This document shows positions 1-64,000 of a stretch of DNA of 64,000 nt, one piece after another. Source of the stretch: an uncultured archaeon (lineage in GTDB: Archaea; Thermoproteota; EX4484-205; JAAOZP01); NCBI GenBank assembly GCA_938045545.1, contig CALIBN010000016.1, positions 1-64,000 of the forward strand, in the 5' to 3' direction. A program made the position numbers and the translations under genes. The first letter of the stretch is position 1. Each line of letters starts with the position of its first letter. The notes under the pieces were generated by a model. That model was not told the origin of the DNA, ran no database searches, and saw only the letters and a list, made by a program, of their open reading frames with translations.

Positions 1-489
1 TTAAACGCTACTGTTGCGCCGATAATATTCGCCATGTTCGGCATTCCTGTTTTCTGCGACATGGTTGGCTTCGCCTCTCTGATTCTAGCTGTCTGGTGGA
101 TTAGGAAACTTGGAGTAGCAAGCGCGGTAGGCTTCGTTGCAACAATCATAAATTTCATCTTAAGACCTACTGGGACACACTTCTTGGGGTTTACGGCGGC
201 CAGCGTTGTGTTCGACGCTTTAGCCTGGGTGTTCCGTTACGGGAACTGTTTCGGAAGGAGAATCGTCGGCGCGGTGCTTCTACTGGTTGCTTCAACGGCT
301 TCAGCCGCGGTAGCAGGCTTCATAATAGGAGCGTTCTTCATGGCTGCCCCACAGCTAATCAGATGGGGAGGGGTGTTCGGCTGGGTTCTGCTCCACATGG
401 CTGGCGGAGCAGTGGGATGGGTCATCGGCGTAGCGCTTTTTTTAAGCCTGGAGGCTAGGGGACTGTGCAAGCAGGGGATGAGCATCTAG
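1..489 (+). CDS. Integral membrane protein, probably 5'-truncated by the window edge (reading frame open from base 1)
   Basis: Open frame LNATVAPIIFAMFGIPVFCDMVGF... with several hydrophobic helices. Confidence 0.6.
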   Translation, partial: LNATVAPIIFAMFGIPVFCDMVGFASLILAVWWIRKLGVASAVGFVATIINFILRPTGTHFLGFTAASVVFDALAWVFRYGNCFGRRIVGAVLLLVASTASAAVAGFIIGAFFMAAPQLIRWGGVFGWVLLHMAGGAVGWVIGVALFLSLEARGLCKQGMSI

Positions 490-903
490 ATGTTGACACG
501 TGTTCAACGAGAGCTTTTAGAGAAGGCTGTCAGCCTCCACGGGCATCTCGGCCCATTTCTAGTCATAGGTTTGAAAATGGGTTTAAAAGCGTGGAACACG
601 GTGGGCAGGCCCGTTGCGTGCGAAGTCACTGCTCCCGGGGAGAAGCCCTACTTATGCTGCGTCGACGGGCTGAAGACTGTTTTGGGTGGAAGCATTTCCG
701 TGAAGAATGGGGACTGCTTATCCGCCTGGTTTAGAAGTGCTAGCGGAAGCCAGCTTGTTCTACGGGTCAGGGCGAGCATAGTTGAGAAATACGCTATGAA
801 ATACGCTGGCACACCCTGGGAGGGGTGTGAGCAGGATGCTTTTGAAGTCGCGGATGCTAGTGACGAGGAGCTTTTCGAGCCCGAGCTGTTGAAAAGCCTC
901 TGA
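490..903 (+). CDS. FmdE-like domain protein (formylmethanofuran dehydrogenase subunit E family)
   Basis: N-terminal 'LLEKAVSLHGHLGPFLVIGLKMG' is typical of the FmdE domain. Confidence 0.75.
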   Translation: MLTRVQRELLEKAVSLHGHLGPFLVIGLKMGLKAWNTVGRPVACEVTAPGEKPYLCCVDGLKTVLGGSISVKNGDCLSAWFRSASGSQLVLRVRASIVEKYAMKYAGTPWEGCEQDAFEVADASDEELFEPELLKSL

Positions 904-929
904 GTCGTGGTAAAACGTTCAGAATAATT

Positions 930-2269
930 CTAAACGGTTCCCACTATTAGAACGGCGTCCTCGCTAAACGGTGCTGTGAATAATCTTTTCCCTCCGCCTT
1001 CGGATTTCTCCTCGCCGGCTGCCTCGCCTGTGACTGGGTTGAGCCATTCAGCCCTAAGGCTTCCCCTCGCTCCTGAAAGATCAACCCATATGGTCAACGG
1101 GTATTCTCTCGGAACGTACACAACGTATTCAGCCCTAGGGTTTGCCAAACAGTAGCCTGTTTTAGCAAGCTCCGGGCGGGGGGTGAACCCTGCGAGGTTC
1201 AGTTTCTCCGCCAGCATGCAAGTGCAGCCCATTGCTCTCCTAATTGGCTCCCACCTGGTGTCAACCCTCCCCACGTCCTTAAGCCCTAAGCCAGTAAGCC
1301 CGCCTGCAGTGTAGCCGCTATCATACGGATCCATGAAAATGGGATTATAACCTCTGGTGAAGGACTTCCAAACCCAGCTTGCGTCTCCACCAATGCCCCA
1401 AAGGTGATCCGTATCCAAGAGGACAACCTTCACACCGTCAGCCGGAGGCGGATCATACCTGTAGCTGTAGCCGTTTCTAGCGGCAGTGTTCGGCGAAACC
1501 CATTCCGCCGGGCTTCTGAAAAGATCCTCATTATCACCCGGGCTTCCGGGAGACCATGGGACAGTCATTCCAACAGGATGCTGTTTCCCCAATTTTTTCT
1601 CAAGATCGTGTATGAAGCTAATCATATGGTATTGCCACTCCACGGATTCATTGCTGCTTTCATTCGATATCTCGTAAAGCACGTTATCCAAGTGTTAACC
1701 GTTTCAACAACCTTCTTAACATAAGCCTTGTGCAAGGAAGTGACCTCGGGAACCTTAAGCGTGTGAACTAGTCTTCCCTCCCCCGTCCCATACGGGTCAC
1801 CGTCTACATCGTTCATATTGTTGTTTCTGTTAAACGGGTGCTGGGTGACCGGGTTTGTCTCCCTACCCTTGCTCTCAACATCCCATCCTTGGAAAAGCAT
1901 TATTGAAACATAAATACCCTGTCTCCCGGCTGCGACAACCCTACTCCGCAGCCTCTCAAAATACTCCTCGTCAAACTCCGTCAGGTTAAACTTTCCGGAG
2001 GATGCCCGCCTGTAGGGTAGAGGATGAACCAGCCGCTTATCCTCGCTCCATCCATGAAGCCATTCCCCTCCAGCCCCGCATTCCCATGCCCACATCCGCA
2101 TGAAGTTATGGTAAGCTTCATAGTCAAACGGAGAATCACTCTCATATTCTTGCAGGTTGCTCCAAGTGTGGGAGCCCGTCAGATAAACTGCTTTACCTGT
2201 TGAGTCGCAGAAATATCGCGGATTAGCTGGATGAGTCTTTAAAGGGCCAAGCAAGCCGGATGAAACCAT
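930..2269 (-). pseudogene. Glycoside hydrolase-like protein (DUF4038/apiosidase-like architecture), split by a frameshift near 1690
   Basis: ORF 1622..2269 and ORF 930..1691 join as '...VVETVNT/LDNVLYEISNESS...' after a 1-nt frame change. Confidence 0.6.
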
Positions 2270-2401
2270 GCCTTGCAGTGAAAACTATTCAAGTTAATAT
2301 TTAAGTTTTTAGGAAAAACTGATGCTGATGATTGAAGACAGATCCAGACTTCTATTTGAAATAATATTCTTCACCCGGTCGAGCTTCCTCATGCATGCGG
2401 T

Positions 2402-2659
2402 CTAGAATGAAACCGTTATCGCCTTCTGTGGACAGGCTTTCACGCATTTGCCGCAATGCGTGCAGAGTGAGAGCCAAACTGGTGTTATCTGCCAGTACTG
2501 CGGGTCGTAGGGGTTATCCTCTTTCACGTTGAAAGCCATGTGGCGTACGAAGACAGCTGGGTCGCAGGCCTGCAGGCACTTGCTGCATTGCCTAGGATCT
2601 ATTCCCCCGGTTGCGTTTCCACATTTAGAGTAGTCGATTACTATCTTCGTCTTCACCAA
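2402..2659 (-). CDS. Small 4Fe-4S ferredoxin-like protein
   Basis: CTHCGKCVKACP plus other clustered Cys. Confidence 0.75.
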   Translation of the reverse strand: MVKTKIVIDYSKCGNATGGIDPRQCSKCLQACDPAVFVRHMAFNVKEDNPYDPQYWQITPVWLSLCTHCGKCVKACPQKAITVSF

Positions 2660-2676
2660 GTGTGTTCACCCCCGGG

Positions 2677-3546
2677 TTAATACTTGCCACGTAGGAGAGG
2701 GTTCTCATTCCTAGGCAGCAGCCTTATCGCGTCGTGTGGACACCTGTCCCTGCAGAGCCCGCATCCGAAACACTTAGTAGGGTCTATCAATACTCTTTTG
2801 AGAGTGGGGCTGAACCTTATTGCGCCGAACTGGCAGCTTGCAACACACGTCTTGCAGCCCTGGCAAAGGTCAGGGTTTACTTCCGCATAGTACTCCGCCT
2901 TGTAAACAGTGTGGAGGCCGAAGTCCATTCTCAAACGTAGGCCGCCGCACTGCGGTGTCTCACACGAGCATATGGCGCATATGTAGGGCACGGGCTGGAA
3001 CCAGACTGTGGCTACTCGCCCCTTCCTGTTCTGCTCCTCCAGAGCCGCTGCTGCTTCATCACGGCTTAAACGCACCTTAGTGTTCTCAGGAATGAACCTG
3101 GGTAGTTTCTCTATTACTGTTGAGAGGACGCCGAAGTTGATGCAGCACACGTCTTTAATACCCTTCTGCATCAAGCGGCACATGCAGTAGTTCTGAATAA
3201 TGGGTTCAGCGGCAAGGTTGAGCATTATCAGCTTCGCCTCCTCAATAGGTATTACTTGGCCGAAGTGTCCGTCTGCCCTAACAGGGTTCCTGTTCTTGCT
3301 TTCAGAGTGAATCATTCCCTCGACTGCCCGCCGGATCACCCGGCCTATGATTGGCATTCTAAGCTTATAGCCCAACCCTATAGAGGAAATACCCATTATC
3401 TTCCTAATGTAGACCTGCTCGAAGTTTTTCCACTGTTCCTCCAAGTATGCTTGAAGATTCATGGCTTCCGCCAGCTCGTATGAATAGTTCCTAGCGTTCA
3501 AATACCATTTTCCACCGGCGCCATGCTTCATGCACCAGTCGCACAT
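2677..3546 (-). CDS. 4Fe-4S dicluster ferredoxin-type protein
   Basis: CQGCKTCVASCQFGAI and CFGCGLCRDRCPHDAI motifs. Confidence 0.8.
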   Translation of the reverse strand: MCDWCMKHGAGGKWYLNARNYSYELAEAMNLQAYLEEQWKNFEQVYIRKIMGISSIGLGYKLRMPIIGRVIRRAVEGMIHSESKNRNPVRADGHFGQVIPIEEAKLIMLNLAAEPIIQNYCMCRLMQKGIKDVCCINFGVLSTVIEKLPRFIPENTKVRLSRDEAAAALEEQNRKGRVATVWFQPVPYICAICSCETPQCGGLRLRMDFGLHTVYKAEYYAEVNPDLCQGCKTCVASCQFGAIRFSPTLKRVLIDPTKCFGCGLCRDRCPHDAIRLLPRNENPLLRGKY

Positions 3547-3661
3547 GGTTAAACCCTTTAAAATTACTGCTGATTACTATTTAAGTCTTCTCAGCTCACG
3601 CTGTTAATATTTAAATCGTTTAAGTTGTTTTAAAAACAGGCCAGTTGTTTCAGGCCGGGCT

Positions 3662-5304
3662 ATGCCCGACAGGTTCGTCATCCTCAGGCCCAGGGGGGAA
3701 GGAGGATCGTTGAAGATAGTGAGCAGGGAGATCGGGGCTAAAAACTATGTTGCCAAGCCTGTCTCCGGAGAGATGGATGTTGAGCACGTTGAGGTTTCCC
3801 CGGAGGAGTGCCTCCAGCCCTCGCTCAGCGATGAGCATGTTCTCAGGCTTGCTGAAATCGGCCTCGCCATCGAGAAGGTTTTCGAGTGCCCGCAGGACGT
3901 GGAGTGGGCTGTCGACGCGGATAACAGTATTCTGATACTCCAGTCTAGGCCGGTGACCTCGCTCCCCAGGCAGGCTTCTGAGGACGAGGTTGTCTGGAGC
4001 AGGGGCTACTCGGACGACTACTGGAACGACCCGGTTACACCCTTGTTCTTCGAGCTCCTAGGCGACCAGCTTACGAACATTGTGAACATTGAGCTTAACA
4101 AGATCATGGGCTACTCTCAACCCGGCTCCAGGAAGACGGACCAGCTGCTGAAGCTTCACCACGCGCACGCCTACTTCAACCTTGAGGTGTTGAAGCGGAA
4201 GGTCGAGTATGAGATTCCCCCGTTCCTGCGCAACGAGGATATTTTGACTATTTCCCTGATGGAAGCGGGACGTACGGCAAGGAGACCGTGAAGAAACTGC
4301 CTTTCAGGCTTAGGAAACGGATAATGGCTGAGCTCCGCGTAATGCTTCACGATCCTAATGGCTCCGTGACTAGGACAGCATCAGCCTACGAGGAGTGGAC
4401 CCGTAGAGTGTTTAACCCTTTCTGGGAGCAGTTTGAGTCGAGGATAAGCAGGATGAGGGGTGGGGCGAGCATCAGGAACTATGTTGATCTGGCTGAGGAG
4501 CTGGATGAGCTGATGACCGGCCACTTCCGGCTGGTTAGGTATGGTATTCCGGTTCACAACATCAGCATGAACCTGCTCGCCCAATACTTGTTGAAGCGTT
4601 TCATAGGCGAGGAGGAGGCTTTGAAAACCTATCCTGTTCTAATATCCGGCTTGAAGCATAAGACGAGTGAGACGAACGAGAGGATCAGTATCCTTGCTTT
4701 CATCGCAAGCTCCTCGCCCGAGCTTAAGAGGATTATTCTTGACGATCCTTCGGAGAAACATCTGGAGAAAATAGGCTTGTTGAAAACTCCTGAAGCGCAG
4801 AGGTTCATGAATGAGTTCAACCGTTTCCTAGAGGATTTCGGAGCCCGGGGCTTCACCAGAGAGCCGTATTACCCCCGATGGGGTGAGGCGCCCCAGTATG
4901 TTTTCGACATTCTTAAGCCGCTTGTCGAGGAGGGTGGGAGCGTTGCAAAAGTGGAGCCTGAAGGCTTGAGGCAGGAGGAGGCTATGAGGATGGTTGAGCG
5001 GAGAATCAGGTCTCTCCGCTTCGGCTGGTTTAAATGGAGGCTTTTCTCAACCATCTTGGGTTTCGCCCGCAGAGAGATTCTGGTGGTGCCGCGCACAGAC
5101 CCGGGTTAGACACCAGTTTTCAGCAAGATCGGCGGCCTGATAACGGAGACAGGCGGAATGCTTTCCCACGGTGCCGTAGTATCCAGGGAATACGGGATTC
5201 CGGCTGTCACAAACGTTCCGAACGCCTGCAGGGTTTTTAAGACGGGCCGGACGGTAACCATAGACGGGAACAATTGCCTCGTCAGGGTTGAGGGGGCGGC
5301 GTGA
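3662..5304 (+). pseudogene. PEP-synthase/rifampin-phosphotransferase-like enzyme remnant: 5' truncated, one frameshift (~4255), one in-frame TAG (5107-5109)
   Basis: 'CPQDVEWAVDADNSILILQSRPVTSLP' (ATP-grasp end), middle domain, then '[33 protein letters not shown]' (phosphohistidine domain) in frame after TAG. Confidence 0.8.
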
Positions 5305-6264
5305 ATGGAGCCGTTAAAGCATAGGCCGAAGAACCATGTTGAGTGGAATGAGTCCTACTATTTTGTTTTCTACGACTTGAAGCAGGGGCTCGGCGGAATG
5401 ACTAGGCTGGGCTTCAAGCCGAACAAGAAGGAGGCCATGACTTTCCTCTTCCTGCCGGACGGCTCCGCCGCGGGATACCAGGCTGTGGAGGAGACCGGGG
5501 ACTATGGGCTTCAGGGTCTGCGCGTCGGCAAGGTTGTTCACAAGCCTCTTCCCGAAGGTGTTTGGAAATATTTTTTTGAGGGGGACATGATTGCAGTGAG
5601 GAACCCTGAAGACCTTCCTAGGACAAGGGGAAACCCTTCTCTAGCTTCAGGCGTTTTCCCTTCTAGGGTTGAGCTTTCCCTCACGCCGATTAGCGAGGTC
5701 TACGAATATAGTGCGCACATGACTCCTGAGTCCAGGATGCTTGGGGAAAAGTCTGGGGACGAGCACTGGGAGCAGATCGGCATCGTCAACGGGGAGGTTC
5801 ACTTAGGCGGGGAGACATACGGGGTTGAACAGTCTATGGGTCAGCGCGACCATACTCACGGGGTCCGCGAGTGGACCAGCATAGACTACTGGCTTTACTA
5901 CGTTGTCTGGTTTTCAAGGGAGCTTGCAGTCAACCCTGCTGCAATAATAATGGGTGACGGCAGGGTTTCCACAGGAGGCTTCCTTTTCGAAAAGGGAAGG
6001 AATATTCCGATTGAGAGAATCCGTGTTCTCGAGCAGGAGTTTCGAGACGAGGTTATACCCGTGTGCTCCAGGCTTGAGCTGGTCGACGGCCTCGGCAGAA
6101 GGCACGTGCTGGAGGCTAGAGCAGGCCCAGTGATCCCGGTGCCCTTCACTGACAGCGAGAAGAATGTTTCAATACTGGCGCAGTCCTTCGGCAGCTTTAA
6201 GCTGGACGGTGTAGAGGGTGGCTACGGTAGTTTCGAGACGCTTAGGAGGAAGCCGAGAAAATAG
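5305..6264 (+). CDS. DUF7064/7065-like protein, paralog of the 6282-7172 gene
   Basis: Shared pattern 'W.ESYYF.F.DL..G..G...LG..PN' and 'G.GQRD..' with the minus-strand gene. Confidence 0.55.
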   Translation: MEPLKHRPKNHVEWNESYYFVFYDLKQGLGGMTRLGFKPNKKEAMTFLFLPDGSAAGYQAVEETGDYGLQGLRVGKVVHKPLPEGVWKYFFEGDMIAVRNPEDLPRTRGNPSLASGVFPSRVELSLTPISEVYEYSAHMTPESRMLGEKSGDEHWEQIGIVNGEVHLGGETYGVEQSMGQRDHTHGVREWTSIDYWLYYVVWFSRELAVNPAAIIMGDGRVSTGGFLFEKGRNIPIERIRVLEQEFRDEVIPVCSRLELVDGLGRRHVLEARAGPVIPVPFTDSEKNVSILAQSFGSFKLDGVEGGYGSFETLRRKPRK

Positions 6265-6281
6265 GGTTCCCCAAGCCGTTG

Positions 6282-7172
6282 TCAAGAGAAGCTTGTGAAC
6301 AGCCATTCCAGGAGCCCGCTGCCTGTTTCCCCGCTTTCCTCAAGACGGTGGACAGCCATGGCTTCAACAAGCTCCGTCGTGCCCCCTGGGAACCGGCGGG
6401 TGAACTTGACGAAGCTCGACGGCGACAATAGTTTCGAGCGGACAACGTATTCCTTTCCGTCTTGACAGATTACTCTGGTTGCCGCGCCGGTGGGTGTCCC
6501 CGGTTCCCCGCCGTACTCAGTCTCAACCCTAACGCTGGAAACAGGGGTGCTCCCCCGGGCTGTTGAAACCCCGCCTGAGACTGTTTTAACACCCTTGACA
6601 CTATCCATTCTAAGCCCTATGGAGAAGTCTCTGAACTGGGCGTGGAAAGCATACCAATAGTCTATGTGCCACTGTCTTGGGCCCCAGCTCTTATCCCTCT
6701 GCCCGTAACCCTGAATATTCTTCTCAACCCCTCTGATTCTAATTACCCCGGATACTTTGCCGGACTGTTCGAAGTGGCCCTCCCAGGATGTTCCGCTCCC
6801 CCGGCCGAAGCTGAACGCGGGGAACCTTCCTGTCCAAAGGATCTCCGCCTCAAGTTCAAGGCCTGAGAAAACTATGTGCCAGCTTTTCAAGGCTTCAACC
6901 AGCTGGAAGCATAGACGCCCGTCGTCTAGGCACTCGAGGGTTTCAAGGCTGAAAGGCGAGTCATGCTCCTGGTGGTAGAGATGTCTCTCACCCTCGTGGA
7001 AGACGGCGAAGACGAATTCCCTCCTGGACAAGTTTGGGTAGAGGCCTATTGTTGCGAAACCTGAAACCATGTTTTCAAGGTCTACGAAGTTGAAATAGTA
7101 GCTTTCCCTCCAGTCTTTTCTCTCGGAGGGCTTATGGTTCTGCTCGTCCCCAGGATGAGGAGTGCTCATCAT
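6282..7172 (-). CDS. DUF7064/7065-like protein (paralog of 5305..6264)
   Basis: MMSTPHPGDEQNHKPSERKDWRESYYFNFVDLENMVSGFATIGLYPN...; the start at 7172 is preferred over the longer ORF because the upstream gene stops at 7181. Confidence 0.6.
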   Translation of the reverse strand: MMSTPHPGDEQNHKPSERKDWRESYYFNFVDLENMVSGFATIGLYPNLSRREFVFAVFHEGERHLYHQEHDSPFSLETLECLDDGRLCFQLVEALKSWHIVFSGLELEAEILWTGRFPAFSFGRGSGTSWEGHFEQSGKVSGVIRIRGVEKNIQGYGQRDKSWGPRQWHIDYWYAFHAQFRDFSIGLRMDSVKGVKTVSGGVSTARGSTPVSSVRVETEYGGEPGTPTGAATRVICQDGKEYVVRSKLLSPSSFVKFTRRFPGGTTELVEAMAVHRLEESGETGSGLLEWLFTSFS

Positions 7173-7180
7173 TTCAGCAT

Positions 7181-8362
7181 CTACTCCGGAAGATAGTAGA
7201 GCACCGGGTCCCTCTCCCCCAGGAAGGGAAGAACCTTCATCTTTACCGCCTTCATCTTTATGCGGGTGAACGCCGGGTCTTCGTCGTGCGTCATGAAGTA
7301 GGGCAGGTACTCCTCCTGCACCTCCCGGGATATTTCCCAGTCTATCTCGCCAGTAACCCCAACTATGTCTGTATACCTTACGAAACACCTCCAGTATGCT
7401 TCAGCCCCGGCGAGAAGCAGCTGCCTCCTATCCATTTCCGCGAACCTCATGTAGAGCTCCATCTGAGCAGCTTCAGCGGCCTCACCATAGGCGGAGAGCT
7501 CGTCGAGCTGCAGCGGCATGATGGTGTCGTTCCTCCTAGTGTAGGCTGCTATCCTCGTAACCAGCCTGCTGTAGTCCCCTGGCTCCACGATCATAGTGCC
7601 AATGTCGTTGAAGGTTGCTCTAGCCCCGCGGATGGTCATCGCAACTCCGAGGGTTGAGCTGGGGAGCTTGGCTTCCGTCGCAGACCAAGGGTGCCAGGGC
7701 CGCCTGCCGTCATAGAGATTCGTATACTCTGAGATGACGAGTATCTCGTTCTCCCCGAATGGGTATGGGCCATGGTTAACTATTTTCGCGCGGGCCTCAC
7801 ACTCGTCTATGAAAGCGTAAAGGTCTACGGAGCCTATTGCCCGCCGCGCCTTGACAACCTGGTTTTCGCCAACGGGCTGAAGGTTCTCCATGACCCAGAT
7901 TAAAGCATCTTCGTTGAGTGCGAGGTTTACTCCTCCGGATGCGGCGACAGTCGGCTTCCCAGTGTTGAAGTAGTTCGTTGCCAGGCGATACCAGTGTTCA
8001 AGCATCCATCTCCACTGTTCTCTTTTCTCAGGAGGCTCCTTGGAAGGGTCTCCCCCATACTTGTTGTATATTGTTCCCATTCTAGCTAGAGAATAGTAGA
8101 GCCAGAGGTAGGAGACTGAAAGGGCCTGTATGGGGGAGAGTAGGAACTTGCTTCTAGCAGCCAGTTCCTCCGGGGTTATTCTGCTCCAAACCCTCTTCAT
8201 AACGTCGTAGAGATGGTGATAAGTCTGGTAGAAGCCGACGCAAATATACGCGTTAACCGGGAAAAGCTTGGACTCTAGCAGGGTTCTCTGAGTCACGATG
8301 TTCAGGAAAACATTGCTGAGGTGGGCTATCTGCTCATTTATCTCAGACACCCGCATAGGCAT
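7181..8362 (-). CDS. Conserved-looking protein of unknown function, 393 aa
   Basis: Long intact ORF, apparently co-oriented with the DUF7065-like gene. Confidence 0.7.
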   Translation of the reverse strand: MPMRVSEINEQIAHLSNVFLNIVTQRTLLESKLFPVNAYICVGFYQTYHHLYDVMKRVWSRITPEELAARSKFLLSPIQALSVSYLWLYYSLARMGTIYNKYGGDPSKEPPEKREQWRWMLEHWYRLATNYFNTGKPTVAASGGVNLALNEDALIWVMENLQPVGENQVVKARRAIGSVDLYAFIDECEARAKIVNHGPYPFGENEILVISEYTNLYDGRRPWHPWSATEAKLPSSTLGVAMTIRGARATFNDIGTMIVEPGDYSRLVTRIAAYTRRNDTIMPLQLDELSAYGEAAEAAQMELYMRFAEMDRRQLLLAGAEAYWRCFVRYTDIVGVTGEIDWEISREVQEEYLPYFMTHDEDPAFTRIKMKAVKMKVLPFLGERDPVLYYLPE

Positions 8363-8460
8363 GGTGGGATGGTTGTAATTAGGCTAATAAGTTTTTAAAG
8401 CAAGACATATAGAACTGTCTGGCTATTCCAAGCCGGCTGCCGGGAGGAGGAGAGCGGGGC

Positions 8461-8811
8461 TTGAAAATAGTGGGCCGCGGCCTGATCACGATAAAGACGA
8501 GGGTGGAGGGGGAGCTGCGCTACGTTAAAAATGTGAGGGATGTGCTGGCCCTCTTGAAGGAGGGGGCTGCGGGTAAGATAGTGATGGTTGACGACGCTGG
8601 GGTGACGCTGCTTGGGCCAGTGCTTTCAAAGCTGGCTGGAGTAGTATGCCTTTCCGGGGGCCTCGGCTCCCACTTGGCCATAGTCAGCCGGGAGTTTTCA
8701 ATCCCAGCGTTAATGGGTACGAGGCTTGAGACGGGTAAGCAGCTTCACGGGCGGAGGGTTGTCATCGAGCCGCGGGACGGAAACAATGGTGTTCTGATGA
8801 CCGACGAGTAG
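8461..8811 (+). CDS. Stand-alone PEP-utilizing (phosphohistidine swivel) domain protein
   Basis: 'SGGLGSHLAIVSREFSIPALMG' matches the mobile-domain His motif. Confidence 0.75.
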   Translation: MKIVGRGLITIKTRVEGELRYVKNVRDVLALLKEGAAGKIVMVDDAGVTLLGPVLSKLAGVVCLSGGLGSHLAIVSREFSIPALMGTRLETGKQLHGRRVVIEPRDGNNGVLMTDE

Positions 8812-8962
8812 GGCGTGCTGCTGGCAGCATATTTGTTACAGGTGGGTTGGCTTACTGCAGTTTGAAATACTCTAAAAAACGTCATGACTTAGGGATCACG
8901 CGTTAAAAATGCGTTGAAACTGTTTTCATTCCTTTAAGGACCCTTTCTCGGACCATTGAGTA

Positions 8963-9160
8963 TCATACACTTATCTTTTTGAACCCGAATTTTTCATAGA
9001 ATTTGTCGATCCCCTCTTCTACTTCGGCGAATATGAGTTCCACGCCCTGTTCAAAAGCCTGTTCTGAAAATTTCTGGACAAGCGTTGAGCCTATGTCTTT
9101 TCGACTATGTTGCCTGTGCACCATCGTTGAATGTATCACTGTCTCTTTCCTCCTGCGCAC
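8963..9160 (-). pseudogene. GNAT acetyltransferase C-terminal fragment
   Basis: 'STMVHRQHSRKDIGSTLVQKFSEQAFEQG...FYEKFGFKKI' resembles the GNAT C-terminal half only. Confidence 0.5.
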
Positions 9161-9208
9161 GCATTTAGAAGCAGAAATGTTTAAAAAACTCTTGACTCAG
9201 AGTAGGTC

Positions 9209-10043
9209 ATGAGCGTTAGAAAGGCGCGAATCGGTTTCATAGGCTGCGGCAGCCACGCCTCATCCTCTCTCTATCCTGCCATTCACACTATTCCGCAGAT
9301 TGAGCTTGCCGCTGTTTGCGACTTGAAGGAGGAGCTTGCGAGGAGGAATGCTAGAAGCTTCGGAGCCCTGCGCTGGTATACTGATGTTAAGGAGATGCTT
9401 AGGAGGGAGGAGCTGGACGGCGCCATAATCGTCGGCCCTCCACAGATGCACTGCGAGCTCGGGAAGCTCTGCCTCGACGCCGGCCTACCGATCCTCGTTG
9501 AGAAGCCTTCCGCCGTTTCCCACAGGGAGGCTGTTGAGCTCGCGCAGCATGCTGAGGACGCTGGACTATGGGGTGCTGTAGCTTACATGAAGCGCTACGC
9601 CGTGTGCGGATGGTGAGGAAAATAGCTTTCAGCCAGGAGTTCGGGGTATTCACTGTCTTGAGGCAAGGTTTTCAAACGGCCCCTACCCGCGATCTGGGGC
9701 ATAGAGGACCCGGCTAAAGCATTCCTAATAGGGCAGGTTGTCCATATTTTCAACTTGGCCAGGTTCTTCTGCGGGGAGATGCGGGAGGTCTATGCTAAGC
9801 TCCACTGTCTTAACCCGAACATGTTTGCCTACACCATCGTCGGCGAGTTTGAGAGCAAAGTCCCATTCGTCATGAACCTGAACTCTCTGGAGGCTGGAGA
9901 CTGGAAGATAAGCGAGAGGTTCGCCCTCTCTGGAGACGGCTGCTGGCTTGAGGTTGAAGACATGCTTCGCCTAAACTACCGTCCCAGGAGCCTCCCCCTG
10001 CAGGAGTTTAAAGTAGGCGGTAGGACGCAGACCATAAGCTGGA
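9209..10043 (+). pseudogene. Gfo/Idh/MocA-family oxidoreductase, frameshifted and 3'-truncated
   Basis: 'RIGFIGCGSHASSSLYPAI...AAVCDLKEELARRNARSFGA...VEKP' N-terminus; C-terminal pieces in other frames up to ~10043. Confidence 0.75.
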
Positions 10044-10473
10044 GAAATCGGTGAGGATTATGTAAGGTTTTACCGCGAGGAGGACATTAAGGAAGTTGTA
10101 TCTAGGAAGACCGGAATACCTAAGGAGGAGCTCGAGGTCGTCCAAGGGTATGAGACATGGGAACCGGACTTCTACGTTTATCATGGAAAGGGGTTATTGG
10201 CGATAGTCGAGGTCAAGACCACGACCGTATCTGATAAATATCCGAAAGAATCTTGGAAGATGCCGTTAGGGACTTTATGTCACTTCAGACTACAAAGGTG
10301 CTGAACTCGGAATCTCCGTAATTATATACCTTAGGGACTTGGATAGGATAATCGAGACGGAATTTAAAGAGGGGGTTGAGCTCATCATGCGGGGCATCAC
10401 TAAGGCCGAGCTTGAGGAGAAGGAGGTCGAGGAGATTGTGGAGGAGATCATCAGAAGCCTCGGATGGCCTTGA
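10043..10473 (+). pseudogene. Locus A: 5'-truncated PD-(D/E)XK nuclease-like gene
   Basis: 'FYREEDIKEVVSRKTGIPKEELEVVQGYETWEPDFYVYHGKGLLAIVEVKTTTVSD' closely matches the locus C protein; frame disrupted around 10260. Confidence 0.75.
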
Positions 10474-10475
10474 GG

Positions 10476-11186
10476 CTAGGGCAGGTAAAGCTTCCAGCCT
10501 CTCTCCTTCTCCAATTTCTCAGCTTCGCCCTCTGAGAAGACCGCGTAGACTGTGTAATCGAGGTCGCTGATCGCATAGTATTGGTATCCAGCATCCTTAA
10601 TCAACTCGTTTATCTTCTTTATAGCTGGATCCATGTAAAGGTAATCTCTATTGCTATAGAACTCCATCAAATGCTCCTTTCCCCTAAACTCAAAGAATAC
10701 CTTAAAAATCCAACCCGCATAGGAACACCACTTTCCCAATGCCGCCTTCAACGCCGGGGGAGGCTCTTCGTCCCACTCCAACATCTCCTCCCCGATGTAC
10801 CTAGGGTTGAAAACCCCTCTAGATATCCTCGCGAGCTTCCTCAACAATATCTCACACATGTCCTTCTCTATGACCACCTCGACGTCCTCGACGAAGACTC
10901 TCTTAACGTCGAAGAAGGAAAGTTTCTTATCTACATCAAAATCGCTGGCCTTCATCCAATAATCCTCGTGCTCCTCGAGCGATTCCCTCAAGTATCGCCC
11001 GCGAGCCCCCCTCTCCTTTTTAGGCCACGTCTCAACAAACCAATCGACATCATAATCTGTTTCCCCGTTGAAAATCTTATCGAGTATCTCATCAGAAGTT
11101 AAATCGGAATAGCCCTTGAAGAAATCCATCCTCCTGAGGTACTCTATCGAATTCACGAATCGCTTCCTGAGCTCAGGGTTCATCAC
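10476..11186 (-). CDS. Locus A: 'SIEYLR' family protein of unknown function
   Basis: MMNPELRKRFVNSIEYLRRMDFFKGYSDLTSDEI...; paralogs at 36663-37346 and 48695-49454. Confidence 0.8.
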   Translation of the reverse strand: MMNPELRKRFVNSIEYLRRMDFFKGYSDLTSDEILDKIFNGETDYDVDWFVETWPKKERGARGRYLRESLEEHEDYWMKASDFDVDKKLSFFDVKRVFVEDVEVVIEKDMCEILLRKLARISRGVFNPRYIGEEMLEWDEEPPPALKAALGKWCSYAGWIFKVFFEFRGKEHLMEFYSNRDYLYMDPAIKKINELIKDAGYQYYAISDLDYTVYAVFSEGEAEKLEKERGWKLYLP

Positions 11187-11351
11187 TAATAATAATGCGG
11201 CCGTAACCTTAAAAGCATAACGCCCATAAAGATTCAGGATACTAAAGGAACCCTCTGAAGGAAATTAACAGTGCGTTGATAGACATCGCCCGCTACTAAA
11301 GCCAACTTATGACAGAAAGTATATAAAAGCAGGGTAAGATGCTTTTATCGA

Positions 11352-11436
11352 GCCGGGGTGGCAGAGTGGTTAATGCGCTGGCCTTGAGAGCCAGTGACCC
11401 GTGCGGGTCGCAAGGGTTCAATTCCCTTCCCCGGCG
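11352..11436 (+). tRNA. tRNA-Ser(UGA), class II
   Basis: Acceptor GCCGGGG/CCCCGGC, anticodon loop CTTGAGA, long variable arm. Confidence 0.9.
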
Positions 11437-11769
11437 CGTCATTTTTCACGGTTGGAAATCATCCGGCTTTTGAGAATCTTTTGCAATTTTCATCCTTTAA
11501 TCTCCTTATTGCCTCTTTAATGCGTTTTCGCGCGCAAATCAGAATCGGGAGAATGGATGAAAAATGCCGAGGAGCGTATAAGACTCCTCAAGATAGACGG
11601 GAAGTCTTAGGGATTCTTGGGTGTATCTTGGTGTGGTTGTTCAAGAGAATATTCGCGCACTCTGCCACCCCGGCAGACAGCCTATTTTTCCTTTTTGAAT
11701 TAGATAAGCTTTTTCACCGGGTAACGTTTAAAAGCCGTTTTAAAAGCTGTATCTTCAACGTGGTATCTG

Positions 11770-12171
11770 TTGTCTGAAGACAAGGAGCTGGAGCGCATCC
11801 TTGAGGAGAAGAGGAAACGCCTGTTGAACAGGCTTGCCAAGAGCAGCGAGAAGAGTGAGAAAACTGCGCATCCGAAACCGGTTGACGACGTTGATAAAAC
11901 CGTTTTAAGCTTGCTGGATGAGAAGGGCAGGGAGATACTTTCGCTCGCGGAGCAGGATTTCCCGGAGGAAACCAGGAGGGCTAAGCTCCTGCTCTACGCG
12001 CTTGTCAAGAAGGGGTATGTGGACGGGCCTGTTGACGCAGGAGACCTTTACAGGTTTCTAAGATACTTGGGGATCCCAGTTAGGTACGAGCCCCGCATAA
12101 TGGTCGCAGACGGGAAGGAGAGGAAGCCTCTCTCAGAAATACTTTCTGAAAGAATGTCTGAGCTCGAATAG
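11770..12171 (+). CDS. Small charged protein of unknown function preceding the ribosomal operon (TTG start)
   Basis: Intact ORF directly upstream of the SPOUT methyltransferase. Confidence 0.55.
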   Translation: MSEDKELERILEEKRKRLLNRLAKSSEKSEKTAHPKPVDDVDKTVLSLLDEKGREILSLAEQDFPEETRRAKLLLYALVKKGYVDGPVDAGDLYRFLRYLGIPVRYEPRIMVADGKERKPLSEILSERMSELE

Positions 12172-12231
12172 CCTCTGAGCGTTAAACCAGAAACCCATAA
12201 TAGGCAGGGCAATAGGCTTGACATAGAAGAA

Positions 12232-13089
12232 TTGCGGGTTTCAATACTGCTTCCAGCGTCCGTCATAGGTGTTTCAGAAGACCTGAGGATTAAAACTTTC
12301 AGGGCTGGTCTCGTCGGGAGGGCTGCAGCAATATTCATGGTTGACGAGATTATTATTTACCTGGATAATCATGACGCGGAGTCCATGAGGAACCAGAAGG
12401 TCTTCTCAAAGCTTCTCAACTACATGGTTGTCCCCCAGTATTTAAGGAGGCTCGTGTTCAAGAAGCAGGAGGAGCTTAGGTTCGCAGGCCTGCTTCCGCC
12501 TTTGAAAATACCTTCGCACACAGTTCCAGCGTCGCTTAAGCACATTAAGCCCGGGAGCTTCAGGCTAGCCGTAGTGGTTAAGGCGGAACGCGGCCGGCTT
12601 GTTCTGGAGGCTGGACTTGAGAAAACCCTGCTGGCACCGGTCCCGGATCCTCTGCTTGAAACCAAGGTGGGCAGCATTGTTCTAGCAAAGGTTGAAGATC
12701 CTTCGAGGCTCTCCGCCAGGATAGTTAGCCCCCGGGAGTCGCCGTTCTACCTGGGCTACAGGGTTTCAACACCCAGGAATACACTTGGAGAATTCTTGAG
12801 AAGCGTGGACGCTGTTAAAATAGGGACTTCCAAGCATGGCGAGCCCGTTTGGAGAAGGCTTGGTGAGCTTAGGAGGCTTTTCTCCTCCGGGAAGAGAGTG
12901 ATGGTGGCGTTCGGCTCACCTTCGATGGGGCTTAGGGAAATGCTGGCTGGAGAGGGGGTTAGGGTTGAGGATGTTTTCAGCATTCTTGTCAACACTGTGG
13001 GAGAGCAGGGTGTTGAAACGGTGCGCACTGAGGAAGCCCTCTACATAACTCTCCCCCTTGTGGCTTCTCTGGCGAGAGGATACTGGTAG
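12232..13089 (+). CDS. SPOUT-family RNA methyltransferase (COG2106-like) typically linked to L3 in archaea
   Basis: 'VSILLPASVIGVSEDLRIKTFRAGLVGRAAAIFMVDEIIIY...' and 'VMVAFGSPSMGLREML'; L3 context. Confidence 0.75.
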   Translation: MRVSILLPASVIGVSEDLRIKTFRAGLVGRAAAIFMVDEIIIYLDNHDAESMRNQKVFSKLLNYMVVPQYLRRLVFKKQEELRFAGLLPPLKIPSHTVPASLKHIKPGSFRLAVVVKAERGRLVLEAGLEKTLLAPVPDPLLETKVGSIVLAKVEDPSRLSARIVSPRESPFYLGYRVSTPRNTLGEFLRSVDAVKIGTSKHGEPVWRRLGELRRLFSSGKRVMVAFGSPSMGLREMLAGEGVRVEDVFSILVNTVGEQGVETVRTEEALYITLPLVASLARGYW

Positions 13090-13475
13090 ACACGTGGTTT
13101 CCAAGTTGACACTCTCACGGCTGAAGCCGGTGGGATCCCCGGTTCGTCGCCCTGTGGGCTCACCCTACCAGGTTACGGGCTGTGTCAAAGCAGCCCCTGC
13201 CATCCGCATATAGCGAATGGCCCGCTTCATTATGTTCATCGCTCTATTATAGTCGGCTTATGAAGCAGGCTGAGATGCTTCCCAAAAAAACTCCTCGTTT
13301 CGCGCTTTTCCTCAGCTCCCGTAGTACTGTCCAACATGCCGGTATATTAGTATTCCGATCGTATTGAGACCCTAGGGGGAAGGCTTTTTAGCGGGGAAGC
13401 CTCTCGAACGTTTAAGGGCGATTCACCCCATGTCCTTCGGGCATGGGCTTTCTCGCCGGATATGGTAAACAAGCC
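13090..13475 (-). mobile_element. Degenerate IS200/IS605-type remnant with TnpB C-terminal relic
   Basis: Minus strand encodes 'ADYNRAMNIMKRAIRYMRMAGAALTQPVTW*'; subterminal hairpins 'CACGGCTGAAGCCGGTGGGAT' (~13116) and 'CCCCATGTCCTTCGGGCATGGGCTTTCTCGCC' (~13427). Confidence 0.7.
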
Positions 13476-13563
13476 TCCAAAGGGTTTCATTCAGCGGGGG
13501 AAAAGGTTAAAACGGGTTGCTCATTCCTTTGACAACCACGCTGGCTAAAAGGGGATTAACAAG

Positions 13564-14574
13564 ATGGGCCATAGAAAGCAATCCGCCCCGAGGCACGGTT
13601 CGCTCGCGTTCCGCCCTAGAGCACGGTTTAAAAGATTAACCCCCCGGATAAGGTTCTGGCCTGAGGTTGAGGGGGAAACAAGGCTTCTAGGCTTCGCCGG
13701 CTACCGGGTGGGTATGACGCACGGCTTCACGATAGACACCTCTGACTCATCGCCCTTCAAGGGTAAGGAGGTTTTCACCCCGATTACGATTATTGAAACA
13801 CCCCCGTTAAGCATCGTTGGAGTAAGGCTCTACGGGAACAGCCCTCAGGGCCTCAGAGTAATATGGGAAGGATGGGCGAGAAACCTTCCTGAAAACGTTA
13901 AGAGGAGGATAGGCTCGCTGGCTAACCGTAAGGAACCAGCGGAGCCGCAGGTTCCAGAGGGCATTGCTGAGAAGACAAGGGAGGTCAGGGTCCTAGTGGC
14001 GACGCAGCCCCATCTCGCGGGCCTTGGGAAGAAGACGCCGGAGGTTTTTGAGATAGGCGTCGGCGGGGGGAGCGTTGCCGAGAGGATCAGCTACGCCATG
14101 TCTCTGCTTGGCAGAGAGGTTGGTGCGAAGGAGGTTCTGGAGGAGGGAGCGTACGTTGACGTTTTCGCGGTGACGAAGGGAAAGGGTTTCCAAGGTGTTG
14201 TGAAAAGGTTCAGGGTTAAGATTCTCGACAGGAAGAGCAATAAGACTAGGAGGGGAGTAGCAACGCTGGGCCCGTGGAAGCCTGCTGGAGTAATGTACAC
14301 TGTGCCGAGGCCCGGTCAAATGGGCTTCATGCAGAGGCTTGTCAGAAACCTGCAGGTTCTCAAGATCGTTGAGAACCCTGGTGAGATTAATCCTGCTGGA
14401 GGATTCCACAAGTACGGAATCATAAGGAGCCAAGCAGTTATTCTCAACGGGAGCGTCCCAGGCACGCCTAAGAGGCTTGTGAAAATAAGGGTTTCAGCCA
14501 GAAAGCATTACGCTAAGCCTAAGCAGCCGCCTGTTTTAACACACGTCAACATTAGGAGGGCTGTTGCAGCATGA
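13564..14574 (+). CDS. rpl3: 50S ribosomal protein L3
   Basis: MGHRKQSAPRHGSLAFRPRARFKRLTPRIR. Confidence 0.97.
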   Translation: MGHRKQSAPRHGSLAFRPRARFKRLTPRIRFWPEVEGETRLLGFAGYRVGMTHGFTIDTSDSSPFKGKEVFTPITIIETPPLSIVGVRLYGNSPQGLRVIWEGWARNLPENVKRRIGSLANRKEPAEPQVPEGIAEKTREVRVLVATQPHLAGLGKKTPEVFEIGVGGGSVAERISYAMSLLGREVGAKEVLEEGAYVDVFAVTKGKGFQGVVKRFRVKILDRKSNKTRRGVATLGPWKPAGVMYTVPRPGQMGFMQRLVRNLQVLKIVENPGEINPAGGFHKYGIIRSQAVILNGSVPGTPKRLVKIRVSARKHYAKPKQPPVLTHVNIRRAVAA

Positions 14575-15368
14575 TGAGCCTCGAGCAGGCCAGGATAAAG
14601 GTTCTCAGCGAAAAGGGGGAGGAGGATGGTGAAGCCTCAATACCCTCCTTCATTCTCCAGACGGAGGTTGAAGATTACCTTGTTAGAAGAGCCTTCCTGG
14701 CGGCGCAGTCGAGAAGACTACAGCCGCAGGGCAGGGACCCGATGGCTGGCAAGAGGACCACCGCTGAAAGCTGGGGTGTCGGCTACGGCATAGCCAGGGT
14801 TCCGAGGACTGAGAGAGGAGTCGCTAGGTTCGCCCCTATGACTGTCAAGGGCAGGGTTACACACCCGCCGCGCGTCGAGAAGAAGATAAGGAAAGAGATT
14901 AACAGGAAGGAGTATAGGAAGGCTTTCGTCTCAGCGTTGTCAGCAGTCTTCAAGAAGGAGACTGTTGAAAAGAGGGGCCACAGGCTTGGCTCAGCGAGCA
15001 TCCCAATAGTGTTCACGAAAGAGTTTGAAGACATTTCCAAGACGCGCGAGCTCGTCGTGCTCCTCGGGAAAATAGGCTTGGAGCAGGAGCTTGAAAGAGT
15101 CTACAGCAGGCCGAGAGTCAGGTGTGGAAAGTCGAAGTGGAGGGGGAGAAGGCTCAGGAGGAGAGTTGGCCCCCTGATAGTCGTTTCAACCCAGAGGGCT
15201 AGCGTCGTTAAAGCAGCCTCAGGAATACCCGGGGTTGACGTTAAGACTCCGGAGAGGCTCTCAATAATGGATCTTGCACCCGGAGGAGTCCCCGGGAGGC
15301 TGACGATATGGACGCTCCCAGCCCTCGAAAGGATTGTCGAAAGGGTGAGGAAATATGTCTCAAAGTAG
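14571..15368 (+). CDS. rpl4: 50S ribosomal protein L4 (L4e/L1e type)
   Basis: Operon position and 'RDPMAGKRTTAESWGVGYGIARVPR'. Confidence 0.95.
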   Translation: MMSLEQARIKVLSEKGEEDGEASIPSFILQTEVEDYLVRRAFLAAQSRRLQPQGRDPMAGKRTTAESWGVGYGIARVPRTERGVARFAPMTVKGRVTHPPRVEKKIRKEINRKEYRKAFVSALSAVFKKETVEKRGHRLGSASIPIVFTKEFEDISKTRELVVLLGKIGLEQELERVYSRPRVRCGKSKWRGRRLRRRVGPLIVVSTQRASVVKAASGIPGVDVKTPERLSIMDLAPGGVPGRLTIWTLPALERIVERVRKYVSK

Positions 15369-15615
15369 CATCATAATAAGGCCGGTTTCAACGGAGAAAT
15401 CCTTCAGGCTCATCGAGAAAGAGAACAAGCTGATATTCATAGTGGACCCTAAGGCTGATAAGAATACAGTCAGAGAGGCTGTTGAAAAAAGCTTCAACGT
15501 CAAGGTTGAGAAAATCAACATTATAAGAAGCATAACCGGGGAGAAGAAAGCAGTGGTCAAGCTCGCCAAGGAATACAGCGCAATGGACCTTGCAAGCAAG
15601 CTTAAAATAGTGTAG
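15355..15615 (+). CDS. rpl23: 50S ribosomal protein L23
   Basis: IIIRPVSTEKSFRLIEKENKLIFIVD. Confidence 0.95.
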   Translation: MSQSSIIIRPVSTEKSFRLIEKENKLIFIVDPKADKNTVREAVEKSFNVKVEKINIIRSITGEKKAVVKLAKEYSAMDLASKLKIV

Positions 15616-15630
15616 GAGGATGACGCCTAA

Positions 15631-16362
15631 ATGGGTAAGAGACCAATAGTAAGGAGGCGCGGCAGATCGCCGAACTTCATGGCCCCAACCCACAGAAGGA
15701 TAGCACCAGCCAAATACCCGACCCTGGCTAAAGGAGAAAGACTCGAAGGAACCCTTGTAGCACTACACCACGACCCGGGTAGAGGAGCACCCCTCGCGGA
15801 AATCAGGCTCGACAACGGGAAAGTCTTCCACACAGTTGCCGTCGAATCCATGTATTTAGGGCAGAGAATATCAATAGGGCCGGGAAGCCCGCTCGCAATA
15901 GGAAACATAATACCGCTCGGCGAAGCGCCCGAGGGAATAATGCTCTCGAACATTGAGCGGAAACCAGCCGACGGCGGCGCACTCTTCAGAGCCTCAGGCA
16001 GCTACGCAGTCTTAATCGGGAAGACGAATGGAACAGCCATCCTACAAGACCCCAAGGCGAGAACATTCGTCGTCGACGCAAACTCGCTTGGAACAATCGG
16101 AGTAATAGCAGGAGGAGGAAGAACAGAAAAACCATTCCTCAAAGCAGGAACAAAACTTAAACTCATGAAAAGCAGAGGAAGACACTACCCAATAGTAAGA
16201 GGAGTAGCAATGATAAGTGTTTATCACAAATTCGGTGGGGGAAGGCATCAGCATGTGGGAGGCCCTTCATCGGTTAGCCGTAATGCTCCACCTGGCGCTA
16301 AGGTTGGCTTGATTGCCCCAAGGAAGACCGGTAGGAAGAAGGCTAGAAGAGCATCTGGATAG
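15631..16362 (+). CDS. rpl2: 50S ribosomal protein L2
   Basis: MGKRPIVRRRGRSPNFMAPTHRRIAPAKYP...HKFGGGRHQHVGGPSSVSRNAPPGAKVG. Confidence 0.97.
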   Translation: MGKRPIVRRRGRSPNFMAPTHRRIAPAKYPTLAKGERLEGTLVALHHDPGRGAPLAEIRLDNGKVFHTVAVESMYLGQRISIGPGSPLAIGNIIPLGEAPEGIMLSNIERKPADGGALFRASGSYAVLIGKTNGTAILQDPKARTFVVDANSLGTIGVIAGGGRTEKPFLKAGTKLKLMKSRGRHYPIVRGVAMISVYHKFGGGRHQHVGGPSSVSRNAPPGAKVGLIAPRKTGRKKARRASG

Positions 16363-16936
16363 AGATTTAAAACCTTCAAAATTTAGAAATTATTTTTAAT
16401 TTTAAATCCTGCTACTTGTTTGCATGGGTGCGGTTAACGAGAAGATGGTTTACGATGTGGTTGAGAAACTCATGGCTAAGTTGATTCAGAAGGAACTTTT
16501 AATAAGTCTTGAAATAAATGTATGATGAACTGAAGCTTTATATTTTCTAGGCTCCTTATATTTCTTATGTCATTAGTTGATAATTATCCTATGGAGTTAA
16601 CGCTATATAATGGGCTAATGAATGAAAATCCTCTAAATCATATTCAAAAATATAGTGAGGTTGCCAATTGGTCTAATATTCCTCAAGAGGTAAAGATGTA
16701 TATATTAATAAAATGTCAAGCAGGCGATCCTACGATATACGCCACCCCCCATTAAGCTGAGTGAGGACTACCGAGTGTTCGAGTACACTTTGAAGGAAGC
16801 GTTGGTCGTCGAGTACGAGGATAGTAGAGGGATTCATAGGAGCGTTATTGGCTTAAGCAAACCGGCTCCCGGATAAAGTACTCAAAGAGCCCCAGCACGT
16901 CGCCGCGAAGCTGTTTACGAAAGAGTATTTGAAGGC

Positions 16937-17254
16937 ATGGAATACAGAATCCTCGAGGAGGAAAAGCATCTTAAGGGAAAGAGGGTATTTCTTGATTTCT
17001 TTGTAGAAACGCCCAGCGGTAAGCTGGCAATAGTAGAGTGTAAGCATGGGGACGAAAGCTCTGACGATCTTGTAGGCCAAGCTTACAAATACCTTGAAAT
17101 TGCCAAGGAAAACGGTTGGAAACTGATCTACAGTTTCCTGCATGCTCCTCAGACCTCTGAAGCCCAAGAATTGCTTAACCACCTGATTGAACTTATGAGG
17201 CAACATCAGGATATGGTGGAGATTTATATAGGAGGGGTGAAATATGGAGGGTAG
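16937..17254 (+). CDS. Small PD-(D/E)XK-like nuclease domain protein (possibly 5' truncated)
   Basis: 'VFLDFFVETPSGKLAIVECKHGDESSDDLVGQAYKYLEIA'. Confidence 0.55.
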   Translation: MEYRILEEEKHLKGKRVFLDFFVETPSGKLAIVECKHGDESSDDLVGQAYKYLEIAKENGWKLIYSFLHAPQTSEAQELLNHLIELMRQHQDMVEIYIGGVKYGG

Positions 17255-17259
17255 TAAAG

Positions 17260-17934
17260 ATGACTGAATACTGGATGGTGATCAAGCCCGAGCCTAAGGC
17301 TTCGAGGCGGGTGAGGGAGGAAGTTAGGAAAATGCACACAGTACTAGCCGGAGAGGACTGGCTTATGGAGAAAAAGGGGTTGAGATATATTCCTGCTATC
17401 ATCCGTTCGGCTTATGCTTACGGGAGGAAGGAGGTTGAGGAGGCTAAGAAAGACCCGATCGTCTCCGAGCTGATGTCCAAGGTAAACGTGATGATTAAAA
17501 AGTCCCCCGACAATATCAGAATTGATAGAGAAACATATGGTTCTGGTTTAAAGTTCTTCTGGCCGGTTGAAGTCCTAGAGGTCAAGGAGGTTAAGGATGA
17601 GTTGGAAATGTTGCTGATGAAAAGCTTCTTTTCGAAGGATAATCCAGAGGATAGGAGGATAGCTGAGGAATACATTAAGAGGACGGGGCTCTCATATGGG
17701 GAAGAGCAGATGACGCCTGAACAGCGCATCGATGACCGCATACCTTACATGAATGCATACCTGAGGGAATGCGGGGAATTTTTCGAGAGGGCTTACGAGA
17801 TCTATAAGCAGCATAACGTTAAGATTGGTTTCACGTCGAGGGGGTTTAGAAGCTCTGATGCGCTCTGGTTTCACCATCCTATTAATAATGATGAAGCCGA
17901 GCTTTTAAGGACGACTATGCTTCAGCGCTGCTAA
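17260..17934 (+). CDS. Protein of unknown function
   Basis: Intact 224-aa ORF 6 bp downstream of the nuclease-like ORF. Confidence 0.6.
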   Translation: MTEYWMVIKPEPKASRRVREEVRKMHTVLAGEDWLMEKKGLRYIPAIIRSAYAYGRKEVEEAKKDPIVSELMSKVNVMIKKSPDNIRIDRETYGSGLKFFWPVEVLEVKEVKDELEMLLMKSFFSKDNPEDRRIAEEYIKRTGLSYGEEQMTPEQRIDDRIPYMNAYLRECGEFFERAYEIYKQHNVKIGFTSRGFRSSDALWFHHPINNDEAELLRTTMLQRC

Positions 17935-18202
17935 AGGAAGCAGCATACTAGTCTGGCGCCGGCAAACCTTTTACAATACTAACAAACTTCGAAACATAAT
18001 AGGAACCGGAAACGCATCCTTCAACACTTAAATACTATAAAGGGAAAAAATTTATCGGCTGCACTAGGATTATCTGTTTCTCTTGCTGAGGTTAGCTTCG
18101 CAGTGGTAGCGTTTTCCTTTTACTCAGTATACTGGTAGTGCATGCTGAATCCCGGTGCACGCTATACATTTTGAACATAAGTTAAAAATTTAAGCGGTTT
18201 TA

Positions 18203-18311
18203 TGGGGGCGCTGGGATTTGAACCCAGGTTTCCCTCGTAGCGGGGCTCTCTCACGCAACCTTTCTCGTGGGCCCGAGCCACGGAGCCTCGACCAAGCTAG
18301 CAGACGCCCCC
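18203..18311 (-). tRNA. tRNA with large insertion; isotype tentatively Pro(CGG)
   Basis: Acceptor GGGGGCG/CGCCCCC, T-arm CTGGG-TTCAAAT-CCCAG; a CGTGG-CTCGGGC-CCACG stem-loop fits an anticodon arm; ~30 extra nt. Confidence 0.75.
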
Positions 18312-18642
18312 ATCAGGCCTTTTTTATTCCTTGTAATTTAAAAAGATTTTGTTAATCCCACAGATGGTTTACGAGCCATGGAGCCTACAAAGTTAGCCGG
18401 TTTTCACCATTTAGACCAGCCCGTCGCAGCCTGCCTAATCCCAGCGTCTTTAAAAGTATTTCCGAAAGACGAGTTTACCACATTCCCCGAGCAGACCCGT
18501 TGGGATGGGCTTTAAGCATTAGACCGTTTTATCAGATCGGATTATCCTCGTGAAGACACGGGGCGCCGCGGTTAACAGCCCTCTTAACATGGTAATTGGA
18601 GGATTAGTGTGCAGCATTAAGTTAAAATAGTTTTACCTCATT

Positions 18643-20553
18643 GTGCAGAATATCATTAAGATGGAGGAGGAAAGCAAGGGTTTCAAAACGTTGAGCGACA
18701 TCTTTAAAGCATTAGGATTTCCAGTGCGGGTTGAAATACTAAAAATACTGGAGAGGAACCCGCTTAGATACAGTGAGCTGATGAAGACCGTTAGGCTTGA
18801 CAGGTTCAGCGACGCCGGGAAGTTCGCATATCATTTGAGCAAGCTTATGGAGAACGGCCTCGTTGAGTATAAGCCTGAGAGCAAGATATACGTGATAACT
18901 CCGCTCGGCAAGGATGTTCTGAACCACGCTATGAATCTTTTCGAGTCGCTCAGAAGGAAGGAGAATGTGTTACTCGTTAGGAGAACAGACTCCTCCATTG
19001 AGCTTTTCGATAGGAAAAGGATTGAAGAGTGTCTAGTCAGGGAGGCTGGGATGGATCAGGATACTGCAGAAACAATAGCCTTGGAGATAGAGGAGAGACT
19101 ATATTCTCTTGGAGTGAAGTATCTGACGGCGCCGTTGATCAGGGAGTATGTTAACGCCGTCCTCCTTGAAAAGAAGATGGAAAACTATAGGCACAGGTTG
19201 ACGAGGCTCGGGTTGCCAGTGCACGATGTGTCTGAACTGATATCTGTTAAGCGGGGACTTGACGATGTTGTGAACGAGGCTGGCGAAGAGGTTTTGAGAC
19301 AGTACGCTTTTCTCGTCAAGCTTCCGAGGGAATTGGGTGATGCGCATCTCAGTGGAATGGTCAATATTAATCATTTAGCCAGTTTCATGTTTAAGCCTGA
19401 AGAGCCTGTAAACTCTCTGGAAAGCCTAAGCCTTGTGAAAACCTACTCCTACATTCCTTTTTCCAGTGGCCAGTCTCCGCTTAAGCAAGTCGCGTGGAGG
19501 ATTGTCGAAGCGTTCAGCAGCTCCTCTATGCATGCTAACAGCCTTCTCGTAAACACGGATGATCTTGAGCTTGTAGAAGAGTTTTTAAAAAGCATTGCAA
19601 TAAGCCAGCGGAAGTGGAATGTTATCTTAAGCGCGAAGCTGGAATCCGTTGTTTTTGAGATCTTAAGAAGTCTTGCTGAAATAGCTGAGAAAACGGTTTT
19701 GCCCAATTTTTCTCTTTCACTAGTCGGCTATGATAAGAAGGTTTCTGAAGAGGGTTTTGCAAACACTTTAACAAAGTTTTTAAACGCGGGGGGTGCCCTT
19801 ATATTGGCTGGTTCTCAAAACTCGTGTCCAACCCACCATCTTACTGTTTTGAACGAAGACGCTGACAACTATGTTAGAACCGGTGTCTTGAGCTCGGTAA
19901 GCCTGAACCTGCCGCGTATTCTCGAGAACGCTTCTCTGAACGAGGATGCTTTCTGGGAAAACCTTGGCGAGATTGTGAGCAGGATTGTCGAGGCTTTAGA
20001 GCTTAAAAGGGAGAGCTTGAGAAGCATTATAGAAGACAGGAAGCTCCTTCCACTATCCTGCAGGATTAACGGTGAAACATACTTCCTAGTTGAGAAAGGC
20101 TGCTCAATAATAGAGTTGACAGGGCTTTATGATGCTTCCTGCAGACTTGTCGGCTCTCAGGATGCTTCAGCCAGTTTCCCGGAGGCTGAGAAGATTGTTA
20201 AAAAGGTGAACGAGCTTGCCCATAAGTCTTCCAAGAGGGAAAACAGGGTGCTAGTCAGCCTTGTAAGCCACGAGGAGGCTGTGCAGAGGTTTGGAGGAAC
20301 CCGTGTGAACGTGTTCCCGAGAAACATGACTTTTGAAGAATGGTTTAGGTTTGAATCCAGGCTTAAGAGCCTCACTCCTGAGTCTAACATTATCCACCTG
20401 CAGGGTTTAGAGGAGCTTGGAAGCCTTAGGAAAGCGGGCAGGGCCAGTTTCCTAATGTATTCTCCGAAAACAATGTGTGCGAGCTGCGGGAGGATATATC
20501 CTGCTTCTGAAGAAAAGTGCTTCTGCGGATCATATTTAAGAACTGCTTTCTAG
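18643..20553 (+). CDS. Winged-helix (ArsR-like) + ATP-cone + NrdD-like protein
   Basis: N-terminal wHTH 'LSDIFKALGFPVRVEILKILERNPLRYSELMK', ATP-cone 'IELFDRKRIEECLVREAGMDQDTAETIALEIEERL', C-terminal CxxC zinc motif; no obvious glycyl-radical motif. Confidence 0.7.
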   Translation: MQNIIKMEEESKGFKTLSDIFKALGFPVRVEILKILERNPLRYSELMKTVRLDRFSDAGKFAYHLSKLMENGLVEYKPESKIYVITPLGKDVLNHAMNLFESLRRKENVLLVRRTDSSIELFDRKRIEECLVREAGMDQDTAETIALEIEERLYSLGVKYLTAPLIREYVNAVLLEKKMENYRHRLTRLGLPVHDVSELISVKRGLDDVVNEAGEEVLRQYAFLVKLPRELGDAHLSGMVNINHLASFMFKPEEPVNSLESLSLVKTYSYIPFSSGQSPLKQVAWRIVEAFSSSSMHANSLLVNTDDLELVEEFLKSIAISQRKWNVILSAKLESVVFEILRSLAEIAEKTVLPNFSLSLVGYDKKVSEEGFANTLTKFLNAGGALILAGSQNSCPTHHLTVLNEDADNYVRTGVLSSVSLNLPRILENASLNEDAFWENLGEIVSRIVEALELKRESLRSIIEDRKLLPLSCRINGETYFLVEKGCSIIELTGLYDASCRLVGSQDASASFPEAEKIVKKVNELAHKSSKRENRVLVSLVSHEEAVQRFGGTRVNVFPRNMTFEEWFRFESRLKSLTPESNIIHLQGLEELGSLRKAGRASFLMYSPKTMCASCGRIYPASEEKCFCGSYLRTAF

Positions 20554-20593
20554 ATGGAGAAAAATTTAATAGTGGGGTTCTCGTCCTTCTTCC

Positions 20594-20731
20594 GGTTACC
20601 GGCCATAGGAGCTGTGGAAACACCCGTACAGGGGGAACCCGCGGAGCCGTTCCGAACACGGAAGTTAAACACAGCTCCGTTTCAAACATTAGTGTGGTCT
20701 TCGGCCACGCGAGGTTTGAAAGCCGGTAACC
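20594..20731 (+). rRNA. 5S ribosomal RNA, detached from the 16S-23S operon
   Basis: Terminal helix GGTTACCGGC/GCCGGTAACC and 'CGAACACGGAAGTTAA' core. Confidence 0.9.
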
Positions 20732-20816
20732 ATCCTTCGATTTGTTAATTAACCATAAAATTTTCATTAAAGGCTTAAATATTCTCCGGCTGGAAAAACC
20801 AGCGGCGTAAAGATAG

Positions 20817-21920
20817 ATGCAAACACCATTATTCCTCGGGCAGGACAACACGGACATCGGCTACATAATTAACGTACTTTACATAGCGATGTTTCTAGTG
20901 CTAGTTTTCTGGGGTGAGAAAATACAGACGAGGATTCGGCTCCGAGACATCGAGTATGCTCTTGAAAGACTACGCCTAATGAGAGATGAGTCGGTTAAAT
21001 TCACTAAGGAGAAGCTGAAGAAATACGGCAGAGAGGAGATAAACAGATTCTTGGATAACTATCTCGAATTCGTAACCATTCCCCCGGTCGACATGGATCC
21101 AGCCGGCGTGGTTTGGAAGCTCGACCATATAGTTAAGACTGCTGAGGACAGGGTTAGGGGCGAGATAAAGCAGATAATCCCAGATCTTGATGAAAGCCAT
21201 GTTTTAAACATAATGAACCTTTTCGAAGCATCCTATGCTTTAAACTATTATTATAAGGTTGTGAGGCACTACTATATTCTAAGCAAGAAGACTTCAAGCT
21301 ACATCCTGATAATACAGTTGCAGGCTATTCTCCCGCAGGTGATGATGGAAGCAGAAGCATACTTAGGGGCGCTGCAAGCGTTTTCAAGCGGCCAGCCGAT
21401 TGGCGACGGGGCGGGAGCGCTTGTCGCAGCCCGACTTATGAGGGGCGGCGAGATATTCGATATTGAGAGGGATAACGTGTACACTGTTAAGAACATTCAG
21501 GGGAGAAGAATATACTTCATGAAGGCAAAGGGCCCGGGAGGGGCTGTGGGCACCCCGGGAGATGCTCTCATGAAGCTCAGTGAAAAAGAGAGCTTCAAAA
21601 TGATATTTATGGTTGACGCGGGGCTCAAGCTGGAGGGTGAGAAAACAGGAAGCATTGCTGAAGGGGTTGGAGCAATCATCGGTGGAATAGGGACTGAAAA
21701 ATACAAGATTGAGGAGGTTGCAACTAAGAAGGCGATCCCCCTCTACGGAATGATTATAAAAATGTCTTTGAAAGAGGCTATCACGCCCATGACTAAGGAC
21801 GTTCTTAACGGCGTCGAAGAGGCTCATCAGCTTCTTTTAAAGAGAATAGTTGAGAAGTCTTCGGAAGGAGATACGGTGATGGTAATAGGGGTTGGTAACA
21901 CTATGGGCATCGCTCAGTAG
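20817..21920 (+). CDS. DUF1512-like archaeal membrane-anchored protein
   Basis: N-terminal TM then 'GEKIQTRIRLRDIEYALERLRLMRDESVKFTKEKLKKYG'. Confidence 0.6.
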   Translation: MQTPLFLGQDNTDIGYIINVLYIAMFLVLVFWGEKIQTRIRLRDIEYALERLRLMRDESVKFTKEKLKKYGREEINRFLDNYLEFVTIPPVDMDPAGVVWKLDHIVKTAEDRVRGEIKQIIPDLDESHVLNIMNLFEASYALNYYYKVVRHYYILSKKTSSYILIIQLQAILPQVMMEAEAYLGALQAFSSGQPIGDGAGALVAARLMRGGEIFDIERDNVYTVKNIQGRRIYFMKAKGPGGAVGTPGDALMKLSEKESFKMIFMVDAGLKLEGEKTGSIAEGVGAIIGGIGTEKYKIEEVATKKAIPLYGMIIKMSLKEAITPMTKDVLNGVEEAHQLLLKRIVEKSSEGDTVMVIGVGNTMGIAQ

Positions 21921-22359
21921 GAGGGTGAGTGCATTGGAGAAAAGCCCGGTTAGTCTTCTCGTCCCATTCTACTTCTTTCTACTCGGCCTACTAATTCTTT
22001 TTTCACTAATCCTTCTTGTTCAAGGGGTCACGGGTACAGGCAGGAATGACAGTGTTACCAACATGCTTTTCATAATGACTGGTTTAACCGGTCTGGTTTC
22101 AACATTCTACATGATAAGAAGATACCAGCTTAGCATGCAGAAAATGCTGAAGGAGAGGAAAATAGTTGTTTTAACCGTTGAAGAATGTTCCAAATGCAGC
22201 TACAAGGCCGTTAGGCCTTTCCGCGAGGGAGACTACGTTTACGGATATGGTGAGGAGTGTCCCAGGTGTCCCAAGAGTTTAGGCGACACGGGTGTTGAAA
22301 ACAGAATGGTGATTACAGCTATATACTTAGAGGGGGGGCGTCAAGAGGAGCGTTACTAA
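21892..22359 (+). CDS. Two-TM protein with CxxC motifs (start uncertain; overlaps previous ORF)
   Basis: 'ECSKCSYKAVRPFREGDYVYGYGEECPRC'. Confidence 0.6.
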   Translation: MVTLWASLSRRVSALEKSPVSLLVPFYFFLLGLLILFSLILLVQGVTGTGRNDSVTNMLFIMTGLTGLVSTFYMIRRYQLSMQKMLKERKIVVLTVEECSKCSYKAVRPFREGDYVYGYGEECPRCPKSLGDTGVENRMVITAIYLEGGRQEERY

Positions 22360-23312
22360 CCCGTTTCCGAAGTCAGGTTTACAGCGGAGTCCTCAAGTAT
22401 TAGAAAAGTATCCTCGGCCTGCGCAATTTTCCTCCCACTTCTCTCAACCAGAACCGGGTATGAAATCAGGTTTTTCCCTAAGTCTTCAATAATCCTGTTG
22501 AAGATGCTTCCGCCAGCATCCTTGAAGATGCTTGAAAACCATCTTTCGCAGAAGGGAAGTGTTCTGAACAAGCTCTGCATCCTCCCCACCTGATTGCTGA
22601 ACCCTCCCTTGTAGTCTAGGGGGAAGTGTTTGAAACGATATATGTAGACATGTCCAGCCTCGCTGACCTCGCCCAAACCGTCGGCAAGCGTTACGAACGG
22701 CTCTATTGCTACAACCATGTCTCTCCTAAGTTTCTCCATGTTGAAAGTTTTAAGATTCGGGATTGAGAGCCCTGCGTGAAGGTTGAAACGGTCTATCTGG
22801 TGGCCGGTTAGGTTTCTTATCACTCTGAAGCCCCTCGACTTGACGACGCTTTCAACCGCCTCACCGATCTGGTTGATTTTAACACCGCTCCTCAGCACTC
22901 CGGATGCTTTTTCAAGACTTTTCTCAGCAGCCTCAACAATCTCCCTGTCCCCCTGCGAGAGAGGTATTGTGAACGCGGTGTCAACAATGCAGCCGTCAAC
23001 GTGGACACCCAGATCCACTTTAACCAGCGAACCTTGAGGAATCTCGCCTTCAAAATCGGGGGGCGGGGTGAAGTGAGCTGCGACCTCGTCTAAACCTATG
23101 TTGCACGGGAAAGCCGGTAGGCCGCCGAGCTGCCTTATGCGACCCTCAATTTCTTCGCAAAGGTCGACGAGCCTTACCCCAGCCTTAACGCGTTGACGCG
23201 CCTCCTTCTTAACCCTTTTCGCGATCTCGCCTGCTGCAAAGTATTTCTCTTTCTCCTCCTCGTTCAACAGCCGGCTTCCAATTCTGGGGAAAGGCTTTAA
23301 ATGGGTTTCCAA
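22356..23312 (-). CDS. map: Methionine aminopeptidase type II (start approximate)
   Basis: 'VKVDLGVHVDGCIVDTAFTIPL', 'GHQIDRFNLHAGLSIPN', 'AIEPFVT'. Confidence 0.9.
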   Translation of the reverse strand: METHLKPFPRIGSRLLNEEEKEKYFAAGEIAKRVKKEARQRVKAGVRLVDLCEEIEGRIRQLGGLPAFPCNIGLDEVAAHFTPPPDFEGEIPQGSLVKVDLGVHVDGCIVDTAFTIPLSQGDREIVEAAEKSLEKASGVLRSGVKINQIGEAVESVVKSRGFRVIRNLTGHQIDRFNLHAGLSIPNLKTFNMEKLRRDMVVAIEPFVTLADGLGEVSEAGHVYIYRFKHFPLDYKGGFSNQVGRMQSLFRTLPFCERWFSSIFKDAGGSIFNRIIEDLGKNLISYPVLVERSGRKIAQAEDTFLILEDSAVNLTSETG

Positions 23313-23342
23313 GTCTCCTAAGCCATTGTTAAGAGGAAGACT

Positions 23343-23783
23343 GTGATACTGGGCGGCACTTTCGACAGGTTTCACAGGGGGCATATGCTCCTCCTAGGGC
23401 TGGCAGCAGCACTTGGGAGGAGTATAATCGTCGGAGTCACATCAGACGAGTTTGCAGGCAGCAAGCCCCACAGGGTTGAGCCTTTCTCCGAGCGCTTCGA
23501 GAAGGTTTCAGGTTTTCTAAGGAGCATCGGGTGTAGGGGGTTCAGTATTTTGAAGCTGGATGACTATGCTGGCCCAGCGGCAACCTTAGATGGGGGATCC
23601 CTTCTAGTGACCTTTAACACTTTAAAAAATGGCCTGCTTATAAATAGGGTTAGGGTTGAAAAAGGCCTGCCTCCTCTAGAGATTCTTATAGCACCCCTCC
23701 TAGAGGCTGAGGATTCTGCACCGATATCCAGCACCAGGGTTAGAATGGGAGAGATTGATGAGAAGGGGTTTTTAAACCGTTAA
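23343..23783 (+). CDS. coaD: Phosphopantetheine adenylyltransferase, archaeal type
   Basis: 'ILGGTFDRFHRGHMLLL' nucleotidyltransferase motif and 'ISSTRVR'. Confidence 0.85.
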   Translation: MILGGTFDRFHRGHMLLLGLAAALGRSIIVGVTSDEFAGSKPHRVEPFSERFEKVSGFLRSIGCRGFSILKLDDYAGPAATLDGGSLLVTFNTLKNGLLINRVRVEKGLPPLEILIAPLLEAEDSAPISSTRVRMGEIDEKGFLNR

Positions 23784-23804
23784 AGCTTAAAAGCAACGGG
23801 CATT

Positions 23805-23970
23805 CCTCCTAACCTAGCCGTCCGAAAGCGGATCTAACCGAGCATAGGGCTTAAGCTCTGCTGTGAGGGAGGAGGACCCAGGGCGGCGAAACAGCAGAGC
23901 TCGGTTAAAGAGGCCTTAGAGCATGCGTTAGGCATGCTGTGAAAAAGGACGTCAGGCCGAGCTTAAAAAA
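23805..23970 (+). ncRNA. Candidate structured RNA between coaD and the toprim gene (strand uncertain)
   Basis: Long-range pairing AACCGAG...AGCTCTGCTGT / ACAGCAGAGCTCGGTT plus GCATGC hairpin; no ORF. Confidence 0.35.
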
Positions 23971-24391
23971 CCTCCTGCTCGGTTTTGCTCGTGATAAAAC
24001 TGGGTATGCCTTCAACATCCTTAGCGGAGCCGCCTAGAGCCTGTTTAAGCCTATACTTATACTCTGTGTTAACCCTTACTCGCCCTGAGCAGATCTTCCT
24101 TATTTTCACGCTGTGCGACCTTCCCCTCCTGTCGAAATCTGTTAGGACAACTATTTCCGAAAGCTTTTCCTTCTCAAGCCAGTCTGTGGATGCAAGCCTG
24201 ATGAAGCTTCTAAGAGTCATTATCTTGGCTTTAACCCCGAGTTTAACCAGCGCCTGCCTGTCCTTTACACCCTCAACCACTATGAGCAGTCCCGCGTCGC
24301 CGAGGTTCAGCTCCTGAATAATCCTGCCTATTGTTTCTGCTGAAGCAGTGTCGCGCCTGCTCCCTGTCTTCCCAAGCCTGGGCAATAGCAC
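23963..24391 (-). CDS. Small Toprim-domain protein
   Basis: 'LLIVVEGVKDRQALVKLG' and 'VVLTDFDRRG'. Confidence 0.7.
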   Translation of the reverse strand: MLLPRLGKTGSRRDTASAETIGRIIQELNLGDAGLLIVVEGVKDRQALVKLGVKAKIMTLRSFIRLASTDWLEKEKLSEIVVLTDFDRRGRSHSVKIRKICSGRVRVNTEYKYRLKQALGGSAKDVEGIPSFITSKTEQEVF

Positions 24392-24524
24392 TCGCTTTGG
24401 TCAAAGCAGTCCGGGATAAAAAGTTTAAATCCCCTTTAAAGGCTTAGGATGACAGTGATGCTTAATGAGGTTAGTGAAAGCATGCTTATCCGTAGTGGCA
24501 AGGAGGCTTGATGGAAATGGGGTC

Positions 24525-25703
24525 TGAACAGCCCCCGCCGATTACGAAGTACGTGATTAGGGTGGAGTTTGAAGTCGAGGGGGTTGTGGAGAGAATCTTC
24601 TTCAAAAGGGAAGGTTCCCGCATAAACACGATATTATAGGAGCCATATTCGGACAGACTGAAGGTCTGTTCGGAGACACCCTCGACTTGAAGAAACTCCA
24701 GAAGAGTGGCAAGCTTGGAAGAATAGACGTTGATCTGAAGAAGGAGGATAAGAAGACCGTTGGAAACGTGACTATCCCTAATAATCTTGATCAGCCTACT
24801 GCAGCGCTTCTAGCGGCGACGCTGGAAAGCATAGAGAGGGTTGGACCTTACGACGCCTGGTTTAAACTAGTTAGCGTTGAAGACATGAGGGAAGAGAAGA
24901 GGAGGAGGATCATGGAGAGAGCGAAGGACATTATGCAGAGATGGTCAGCCTCCCAGAGGAGCGAAGTAATACAGATGATAAGCCAGGTTAGTGAGGTCAG
25001 TGACGTTGGCAAAATAGTTAGTCTCGCTGCCGATGTTGAAGGCGGGCCTGAGGCTGAGTCGAGTGAAACACTGTTCATCGTTGAGGGCCGAGCTGATTTA
25101 ACCACTCTTATGAAGGCGGGCGTTAAGAACGTGGTTGCGACCAACGGTGTGAACATTTCCCAGTATGTGGTTAACCTGACCCATAAGAAGAAGGAGGTTA
25201 CAGTTCTGGCTGACGGCGACAGGGTTGGCGACATGATTGTGAAAGAGCTTCTGAGAAGAGGGGCGAAAATAGACTACGTAGGCAAGGCTCCTCAAGGGAG
25301 GGAGGTTGAGGAGATGAAGCCTATTGAAATCCTAGACATGATAAGCAGGAGGGTTGACGTTAAGACTTATCTCGCAACCTTGCAGGCGACGGCTAAGCCG
25401 GCTGCCCCGGAAAACCTTCTGAACGTTATGAAGACGCTTAGGGACAGGGTGAAGGAGTCCTTCACCGCGATTCTTCTAGACGATGAGGGAGAGATTATGG
25501 ACGAGGTCCCTGTGAGCCAGCTTTTCGAAAGGCTGAGTGAGCTTGACAACGTTGCCGGAGTTATTTTCGACGGTATTGTTTCCCAAAGGCTTCTCGACCT
25601 TGCTCAAAGCAAGAATGTGAAAATCATGGTCGGCGAGAGAATAGGCATCGTGGAGAAGATGCCTAGAGAGATAGTTGTCAAGACCCTCGACGAATTAAAA
25701 TAG
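24525..25703 (+). CDS. dnaG: Archaeal DnaG primase, reading frame interrupted near its 5' end
   Basis: 24525 frame 'ITKYVIRVEFEVEGVVE' continues in another frame as 'HDIIGAIFGQTEGLFGDTLDLKKLQKSGKLGRI...' after ~32 extra nt. Confidence 0.85.
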
Positions 25704-25747
25704 TTTAAGCCGCACGCTAGAAGCCAGCCTGAGCTAGGTTTCCGGGT

Positions 25748-26275
25748 TTACTCCAGCAGCTCGCGATTAAGATCTAAGAAGGAACTGCCCCATTTGAATT
25801 TTGAAAGAATGCTCAACGCCTGCTCTGGGAAACCAAGTATGAAGAGGGCTGCAGCCAGTGCCTCCGCGCTTGAGAGAATGTTTGGAGCACCGTAGTTAAC
25901 AGGGTTCGCCGCCAGCAGCCTGGGCAGCCTCCTCTGGAATGGTGCTTTAAGAAGATGGAAGACACTATTGTCTGTGGATTTCCAAGAGGTGTCTATAACT
26001 GTCACCCCATGTTTAACCGCAACATCCCTGTCTACTGGTGAAAGCGTTGTCAAAGCCTCAGGGTTTAAAATTATCGAGCGCTTCGGAACCTGAGATATTT
26101 TGGAGAAAACCTTAATCAGGCCGTGCTTCTTCAAGACAAGGGTTGTGCACTTCCTCGGGTCATCCGCGTGCAGATGGAGAGCGTAGAGGCAGGGGGGATG
26201 TTGAGAGTAACCCCTTTTCTGTTCGAGACGGGATTCGACTAAGCGGCCCACCTGGCCATCATGCGGGTTACTCAT
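25748..26275 (-). CDS. tsr3: Tsr3-like rRNA aminocarboxypropyltransferase (start uncertain)
   Basis: 'DDPRKCTTLVLKKHG', 'SWKSTDNSVFHLLKAPFQRRLPRLLAANPVNYGAPNILSSAEALAAAL'. Confidence 0.8.
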   Translation of the reverse strand: MSNPHDGQVGRLVESRLEQKRGYSQHPPCLYALHLHADDPRKCTTLVLKKHGLIKVFSKISQVPKRSIILNPEALTTLSPVDRDVAVKHGVTVIDTSWKSTDNSVFHLLKAPFQRRLPRLLAANPVNYGAPNILSSAEALAAALFILGFPEQALSILSKFKWGSSFLDLNRELLE

Positions 26276-26564
26276 CTGGCCTGTTTGGCCTTGCTTGCCG
26301 CAGGCTGAGCCCGTTTCACACCCACTCCGAGGGTCGTCAGCGTTCTTCATCCACATTCCTCCCGGATGGGTTCCGTTTCTGTCCCAGCCTAGGGGTCTCC
26401 CCCTGCGCCTCACGACGCTGCAGCACCCGCATCAAGAAGGGAGTTTCCTCAGGCCCTCTTCGAGCCCGACACCCGTCCTTCAACTTCCCCCCTGCCTGAA
26501 GCATAGTGTCAAATAACGTTTAAAAAATTTTTGGAGCATCACAGGCAGGTTTTCACCTGTTCCA

Positions 26565-29670
<3,106 letters not shown>

Positions 29671-29803
29671 GAACAGTCTGTGACCTGCCTGTGACGCACT
29701 CACAGCCCAAAATTATTGGGCTCATGCATTCGCCTAAGCGTTAAGCTTAGGGTCATTACAACGATGCTGTTGAACATGTTTTAAGGGTCCACCGTCCTAA
29801 ACG

Positions 29804-31300
<1,497 letters not shown>

Positions 31301-31646
31301 TTGGGAGTTACGGTCTTGGGCGGTGGACTTTCCTTACATGTTCAACAGCATCAGACTCTTTCGAGTCCTCAAGATATGTATCCACACATGGAGCCCCCTT
31401 ATCATACCTGGTGCATACCAGTGTCCCGGGGGCACGCCGTTCCAGTGTGGCCCGAAGTATAGTGAACCAGACGCTTATTTAAGCATTTCTAACGCGTTAA
31501 CGACGTTTAAAAAGGCTTGAGAAACCCGTTGGAAGACCCCCGTCTTTTAACAGCGTATTCTCCAGTGGAAACCAGGGAGGACGTGGCTGTAGTCTCCATA
31601 ATCGTCAACGCTACGGCTTAAGTACTCCGGCGGCCATGGTTGCTTT

Positions 31647-32564
31647 ATGAGGATTCGAACAGTGTTGGGGGATATTTCCCCTGAGGAGTTTGGACTAGCG
31701 CTGGTGCATGAGCACATTCTCTGCGATTTCATCGGGACAGATAAAGTCAGCAGGAACCGTTACGACGCGCAGGAAGTCTTCAACGTCATGCTGCCATATT
31801 TGAACGAGATTAAGCAGCTGGGCGTATCCGGTTTCGTAGACTGCACGCCGGCGTTCATCGGAAGAGACCCGCTGCTGCTTGCCAGCCTTTCGAAAGCCTC
31901 GGGAATTCATATTTTAACCAACACGGGCCTGTATAAGGAGCCTTTCCTCCCCAAGTATGCTTTCGAATACTCCGTTGAACAGTTAGCCAGCATGTGGGTC
32001 AGAGAGATCGAGCAGGGGATTGAGGAAACACCTGTTAAAGCAGGCTTCGTGAAGATCGCTGTAAACCCGGGCCGCATAATCCCGATACAGCGGAAAATCG
32101 TGAGAGCAGCTGCAAGATGCAGCCTGTCCACCGGAGCCGCAATAGTCTGCCACACTGCCAACGGCGTGGCGGCGATGGATCTCTTGAACATAATCGGCGA
32201 GGAGGGGCTTGACCCCGCTAAGGTAATAGTTGCACACTGCGATGCAGAAGAGGATTGGAACAACCATCTCGAAATACTTAAGCGGGGCGCATGGGTTGAA
32301 TACGACGGTATTAGTGAAGCCACGTCTACGAAAGTCTTGAACATGATACGGCTAGTGGTTGAGAATGGTTTCAGCAACAGGCTTCTACTTTCTCAGGACG
32401 CAGGATGGTATAACGTTGGCGAGAACAAGGGAGGCAGCATCCGACCTTACAGCTACCTGGTGAAGCATTTCATCCCAATCATGCTTAGGGAAGGGTTCAG
32501 CCGAAGCCTGGTGGACGAGGTTTTAGCCAAGAACCCGGCTCAAGCATTTCAGATAAAACAGTGA
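31647..32564 (+). CDS. Phosphotriesterase-family hydrolase
   Basis: 'IRTVLGDISPEEFGLALVHEHILCD', metal-ligand-like 'HTA', 'AHCDAEED', 'LLSQDAGW'. Confidence 0.8.
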   Translation: MRIRTVLGDISPEEFGLALVHEHILCDFIGTDKVSRNRYDAQEVFNVMLPYLNEIKQLGVSGFVDCTPAFIGRDPLLLASLSKASGIHILTNTGLYKEPFLPKYAFEYSVEQLASMWVREIEQGIEETPVKAGFVKIAVNPGRIIPIQRKIVRAAARCSLSTGAAIVCHTANGVAAMDLLNIIGEEGLDPAKVIVAHCDAEEDWNNHLEILKRGAWVEYDGISEATSTKVLNMIRLVVENGFSNRLLLSQDAGWYNVGENKGGSIRPYSYLVKHFIPIMLREGFSRSLVDEVLAKNPAQAFQIKQ

Positions 32565-32636
32565 AGAAACAGCTCGTGATGATTCAGCACGTTTACAGCA
32601 GATTCTGTATACCGGCGCCAGATAATTGCTTAGAAA

Positions 32637-32723
32637 TGGACCGGGAGGGACTCGAACCCTCGACCCTTCGAGGTCACCCATTCCGAGTGCAAGTCGGACA
32701 TTCTACCACTGAACTACCGGCCC
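32637..32723 (-). tRNA. tRNA-Ala(UGC) with ~13-nt insertion near the variable loop
   Basis: Acceptor GGGCCGG/CCGGTCC gives the G3-U70 identity pair; anticodon arm TCCGA-CTTGCAC-TCGGA. Confidence 0.85.
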
Positions 32724-33194
32724 TGAGGCTTCTACTTCCCTCAAGGATATATAAATGCTTCCCATGAGGAAGGGAAAGTTTAAAACGGGACTTCAACGTT
32801 TAATTTTTTGCATGATCTCTCAGGATTAGTATACATAGCATCAAGTAAACCACTCATGCGCCGGGTGTATCTTAAAAAGGGCTAAGCCAGTATACGAGCA
32901 GATAAGTGACGAGATAAGGAAGACCTAGGAGAAGCAAGTAGAATGGTTCATCAGTAGCGGTGCCCTGATGCTGAGGGTCGTAGTTGGTCTGCTCAAGACC
33001 AGCCTTCCGCTCAAATGGAGCATTATCTACCTTTTCAAAGAAGCCCTTAGAAAGATTCTTAAAAAGAAACTGGGCCTCAGGGATATTGCCAACTTCTGCT
33101 ATGAACTGAGGCATGAGAACTGATCGTGGTATGAGATTGACGCATGTTTTTCCATGCTTTTTTAAAACTTTTTAAAGAAAAGATGGGGGGTTTG

Positions 33195-33434
33195 ATGAGA
33201 ATGCGTATTGCGCACGGCCCTTTGAAGTGTGGGAAGTCATGCCGCAGGTGCGATTACCTTAAGCTCGGGTTATGCGCTGGATGCCACCTTCCCAAGAGGA
33301 ACCTCTGCTTGGCTTACCAGTGCATCGTAGGAAGGTTAGAATCATGGGAATAACCCTCAGATGTAGGGCCTGCCCGCTTGCCCCGGCTTGCGTAAAGTCC
33401 GGCAGGTTCACCCCGCGCGCGCGATAGCGAGAAC
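33195..33434 (+). pseudogene. Locus B: Cys-rich zinc-binding-like protein, frameshifted
   Basis: 'MRMRIAHGPLKCGKSCRRCDYLKLGLCAGCHLPKRNLCLAYQCIVG' continuing in another frame 'GITLRCRACPLAPACVKSGRF'; near-identical to locus C 50442..50879. Confidence 0.7.
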
Positions 33435-34573
33435 GTGACGAAGGTTGAGGAGAAAGGTGTGCACAGCTTCCTCGAGTACGATGGTCAAATACTGCTCTCA
33501 ACCATAATGCCGGACAAGCTCCTAACCGAGGAAACCTTCAACTTCACCGTAAGCTTTGTGAAGAAAGGGGGCTTCGACGGAGTAGTCGGGTGGGACATGC
33601 CCGTTTACGCTGACTATCCCAAGGCATTAAACCTATCCAATTTGGTTAAGGCTACGCTCCTGACGATGAGGTATGTGGAGGAGGGGATACCAACAATACC
33701 ATTGTTGAAAGGCGGAGACTCTTCTGAGATAGCGCTTCACGCCGAGTGGTTGGAGAAAATAGGCTTCAAGAGGATTGGGCTCCACGCCACTGAGTATATT
33801 CTAGCTAGAACTCGTGGCGGCATTGGGATTTATGGAGACTTAGCTAAAGTCGCCAACAACCTCTACTCACTGGTGCTGGTGAAAATATACGAGATTGGAG
33901 CGAAGCCACTGATAATGGGAGCCTTAAGCCCCAGGGGCCTCCGCGACTACCACGAGTCCGTGGAGAGATCTCTCTAGCGGGAATGTCTTGGCTAATAGAG
34001 GCTAGGAAGTGGCGTGCTTACGTGGGCACATCCTCTGGCCTGGGCATCGTAGACCTAGGGAGGGGCATCATGGAGTGTAAGTGCAAGGCATGTTTAGGCA
34101 AGTCTCCGAGTCAGGTCGTTGAAAACCAGGATGACATAGCGTGGCATAACTTGGTCCTGCTCAAGGAGTATGCGGAGAAGGGTAAGCTTGATGAAACGCC
34201 TGTTTACAACATGATACTGGGGAAGGATGATACCTTGGCGGTTGTGGGGGATCTGCACATAGGCATCTCCCAATCCCTTTGGCTGCCGTGTTTGAGGATG
34301 CTTAGGAAAATCCACCCAACCCACCTGGTTCTCCTAGGGGACGTGTTCGACTTCATAAGGGGGAAGCCGGAAGCATCGCAAGTCATTAGCTTCCTCAATC
34401 TCCTGAAAAACCTAAACGTCCGCATAGGATACGTATCAGGATGCTCGGATTCATACGCCTCCAGGTTTCTAGAGGCTCTGGCGAGGCTCGCATTTACGGA
34501 GGGGCCGAGGGAACCCCAGCTCTACAATCCACAACTAACGCTGGTGGAGGCAATGAGGATTCCTCCCTGCTGA
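33435..34573 (+). pseudogene. Locus B: TGT/DpdA-like protein followed in frame by a metallophosphoesterase-like segment; one frameshift near 33965
   Basis: 'GGFDGVVGWDMPVYADYPKALNLSNLVKATL...LHAEWLEKIGFKRIGLHATEYILAR', then zinc signature 'CKCKACLGKSPSQVVENQDDIAWHNL', then 'AVVGDLHIGIS...LVLLGDVFDF'. Confidence 0.55.
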
Positions 34574-35610
34574 TGATGACGGGAGACCTGTCGGAGGAGG
34601 AGAAGCAAGAAATAGAGGAACATATGAAGGAGGAGCGTGAGGAGCATGAGGTAGTAACGTCCAATAGGTTCGTCCTTCTGCAAGGACCTGGGGAAGAAGA
34701 GGAGGAAAAGGAGGAAGTAACTCCTCTAACGCTCGACTGGGAGATAAGGGAGATTGAGGCACTGGCCGAGGGGTATCCTCAGATGATCGAGAAGCTGGAG
34801 AATCTGGAAGAGGTATTGAACGAGGAGGAGAAGAGACAGGAGGAACTACTTAGGGAGGAGTTGTTCGAAAGTATTGCGAGGAAGTTGAGGAGGAGGCGGA
34901 ATCAGAAACTCCTCTTGAAAGACTGTTTAAAGAAGCTGAGGAACTGGCGGGAATCAAAGAGGTTGGGAAGCAGGTTGAAAAACCTCTTGAAAAGCCTGTG
35001 GAATACGAGAAACCCGAAGAGACGCATTATGAAGAGCCCGTAGAAGAGCTCGATATCCTAAAGGAAGAATTCGAAAAGCTAATGGGAGGAGAAGAACCTG
35101 TTGAAGAAATCGCCGAGGGCTTCGAAGAGGCTTGTGGAGAAGAGCTGGAGGAGAAAGTCGAGCTGATTGAGGAAGTTGAGGAAGAAGCCGGTGAGTTAAT
35201 TGAAGAGGTTGTTGAGGAGGAGCTGGAGGAAAGGGCTGAGCTAGTTGAGGAGGCTAGAGAAGAAGTTGAGGAAGTGGTTGAGGAGGTAGCCGAGGAAGCT
35301 GGAGAATTTGTTGAGGAAACTGCTGAGAAAGTTGTTGAGGAGGTTGGGAGAGAGGAAGAAGCCGAAGAGAAAGAGGAGTTGCTTGAAGAAGAAATTGGAG
35401 AGACTGCCGAAGAAGTCGTTGAGGAAGTCGAGGAAGTCGGTGAGTTAATTGAAGAGATTGAAAAAGAACCTGAGGAAGGGGCTAAAGAAGAGATTACAGA
35501 ATACGAGAAACCTAAGGAAGAGTTAGAAGGACACCGGAGGCAGTGGCTGCAGGAGAAGGGGAGGGGCCTGAGAAGGAAGAGGTCGAGAAGATTGTTGAAG
35601 AAAAACTGAG
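34574..35610 (+). CDS. Locus B: extremely Glu-rich, probably coiled-coil segment spread over two overlapping frames
   Basis: 'EEVEEEAGELIEEVVEEELEERAELVEEAREEVEEVVEEVAEEAGEFVEETAEKVV' etc.; frame change near 35000-35040. Confidence 0.5.
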
Positions 35611-35774
35611 GAAGTAATCGTTGATAGGTTTGAAAGAACGATATTCAAGTCCGGCCATATAGAGCGTCACGGGGAGTTTGAAAAAGGCCTTTACTTGATC
35701 AGAGTAAAGACAAAAGATGGAAAAATCTTCGAGTGGTCAACTAGGAAGGATAAAAAAGACAATGCCCTTAACAC

Positions 35775-36650
35775 TTGAGTTCCTGGGGAATTCTTAAAGG
35801 AACTAGTTGGAAAGAATGTGGAGATTACTATCGTCAAATACAATTACTTACTGCACTTTCAAAAGGTTCGAACTTCTACTTCTGTCCAAGAGAGGGGCTT
35901 ATTGTAGAGGGAAAGAAGATAGAATTAGAAAAGGTCGAGCCACTGAGCTGGAGTGAGAGGCATGGAGCATCTATGATGGTCAAGCTGGTGAAGAAAAGCA
36001 TGCAGGGCGCCGAAATATACCTCGCATTCTTTGAGGACGGAGAAGTTAGTATAGTCCTCAGCAAAGAATCTTCTATATATGGAACTATGTTTAGGGTTAC
36101 ATTAAGAGTTGAGGGGGGCTTCTTGATAATAAAATACAAGGATCAAGAAGTGTGGATCCCGATTATTAAGCTTTGGCAAGGCTCATGGGAGCTTAGCGAC
36201 GAAGAAATTAGGAGAATTAAAGAAGTTACAGATAATGCAACAAGACTAGGAAATGCTGGGAGAGATAAGGTTGAGGCCGTCATACGAGCTGGAGGGATTC
36301 CGGAAATAGAAAACGCGAAAGAAATATACAAGGAAGTCTACATCAGAAACGGGCACGGAAGAATTATAGGAAAGGTAGACTTGGTAGTTGAAAAAGAGAA
36401 CGAGCGCTTAACAGTCTTAGAAGTTAAGACGACCACGATTTCTGATTACCTTGAGGATAATCTTAAGGATGGTATAGAGGATTTGGAGGAAAAATATAAG
36501 TTGCTGATCAATAAGTACAGCCTCGATTTGAGAAAGATCGGCTTAGGCGTGAAGAAGGCGGAAGATATTGAAGCCTACATAAGCTTCTCGGTCTATTTCG
36601 ACATAAAGAACAAGAAGGCAAATGCAATATGGAGCGCATTATCGCCTTAA
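35775..36650 (+). CDS. Locus B: PD-(D/E)XK nuclease-like protein
   Basis: 'GKVDLVVEKENERLTVLEVKTTTISDYLEDNLKDGIEDLEEKY'. Confidence 0.65.
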   Translation: MSSWGILKGTSWKECGDYYRQIQLLTALSKGSNFYFCPREGLIVEGKKIELEKVEPLSWSERHGASMMVKLVKKSMQGAEIYLAFFEDGEVSIVLSKESSIYGTMFRVTLRVEGGFLIIKYKDQEVWIPIIKLWQGSWELSDEEIRRIKEVTDNATRLGNAGRDKVEAVIRAGGIPEIENAKEIYKEVYIRNGHGRIIGKVDLVVEKENERLTVLEVKTTTISDYLEDNLKDGIEDLEEKYKLLINKYSLDLRKIGLGVKKAEDIEAYISFSVYFDIKNKKANAIWSALSP

Positions 36651-36662
36651 AATAGATAGGAA

Positions 36663-37346
36663 TTAAACGAGATACTCGAAGCTCCAGCCCCTTTCCTTCT
36701 CCAGCTTCTCAGCTTCTTCCTTCGTCAGCACTACTACAATTATACGCATTATATCCCTACACTTGACCTGATAATCCTGGTACTCAGTGTCCTCAATGAG
36801 CTCGTTCAATTCTCTGAGACCCATGTCCTGGATGTAGTCGTGCAACAAGGCGATCTCAATGCTATGCCTCCTGCCTCTAAAGTCGAAGCTGACTTCCTGT
36901 ATTAGCCACTTGGATGCCGAGGGCGTTAACCACCTTGAGCTTATATTCGTAGGCTGAAAAACTCCCCTCGATATCCTTGCAAGCCTTTCCAAGATAGCCC
37001 TTCCCATCTCCTCGTCCAGCATCGTCTCCGCATCTTCCTCTAAGATCCTCTTGGTGTCGAAGACTATCAGTGTCCCGTCTATTTCAGTATCACTCTTTTC
37101 CATCCAATCCTTCTCATATTTCATGAGGGACTCTCTGAGAAGAATTCCATGAGACGCCCCATATATCGACTTCTCCTTCTCATCCCACCATCTATGTGAA
37201 TAGTTTATCTCTCCGTTAAAAATCTTCTTCAATATTTCCTCAGAGGATAGGTCAGAATAGTCCTGGAAGAAGCTCATCTTCCTAAGATATTCAATCGAAT
37301 TTACAAATCGTTTCCTGAGCTCAGGATCTACCATTCTCATTAACAA
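36663..37346 (-). CDS. Locus B: 'SIEYLR' family protein
   Basis: MVDPELRKRFVNSIEYLRKMSFFQDYSDLSSEEILKKIFNGE... Confidence 0.8.
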   Translation of the reverse strand: MLMRMVDPELRKRFVNSIEYLRKMSFFQDYSDLSSEEILKKIFNGEINYSHRWWDEKEKSIYGASHGILLRESLMKYEKDWMEKSDTEIDGTLIVFDTKRILEEDAETMLDEEMGRAILERLARISRGVFQPTNISSRWLTPSASKWLIQEVSFDFRGRRHSIEIALLHDYIQDMGLRELNELIEDTEYQDYQVKCRDIMRIIVVVLTKEEAEKLEKERGWSFEYLV

Positions 37347-37493
37347 TTAACGAAACTCCAGTTTTTAAGCGTAACTATCCTCAAATCAAATATATCCTTC
37401 TCAGCATTACTACTACGCCTTGATTGGCCATTAAGCATTCCCATAACAATTACGATCACTTGATACTGAAACTGGAAAGAAACAAGCCAAAAA

Positions 37494-37594
37494 GGCCGCC
37501 GCCGCGATTTGAACGCGGAATCAGTGGCTCCACAGGCCACCGCGTTAACCTGGTTTAGCGGTGGTTTTTAGCACGCACATACGCCACAGCGGCC
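37494..37594 (-). tRNA. tRNA-His(GUG) with putative ~23-nt intron in the D-arm region
   Basis: Acceptor GCCGCTG/CGGCGGC with G-1 and C73, anticodon arm GTGGC-CTGTGGA-GCCAC. Confidence 0.8.
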
Positions 37595-37935
37595 ACGGTA
37601 GATTAAACGTTGAAGCCCCGTTTTAAACTTTCTCCTCCTTGAGAAGCTGAAGAAAGAGAGGTTGGAAGTTCGAATCTCGGCAGCGGCCCTTTAACAACCA
37701 ATATTTGGAAACAAGCCTCCTGATGCGAGTAATGTGGATTAGAAAATAATTAATTCCAATATTTACTGAGATTAAGGAATAAATAATACTGTAGACTAAC
37801 ACTCCTATTCCGCTTATTTCTAAATCTTCCCCTCGAACCACCACTAGCTTCAAACATGCTCGACCCAGCCTGCCCACCTTCTAAAGGGTTTTCGGCGAAA
37901 ACGTTTTAAGCCCCTTTTCCAAAGAAAACTGTTGA

Positions 37936-38027
37936 GCCTCGGTAACTCAGCCTGGTAGAGTGGCAGCCTTGTAAGCGGAAAAGGCTGAGAAAGCTGTTAG
38001 GCGAGGGTTCGAATCCCTCCCGAGGCT
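37936..38027 (+). tRNA. tRNA-Thr(UGU) with ~18-nt anticodon-loop intron
   Basis: GCCTCGG...CCGAGGC; 'CAGCCTTGTAA[gcggaaaaggctgagaaa]GCTG'. Confidence 0.88.
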
Positions 38028-38890
38028 TCCTTCAAAAATATGGATCATTAAGGTTGTTGTTGAGCCCAGCTGGACGTGTCTGCTTAAATCTTGGAAGTGT
38101 TGAGGAGCAGGTGTGGGTTTGATTGCGTAAGCTGCCCCTATTTTAAGAAACCTTGTATCGGCTGTGTGATTGAGACTCGCTTGGTGGATAAATGCGTCAG
38201 GGACACTTCCTACACTGGGATAACGCATCCCAAGGGCTCCTGCAGGCTTAGGCCGTATTGACCGATTGGAAGCAGGGATAGGCCTCCCACGATGCTGATT
38301 TCATCTCCTAGGAAGAAAGTAAATGACAAGGATAAGGATCCCTAGGTTTGTGCTTGAGATTGATATCACTGGTCAAAGGTCCTTGATACGGGGACATGGT
38401 TTCCAAGTATCGACAGTTTTCCTGCCCCTATGGCAACTGTTTGCAAATGAATTTAGCGCACGCTGATGACGAGGAAAAGAGAACATATAGACATAGCCTG
38501 TCATTTGTGAAAGAAGCTACGAAAAAGGGAGCAAATTCCCATTCAGAAATTTAAGAATCAACAGAAGGTAAAGCCTCACTCGAAGGAGAGAAAACTCGCA
38601 ATAACCTCGGCCACCTCAGTATTCTGTGAGCTAGAATCAACGCTCTTTAATAAGGTAATTATGTGGGCAGGCAATTGCGACCTCCAATCTCTCTTGGACT
38701 ACATTCACTTCCTTGCCAATGGATTAGTTGAACATAAGATTGCCACCCGCATAATAGGATACGATTTGGAAAACAACACTGAGAAATTAGCGATCGAAGA
38801 TTTGTATACAGAGGAAAACAGAGTAAAAGAGGTTTTCCTATGGCTGGCTTAATGCGGATGCTTGACGCATTACGACGTTCAGCTTAAACG

Positions 38891-38983
38891 AGCCCCAGGT
38901 GGGCTTCGAACCCACGCCCTCCTCCATTGACGCTTTTCCAGCATTACCAAGGAGGCGCTCTAACCAGGCTGAGCTACTGGGGC
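38891..38983 (-). tRNA. tRNA-Thr(GGU) with ~18-nt anticodon-loop intron
   Basis: RC GCCCCAG...CTGGGGC; 'CCTCCTTGGTAA[tgctggaaaagcgtcaat]GGAGG'. Confidence 0.85.
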
Positions 38984-39187
38984 TGCAGTACTCCTGGTTT
39001 CAGGCTGTTTTAAGCTTTTTGACGAGGGTTTTTAATTTCGCGTTTAAGCTTTGTGGCTGAGCCGGTTGCCGGAGGAATGTGTTTAGAAATTGATGCTGCA
39101 TCGCTTTTTCAGGAATTTTTCTGAATAAACTAGTAAAGAAGATTGTATTGAAACCATTATAAAAAGCCATATAAGTCAGTCCCTGCA

Positions 39188-39601
39188 GTGGAAATGATGC
39201 TAAAGATGCTTGTACAAGATGTCAAGGGTGAGGAGTCCTCGGAGTCCGAGACCCTTGTTTCCGAGGTTCTTGAAATAATGAGTATGATGAAAACCGTTAA
39301 GAGAAGAATTGGCGAGTTGAAAAACGGTGGGAATAGTGATCCGGATACGAGTGTTGATAAGCTGGAGAATCTTCTTCAAACGCTCAGGCTTGAAATGGTT
39401 AAAAGGTGCATTCTCCTTGCCCAGAAACACGGCATAGGGTTTAAGCCTCCAGCAGCCCCAGCTCTTTTAAACGGTGGCGGCAAGCATGTTTCCAAGGAGC
39501 CCGACTTCATTTTGGGCGACTTGTCTAGGCTTGAAGAAGAGTTGAACAGGGCTTATCGTGTTGCCAGGGAAACCCTGAGCAACCTGAGCCGGCTGGTTTG
39601 A
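39188..39601 (+). CDS. Hypothetical protein upstream of rpiA
   Basis: Intact ORF, same orientation as rpiA, 4 bp gap. Confidence 0.6.
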   Translation: MEMMLKMLVQDVKGEESSESETLVSEVLEIMSMMKTVKRRIGELKNGGNSDPDTSVDKLENLLQTLRLEMVKRCILLAQKHGIGFKPPAAPALLNGGGKHVSKEPDFILGDLSRLEEELNRAYRVARETLSNLSRLV

Positions 39602-39605
39602 AGAG

Positions 39606-40316
39606 ATGACAAGCCTCGCTGACCTGAGGAGGCTGGCAGCAGAGAAGGCTCTAACCCATGTTGAATCCGGGATGATTATTGGCCTTGGCTCCGGAACCAC
39701 GATGGCAGATGTTTTCCTGCCTCTGCTGGCTGAGAGGATCAGGACGGGCGTTATTAGAGATGTTCGCCTCGTCCCGTCTTCTCGCCAAATAGAGTTTAAG
39801 ATTTTCGAGGAGGGTTTAGAAGCCGCTAGCTTCAACCAGATAGACCATGTGGATATTACTATAGATAGTGCAGACCTTGTTGAAAGAGAATCTTTGACCG
39901 CGATAAAAGGCAGGGGAGGCGCCCTGCTTCTTGAGAAGGTTCTGAGCTCGGTTTCCAGCAAGATGGTTCTGATTCTGGATGAGAGGAAGATTGCTGAAAG
40001 AGTTCCGCCGGGGTTCCCAATACCGGTGGAGGTTCTTCAAAACCTGGTTCTCTTGGTTAAAAAGAGGGTTGAAAAGGCTCTTGGAGTAAGCGTAAGAATT
40101 AGGACGGGAAGCGGCAAGGTTGGGCCTGTAATAACCGACTCTGGAAACGCTATTATCGACGTCCCCCTGCCTGAAAACCGTAGCCTCGAGTGGCTGGACG
40201 ATTTCTTCAACAATACGCCTGGGATTCTGGAGAACGGTATCTTCGAAGGCGTCGTAAGCTATGCTTATGTAGGTACGAGCAGCGGAGTATTAGAATTAAA
40301 GGGGAGAAGAGGATGA
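39606..40316 (+). CDS. rpiA: Ribose-5-phosphate isomerase A
   Basis: 'MIIGLGSGTTMADVFLPLLAERI' and 'KGRGGALLLEKVLSSVSS'. Confidence 0.92.
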   Translation: MTSLADLRRLAAEKALTHVESGMIIGLGSGTTMADVFLPLLAERIRTGVIRDVRLVPSSRQIEFKIFEEGLEAASFNQIDHVDITIDSADLVERESLTAIKGRGGALLLEKVLSSVSSKMVLILDERKIAERVPPGFPIPVEVLQNLVLLVKKRVEKALGVSVRIRTGSGKVGPVITDSGNAIIDVPLPENRSLEWLDDFFNNTPGILENGIFEGVVSYAYVGTSSGVLELKGRRG

Positions 40317-41035
40317 AGATAGAGCCCGCAGGCAGCATGGAGAGGGTGAAGCTTCTGCTCAGGGAGTCTTTGACCGACATAGAACTAGTATCCTACGACC
40401 TTGAGAAGATCGTTAGGAACCTGAGGAGGAAGGACAGCGAGTACCTTGAGAAGATAAGTATTCTTCTCGAAAAGAATGATCATGACAGGGCTAAGGCCTA
40501 TGCCGAAGAGATAGCTATGCTTAGAAGGGTTGCTAAACTTATCTACCAGTCCAGTCTGCTCGTGTTAACCATTAAGCTTAGGCTTGAAACAATGGTGGAG
40601 TCCGAGGAGCTGTACGGCATGCTTCCGCAGCTGGCGAGACTTCTCTCCAGGATAAGTGAGACAAGCCCACTGCCGGATCTTGAAAAGGAGTTCACCGGGG
40701 TTAAGGCTAAGCTTGAGGAAGCAGCCTCAATAATAACTAGGTCGACAGACATAAGAGCTGAAGCCGTTGACGTTGAGGCTGAGAAAGTCATCAAGGAGGC
40801 GGAGAGACTTGCCTCGCTGAAGCTTGAGACAACTTTTCCAAAGGTGCCTAGCTATGATTTAAGGGAGGAGGCTAAGCAAAGGGTTTTAGAATACCTTAAG
40901 ACAAACGCGGATTCCTTCAACATAGAGAGATGCGCGAAAGAGCTTTCGATGGAGAAGAGTGAGGTTGAAAGCCTTTTGAACGAGCTCATTAAGGAGAGGA
41001 GGGTTGTTGTAAAACGCGAGGAGGAGCTTGTTTAA
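40313..41035 (+). CDS. ESCRT-III-like (CdvB family) protein with C-terminal winged-helix-like region
   Basis: Helical Snf7-like core similar to 42299..42928; C-terminal 'RVLEYLKTNADSFNIERCAKELSMEKSEVESLLNELIKERRVVVKRE'. Confidence 0.75.
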   Translation: MKIEPAGSMERVKLLLRESLTDIELVSYDLEKIVRNLRRKDSEYLEKISILLEKNDHDRAKAYAEEIAMLRRVAKLIYQSSLLVLTIKLRLETMVESEELYGMLPQLARLLSRISETSPLPDLEKEFTGVKAKLEEAASIITRSTDIRAEAVDVEAEKVIKEAERLASLKLETTFPKVPSYDLREEAKQRVLEYLKTNADSFNIERCAKELSMEKSEVESLLNELIKERRVVVKREEELV

Positions 41036-42195
41036 GCAGAACCCCTTTCCTTCCTCCACTCCTCCATTTTAGCAAGGCTCTCCCTGCTTATGCTGCTGCC
41101 CCTGTTTCTAATCGCCTTGACGAGATCCTCCATGCTGACGGGCCTAGGGTCGCCTTTCATCGGGTCACCTTGCTCAAAGAATTCTTCAATCGTCATCTTG
41201 AAAGCATCTTTACATATGTTTTCAATATCGTGAGCAGAATACCCTTCTGTTAAACGCGCCAGCTCATCGTAGTGTATTGGTGGCTTAAGGCTGAGCTTGG
41301 ATGTGAAATACATGAAGAGTTTTTTCCTAGCCGTAATGTCTGGAGGAGGCACGTAAAGGCGTTCCTCAAACCTTCTTAGGAATGAGTCCGGCAGGAGCCA
41401 CGGGTTGTTCGTCGCCGCTATCACATACACGTGTTCCACACGACCCTTGCTCGCAAGACCATCCATCTCCTGCTGGAGCTGCAATCTGGCTCTAGATTCT
41501 CCACCTGTTTCATAAATATGGGTTCCGACAATGCTTTCAACTTCATCTATGAAAAGTATAGCAGGCTCGCTGGAGCTGCTGTTCCTCCTAGCGTGTTCGA
41601 AAAGCTTGGCAATGTTCTTCTCCGACTCTCCCAGCCATTTAGAAAGTACTGAGGAAGCTTTAACCAAGTAGAAGGTAGCCCTGATGCTGTTGGCTAGGGC
41701 TGCTGCCAAGAGTGTTTTTCCACATCCCGGGGGGCCGTAGAAAAGGATCCCTGTGGACCAGGGCAGCTTGTAGACATCAGGGCGGATAGTTGGAAAGATC
41801 ACGTTGACGTACAGCTTCTTCTTAGCCTCCTCCAGGTCTATTATATCCTCCCACCTGACAGAAGGCTTCTCTATCAGGACAACGTCTTGGAGCCACTTGT
41901 CCTCTCCCTCTTTTGACTCTGTTTTATTAATGTAAACAACCTCCTCCTTCCTCTTCATAAATCCTTCAAGCTTCTCAACTCTTTTCTGATACTCCCTTAT
42001 CCTGTCCAGATAGACCCTTTTCATACTGTCATTATCAGTCAGCGTGTAAAGCTGCATGAGTATTTCAATTGTTTCCCTATAGAGTTTCAGGGCAGACTTG
42101 TAGTCTCCTTGGCTGTCCATTGTAACTGCCTCATGTGCCTTTCTTATCGCAGTTTTCTCAAGCTCGCTCCGCCAGCTCAAGCTGGATACTTCCAC
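41032..42195 (-). CDS. cdvC: Vps4-like AAA ATPase with N-terminal MIT-like domain (CdvC)
   Basis: 'GILFYGPPGCGKTLLAAALAN', 'ILFIDEVESIVG', N-terminal helical MIT-like repeat. Confidence 0.9.
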   Translation of the reverse strand: MEVSSLSWRSELEKTAIRKAHEAVTMDSQGDYKSALKLYRETIEILMQLYTLTDNDSMKRVYLDRIREYQKRVEKLEGFMKRKEEVVYINKTESKEGEDKWLQDVVLIEKPSVRWEDIIDLEEAKKKLYVNVIFPTIRPDVYKLPWSTGILFYGPPGCGKTLLAAALANSIRATFYLVKASSVLSKWLGESEKNIAKLFEHARRNSSSSEPAILFIDEVESIVGTHIYETGGESRARLQLQQEMDGLASKGRVEHVYVIAATNNPWLLPDSFLRRFEERLYVPPPDITARKKLFMYFTSKLSLKPPIHYDELARLTEGYSAHDIENICKDAFKMTIEEFFEQGDPMKGDPRPVSMEDLVKAIRNRGSSISRESLAKMEEWRKERGSA

Positions 42196-42298
42196 TCCTG
42201 CTTGACACCAATAAAGGATTCCTATTAAGTTTTATCTACCTTAAAGTAAAGATTTATTGTATCACTAAAAATATTTAAGCCACGGTTTAAAGCGGATA

Positions 42299-42928
42299 GT
42301 GATAAAGATGAGCCCGTTATTCGGCAGGAAGCCTCAACCGCCCCCGCAACCAGCGGACCAGCATGCATTTCAAGACGCCTTGAGGGAAGCAGTTGCAATG
42401 CTTAAGATTCAGGAGCAGAATCTCGACAGGATATACCACAGGATTAAGATGAGAGACGAGCAGCTTTTCAAAGAAGTCGAGAAGGCTCTTGTTGAACGAG
42501 ATAATTCCCGCGCCCAAGTTTATGCGAACGAGGTTGCTCAGGTAAGGAAGATGGGTAAGATAATTCTTAGCAACAGGCTTGCACTTGAAAGAGTAATACT
42601 TAGGCTTGAAGATACTATAGACTTTAAGGAGACTCTGAAGATCCTTGGACCGGTTGTTAACGTAGTAAACAGGGTTGGAAACGAGATAAGGAATGTTGCT
42701 CCACAAGTTGCAGACAGTCTCAGACAAGTAGAGGACATGATGAACAGGGTGCTTATACAGGCTGGCGAGGTCACAGGCTACGAGACATATATTGCGCCCG
42801 ACAGCGAGGCAGACCAGATTTTGAAGGAAGCATCCATCCTGGCTTCTCAGAAAATGAAATCAAGCTTCCCAGAGATACCTGAGGCTGTTAGACAACACAT
42901 GGAAGAAACCGGTTCCCGGACTCAGTAA
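42299..42928 (+). CDS. ESCRT-III-like protein (CdvB paralog)
   Basis: 'ALREAVAMLKIQEQNLDRIYHRIKMRDEQLFKEVEKALVERDNSRAQVYANEVAQVRKM'; C-terminal 'FPEIPEAV' reminiscent of a MIM2. Confidence 0.82.
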   Translation: MIKMSPLFGRKPQPPPQPADQHAFQDALREAVAMLKIQEQNLDRIYHRIKMRDEQLFKEVEKALVERDNSRAQVYANEVAQVRKMGKIILSNRLALERVILRLEDTIDFKETLKILGPVVNVVNRVGNEIRNVAPQVADSLRQVEDMMNRVLIQAGEVTGYETYIAPDSEADQILKEASILASQKMKSSFPEIPEAVRQHMEETGSRTQ

Positions 42929-43122
42929 GCTTAATGATTTCACATCAGCTCTTTGAAAACTAGTCGACCATCAGGGGGCTTGCGCAGTTTTTTTAAAAAC
43001 CATTGGAATTGGCCGTCTTAGAGGTTTAAATACTGGAATGCTCATCATCCTAATTCCTAAAGGGCTGGCGCTGTTGAGGAAACCGATAAATAGACACTCG
43101 TGAGAGAAACAGGGTCGTTCAG

Positions 43123-43419
43123 ATGAGTGGAAAAGTAGTTGTTTCAAAAGAGGAGGTTCTGCATTACGCTAAGCTCTGCAAGATCTCTCTGACCGAGGCT
43201 GACGTGGAAAGGCTCCAGAAAGATGTTAACGAGATACTAGAGTATTTCAACATTGTGAGAAGCCTGCAGCTGGATGTTGAGCCAATGGTGTATGTGACTG
43301 GTTTCAGCGAAGCCCTGAGGGAAGACGAGCCGGCTGAAACCCTTTCAGAGGATGATGTTTTTAAGAATGCTGGAGAGAAGGATGAGAAATGGTTTGTGTC
43401 GGGCCAAGTGTTAGGTTAA
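43123..43419 (+). CDS. gatC: Asp/Glu-tRNA amidotransferase subunit C
   Basis: 'EEVLHYAKLCKISLTEADVERLQKDVNEILEYFNIV...LREDEP'. Confidence 0.88.
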   Translation: MSGKVVVSKEEVLHYAKLCKISLTEADVERLQKDVNEILEYFNIVRSLQLDVEPMVYVTGFSEALREDEPAETLSEDDVFKNAGEKDEKWFVSGQVLG

Positions 43420-44840
43420 ACAGCTTATCAGAACAGTTTTTGGATTCAGTTGACCCAGTTGAGAAAGTCTATAAGACTCTTGAAAGGATTGAGAAAACAA
43501 GAGGACTGAATGCTTTCATAACGGTCGATAAGGAGGGTGCCCTTAGAAGTGCAGAGGAGCTTAAGCGTAGAATCAGGATGGGTGGGAAAACAGGTAGGCT
43601 AGCCGGTCTCCTGGTTGCTGTTAAAGACAACATTTCCACTAGGGGGCTTAGGACGACGTGCGCCTCAAGAATGCTTGAAAACTATGTTCCGGTTTATGAT
43701 GCTACTGTTGTTGAGAAAATAAAGATGGAAGATGGCATCGTAATTGGAAAGACAAACATGGATGAGTTCGCAATGGGCTCAAGCACCGAAACCTCCTTCT
43801 TCGGTCCGACGAGAAACTTTTTTGACCATTCTAGGGTTTCCGGGGGAAGCAGTGGTGGAAGCGCGGTCTCCCTCGCAACCGGGGCTGTGGAGCTTGCTCT
43901 CGGAAGCGATACGGGAGGATCGATAAGGAATCCTGCAGCCTTCAACTCGGTGGTTGGGTTAAAGCCGACTTACGGCAGGGTTTCACGCTACGGTTTAATA
44001 GCCTATGCTAGCAGTCTCGACCAGGTAGGGCCGATGGCTAGAGACACGTTGTCAACAGCCCTGCTGCTTCAGGTAATAGCCGGCAGTGACCCAAGGGATT
44101 TAACCACTTCAAGCCGAGAGCCCTCGAATTACGTTGAAGAAGCCACGCGCGGGACCAGGGGTCTGAGGATCGGCATTGTTAAAGAGGGTTTCATGAATAT
44201 TGATGAGAAAATTTCGGCAAAGGTTTACGATGCCATAGGTGTTCTTGAGAAAAACGGTTGCTCAGTTGAGGAAGTATCGTTTCCCTTTATGAAGTATGCT
44301 CTCCCAGCATACTACATCATAGCCATGGCGGAATGTTCAAGCAACCTTGCAAGGTTCGACGGGATCCGTTACGGAGGGAGGTGTGCCGAAGGCAGGTGGG
44401 AGGAGAGGATTGTTAAGATTAGGACCGAAGGCTTCGGGGAGGAGGTTAAGAGAAGAATATTCCTAGGAACCTTTGTGCTCTCCGCAGGCTATAAGGAGGA
44501 TTTCTACATGAAGGCCTGCAGGGTCAGGAGGAAGATACATGATGATTTTAAGCTCCTGTTTAGAGACTTCGATGCTCTGGCGATGCCAACCATGCCCGTC
44601 CTCCCTTGGAGAACAGGAGAAATAGTGTCGCCGCTTGAAATGTACATGATGGATTTTGAAACAGTCGCCGTCAATCTGGCTGGGCTTCCCGCTATAAGTA
44701 TTCCGGCAGGCTTTGTCAACTCGCTTCCAGTAGGTCTTCAACTCGTAGGAGACCATTTTGAGGAGGTTACGCTGCTCAGGCTATCCTACGGCTACGAGGC
44801 TGAAACCGGTTTCACCAAGTGGCTCAGGACCCACGGCTAG
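43389..44840 (+). CDS. gatA: Asp/Glu-tRNA amidotransferase subunit A
   Basis: 'GKTNMDEFAMGSSTETSFFGPTRN...SGGSSGGSAVSLATG...GSDTGGSIRNPAAFN'. Confidence 0.95.
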   Translation: MVCVGPSVRLNSLSEQFLDSVDPVEKVYKTLERIEKTRGLNAFITVDKEGALRSAEELKRRIRMGGKTGRLAGLLVAVKDNISTRGLRTTCASRMLENYVPVYDATVVEKIKMEDGIVIGKTNMDEFAMGSSTETSFFGPTRNFFDHSRVSGGSSGGSAVSLATGAVELALGSDTGGSIRNPAAFNSVVGLKPTYGRVSRYGLIAYASSLDQVGPMARDTLSTALLLQVIAGSDPRDLTTSSREPSNYVEEATRGTRGLRIGIVKEGFMNIDEKISAKVYDAIGVLEKNGCSVEEVSFPFMKYALPAYYIIAMAECSSNLARFDGIRYGGRCAEGRWEERIVKIRTEGFGEEVKRRIFLGTFVLSAGYKEDFYMKACRVRRKIHDDFKLLFRDFDALAMPTMPVLPWRTGEIVSPLEMYMMDFETVAVNLAGLPAISIPAGFVNSLPVGLQLVGDHFEEVTLLRLSYGYEAETGFTKWLRTHG

Positions 44841-44881
44841 CTTGGGAAAGGGTTAAAAACTTTTTCAACATTGCTCCGGGG

Positions 44882-45985
44882 ATGAACCGGAAAACCCAGA
44901 TGCTGCTAATTCCTGGTCCAATAACACTGCCAGAAAGGGTTTTGAAAGCGATGGCTAAACCCATCGTAAACCATAGGGGGGATGAGTTTCACGCTCTCTA
45001 CGAGAGAATTGAAGAAGGCTTGAGAAATGTTTTCAAGACTGAGAACAACGTCTACATCATAAGTGGCTCTGGAACCGCGGGAGTGGACATGGTTTTCCAG
45101 AACTTCGTGTACGAGGGTGAGAAGGTGCTTATACCGGATTTCGGAGAATTCACGGAGAGGGTTATGGAGAATGCTTTGAAGGTTGGTGCTGAGCCTGTTG
45201 CCGTGAAATCAGAGTGGGGAAGCCTGCCGAGCCTCAGGAATATTGCGGAGGCGGTTGAGAACAATAATGTTGGAAGCATTTTCATAGTGCATAACGAGAC
45301 CTCTACGGGAGTAACTTTCAGAATGATGGAAGAGGTTGCTAACATTGCTAGGAAAGAGGGGATACTGGTTTTCGCAGACACTGTTTCAGACCTGGGTGTT
45401 GAACCCTTCTACACGGATAAGCTGGGTGTTGACGTCTGTGTGACTGCAAGCCAGAAGGGCCTCGGAGGGCCTCCGGGCTTATCCTTCGTCTCAGTGAGCG
45501 GAAAAGCGTTAGATAAGGGTTTAAACAATCCTAGGAGGAGAAGCTTCTATCTGGATGTTGAGAAGATTCACAGGTTCCATCTCAAGAGGGAGACTCCTTT
45601 CACGCCCGCGGTGCCACTGCTATACGGCATGGCTGAAGCGCTTGAAATTTTGAAAGAAGAGGGCTATGAGGAACGGATAAGAAGGCACTCTGAGAATGCT
45701 AGAATGATATATGAATTCTTAGAGTCTGAGAACATTGAGATTTTCCCACGCAATAGAGAATACTGGTCTACAGCGGTAATAGTCTTCAAAAACAGGGGGC
45801 TTAATGCCGACATAATAATCAGGAGGCTGTACGAAGAGTATAGGATACTGATAGCGAGAGGAATGGGTAGGCTGAGGAATGAAACAACCAGAATAGGCAA
45901 CGTAGGCTACGAGGGGAGAGCTGAGATAGAGTATTTCCTAGACTCGTTTAGAAAAGTGTTGAAGGATGCTGGCAGGCAACCTTGA
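44882..45985 (+). CDS. Class V aminotransferase (alanine-glyoxylate/serine-pyruvate type)
   Basis: 'LLIPGPITLPERVLKAM', 'SGSGTAGVDM', 'TASQKGLGGPPGLSF'. Confidence 0.88.
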   Translation: MNRKTQMLLIPGPITLPERVLKAMAKPIVNHRGDEFHALYERIEEGLRNVFKTENNVYIISGSGTAGVDMVFQNFVYEGEKVLIPDFGEFTERVMENALKVGAEPVAVKSEWGSLPSLRNIAEAVENNNVGSIFIVHNETSTGVTFRMMEEVANIARKEGILVFADTVSDLGVEPFYTDKLGVDVCVTASQKGLGGPPGLSFVSVSGKALDKGLNNPRRRSFYLDVEKIHRFHLKRETPFTPAVPLLYGMAEALEILKEEGYEERIRRHSENARMIYEFLESENIEIFPRNREYWSTAVIVFKNRGLNADIIIRRLYEEYRILIARGMGRLRNETTRIGNVGYEGRAEIEYFLDSFRKVLKDAGRQP

Positions 45986-46080
45986 TTAAACACGCGTAAC
46001 AAGCATAATTCTCATTTTTAGCATGCGTGTCAAAGAACCAGGGGTAATGCTTAACTACGTTCTCACTAGTCCTTTGAAGC

Positions 46081-48512
46081 GTGATTGACATGGGAACCAT
46101 GTTTTCAGCCGGCCTATTCAAGGTTGAAACGGAAGAATCTGTTTGGAATCTCTCCTCCTCGCAGTGGCCCGGGTTTAAAATAGGATCGTTAACATGCCAC
46201 GTATGCTTAAGTGGGCAGAAGCATTACCCGGAGAAGCTTAGAGTAGAGAGGCTGGATAACGAGGAAGGCTTAAGAATGACTTGGACGTTTAAAAAGGCTG
46301 GTGCGAAAATAGTTCAGAAAATCACTAGCCGTCCGAAACATCTTGAAATAAGCAGCTTCTTCCAAAACCTTTCGACTAGGGCCGCCTGTCTCAGCGAGCT
46401 GACTCTACTCGAATCCGCGGAGCCGGGTGAAACCTCGTTTGGAACAAGACATGGGGAAGCCCGGGTTTACGAGGATGGTGGCTACTGGGGACTTGTCCGA
46501 AAGCTAAGCCGGAGCCCGAAGCCGAGTGGTGAAACGGCGGAGCAGGCTTCAAGCAGCGAGATCCAGGGGTCTTCTCAAGTCTGTTGGGAAGTCTACAACC
46601 CGTTTGACAGAATGGCTTTCTTAGCGGGTTTCCTAACGTTTGAAAGATGGCTAGGCATGGTTGAAACAAAGTTCAAAGCATCACTTGGAGTAATCGGGTG
46701 GAAGATGGGTTTTGACGCTGGCGACGTAATAGTCGACCCCAGGGAGACCGTTAAGCTGGAAGACGTTGCATTCATGCTTGGGCGGGACCCTTGGCTTCTT
46801 CTAGAAGAGTTTGGAAACCTGGTTAAAGAAAGATACTGCATTAGGCCTTTGGAAAGACCTCCGATAAGCTGGTGCAGCTGGTACCCCTTCCGCTTAAGCG
46901 TCAGCGAGGAACGCGTCTTGGATAACGCCAGGATCGGGGCTGAGCGTTTAAAGAGCCTTGGGCTTAAGAATATTCAGGTCGACCTAGGCTGGGAGAAGAA
47001 CCACCTGCCAAGCTCATACGATGAGAACGAGCAGTTCTCCCACGGGTTGAAATGGCTGTCGCAGCAGCTTGAGAAAATGGGTTTCAACCTGGGGGTCTGG
47101 AAGGCTCCTTTCACAATAAGCGAGCTCGACACGGTTGCTGTCAAACACCCGGAGTGGCTTCTTGGAGACGAGAAGGAGAAGCCAGCCCCATACTGGACAT
47201 GGTTCTGGAAGCCGTATGGAAAGGTTTACGCCCTGGATCTTACGCATCCAGGGGCACAGAACTATCTTCGTGAAGAAATAGCTTCAAATACGTCAAATAC
47301 TTCAGGCTCGACTTTATGGGTGGCCCGTGTAACCCGCGTCTACGCAACGGGTACAACCGGAGAATCGTAGCCGGAGGAGGTGTTGAGGCTGCACGACTAG
47401 GATGTAGAATAATCTCTGAAACCCTGAGGAGCATTGACCCGGAGTGCCTAGTGTTGAACTGCAACCCGTATGAGCCTTGCGGCGTAGGGTTTTTCCAGCT
47501 GCTCTACACCTGCAACGACACGGGTAACACCGGATACGTCACTTGGCAGTTTATGAAGGAAAACTATAGGTCTGTCGCGTCCCACCTGTGGAAAAACCAT
47601 AGGTGGGGGATAATCCAGCCCTCCTGTCTCTCCGTCGGCCTACCTGGCACACTTGAGGAGGCAAGGATCGCGCCACGGTAGCATACTTCTCGGGTGGCGA
47701 GATCAGTATTGGCGACAACCTTGCTACTCTGCCTGAAGACAGGTGGCAAGTCTTACTCTCAGTGCTGCCGCCAGCCGGAGCCTCAGCCAAGCCCGTGGAC
47801 CTTTTCGAACCAATTACCGTTGAACAATTGTCGTATGAAGATATGAGCCGCAGCGGTAGCGAGGCCACGGTAGGAAGCATTGAGGAAGACGGGGGGAACA
47901 TCTGGTGCAACAGGTGGAGACTGAATGGGACAGCTGGATCATCGCCAGCCTGTTTGCTTGGGAGCCTCCTAAAACTAAAGAGGGGAGGGAGCACCTGATA
48001 ACCAGGTTCAACATCCCGTGGAGCCTGCTGGGTTTAAACCCTCGCAGGAAATACTGGGTCTACGAGTTCTGGTCAGGCCAGTTCCTAGGGGAAACCCCTC
48101 GACACGTAGGCTGGACGGCTACACACATCCCGGGGACGCTGGGAAACTCCTATGGGATGCCATGGAAGAGTCTCTGAAAGTTACGTTCTTCGGCCTTGCG
48201 GTCAGAGTGTTAGCAATACGGGAAACGCGCCCACACCCTTGGATCGTTGGAACGAGTTTCCATTTAACAAGCGGCGGAGAATTGCGGAACGTAGCCTGGG
48301 ATGAGTCGAAAAAAGTTTTGAAGGGCGAGCTACAGCGGCCACCGGGCCAGCTGGGCTTCATAGTTGCAGCCGGCATCCCTACTAGACAGGTTAGAACCAT
48401 TGTTGACAACCGCCCAGCGATCGCGCTGCCGGGGGCTAATGGCTCCCTAGTAATCCCGATGATTTCCAGCGAGAACCCTTTACTCTGGGAAATACGCTTC
48501 GAAGAACAGTAA
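46081..48512 (+). pseudogene. GH36/melibiase-like alpha-galactosidase, multiply frameshifted
   Basis: 'RPPISWCSWYPF', 'IQVDLGWEKNHLP', 'FRLDFMGGPCNPRLRNG' spread over several frames with shifts near 47285, 47680, 47890 and 48170. Confidence 0.75.
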
Positions 48513-48597
48513 GCCAATCCTGTCAGATACTTTAAACGTCGGATGAGTAAGACGGGGCTCGAACGACATTGCATAATGGTGATCTTTCGAATCGCAG

Positions 48598-48622
48598 GTC
48601 GGGGTAGCCGAGCCTGGTAAGG
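48598..48622 (+). repeat. Partial tRNA-Ser 5' fragment
   Basis: GTCGGGGTAGCCGAGCCTGGTAAGG vs intact tRNA-Ser at 51104: GTCGGGGTAGCCAAACCTGGTTAAGG. Confidence 0.75.
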
Positions 48623-48694
48623 TACAGTCATCTTAAGGTTTTTACAGCATGCTTACGAAGGATGTTTTAAGTTTTAGAAATAAGTTATGCTTAA

Positions 48695-49454
48695 ATGAGC
48701 CTCATGAGCATTAATAATGGGATGGTAAATCCCGAGCTCAGGAAACTTTTCGTCGATTCAATAGAGTACCTTAGAAAAATGGATTTCTTCAAGGATTACT
48801 CAAATCTATCCTCGGAGGAGATTTTCGACAAGATCCTTAGTGGGGAAATAGACTATGGGGACCAGTGGTTCATCGAGGAGTGGCCCGAGGAGGAGCGGAG
48901 GAAATTCAGTACTCAAGGGCAAATCTTGAGGGAGCTACTTAAAGGCGCGAAGAACACTGGATGAAGAAAAGCATTTACGAAGTGGATTTGGAGGTGGCGT
49001 CTTTCGATACCAAGAGGATCTTTATAGAGGATCCTAAGACGGTCGTAAGAAAGGGGATATGTAAGATGTTGCACATGAAGCTCGCGAGGATCTCCAGGGG
49101 AGCTTTCAATTCCAGGTACATTAAGGAGGAGTTGATAGAATGGGAGAAACCCCCTCCGGTGTTGAGGGCGGCGTTGGGGAAATGGTGTTCCCCTACGGTG
49201 GCTTTATCTTCAAGGTATGCTTTGAGTTCGGAGGGAAGGAGCATCTGGCCGAGTTCTACAATAACTGGAAATACCTTTACATGGTCCCGCTCATAGAGAG
49301 GATAAATGAGCTGATCAAGGATACCGGATATCAATATTACGGGTTGCATAATGAGGACATAATCTTAGTTGTCCTAAGGGAAGACGAGGCCGAGAAGCTT
49401 AAAAAGGAGAGGGGTTGGGCACTTTACTTGCCTCAAGTTAAGGCTCATGCTTAG
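48695..49454 (+). pseudogene. Locus C: 'SIEYLR' family protein with two frameshifts
   Basis: MVNPELRKLFVDSIEYLRKMDFFKDYSNLSSEEIFDKI...; continues 'EEHWMKKSIYEVDLEV' and 'YGGFIFKVCFEFGGKEHLAEF' in other frames. Confidence 0.8.
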
Positions 49455-50445
49455 GTTTCTCCACAATGTTCTCTACAGTCTCCTCAATATCGTCTAAGGT
49501 GCATTTAACACCCTCTTTAAACTCAGTCTCGATAATTTTATTCAGGTTCTCAAGGCATATAGCTACCGGAATGCCAAACGCGGCTTCCCATAAATGCTTC
49601 CACTTATCCTCGGTGAAATAATTATTCAGATCTTTCTTTGCTCTGCTTAAGCTACGTTGATAATAATCGGATACGATCGTGGTCTTGACCTCAACTATCG
49701 CTACTCACTTCCCCTTATGGTAAACGTAGAAGTCCGGTCCCTCTGTCTCATATCCCTGGACGACCTTGAGCTCTTCCTTAGGTATTCCGGTCTTCCTAGA
49801 TACTACCTCCTTAACGTCTTCCTCTCGGTAAAATCTTGCATAATCCCAGCCGATTTCCCCAACCGGTCCTTTAACCCTTGGATCGTCTATCGAAAACCCT
49901 TTGTTAATTAGGCCCCCTACATCTTCAACCCTCACCACCAGAACCTTCTCGGGGTCCTCCAGGAATACCTCGTAGCGAGATGCGGCTTCCCCCACCCCCA
50001 TATAGTATTCTATCGTGAGCTTCTTTCTATCCACCTCGTATTTTGTGATTTTAATCCGCCTATATTTGCTGATCATTATCCTTGGAATGTATTCCTTGGA
50101 CTTCCTGTAGACCAGCTTGATTAGGTGCTCCTTACCTTTGTAATCCTTAATCGCGAAGGTGACGGCTGGTCCATGTTCCGATCTGTCGTAATGCGGGTTC
50201 CTCTCCAACGTCAATTTGCAAACCTCCTTCCCATCCACGACCAGCTTATATTCGCCTGAGCTGAATGCGATGTCGAAGGACGCATTCGCTTCCTTAAACA
50301 CGGTTTTAACGAACTCATGGGTGGTGATTTTGACGATCTTTATCTCAACCTCCTCACCACTCCGACCTATGTTGCTTGGAAGGTCGAACTCAAATGTCGG
50401 CCCATATTTCTTGTAAAATGTCCTTCTCTTGACCTCGATTTTCAC
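49438..50445 (-). pseudogene. Locus C: PD-(D/E)XK nuclease-like protein with one internal in-frame TGA (49705-49707)
   Basis: 'EGPDFYVYHKGK*VAIVEVKTTIVSDYYQRSLSRAKKDLNNYF...IIETEFKEGV'. Confidence 0.75.
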
Positions 50446-50879
50446 TCAACATGATTCCCTCCAAGGTACTGCTTGAGTTGTTCGCTGGGTATTCTAATCC
50501 TCAAGTTATCTTTATTCCGCCTAAAAACGCATCTCACCTTAAGGCCCTCCGGGTAATTAGCGAGCTCGCTGGGCTCCTCCCGTGCTGGCTCTCCGCCCTC
50601 CCGCGCGCGCAAGACTCCAGCATCAGGCTTAGCTTGAGATATGCACCCGCCCTTGGGGGGGACGAACCTGCCCGACTTAACGCAGGCCGAGGCGAGCTGG
50701 CAGGCCCTGCATCTAAGAGTTAGCCCCACGATTTTCACCTTTCCTACGATACACTGGTAAACCAGGCATAAATTCCTCCTCGATGAGTGGCATCCAGTGC
50801 ATAATCCGAGCCTAAGGTAATCGCATTTGCGACAAGGCTTTCCGCACTTGAGGGGCCCGTGCGCGACTTGCATTCTCAT
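50442..50879 (-). CDS. Locus C: Cys-rich zinc-binding-like protein; 4-nt ATGA overlap with the nuclease-like gene
   Basis: MRMQVAHGPLKCGKPCRKCDYLRLGLCTGCHSSRRNLCLVYQCIVGKVKIVGLTLRCRACQLASACVKSGRFVPPKGGC. Confidence 0.8.
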   Translation of the reverse strand: MRMQVAHGPLKCGKPCRKCDYLRLGLCTGCHSSRRNLCLVYQCIVGKVKIVGLTLRCRACQLASACVKSGRFVPPKGGCISQAKPDAGVLRAREGGEPAREEPSELANYPEGLKVRCVFRRNKDNLRIRIPSEQLKQYLGGNHVE

Positions 50880-51103
50880 GAACTCATCACCTTTTCTTTA
50901 AAAGTTTTAAAAAGCATGGGAAAATACACTAGGTATCGTCGGAAAGGGATTCGCCTCATCTAGGGTCTTTATAGAGTCGCCCAGCCTTCGTGGTTTCAGG
51001 TCGCCATTCTTACCACTGAGAGGGTCTCGTCGTACCTCAGGTATTTTTTTATAAACGAGGAGTAAAAGCTTTATTTGGCCTCTGCATCAACCTTACTTTA
51101 GAC

Positions 51104-51230
51104 GTCGGGGTAGCCAAACCTGGTTAAGGCGCGAGATGCGCGATGTACGCGAGCCTGCTAAGCTCGTGGCCCATGAGAGTTCCATGATGGAACCACGAGG
51201 GCCGTGCGGGTTCAAATCCCGCCCCCGACG
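51104..51230 (+). tRNA. tRNA-Ser(GCU), ~40 nt longer than a typical class II tRNA
   Basis: Acceptor GTCGGGG/CCCCGAC, anticodon arm CGAGC-CTGCTAA-GCTCG; extra nt before the anticodon arm and in the variable arm. Confidence 0.85.
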
Positions 51231-51461
51231 TTTTCCCCTTACAGTTATTGTTTCAGAAAAACCTGGTTGTTATCTCTTCCGATGATCTGTTTTACAGGTT
51301 TCTGGAACTTAGGCCGTTCTTCACGCGCGTTAATCGAGGGCCCTGCTTAATCTTATGGCTGGATGGTTTAACCTTGTTTTTTTGTCAGTATTCTCCCGTT
51401 GATTAAGCTGAAAAAAGTCGTTTTAATGTTTTAATACCTGTGACTCTGGTTTAAGCTCCGC

Positions 51462-54080
51462 ATGGAGAAAAGGAAGGAAAGGAAGGTTGTTAAGAGAGAC
51501 GGCAGGGTCGTGGATTTCGACCCTAACAGGATTAGGAACGCTATTGCAAAGGCAATGGCGAGTGTGAAACAGTATGATGAGAAGACTTTGGAGAAGGTTG
51601 TTAACTACGTGTTAAACGTTTTAAACGGGAAGTATGAGGCCGGGGAGACTCCGCATGTCGAGGATATTCAGGATGTGGTTGAGCTTGCCCTTATGAAGTT
51701 TGATCTTTACGATGTTGCTAAAGCCTATATTCTTTACAGGAAGGAGAGGGAGAGGGTAAGGGAGGAGAAGAAGGCTCTTCTTCAGAAAAGCTTTGTGGAC
51801 GAGGTTGATAAGGAGTTTTCTGTTAACGCGATCAGGCTGCTTGTGAACCGCTACCTTCTTAAAGATGAGAACGGTAAGCTCGTCGAGTCGCCTAAACAGT
51901 TGTTTCAAAGAGTAGCCTTAACCGTTGTGATACCGGATATTCTTCACGACCCGAGGGTGTTCTCTAAGGATGGAGGATTAACGGTGTTTCCGAGAGAGGA
52001 TTTCAACGCCAGCCACTATGCGAATAAGCTTGGCCTAGGAAAGAGCGGCAACGAGTATGCTGTCACCTGGAACGAGTATCATTTGGAACGCATGAAGGCT
52101 CTTTACGACGAGCTTAATTCTCAAGGCAGGATGAAGGTTTCTTGGAGCGGTTTTCTCAGAATGCTTCTTTCAGGCGAGTTTGAAAACTATTACGAGAATT
52201 TCAGGGCCTATTATGATCTTATGGTTTCTAAGAAGTTCATGCCAAATTCACCGACGCTGTTTAACGCTGGGACTAGGCTTGGCCAGCTTTCAGCTTGCTT
52301 CGTGTTGGATGTTGAGGACAATATCGAGTCTATTATGAATGCTGCAACCCAGGCGGCCATCATCTTCAAATCCGGTGGAGGCATTGGGATAAACTATTCT
52401 AAGCTGAGGCCCGCGGGCGACATTGTCTCAAGCACCTCAGGAGTGGCGAGTGGCCCCGTTTCATTCATGAGGATAATAGACACCGTCACAGACGTGGTTA
52501 AACAGGGAGGTAGGAGAAGGGGGGCGAACATGGGGATTCTCGAGGTTAACCATCCGGATATAGAGATGTTTATAACGGCCAAGTCTGAACGGGGGAGGCT
52601 TGAAAACTTCAACATATCTGTCCTCATAAATGATGATTTCTGGGACTACTTGGAGAAGGATGTACCATATCCGCTTGCAAACCCAAGGGATAGGAGGGTT
52701 TGGAAGACTATTCGTGCCAGAGACGTTTTCTGGAAGATTGCGGAGATGGCTTGGAGAACAGGCGACCCGGGTGTCCTCTTCTTGGAAAACATCAACAGGA
52801 GAAACATAATGGCGAAAAATAAGGGTCCAATAAAGTCCACTAACCCCTGCGGAGAGGAACCCTTGTATCCCTATGAATCCTGCAACCTGGGTTCGATAAA
52901 CCTGTATGCGTTCGTGAAAAGAAGTAGAGAAGAAGCTGTCTTCGACTGGGAGGAGTTTAGCCGAGTAGTTGGGATCGCCCTCAGGTTTCTAGACAACGTG
53001 ATAGATGTGAACAAGCTTCCTTTAAACGAGATAGAGCGTGCGACTAAGCTTACGAGGAAGGTTGGCCTAGGTGTCATGGGCTTGGCCGACTTACTTTTCG
53101 CCCTGAGAATACCTTACAACAGCGAGGAGGGCTTCAGGCTGATGGGCAGAATAGCGGAACACTTGACTTTCTACGCTATGAAGGAGTCTTGCATGCTTTC
53201 TAAGGAGCGCGGCGCCTTCCCGCTGTATGCTGAATCATCTTACCCTGACGGCGAGATGCCGATTGAAGGCTACTATCATAAGGACTGGCAGACTCTCCCC
53301 TGGAGCGACCTGCAGCAGGAGATAACAAGGTTTGGAATAAGGAATGCGGAGGTGACCACCATCGCTCCAACCGGCTCTATTTCCATGCTGGTTGACGTTT
53401 CCTCTGGGATAGAGCCCCAGTTTGCCCTAATATATGAGAAGAGGGTTAGCGTAGGAACATTCTATTACGTGGATGTTGAGTTTGAGAAAGCACTTAGGGA
53501 AAATGGTCTTTACGACGAGAAGACGCTTAAGCTGATTTCAGACAACGGCGGTTCGCTCGTGGGCCTCGACTTACCCGAGGAGCTACGCCGCGTGTTCCTA
53601 ACCGCATACGATATACCCTGGTGGGACCATGTGAGGGCTCAGGCAGAGTTCACGAAATGGATTTGCGCCGCGGTCAGTAAAACCATAAACATGCCGAACT
53701 GGGTTACTGTAGAGGATGTTCAGAAGGCTTTCACTCTGGCACGTGCAATGAGAGTAAAGGGAGTCACCATTTACCGTGACGGCTCCCTCCCGTATCAGGT
53801 CTTAGTCACACCTTCCTCGAAACTAGGAAAGTATGCGAAGATCGTGGACAACTCGACTATTGAAATCGCAAGGACCCTGGGAGTCGAAATAAAAGATTTC
53901 GGAGAAGAATCGGAAGGCAAGACATCAAAAACGGCAGCCGCCTCGGAGAAACCTGTTCTAATTCTTAACGAGAATAATAAGTCTGACCAATGTCCGAGCT
54001 GTGGCAGTAAAAGGCTCATCATGGAGGGCGGGTGCCTAACCTGCATCGACTGCGGTTGGAGCGTATGCCCCATTTCCTAG
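51462..54080 (+). CDS. nrdJ: Adenosylcobalamin-dependent (class II) ribonucleotide reductase
   Basis: N-terminal ATP-cone, 'NSPTLFNAGTRLGQLSACFVL', 'NPCGEEPLYPYESCNLGSINL', C-terminal zinc ribbon. Confidence 0.95.
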   Translation: MEKRKERKVVKRDGRVVDFDPNRIRNAIAKAMASVKQYDEKTLEKVVNYVLNVLNGKYEAGETPHVEDIQDVVELALMKFDLYDVAKAYILYRKERERVREEKKALLQKSFVDEVDKEFSVNAIRLLVNRYLLKDENGKLVESPKQLFQRVALTVVIPDILHDPRVFSKDGGLTVFPREDFNASHYANKLGLGKSGNEYAVTWNEYHLERMKALYDELNSQGRMKVSWSGFLRMLLSGEFENYYENFRAYYDLMVSKKFMPNSPTLFNAGTRLGQLSACFVLDVEDNIESIMNAATQAAIIFKSGGGIGINYSKLRPAGDIVSSTSGVASGPVSFMRIIDTVTDVVKQGGRRRGANMGILEVNHPDIEMFITAKSERGRLENFNISVLINDDFWDYLEKDVPYPLANPRDRRVWKTIRARDVFWKIAEMAWRTGDPGVLFLENINRRNIMAKNKGPIKSTNPCGEEPLYPYESCNLGSINLYAFVKRSREEAVFDWEEFSRVVGIALRFLDNVIDVNKLPLNEIERATKLTRKVGLGVMGLADLLFALRIPYNSEEGFRLMGRIAEHLTFYAMKESCMLSKERGAFPLYAESSYPDGEMPIEGYYHKDWQTLPWSDLQQEITRFGIRNAEVTTIAPTGSISMLVDVSSGIEPQFALIYEKRVSVGTFYYVDVEFEKALRENGLYDEKTLKLISDNGGSLVGLDLPEELRRVFLTAYDIPWWDHVRAQAEFTKWICAAVSKTINMPNWVTVEDVQKAFTLARAMRVKGVTIYRDGSLPYQVLVTPSSKLGKYAKIVDNSTIEIARTLGVEIKDFGEESEGKTSKTAAASEKPVLILNENNKSDQCPSCGSKRLIMEGGCLTCIDCGWSVCPIS

Positions 54081-54094
54081 AGGAGGCGTGACCC

Positions 54095-54604
54095 TTGGGT
54101 AAAGTATTCCTCTATACTGGAACAGGAGCGGGTAAGACGACTAACGCGATAGGTTTAGCCGTCAGGGCAGTCGGCCACGGTTTGAAAGCCGTGATAATAC
54201 AGTTTATGAAGGGATGGAGGAACACCGGAGAATACTTGATAGCTGAACGCTTACAGCCCGAGTATGAGATTCATCTGGCTGGAAGAGAAGAGTGGGTGGA
54301 CCTTAAAAACCCGTCTGAGGAGGACAAGAAGATGGCTGGAAAAGGCATTAACCTAGCTAGGGAAAAACTAAAGGAGAAGCCGGCTCTCCTAGTGTTAGAC
54401 GAGATAGGCCTAGCCGCCTTTATAGGCTTAGTTTCTGTCGAAGACGTTTTAAAGCTGTTAGACGAAGTGCCTGAGGAAACAGACGTGGTTTTAACAGGCA
54501 GGTACGTGCCCCCTGAGCTCGTCAACAGGGCTGACTTCGTGAATCTGGTGGTGGAGGTTAAGAGCCCGAGAGAACTCTACACTAAAATAGGCATAACACA
54601 TTAA
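54095..54604 (+). CDS. cobA: Cob(I)alamin/cob(I)yrinic acid a,c-diamide adenosyltransferase, CobA/CobO type
   Basis: 'GKVFLYTGTGAGKTTNAIGLAVRAVGHGLKAVIIQFMKG', 'LLVLDEIGLA', 'LTGRYVPPELVNRAD'. Confidence 0.9.
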   Translation: MGKVFLYTGTGAGKTTNAIGLAVRAVGHGLKAVIIQFMKGWRNTGEYLIAERLQPEYEIHLAGREEWVDLKNPSEEDKKMAGKGINLAREKLKEKPALLVLDEIGLAAFIGLVSVEDVLKLLDEVPEETDVVLTGRYVPPELVNRADFVNLVVEVKSPRELYTKIGITH

Positions 54605-55383
54605 ACACTGTTCTCCAGACTCGATGAATTAAAGCTACTTGCATACTCCAGAGCCCCCTTTAAGGCTTTGCAGTTAATATTTTTAAAATCGCCAAACTCG
54701 TTTTGCAAAAGTGTTCCACTTATTAGCAGGAATAGGGTGTTCTCCACATCGAGCCGCCGGTTAAAGGCTTTTGAAAACTACCAAATACAGAAGGTTAAAT
54801 AGCTTAGACGGTTGAATGAGAGTGGTTGGCTCGCAACAATCGTGTTTCCCAAGAAATTCTTCATCCGTAATGGATCTTTTAATCGTTTCAACTTATGGTT
54901 TTTGAAAACGGCCTGATTTCAAGCTACTAACCTGAAAAATCCTGTTGAATCTGATGATCTCTCAGATTTAGCGTTGCTTGAAAATAGGGTGCAGGGTTGC
55001 TTTAAAAATAAATATTCTGATGTTGAGCATTTTACAAATTAACTGCTCCATGGTAAAAATGTTTTCTGAAAACAGCTCATCCCAGTGTAGCCATCGTCAA
55101 TCAAGCTCGATTCACAGCCTGTTTCACAAACAACTTTTATTCTTTAAAGAAACTCGTAGCTGCATGATTTTCTCCGGGAGTAGCCAGAAGCATCGCCGTT
55201 AATAAAGACGAGAAGAGAGGAATATCGTTTTTACAGGAGAATGATAGCCGTAAGAATCCGTGTTCCCTTAAAAAAGAAAAAGCTTTTTGAATCGTCGAAC
55301 ATAGGAAAGAAGGGCCACTTTTTAAACGGCAAAATAGATTTAATTATAGGATAAAATTTATATTTTACCATTTTTCAATCCTG

Positions 55384-56466
55384 TTGGAAACGAAGAGCAC
55401 TTACTACGTGTTAGTTGAGGAGGAAGAGCCCATTACGATAGGTGTTGAAATAGAATTCTATACTATTTTAAATAGCGAGGGAAAAATATCGAGACGCGTT
55501 ATTATCCCGGATGTAAAGCCTTCAAAGACAGGAGAAAGGTTTACCGTTGACAAGAGCATAGGCACGGAATATGTTTCCAAGCCCTTTGAAAACGTGAGAG
55601 AAGCCTTGCAAACCATAAGCGCTGGACTCGAGAAGTATGCTGATTCACCCATAGCTGACAACGTTCTTCCACTGCCAGTAGGAGGATGGAACGACAGGTT
55701 TGCAGGCACCCATTTCCACCTGGGTTTTAAGGATAGGGGCTTAAGCAGAGAAGAAGCTGGAAGCCTGGCAAGCTACATTCACGATCATATTCCTTTTATC
55801 ATAGCGGTTTCCGCCAACTCGCCTGTCTGGAGGAGAAGAATAACACCATACTCGTCTAACAGGCTGCTGCGCGGCGGCGGTAAATACTGCATCCCTGTTG
55901 CCAAAGGAGAGTTAAACCAGAATCATTACAGGGAGATGAATTTCAACCCTGAGAATAAGCATAAACCTTCAACGCTTGAACTCAGAGTTTGCGACAGCAA
56001 TATTCCACCTTATGTTTGCACCGTCATGACTATACTCAGGATCCTGGCTTTAGCTTGGAGAAATGGTAGAGATCCTTGCAACGAGTTGACGCATGAAGCA
56101 TACCTTGAAACAAGGGCTGAGGCTGCGCGGAGAGGCGCCGCTGCGAAGCTCTATTGGAATGGAAACCATGTTACTGTAGGCGAATATTTAACACTTCTAC
56201 TCGACAATTACTGTGAAGAAGCCGGCATGCTGGACATTCCCAAGGATGTCGTCGAAGTCTTTAACCTTCTTGAAGCAAAGTTGAATAACGCGGAGGCTCT
56301 TAGACATACCGCGGTAAAACTGCAGAGGAGATTCGGGGGAAACTGGGAGGGAAAAATGGCTTTTAAACTGGCTTCCGCTTTGAAAACCCTGTTGAAAGGG
56401 GGGTCGCTTAGAGACTATCACGAGGCGCTTGGGCTAAGGGTCTCAAGCTGGTTTAAAAACGCATAG
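55384..56466 (+). CDS. GCS2/amidoligase-like carboxylate-amine ligase
   Basis: 'TIGVEIEFYTILNSEG', 'AGTHFHLGF', 'STLELRVCDSN'. Confidence 0.6.
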   Translation: METKSTYYVLVEEEEPITIGVEIEFYTILNSEGKISRRVIIPDVKPSKTGERFTVDKSIGTEYVSKPFENVREALQTISAGLEKYADSPIADNVLPLPVGGWNDRFAGTHFHLGFKDRGLSREEAGSLASYIHDHIPFIIAVSANSPVWRRRITPYSSNRLLRGGGKYCIPVAKGELNQNHYREMNFNPENKHKPSTLELRVCDSNIPPYVCTVMTILRILALAWRNGRDPCNELTHEAYLETRAEAARRGAAAKLYWNGNHVTVGEYLTLLLDNYCEEAGMLDIPKDVVEVFNLLEAKLNNAEALRHTAVKLQRRFGGNWEGKMAFKLASALKTLLKGGSLRDYHEALGLRVSSWFKNA

Positions 56467-56512
56467 ATTTATCAGCCCGAGGAGCATTTTTAAAACGGAA
56501 TCCGAGGAGGAA

Positions 56513-58120
56513 ATGAAGGAAAGCGGGGAGACATTATTCGTCGAACTCGCCAAGCTTTGCGAGAAGCTTTCCGAGACAACGAGGAGGCTTGAGAAGATTA
56601 GGATGATAGGAGAGTTTCTGAAGGGTTTGAGAAGGGAGGAGATAAGCCCGGCTGTTCTGCTGATAGTCGGAGAAATATTTCCGGAAGCTTCTTCCAAGAC
56701 CCTTGAAATAGGATACGCTACGATAAGCAAGATCATCGAATCTCCCTCTCAGACTCCCCTCTTCCAGAAGCCTCTGACAATCCTGAACGTTGCAGAATAT
56801 TTTGAAAAGATTGCGAAAGCCACCGGCTCAGGGTCGAGGGAGAACAAGGAGCTCGTCTTAAGATCCATGCTTGAGAGAGCCTCTGAGCTTGAAGCCAAAT
56901 ATATTGTTAAGAATATTTTTGGAGAAATGCAGCATGGAGTTGGAGAGGGAGTTATGCTCGAGGCTATTGCAAGAGCCTCAGGAACTAGTCTGGACCTCGT
57001 AAGGAGGGCTCTCATGTTCTCGGGCAACCTGGGAAAGGTCGCCGAGGCAGCTTTAACCTCTGGCGAAGAAGGCTTGAAAAGAATAGGCCTAACCCTCTTT
57101 AATCCGGTGAAGCCCATGCTTGCACAGATGGTCTACAGCGTGGAAGAGGTCTTCAAGTATCACGAGAAAGCTGCTTTCGAATACAAGTTCGACGGAGCTC
57201 GCGTACAGATTCATAAGAAGAACAGTATGATTAGGATTTTCAGCAGGCGTTTGACAGACGTTACTGTCAGCATACCTGAAATAGTTGATGAGGCTATAAA
57301 CGGGGTTAATGCTGAGGAGGCGATACTCGACGGAGAGGTTATAGCTGTCGGTTTAAACGGCAGACCACTCCCCTTCCAGGATTTGATGAGAAGGTTCACT
57401 AAAGTTAAGAATATTGAAGAAGAGATGAAAAGAATACCTCTTAAACTGTATCTTTTCGACTTGATCTACTTGAACGGTAGGCAGCTGATAGATGAACCCT
57501 ACTCGCAGAGATGGAGCATGCTTGAACAGGTTGGGAGAAACATGAACCTCGCCCCGAGAATAGTGACTTCAAGCATCAGTGAAGCCAAGGAGTTTTTGAA
57601 GAAAGCTTTAGAAGAAGGCCACGAAGGAGTTGTCGCCAAGGCTCTCAACAGTCCTTACGTGCCAGGAACCAGGGGGAGGCTCTGGCTTAAACTGAAGACA
57701 GCTGATTACCTTGACCTAGTCATTATCGGTGCCCAATGGGGCTACGGGAGGAGGACAGGCTGGTTAAGCGACTATTTCCTAGCGGCGCTGAACGAGGAAA
57801 CTGGGGGCTACGAGATAGTGGGCAAGACCTTCAAAGGCTTGACTGACGAGGAATTCGAGGAAATGACCAGAAGGCTGCTGAAGCTCAAGGTAAGAGAGGA
57901 GGATAATACTGTCTGGGTAAAGCCGGAGATAGTTGTTGAGGTAGCATACAGTGAAATCCAGAGGAGCCCAAGGTACAAGTCTGGGTTCGCACTGAGGTTT
58001 GCGAGAATAACTCGAATAAGGAGTGATAAGGCTCCGTCTGAGGCAGATACTTTAAAAAGGGTTAGAGAGCTCTACGAGGGTCAGAAGAAGAGAAAAGGAG
58101 CTCTGGAGCAAGAATATTAA
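56513..58120 (+). CDS. lig: ATP-dependent DNA ligase
   Basis: 'EYKFDGARVQIHKK', 'LDGEVIAV', 'EGVVAKALNSPYVPGTRGRLWLKLK'. Confidence 0.96.
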   Translation: MKESGETLFVELAKLCEKLSETTRRLEKIRMIGEFLKGLRREEISPAVLLIVGEIFPEASSKTLEIGYATISKIIESPSQTPLFQKPLTILNVAEYFEKIAKATGSGSRENKELVLRSMLERASELEAKYIVKNIFGEMQHGVGEGVMLEAIARASGTSLDLVRRALMFSGNLGKVAEAALTSGEEGLKRIGLTLFNPVKPMLAQMVYSVEEVFKYHEKAAFEYKFDGARVQIHKKNSMIRIFSRRLTDVTVSIPEIVDEAINGVNAEEAILDGEVIAVGLNGRPLPFQDLMRRFTKVKNIEEEMKRIPLKLYLFDLIYLNGRQLIDEPYSQRWSMLEQVGRNMNLAPRIVTSSISEAKEFLKKALEEGHEGVVAKALNSPYVPGTRGRLWLKLKTADYLDLVIIGAQWGYGRRTGWLSDYFLAALNEETGGYEIVGKTFKGLTDEEFEEMTRRLLKLKVREEDNTVWVKPEIVVEVAYSEIQRSPRYKSGFALRFARITRIRSDKAPSEADTLKRVRELYEGQKKRKGALEQEY

Positions 58121-58150
58121 TAAACGGGTAATTGAAAGGTTTGCATTACA

Positions 58151-59041
58151 TTGGATGTTGCCGTTAAAGAAAGCCGGGATCCAGATAAGGTCGCCAGGCT
58201 GTTCGAGCAGCATAAGGACAGCCCGTTCACATACTTAACAAATATTCCGCTTGTGAAGATGCTGAGCCAACTGGAATCATTCAAAATATTTGTGGCGGAG
58301 GTTGATGGCGAAACAGTCGGTTGTATTCACTCCTTAAGCTACATTTATGACTGTGGGTATGTCGGGGGGCTTCTAGTCCACAAAGATTTCAGGAGGAAAG
58401 GAATTGGAAGTAGCCTGCTGGATGCAGCCTTAAACAGTTTGAACACGAGGTATGTTTACCTCTTCGTCGAGGAGAAGAATACTGCGGCGGTAAGGCTCGT
58501 TGAAAAAACAGGTTTTAAAAGAATCTATAAAGGGCGCCGATATATTGTTTCAACCCAGCTGGATGAGGCTTCAGGAGGCCTGAGAATAACTAATGATGTT
58601 GACTGGGCCTCTTTGAAGAGGAGCATCGGCTTCAAGGAGAGGAACGGGGCTGTTAACCTTGGCTACTATCCTGTTAAGATGAGGGAGAAAGCATTCGAAG
58701 ACCTAAGAGCTAGCAACAGGATCATAAGATGCGGCGGTGTTATAGCGATCGTTGAGAATTCTTACGGATTGACTATTGGAGACCATCTTTACGCTTTTAA
58801 CGATCACATCGTCAGGAGCCTGCGATGCGTCGACACGTCGAGAAGAATTGTCGAAGTAAACCCCTTCTACACGAAGCCTAGATTATCAGACTTGATTAAT
58901 ATGGTGAACTATTTAGTATCGCTGGGAGAAGTACACGTTAAGACTTATGATGGAGACCCTGTGGCCAGTAGACTTCCTTTAACAGGAAGAATAGGGGCAT
59001 TGACGATGGAATATGAAAAACGGGGGTTTAATATGTTTTAA
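58151..59041 (+). CDS. GNAT-family N-acetyltransferase
   Basis: 'GGLLVHKDFRRKGIGSSLLDAALNSL'. Confidence 0.85.
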   Translation: MDVAVKESRDPDKVARLFEQHKDSPFTYLTNIPLVKMLSQLESFKIFVAEVDGETVGCIHSLSYIYDCGYVGGLLVHKDFRRKGIGSSLLDAALNSLNTRYVYLFVEEKNTAAVRLVEKTGFKRIYKGRRYIVSTQLDEASGGLRITNDVDWASLKRSIGFKERNGAVNLGYYPVKMREKAFEDLRASNRIIRCGGVIAIVENSYGLTIGDHLYAFNDHIVRSLRCVDTSRRIVEVNPFYTKPRLSDLINMVNYLVSLGEVHVKTYDGDPVASRLPLTGRIGALTMEYEKRGFNMF

Positions 59042-59054
59042 GAGAAATGTTGAA

Positions 59055-60029
59055 CTATTTTTCCTGTCTCTTTGTGAACACCATGTATGAGGCCACTAGG
59101 AAAACTATTGGGAAAACAATGAGCACTATGATGTCTATCAAGCGTGTTGAAAGCACCGTAGGGATGCTGGCTATCGTTCTCTCCCTCTGCCCGAATCCAA
59201 GAGGCCCTGCAGCAAAGCCGAAAAGCGAATCGGTGATCTGTGTATAATGATAGTTTATTGAAAAAGCCTGTATTATGCTTGAAATCTCCGCCGCCTTCCT
59301 CATGTAGCTTAAGTACTCCTCCAATTCTGAAGCCGGGACTCCTGGGGATGTGAAGTTTCCAAATCCCCTTCGCGTCCTATTGAAAACAGCAATGGCTCTA
59401 GTGGGGGGAGGACCCAAGACCGCGATTGTGACGAAGCTACTTATTATAGATAGTATGAACGCGAAGAAAATCCAAATGCCTATACTGATTATTAGTGAGT
59501 GGCTCGACTTGTTTGAGAATGTTGAAATGAAGAGCGAGAAAGCATAGTATGCAAACGATAGAACTATTGAGAAAACGATGAAGATGCAGATCCTCGCAAC
59601 ATCGTCAAGCGTTACAGCAACCTTATGCAACAGTATTGAGACCGATACGGATGCTAATGAGGACACTGCTATGGTTAAGCCTATTACGGCGAGCGCCGAT
59701 ATTATCTTGCCGTTGACCACATCCTCCCTATATATTGGTCTTGAAAGCAGAATCCTAAGGGTTCCACGTTCCCTTTCTCCTGATATAGCGTCAAAGGCTA
59801 ATGCTATGCCAAGCAGCGGAGCCATATATGCCATTGTTGAAGCTATTGTTGAAGCTATCTGAGCCATCGGCCTCACTGCTTGCTGACCCCCAATCATGAA
59901 GCTAAAGGACGTTGAATACGTGCTGGCTATTGAAAACAGTAGAAATATTCCTGCTATCAGCCAAAGCCTTTTACTGGTTATAGTGTCGGTAAATTCTTTA
60001 CGCGCAATTGAGAAAGCGTTTTTCATCAT
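59055..60029 (-). CDS. ABC-2 type transporter permease
   Basis: 'ARKEFTDTITSKRLWLIAG' and 'SGERERGTLRILLSRPIYREDVVNGKI'. Confidence 0.88.
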   Translation of the reverse strand: MMKNAFSIARKEFTDTITSKRLWLIAGIFLLFSIASTYSTSFSFMIGGQQAVRPMAQIASTIASTMAYMAPLLGIALAFDAISGERERGTLRILLSRPIYREDVVNGKIISALAVIGLTIAVSSLASVSVSILLHKVAVTLDDVARICIFIVFSIVLSFAYYAFSLFISTFSNKSSHSLIISIGIWIFFAFILSIISSFVTIAVLGPPPTRAIAVFNRTRRGFGNFTSPGVPASELEEYLSYMRKAAEISSIIQAFSINYHYTQITDSLFGFAAGPLGFGQRERTIASIPTVLSTRLIDIIVLIVFPIVFLVASYMVFTKRQEK

Positions 60030-60032
60030 CCT

Positions 60033-60989
60033 TCATCCCCCTTCCTGATAGAACCGGTATATCTCCTCCCAAGATGGCTCTACGGGTGTCAAGGATTCAA
60101 CAAGATCCTTATACGGGCTTTTCGTTATCAACGAGAAAAGGCTGCTTCCCATATCATTCTTTGACAAAATGGTTACGCGGTTATCGCTCTGTGTTATCTC
60201 CACCACGCTAGGCATGGACCTTATTTCCTGCAACGGTATCTCGCTACCAGGTTTAACGCGAATCTCGTAGCGAAAACCCTTCTCCTTCCTGACTGACTGG
60301 TATAATTCATCCACGCTTCCCTGCACCAGTAGTCTTCCTTCACGTATTATTGCAGCATGAGTGCATATCATGCCTACTTCATACAAGAGGTGTGTAGACA
60401 GCATGACCGTCTTCCCCTCTCTGTTCATTCTTCTAACCAGGTTTCTGAATTCAGCAGCCCCCTCCGGGTCTATCCCAACCGTCGGCTCGTCGAATATTAG
60501 AAGCTCAGGATCCTTCAGCAAGGCTTGAGCTATCCCCAGCCTCTGCCTCATGCCGCGTGAGAATGTTGAAACCTTAGCGTCAGCCCTATCTTTTAAGCCG
60601 ACTGTTTCAAGCGCTCTTAATGCTCTCTTCTTCCTCTGATCAGAAGGAATTCCGTCGAGAGTGGCAAGAAAAGTCAGGTTCTCAAGGGCAGTCATATGAT
60701 CGTAGAAGCCGAAGCCTTCTGGAAGCAAGCCGACCCTCCTCCTTATTTCAACAGAGTGTTTAGTAGCGTCGAAGCCCAGCACCCTAGCGCTTCCACTCGT
60801 CGGCAACAATAATCCGACTAGGATTGAGATTAAAGTTGTCTTCCCAGACCCGTTGGGACCGAAGAGCCCGAAGACGCTTGCCTTAGGGACCTTCATATCG
60901 ATGCTGTTGAGCGCCTTCACCATAGACTTTCCGTTTCCGTAAATCTTAACCAGTTTCTCAGTCTCTATGGCTAGACTCATAGTTTTCAC
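60033..60989 (-). CDS. ABC transporter ATP-binding protein
   Basis: 'GLFGPNGSGKTTLISILVGLL', 'FSRGMRQRLGIAQALLKDPELLIFDEPTVGID'. Confidence 0.95.
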   Translation of the reverse strand: MKTMSLAIETEKLVKIYGNGKSMVKALNSIDMKVPKASVFGLFGPNGSGKTTLISILVGLLLPTSGSARVLGFDATKHSVEIRRRVGLLPEGFGFYDHMTALENLTFLATLDGIPSDQRKKRALRALETVGLKDRADAKVSTFSRGMRQRLGIAQALLKDPELLIFDEPTVGIDPEGAAEFRNLVRRMNREGKTVMLSTHLLYEVGMICTHAAIIREGRLLVQGSVDELYQSVRKEKGFRYEIRVKPGSEIPLQEIRSMPSVVEITQSDNRVTILSKNDMGSSLFSLITKSPYKDLVESLTPVEPSWEEIYRFYQEGG

Positions 60990-62749
60990 CTTCTTCCATA
61001 TCTACGGTAGATCAGGAGCATTGCTCCAACCATGATAATCACGATCAACGCTCCTATCAGCATGACCTCCCCCCTCTGCTTAACGTAAATATGGAGGCTA
61101 CGAGTAGCTGCCTGACTCTGATCTGCCTTAAGGCTTAAAGTAGCATAGTAGTCTCCCGCGCTTATGTCAGCATCGCTAGTAATGGTCAGTGAGAAAACAA
61201 CGTTTTCCTGAGGCTTAAGCAGCGATACGAGACTCGGGTCGACCTTAATGTTGAACCCGCTTGGCGCGTCAGATACATCGAGCTTAAGATTTGAAAGCGA
61301 GCTGTAACCGGTGTTCTTAACCTCAACCTGGAAAACAATAGTCTCGCCGGCTGTTGTCTCGCAGTAGAAATTCTGAGTCATGTATGCGACGCTATACCAG
61401 CCTAGTATTCCCAATCCTAGGTTCAGCCTGTCGAAAGATCCATTTGCACTAGCCTCCAAAACTATTGACAACACGTCCGGCTCAGCCAGCGGAGGTATGC
61501 TTACAACCACGTTAAGCTTCCTGGTTTCACCGGCTTTCACGTAAAGCTTAGATACAACGCTTCCAGAAGAATCCTTCACCACCCAGTTGTAGCCTGAGGG
61601 AAGCCCAGTTATGCTGATGCTTACAACCCCGTCTGAGTCCCCCGTGTTTTCAACCTCTATAGGATAAGTGGCAGCACCCCCAGCGTAAGCATCAACGTAA
61701 GGCGTGTCCGTTCGAAGCCTCAACCTAGGAGAACCCTTAACAACTATTACGGTAAGGGGAAACGTTGAGTCGAAATCTTTTGTTTTAAAGAGGATGGTGA
61801 CCTCGTAACTTCCAGGAGCAGCGTCTAAAGGCACGTTTATCTTCGCCTTAATGTTAACTGATTCGCTTGAGCCTAGTGAGACACCGTAAAGGACGCTGCC
61901 GTCGCTTTTAACAACGCTGCCCGTCCAGCCGGCTGGGAGGCCTAAGGATATTGTCCCCGTTAGCCTTTCAGACAAAACGTTCCTGACGGTTAGGTCGAAG
62001 ACTACTGTGGAGCCTGGTTGAGCCTGAGCAACAGGGTAGGTTGAGGTTAAGATTTGAAGACTTTTCTTCTCAACGTATAGGGAGACAGTTTTCTCCTGGA
62101 TTATTGAGCCTAAAACCCTTATTTTCAGATTGTAGACCCCTTGCGCGTTGTATGGAATCTTTATCTTAAGGTTAAGGTTTTGAACGCTTCCCCGGCTCAG
62201 CGTCAGGTTTACTATTTCAGCTGAACCCGAGTATACTCCTGCCTCCCATCCCTCTGGAGCCTCAACCAGGATTGTTACCGTCTCCTCTTCCGACCCCTTG
62301 TTCTCCATGGAGACCGGAATACTGACTTCGGAGAAGGATTCAACCTTCAGATAGGTTTGAGATATTGAAACCTTGGGTGAAAAGTCCAGAATGATTTCCC
62401 CCAGATCTACGGAGGGCCTGTTTAGGCTGACGGTTATAGTCTTGCCTTCATACCCTTTTTTCTCCAGCTGAATTCTATAGGTACCACGGTCAAGACTTAT
62501 CGCAAACCCTCCGTTGACGAGAGTCCATATTTTAGTTATGAATGCTCCCGAGGAATCGTAAATGGTGACGGCCACGTTGCTTAAAGGATTACCGTTGAAG
62601 TCCTTCACTGAGCCTAGAAGCGTGTATGATTCCCCGGAAACAGGGATTGATTGATAGAGAGCCAGCAGCATTATTATGGAGATGATAAACCGGGTTTGCC
62701 GTTTAACACTTGTTTTAGCAATGCCTATTTTCTTATCCCATGTTTCCAT
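60986..62749 (-). CDS. Secreted/membrane-anchored protein with carboxypeptidase-regulatory-like and NEW3/CARDB-like Ig-fold repeats
   Basis: Signal-like N-terminus, 'LLGSVKDFNGNPLSNVAVTIYDSSG', repeated 'PGSYEVTILFK'/'NTGDSDGVVSISITGLPSGY', C-terminal TM. Confidence 0.8.
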   Translation of the reverse strand: METWDKKIGIAKTSVKRQTRFIISIIMLLALYQSIPVSGESYTLLGSVKDFNGNPLSNVAVTIYDSSGAFITKIWTLVNGGFAISLDRGTYRIQLEKKGYEGKTITVSLNRPSVDLGEIILDFSPKVSISQTYLKVESFSEVSIPVSMENKGSEEETVTILVEAPEGWEAGVYSGSAEIVNLTLSRGSVQNLNLKIKIPYNAQGVYNLKIRVLGSIIQEKTVSLYVEKKSLQILTSTYPVAQAQPGSTVVFDLTVRNVLSERLTGTISLGLPAGWTGSVVKSDGSVLYGVSLGSSESVNIKAKINVPLDAAPGSYEVTILFKTKDFDSTFPLTVIVVKGSPRLRLRTDTPYVDAYAGGAATYPIEVENTGDSDGVVSISITGLPSGYNWVVKDSSGSVVSKLYVKAGETRKLNVVVSIPPLAEPDVLSIVLEASANGSFDRLNLGLGILGWYSVAYMTQNFYCETTAGETIVFQVEVKNTGYSSLSNLKLDVSDAPSGFNIKVDPSLVSLLKPQENVVFSLTITSDADISAGDYYATLSLKADQSQAATRSLHIYVKQRGEVMLIGALIVIIMVGAMLLIYRRYGRR

Positions 62750-62750
62750 T

Positions 62751-62806
62751 GTTACTACCGATTGTAGTAACATCCCTTTATAAACGTTACTATTCCGTGT
62801 AGTAAG
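62751..62806. promoter_or_regulatory. Two BlaI-like operator palindromes in a divergent promoter
   Basis: GTTACTAC-CGATT-GTAGTAAC (62751-62771, perfect 8-bp arms) and GTTACTAT-TCCGT-GTAGTAAG (62786-62806). Confidence 0.65.
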
Positions 62807-62818
62807 GGTTAAATAATC

Positions 62819-63289
62819 ATGTTCAGAGTAATATTGAGAAAAATGCACCGAGGAGCCGCAAAAATATCTCAGTACAACATCGAAGGAAAGGAGCTTCAAG
62901 CCTTCTTAGGTCCATTAGAGACAAGTATAATAGAGGTCATGTGGAGTGCTAAGCAGCCCCTCACTGTCAGAGATGTTTATGAGAGGCTCAAGCGGAAAAA
63001 AAGAATCGCGTACACCACTGTTATGACAACGATGGATAGACTTTACGATAAAGGGCTGCTTGACAGGCGGGTGGAGAAAGGGAGGGGTGGAGTCCTCTAC
63101 GTATATTGGCCAAAGTTTGAAGAACATAATTTCAAGAAATCCGCTGTCCACGAGGTTTTAAATAGCCTCTTGGAAAATTTTGGAGATATTGTTGCAAGCT
63201 ACCTGGTTGAAAGAATCTCTTCGGAGGAGAAAGAGTTTAAAGATTTGAAGGATAAGTTGGAGAAAGCATTAAGGGGGAAAAGAGGTTGA
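62819..63289 (+). CDS. BlaI/MecI/CopY-family transcriptional regulator
   Basis: 'LGPLETSIIEVMWSAKQPLTVRDVYERLKRKKRIAYTTVMTTMDRLYDKGLLDRR'. Confidence 0.9.
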   Translation: MFRVILRKMHRGAAKISQYNIEGKELQAFLGPLETSIIEVMWSAKQPLTVRDVYERLKRKKRIAYTTVMTTMDRLYDKGLLDRRVEKGRGGVLYVYWPKFEEHNFKKSAVHEVLNSLLENFGDIVASYLVERISSEEKEFKDLKDKLEKALRGKRG

Positions 63290-63295
63290 CGAAGG

Positions 63296-64000
63296 ATGTT
63301 ATCTATTGACCTAAACTATATTCTTATCCAGCTTTTCCAGCCCTACTTCTACTACTCTACCACCCTACTGGTGGTTTCATTCGTATGCGTCAAGGCACTT
63401 GTGAAATACAATCGTCTACTCACAGCCGAGGTGAAAAGCCTGTGCTACCTATTTCCACTTACAATCCCCGTTTTACTCGTGGCGCTTACTTCCCCCTGGT
63501 TGATCACGAGGCTGCTCCTAGAGATCAAGGTAAGCAACAACCCGCATAGAATACTGCTAGCTACACCTCTAAATCCCCGTATTGCCGGGCTTCCTCCCCC
63601 GATAGTTTTCAACCATGTTAAGCTGCTTGACAACCCGCCTGTGGCAAACATGCTTCTTGCAGCCGGGTTAACGCTATCGTTATTTTACCTATTTACAACA
63701 ATAACCTTAAACGACAGGGTTGCTAAAAGAGTTTTCCGCATAGTTGAGCTTGAACCCAGCGAATACAAATCGCTACAGAAAAAAGTTGGAGAATTGTCCA
63801 AGAAGCTTGGAATCAACCCTCCCAGGGTTGGGCTCGTGGAGGATTTAAGGCCAAACGCCTTCACAGTGGGATATGGGCAGAGGACGATGCTAGTGTTCTC
63901 CTTAGGCATTCTCCAGACTCTGAATGAAAGAGAACTGGCTGCAGTCACAGCCCACGAGCTGGCTCATGTGAAAAACAATGATTTCTTATTTAAGACAATA
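63296..64000 (+). CDS. M48/BlaR1-like membrane metalloprotease, truncated by the window end
   Basis: 'ELAAVTAHELAHVKNNDFLFKTI' HExxH motif after TM helices. Confidence 0.85.
   Translation, partial: MLSIDLNYILIQLFQPYFYYSTTLLVVSFVCVKALVKYNRLLTAEVKSLCYLFPLTIPVLLVALTSPWLITRLLLEIKVSNNPHRILLATPLNPRIAGLPPPIVFNHVKLLDNPPVANMLLAAGLTLSLFYLFTTITLNDRVAKRVFRIVELEPSEYKSLQKKVGELSKKLGINPPRVGLVEDLRPNAFTVGYGQRTMLVFSLGILQTLNERELAAVTAHELAHVKNNDFLFKTI

Follow-up and report, generated by a model that had tools for sequence, protein, structure and literature searches.

A decayed locus beside a tRNA-His gene as a probable member of an integrase-less mobile cassette family in Brockarchaeota

What kind of unit is encoded at positions 33144-37346 of the window (the whole analysed stretch of 64,000 nucleotides from an uncultured archaeon), and does it modify nucleic acids? 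The first-pass annotation had described the locus as the expanded form of a module, with contiguous plus-strand coding followed by a convergent gene called SIEYLR, and had suggested a modification plus restriction or processing system. The layout is as described: coding sequence runs from about 33147 to 36650, the SIEYLR gene at 36663-37346 on the minus strand is intact, and this locus B is larger than the further copies A and C in the window. The full feature reaches past 37346, to a tRNA-His copy and a displaced tRNA-His 3' end. The features are:

10041-11189: copy A, with a nuclease remnant (10041-10389, plus strand) and an intact SIEYLR gene (10485-11189, minus strand), beside tRNA-Ser(TGA) at 11352-11437.
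32637-32723, minus strand: tRNA-Ala(TGC), flank of the insertion site (ARAGORN/Rfam).
33147-33427, plus strand: gene 1 fragment, Cys-rich putative zinc N-terminus, 59% identical to gene 1 of the intact relative copy L047 from residue 8 onwards; frame broken near 33350.
33426-33977, plus strand: gene 1 fragment, TGT-like barrel with Ser at the D95 position and Asp at the D130 position.
33983-34573, plus strand: gene 1 fragment, zinc site CxCxxC...H and first part of the metallophosphoesterase (motifs GDLHIG, GDVFDF and GCSD; remainder deleted), 71% identical to L047 residues 318-532.
34558-35609, plus strand: gene 2 fragment, Glu-rich, frames broken, N-terminus (MGQFS...) deleted, matching L047 residues 66-252.
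35608-36647, plus strand: gene 2 fragment, putative C-terminal PD-(D/E)XK-type (EVK) nuclease, 64-67% identical to L047 residues 400-741.
36663-37346, minus strand: gene 3, SIEYLR, intact, 227 residues, 73% identical to the L047 copy.
37494-37593, minus strand: tRNA-His(GTG), hybrid (3' end compared with native G005).
37667-37689, plus strand: displaced native tRNA-His 3' end, 23 nt, 100% identical to the tRNA-His of G005.
37935-38030, plus strand: tRNA-Thr(TGT).
38100-38451, plus strand: remnant of a sister (type 2) cassette, N-terminal part of the TGT-like gene, 60-66% identical to L052 TGT2.
38469-38849, plus strand: gene 3 remnant of the type 2 cassette.
38890-38983, minus strand: tRNA gene of uncertain isotype call; the syntenic place in G005 holds tRNA-Thr(GGT).
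48722-50927: copy C, with a broken SIEYLR gene (48722-49427, plus strand), a nuclease (49477-50457, minus strand) and a Cys-rich gene 1 fragment (50571-50927, minus strand), ending 176 nt from tRNA-Leu at 51103-51231.

The stretch 33144-36650 consists of two decayed genes, to which the intact convergent gene is added as the third. The first-pass annotation had counted a Cys-rich, a TGT-like, a phosphoesterase, a Glu-rich and a nuclease protein, and it had proposed a search for intact versions in other genomes. Such versions exist in genus mates (Candidatus Brockarchaeota), where both genes are open and the same neighbours recur; unrelated neighbours had been named as evidence against the module. 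Five separate genes are ruled out by these relatives, which show two fused genes. Intact gene 1 encodes a single protein of about 635 residues that combines the Cys-rich region, the TGT-like barrel with its zinc site, and the metallophosphoesterase, the last confirmed by Metallophos_2 matches in the intact copies. Intact gene 2 encodes a single protein of 720-850 residues with a short conserved N-terminus, a Glu-rich region, and the putative nuclease at the C-terminus. All of the corresponding motifs, namely the zinc site, GDxH...GDxxD of the phosphoesterase, the Glu-rich stretch, and the EVK motif, are present in locus B. When L047 is mapped onto locus B, residues 8-331 of gene 1 fall into one frame and residues 318-532 into another, the last approximately 110 residues are missing, and the match to gene 2 begins at residue 66 and continues downstream. 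Therefore, one deletion took the end of the phosphoesterase together with the start of gene 2. Relative to L047, the frame of gene 2 also changes near 34911, at a point between 35123 and 35614, and again near 35865. Cassettes of this family are known from hot-spring archaea.

The TGT/DpdA-like fold with a zinc site, as initially proposed for gene 1, is well supported. With an intact relative copy taken in place of the window copy, Foldseek gave 1iq8 as best match (E 7.5e-9), followed by 4fsa, DpdA 7ui4 and QTRT2 6fv5; the family aligns to true TGTs in hhalign (96%), and the PDB profile match is again 1iq8 (E 2.7e-6). The TGT-like protein gave no above-cut-off match to the archaeosine TGT (TgtA) profiles TIGR00432 and PF01702. 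The zinc ligands are mostly kept in the family and the base-recognition Asp is retained. However, in all members covering the respective positions, D95 is replaced by Ser, the nucleophile D249 by A, S, T, G, V or C, and the substrate Gln of TGTs by an invariant Lys. With neither catalytic aspartate kept in any covered member, the exchange of 7-deazaguanine bases lacks support, and the protein probably does not perform canonical base exchange. A base-exchange or Dpd system was rejected on these residues. The invariant Ser and Lys may nevertheless mean that the barrel is still an enzyme, with an activity other than that of TGTs. A TGT fold that is thought to work non-catalytically is found in QTRT2, which is, however, a subunit of a eukaryotic enzyme without nuclease, phosphoesterase, or mobility.

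These residues also bear on the modification and restriction system suggested at first, in which the TGT-like protein would insert a deazapurine and the nuclease would cut unmodified DNA. The conserved fold, zinc site and base-recognition Asp, the co-encoded nuclease and the distant similarity to DpdA 7ui4 would fit such a system, and Dpd 7-deazaguanine islands likewise place a TGT-superfamily zinc-site protein beside a nuclease. The gene set is unlike that of Dpd islands, as had already been stated: no Dpd partner genes such as DpdB or DpdC were noted in the loci read, the catalytic aspartates are missing, and for preQ0 supply the QueC (PF06508) matches are weak and generic pyrophosphatase-like in all genomes searched, with no strong match in any relative. 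In addition, the relatives are insertion cassettes at tRNA 3' ends, which indicates mobility. This reading was thus not upheld and we regard it as very improbable. Canonical TgtA is absent from all eight genomes of the genus that were searched and was found in four of four genomes of sister genera, and therefore a link with tRNA modification can be tested.

The assignment of the gene 2 found at locus B (type 1) to a PD-(D/E)XK-type nuclease agrees with the earlier proposal and is a weak one, based on the EVK motif and a PDDEXK_1 match below the Pfam cut-off (E 0.006). No LAGLIDADG domain was detected in type 1 gene 2 by Pfam. The sister type 2 cassette pairs its TGT-like protein with a LAGLIDADG endonuclease (LAGLIDADG_3, PF14528, E 1.6e-16), in which two LAGLIDADG motifs are visible by eye. 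The identity of gene 3 goes with the nuclease type across the cassettes. The AlphaFold model of SIEYLR (pLDDT 85.6) has no PDB match at E<=0.001, and its role therefore rests on gene context, according to which SIEYLR is probably an immunity partner of the nuclease. Elsewhere in the genus, proteins of 1400-2250 residues that have no Pfam match carry C-terminal tips 35-49% identical to the cassette nuclease, and each of them has a convergent SIEYLR gene. This resembles polymorphic toxin/immunity pairs; in the cassette, however, the MGQFS/Glu-rich protein that bears the nuclease is short and has no secretion part, and there is no giant protein.

Given these relatives, it could be imagined that the barrel has a new catalytic site made up of its invariant Ser, Lys, Asp and Glu, e.g. 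for nucleoside or tRNA cleavage, and that the cassette acts on tRNA as a toxin-like or abortive-defence module and lies beside its substrate genes by chance. The invariant polar residues do differ from those of TGTs, the nuclease has both toxin-like relatives and the SIEYLR partner, the phosphoesterase has an unusual GC[SC]D motif, and tRNA genes are close by. However, the predicted activity would by itself leave the displaced tRNA ends and the empty sites unexplained, and we consider this explanation unlikely.

The association with tRNA genes is strong. For the type 2 TGT-like protein, 15 of 21 matches are no more than 2.03 kb away from a tRNA, where 6.6% would be expected (binomial p 8e-14), and 9 of 41 SIEYLR loci lie within 320 nt of one (p 1e-7). 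The cassettes are located at tRNA 3' ends, and the tRNAs used include Ala, Glu, Pro, Arg, Thr, Trp, Ile and Gly. Among the genomes compared, all of them draft MAGs, orthologous loci of tRNA-Ala(CGC), Arg(CCG), Trp, Gly(TCC) and Glu(CTC) carry a cassette in one genome but are empty in a second one, with both flanks syntenic. At tRNA-Glu(CTC) two different cassette lineages occupy the same site in opposite orientation in G004 and G005. A displaced tRNA 3' end (at least 19/24) was found at the far cassette end for 8 of 25 occupied tRNAs and for 0 of 63 unoccupied ones, and the upstream control gave 0 of 88 at a threshold of at least 20/24. Displaced ends of 52 bp (98%), 48 bp (100%) and 27 bp (100%) are placed exactly at the far end. 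For tRNA-His and tRNA-Trp, the native sequence is matched by the displaced and not by the attached end. At 17 of the 25 occupied tRNAs there is no detectable displaced end, possibly because of age or decay.

The same anatomy is seen at locus B. The 5' part of the tRNA-His is native, and its 3' part is non-native from the T-arm on and is supplied by the cassette, while an insert in the D-arm is a probable intron. The displaced 3' end at 37667-37689 is the far boundary of the insertion. In G005 (L198) the Ala-His-Thr tRNA cluster fits in about 600 bp, and in G003 (C77) tRNA-His and tRNA-Ala are likewise adjacent. The type 2 TGT-like gene that survives in the window as the remnant at 38100-38451 has an intact orthologue in G004, between the same two tRNAs. 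There are exceptions to the rule: type 3 and several type 1 cassettes do not adjoin a tRNA, the type 1 copy L048 follows SRP RNA instead, and the Gly(TCC) cassettes lie on the 5' side of the tRNA with a non-tRNA repeat. Apart from this SRP RNA, Rfam revealed no ncRNA neighbours of the other SIEYLR loci, and around non-tRNA type 1 and type 3 cassettes no T-arm-like sequence was found, two matches being the tRNAs themselves. Altogether, it is highly likely that these are integrative cassettes at tRNA 3' ends.

How the cassettes move is a more difficult matter. No integrase is encoded between the tRNA and the displaced end, and the bounded interval contains the three cassette genes alone. In genomic islands of the Islander type the target tRNA is regenerated and a displaced fragment is left, and only tyrosine-family integrases have been described as targeting tRNA genes (PMC4383910). 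The cassettes share with these islands the polymorphic insertion into the tRNA 3' part, the regenerated tRNA, and the displaced fragment marking the far end. They differ in comprising 2.8-5 kb and three genes, in lacking an internal tyrosine integrase, and in using many different tRNAs in both orientations. It is possible that a non-autonomous cassette is inserted by a tyrosine recombinase encoded elsewhere, by a virus, a plasmid, or the host, with the TGT-like protein and the nuclease as cargo, e.g. a defence or anti-competitor module. Integrases leave just such a signature, a displaced 3' end in which the distal copy has the native sequence (PMC4383910), and each genome has one to five PF00589 matches. 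However, all of these are sited elsewhere, G004 and G005 have a single one each, and one integrase normally serves one att sequence, unlike the range of tRNAs and the two orientations seen for the cassettes. Alignment A1 had no relative in IMG/VR and the type 1 gene 1 no match in phage records, and a viral origin was rejected; the type 2 TGT-like protein did not match plasmid records. Casposons are archaeal elements whose insertion sites likewise show direct repeats (PMC6563490), but they depend on a Cas1 integrase and encode a polymerase, and the cassettes have neither. Free-standing LAGLIDADG homing endonuclease genes are similar in the PF14528 match of the type 2 gene 2 and in the repeated decay of copies. 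They lack the constant TGT-like partner, the third gene and the target-end duplication, and the cassette nuclease is swappable for a PD-(D/E)XK type.

Taken together, locus B is likely a decayed member of an integrase-less family of mobile cassettes in Brockarchaeota. In this explanation, the cassette inserts at the 3' end of a tRNA gene (T-arm and acceptor stem); the tRNA is rebuilt with a 3' part that the cassette carries, and the former 3' end is pushed to the far side. At locus B the tRNA hit was tRNA-His, with a joint inversion of cassette and tRNA and breakage of the genes afterwards. Gene 1, with base exchange improbable after the loss of the catalytic aspartates, may be the subunit that recognises the tRNA or its gene. 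Gene 2 would be an exchangeable endonuclease of the LAGLIDADG or PD-(D/E)XK type that docks on gene 1 via its conserved N-terminus (MGQ[YFL].. or MGGG[ST]..) and cuts the target DNA in the T-arm, after which the cassette would be copied or recombined in, and SIEYLR would protect against the PD-(D/E)XK nuclease. Self-mobilisation by the cassette's own nuclease is a tentative proposal, and equally tentative is that a non-catalytic or re-purposed TGT-family protein guides the interchangeable endonuclease to the T-arm for an integrase-free insertion that restores the tRNA. The combination of a TGT-like protein with replaced catalytic residues and a DNA-cutting enzyme was not found in the databases and literature searched. 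If the targeting model is true, a tRNA-modification enzyme family would have been turned into the targeting part of a mobile element, and tRNA genes would prove open to invasion even where no tyrosine recombinase is resident. The pair of TGT-like and MGQY-nuclease genes is present in several other families of Thermoproteota, and the question therefore extends beyond one genus.

In the 2.03 Mb archaeal draft genome to which the window (contig C16) belongs, and whose named relatives are Candidatus Brockarchaeota MAGs, the broken cassette copy at 33144-37346 (copy B) and its surroundings contain the following elements.

33147-36650, plus strand: coding matter of genes 1 and 2
36663-37346, minus strand: intact SIEYLR gene, convergent to genes 1 and 2
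37494-37593, minus strand: full tRNA-His with an insert in the D-arm, adjoining SIEYLR
37667-37689, plus strand: 23 nt of the native 3' end of tRNA-His, 100% identical
38100-38849: decayed type 2 cassette flanked by two tRNA genes, with an intact orthologue in genome G004

The Cys-rich, TGT-like, phosphoesterase, Glu-rich and nuclease domains that the first-pass annotation had assigned to separate proteins are all present, but intact copies in genus mates (reference copies include L047, L048, L049, and L051) fuse them in two genes. Gene 1 encodes one protein of ~635 residues with a Cys-rich region, a TGT-like barrel, and a metallophosphoesterase, and gene 2 one of 720-850 residues with an MGQFS N-terminus, a Glu-rich region, and the nuclease. 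In copy B the reading frame of gene 1 shifts near 33350 and again near 33960, and the linker and the last ~110 residues of its product are gone, while gene 2 has lost the first ~65 residues and contains several frame changes. Copies A and C elsewhere in the window are further remnants.

The genes for tRNA-Ala(TGC), tRNA-His, and tRNA-Thr(TGT) lie together within ~600 bp in the genus mate G005, and two tRNAs of this cluster are found 121 bp apart in G003 (contig C77) with the same spacing and arrangement. Cassette B splits these three tRNAs apart. Because its order of tRNA, SIEYLR, nuclease, and gene 1 is that of the G003 Trp cassette, the locus is consistent with insertion at tRNA-His and a later joint inversion of tRNA and cassette. 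The tRNA-His insert appears to comprise ~22 nt at an unusual place for an intron, and the 3' part of this tRNA differs from the native one.

Type 2 cassettes encode a TGT-like protein of ~365 residues with the Cys-rich region and without phosphoesterase, a second protein of ~300 residues (start MGGG[ST]..QY.RRF, LAGLIDADG_3 domain, E 1.6e-16), and a third product of ~225 residues. In type 3 cassettes the second genes are LAGLIDADG-like by weak match or by eye, and the third gene differs. Type 2 TGT-like matches are associated with tRNA genes, 15 of 21 being located at most 2.03 kb from one compared to 6.6% expected in a uniform-position approximation (p 8e-14); the distances form three narrow groups corresponding to the cassette edges. 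Of the SIEYLR loci, 9 of 41 are within 320 nt of a tRNA (p 1e-7). A cassette part begins at most 400 nt past the 3' end of 25 of the 88 usable tRNAs (ARAGORN, introns allowed). All genomes are draft MAGs, and the isotypes of intron-containing tRNAs are uncertain. Gly(TCC) cassettes are found on the 5' side of the tRNA, and no tRNA adjoins the type 3 cassettes or several of the type 1 cassettes. One type 1 cassette, at L048 (11142-12472), lies ~320 nt past the 3' end of an SRP RNA gene and not of a tRNA gene. Many tRNA genes of G000, G003, G004, and G005 are 90-130 nt long, probably due to introns.

With conserved flanks, the same tRNA locus can be occupied in one genome and empty in another: Ala(CGC) in L062 versus L159/L180, Arg(CCG) in L131 versus L195, Trp in L047 versus L104/L160, Gly(TCC) in L061/L129 versus L162, and Glu(CTC) in L130 versus L148. 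Short stretches at some unoccupied sites do not align and may represent remnants. The Glu(CTC) cassettes of G004 and G005 are oppositely oriented and belong to different supported clades, and therefore two insertions happened at one tRNA. Many cassettes repeat the tRNA 3' end at their far edge, mostly starting at the T-loop (GGTTC).

Repeats of tRNA 3' ends at far cassette edges
Ala(CGC): 52 bp, 98%
Pro(CGG): 48 bp, 100%
Glu(TTC): 27 bp, 100%
Locus L171: 24 bp
Arg: 38-40 bp, 82-92%
Trp, type 1: 21 bp, 90%

Such displaced ends (at least 19/24) accompany 8 of the 25 tRNAs with a 3'-side cassette (six at >=20/24, Fisher p 3e-4 at this stricter cut-off) and none of the 63 others; the upstream control yielded 0 of 88. 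They are found at cassette length, 1.86-2.88 kb away or 4.94 kb for type 1. At tRNA-Trp and tRNA-His the native sequence is in the distal copy and the tRNA-attached copy differs, as in islands made by integrases (PMC4383910). An integrase acting in trans could have inserted the cassettes, a possibility that we take seriously and yet rather doubt. None of the cassette genes is a recognisable integrase, and the one to five tyrosine recombinase matches in each of four genomes are all outside the bounded intervals. In the model that we favour, the TGT-like protein would supply recognition of the tRNA genes (or the tRNA), the nuclease would cut in the T-arm, and the cassette-borne tRNA 3' end would then be used for recombination.

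The TGT fold proposed in the first-pass annotation is borne out. Each cassette type has a profile that matches true archaeal TGTs (hhalign 96%), and the two profiles also match one another (100%, E 1e-39); the top PDB profile match of type 2 is the archaeosine TGT 1iq8 (E 2.7e-6). The AlphaFold model of the TGT-phosphoesterase fusion (mean pLDDT 72.8, Cys-rich N-terminus of low confidence) retrieved 1iq8 (E 7.5e-9) and, lower down, bacterial TGT, DpdA, and the non-catalytic QTRT2; its matches to the DNA polymerase D small subunit and Rv0805 are presumably due to the phosphoesterase part, whose motif III is GC[SC]D in place of GNH[DE]. Base exchange, also suggested before, is not supported. In an alignment with three true TGTs, with residue roles and numbering that we presume by analogy with the Pyrococcus enzyme, the general Asp D95 is Ser in all covered members, the nucleophile D249 is A/S/T/G/V/C in covered members, and the Gln of PIQGG is an invariant Lys. 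Therefore, canonical base exchange seems unlikely. The base-recognition Asp is retained, as are the zinc ligands in most members; a base-modification system is nevertheless improbable. Canonical TgtA (TIGR00432, PF01702) was found in all four sister-genus genomes and in none of the eight genus genomes searched (G000-G007), which is unlikely to result from genome incompleteness alone. In the open-access library searched, no full text paired 'tRNA-guanine transglycosylase' with LAGLIDADG, or Brockarchaeota with transglycosylase.

Ribonucleotide-reductase-like genes are located beside or at most a few kb from three cassette loci (window 51462-54080, L054 195-3536, L077 5637-10820), one apparently with intein-like inserts by eye; this may be coincidence.

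SIEYLR is predicted to adopt a confident helix/sheet fold (pLDDT 85.6) that matched nothing in the PDB at E<=0.001. Outside cassettes it is convergent to the ends of proteins of 1400-2250 residues, whose last ~370-430 residues share 35-49% identity with the nuclease of the cassettes. The constant pairing of SIEYLR with a nuclease of this type points to a partner of it, or to an immunity protein. Such giant proteins, each with a convergent SIEYLR, are found at L063, L113, L116, and L117, and the pair could possibly be an archaeal polymorphic toxin-immunity system.

Distant TGT-phosphoesterase proteins are encoded in other families of the phylum (G246, G248, G392, G126, G292, and G274). At most of these loci, L211 being the exception, a nearby gene starts with MGQY, MGQL or similar, and some of these neighbours carry LAGLIDADG-like, HTH or PD-(D/E)XK-like parts. 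Because the start is conserved while the nucleases behind it vary, the sequences suggest that it may be a docking motif. A Gly(TCC) type 2 cassette with closely similar proteins is also present in L139 of G008, which belongs to another family of the order. This cassette has thus been kept across families, and some cassettes are therefore old and stable.
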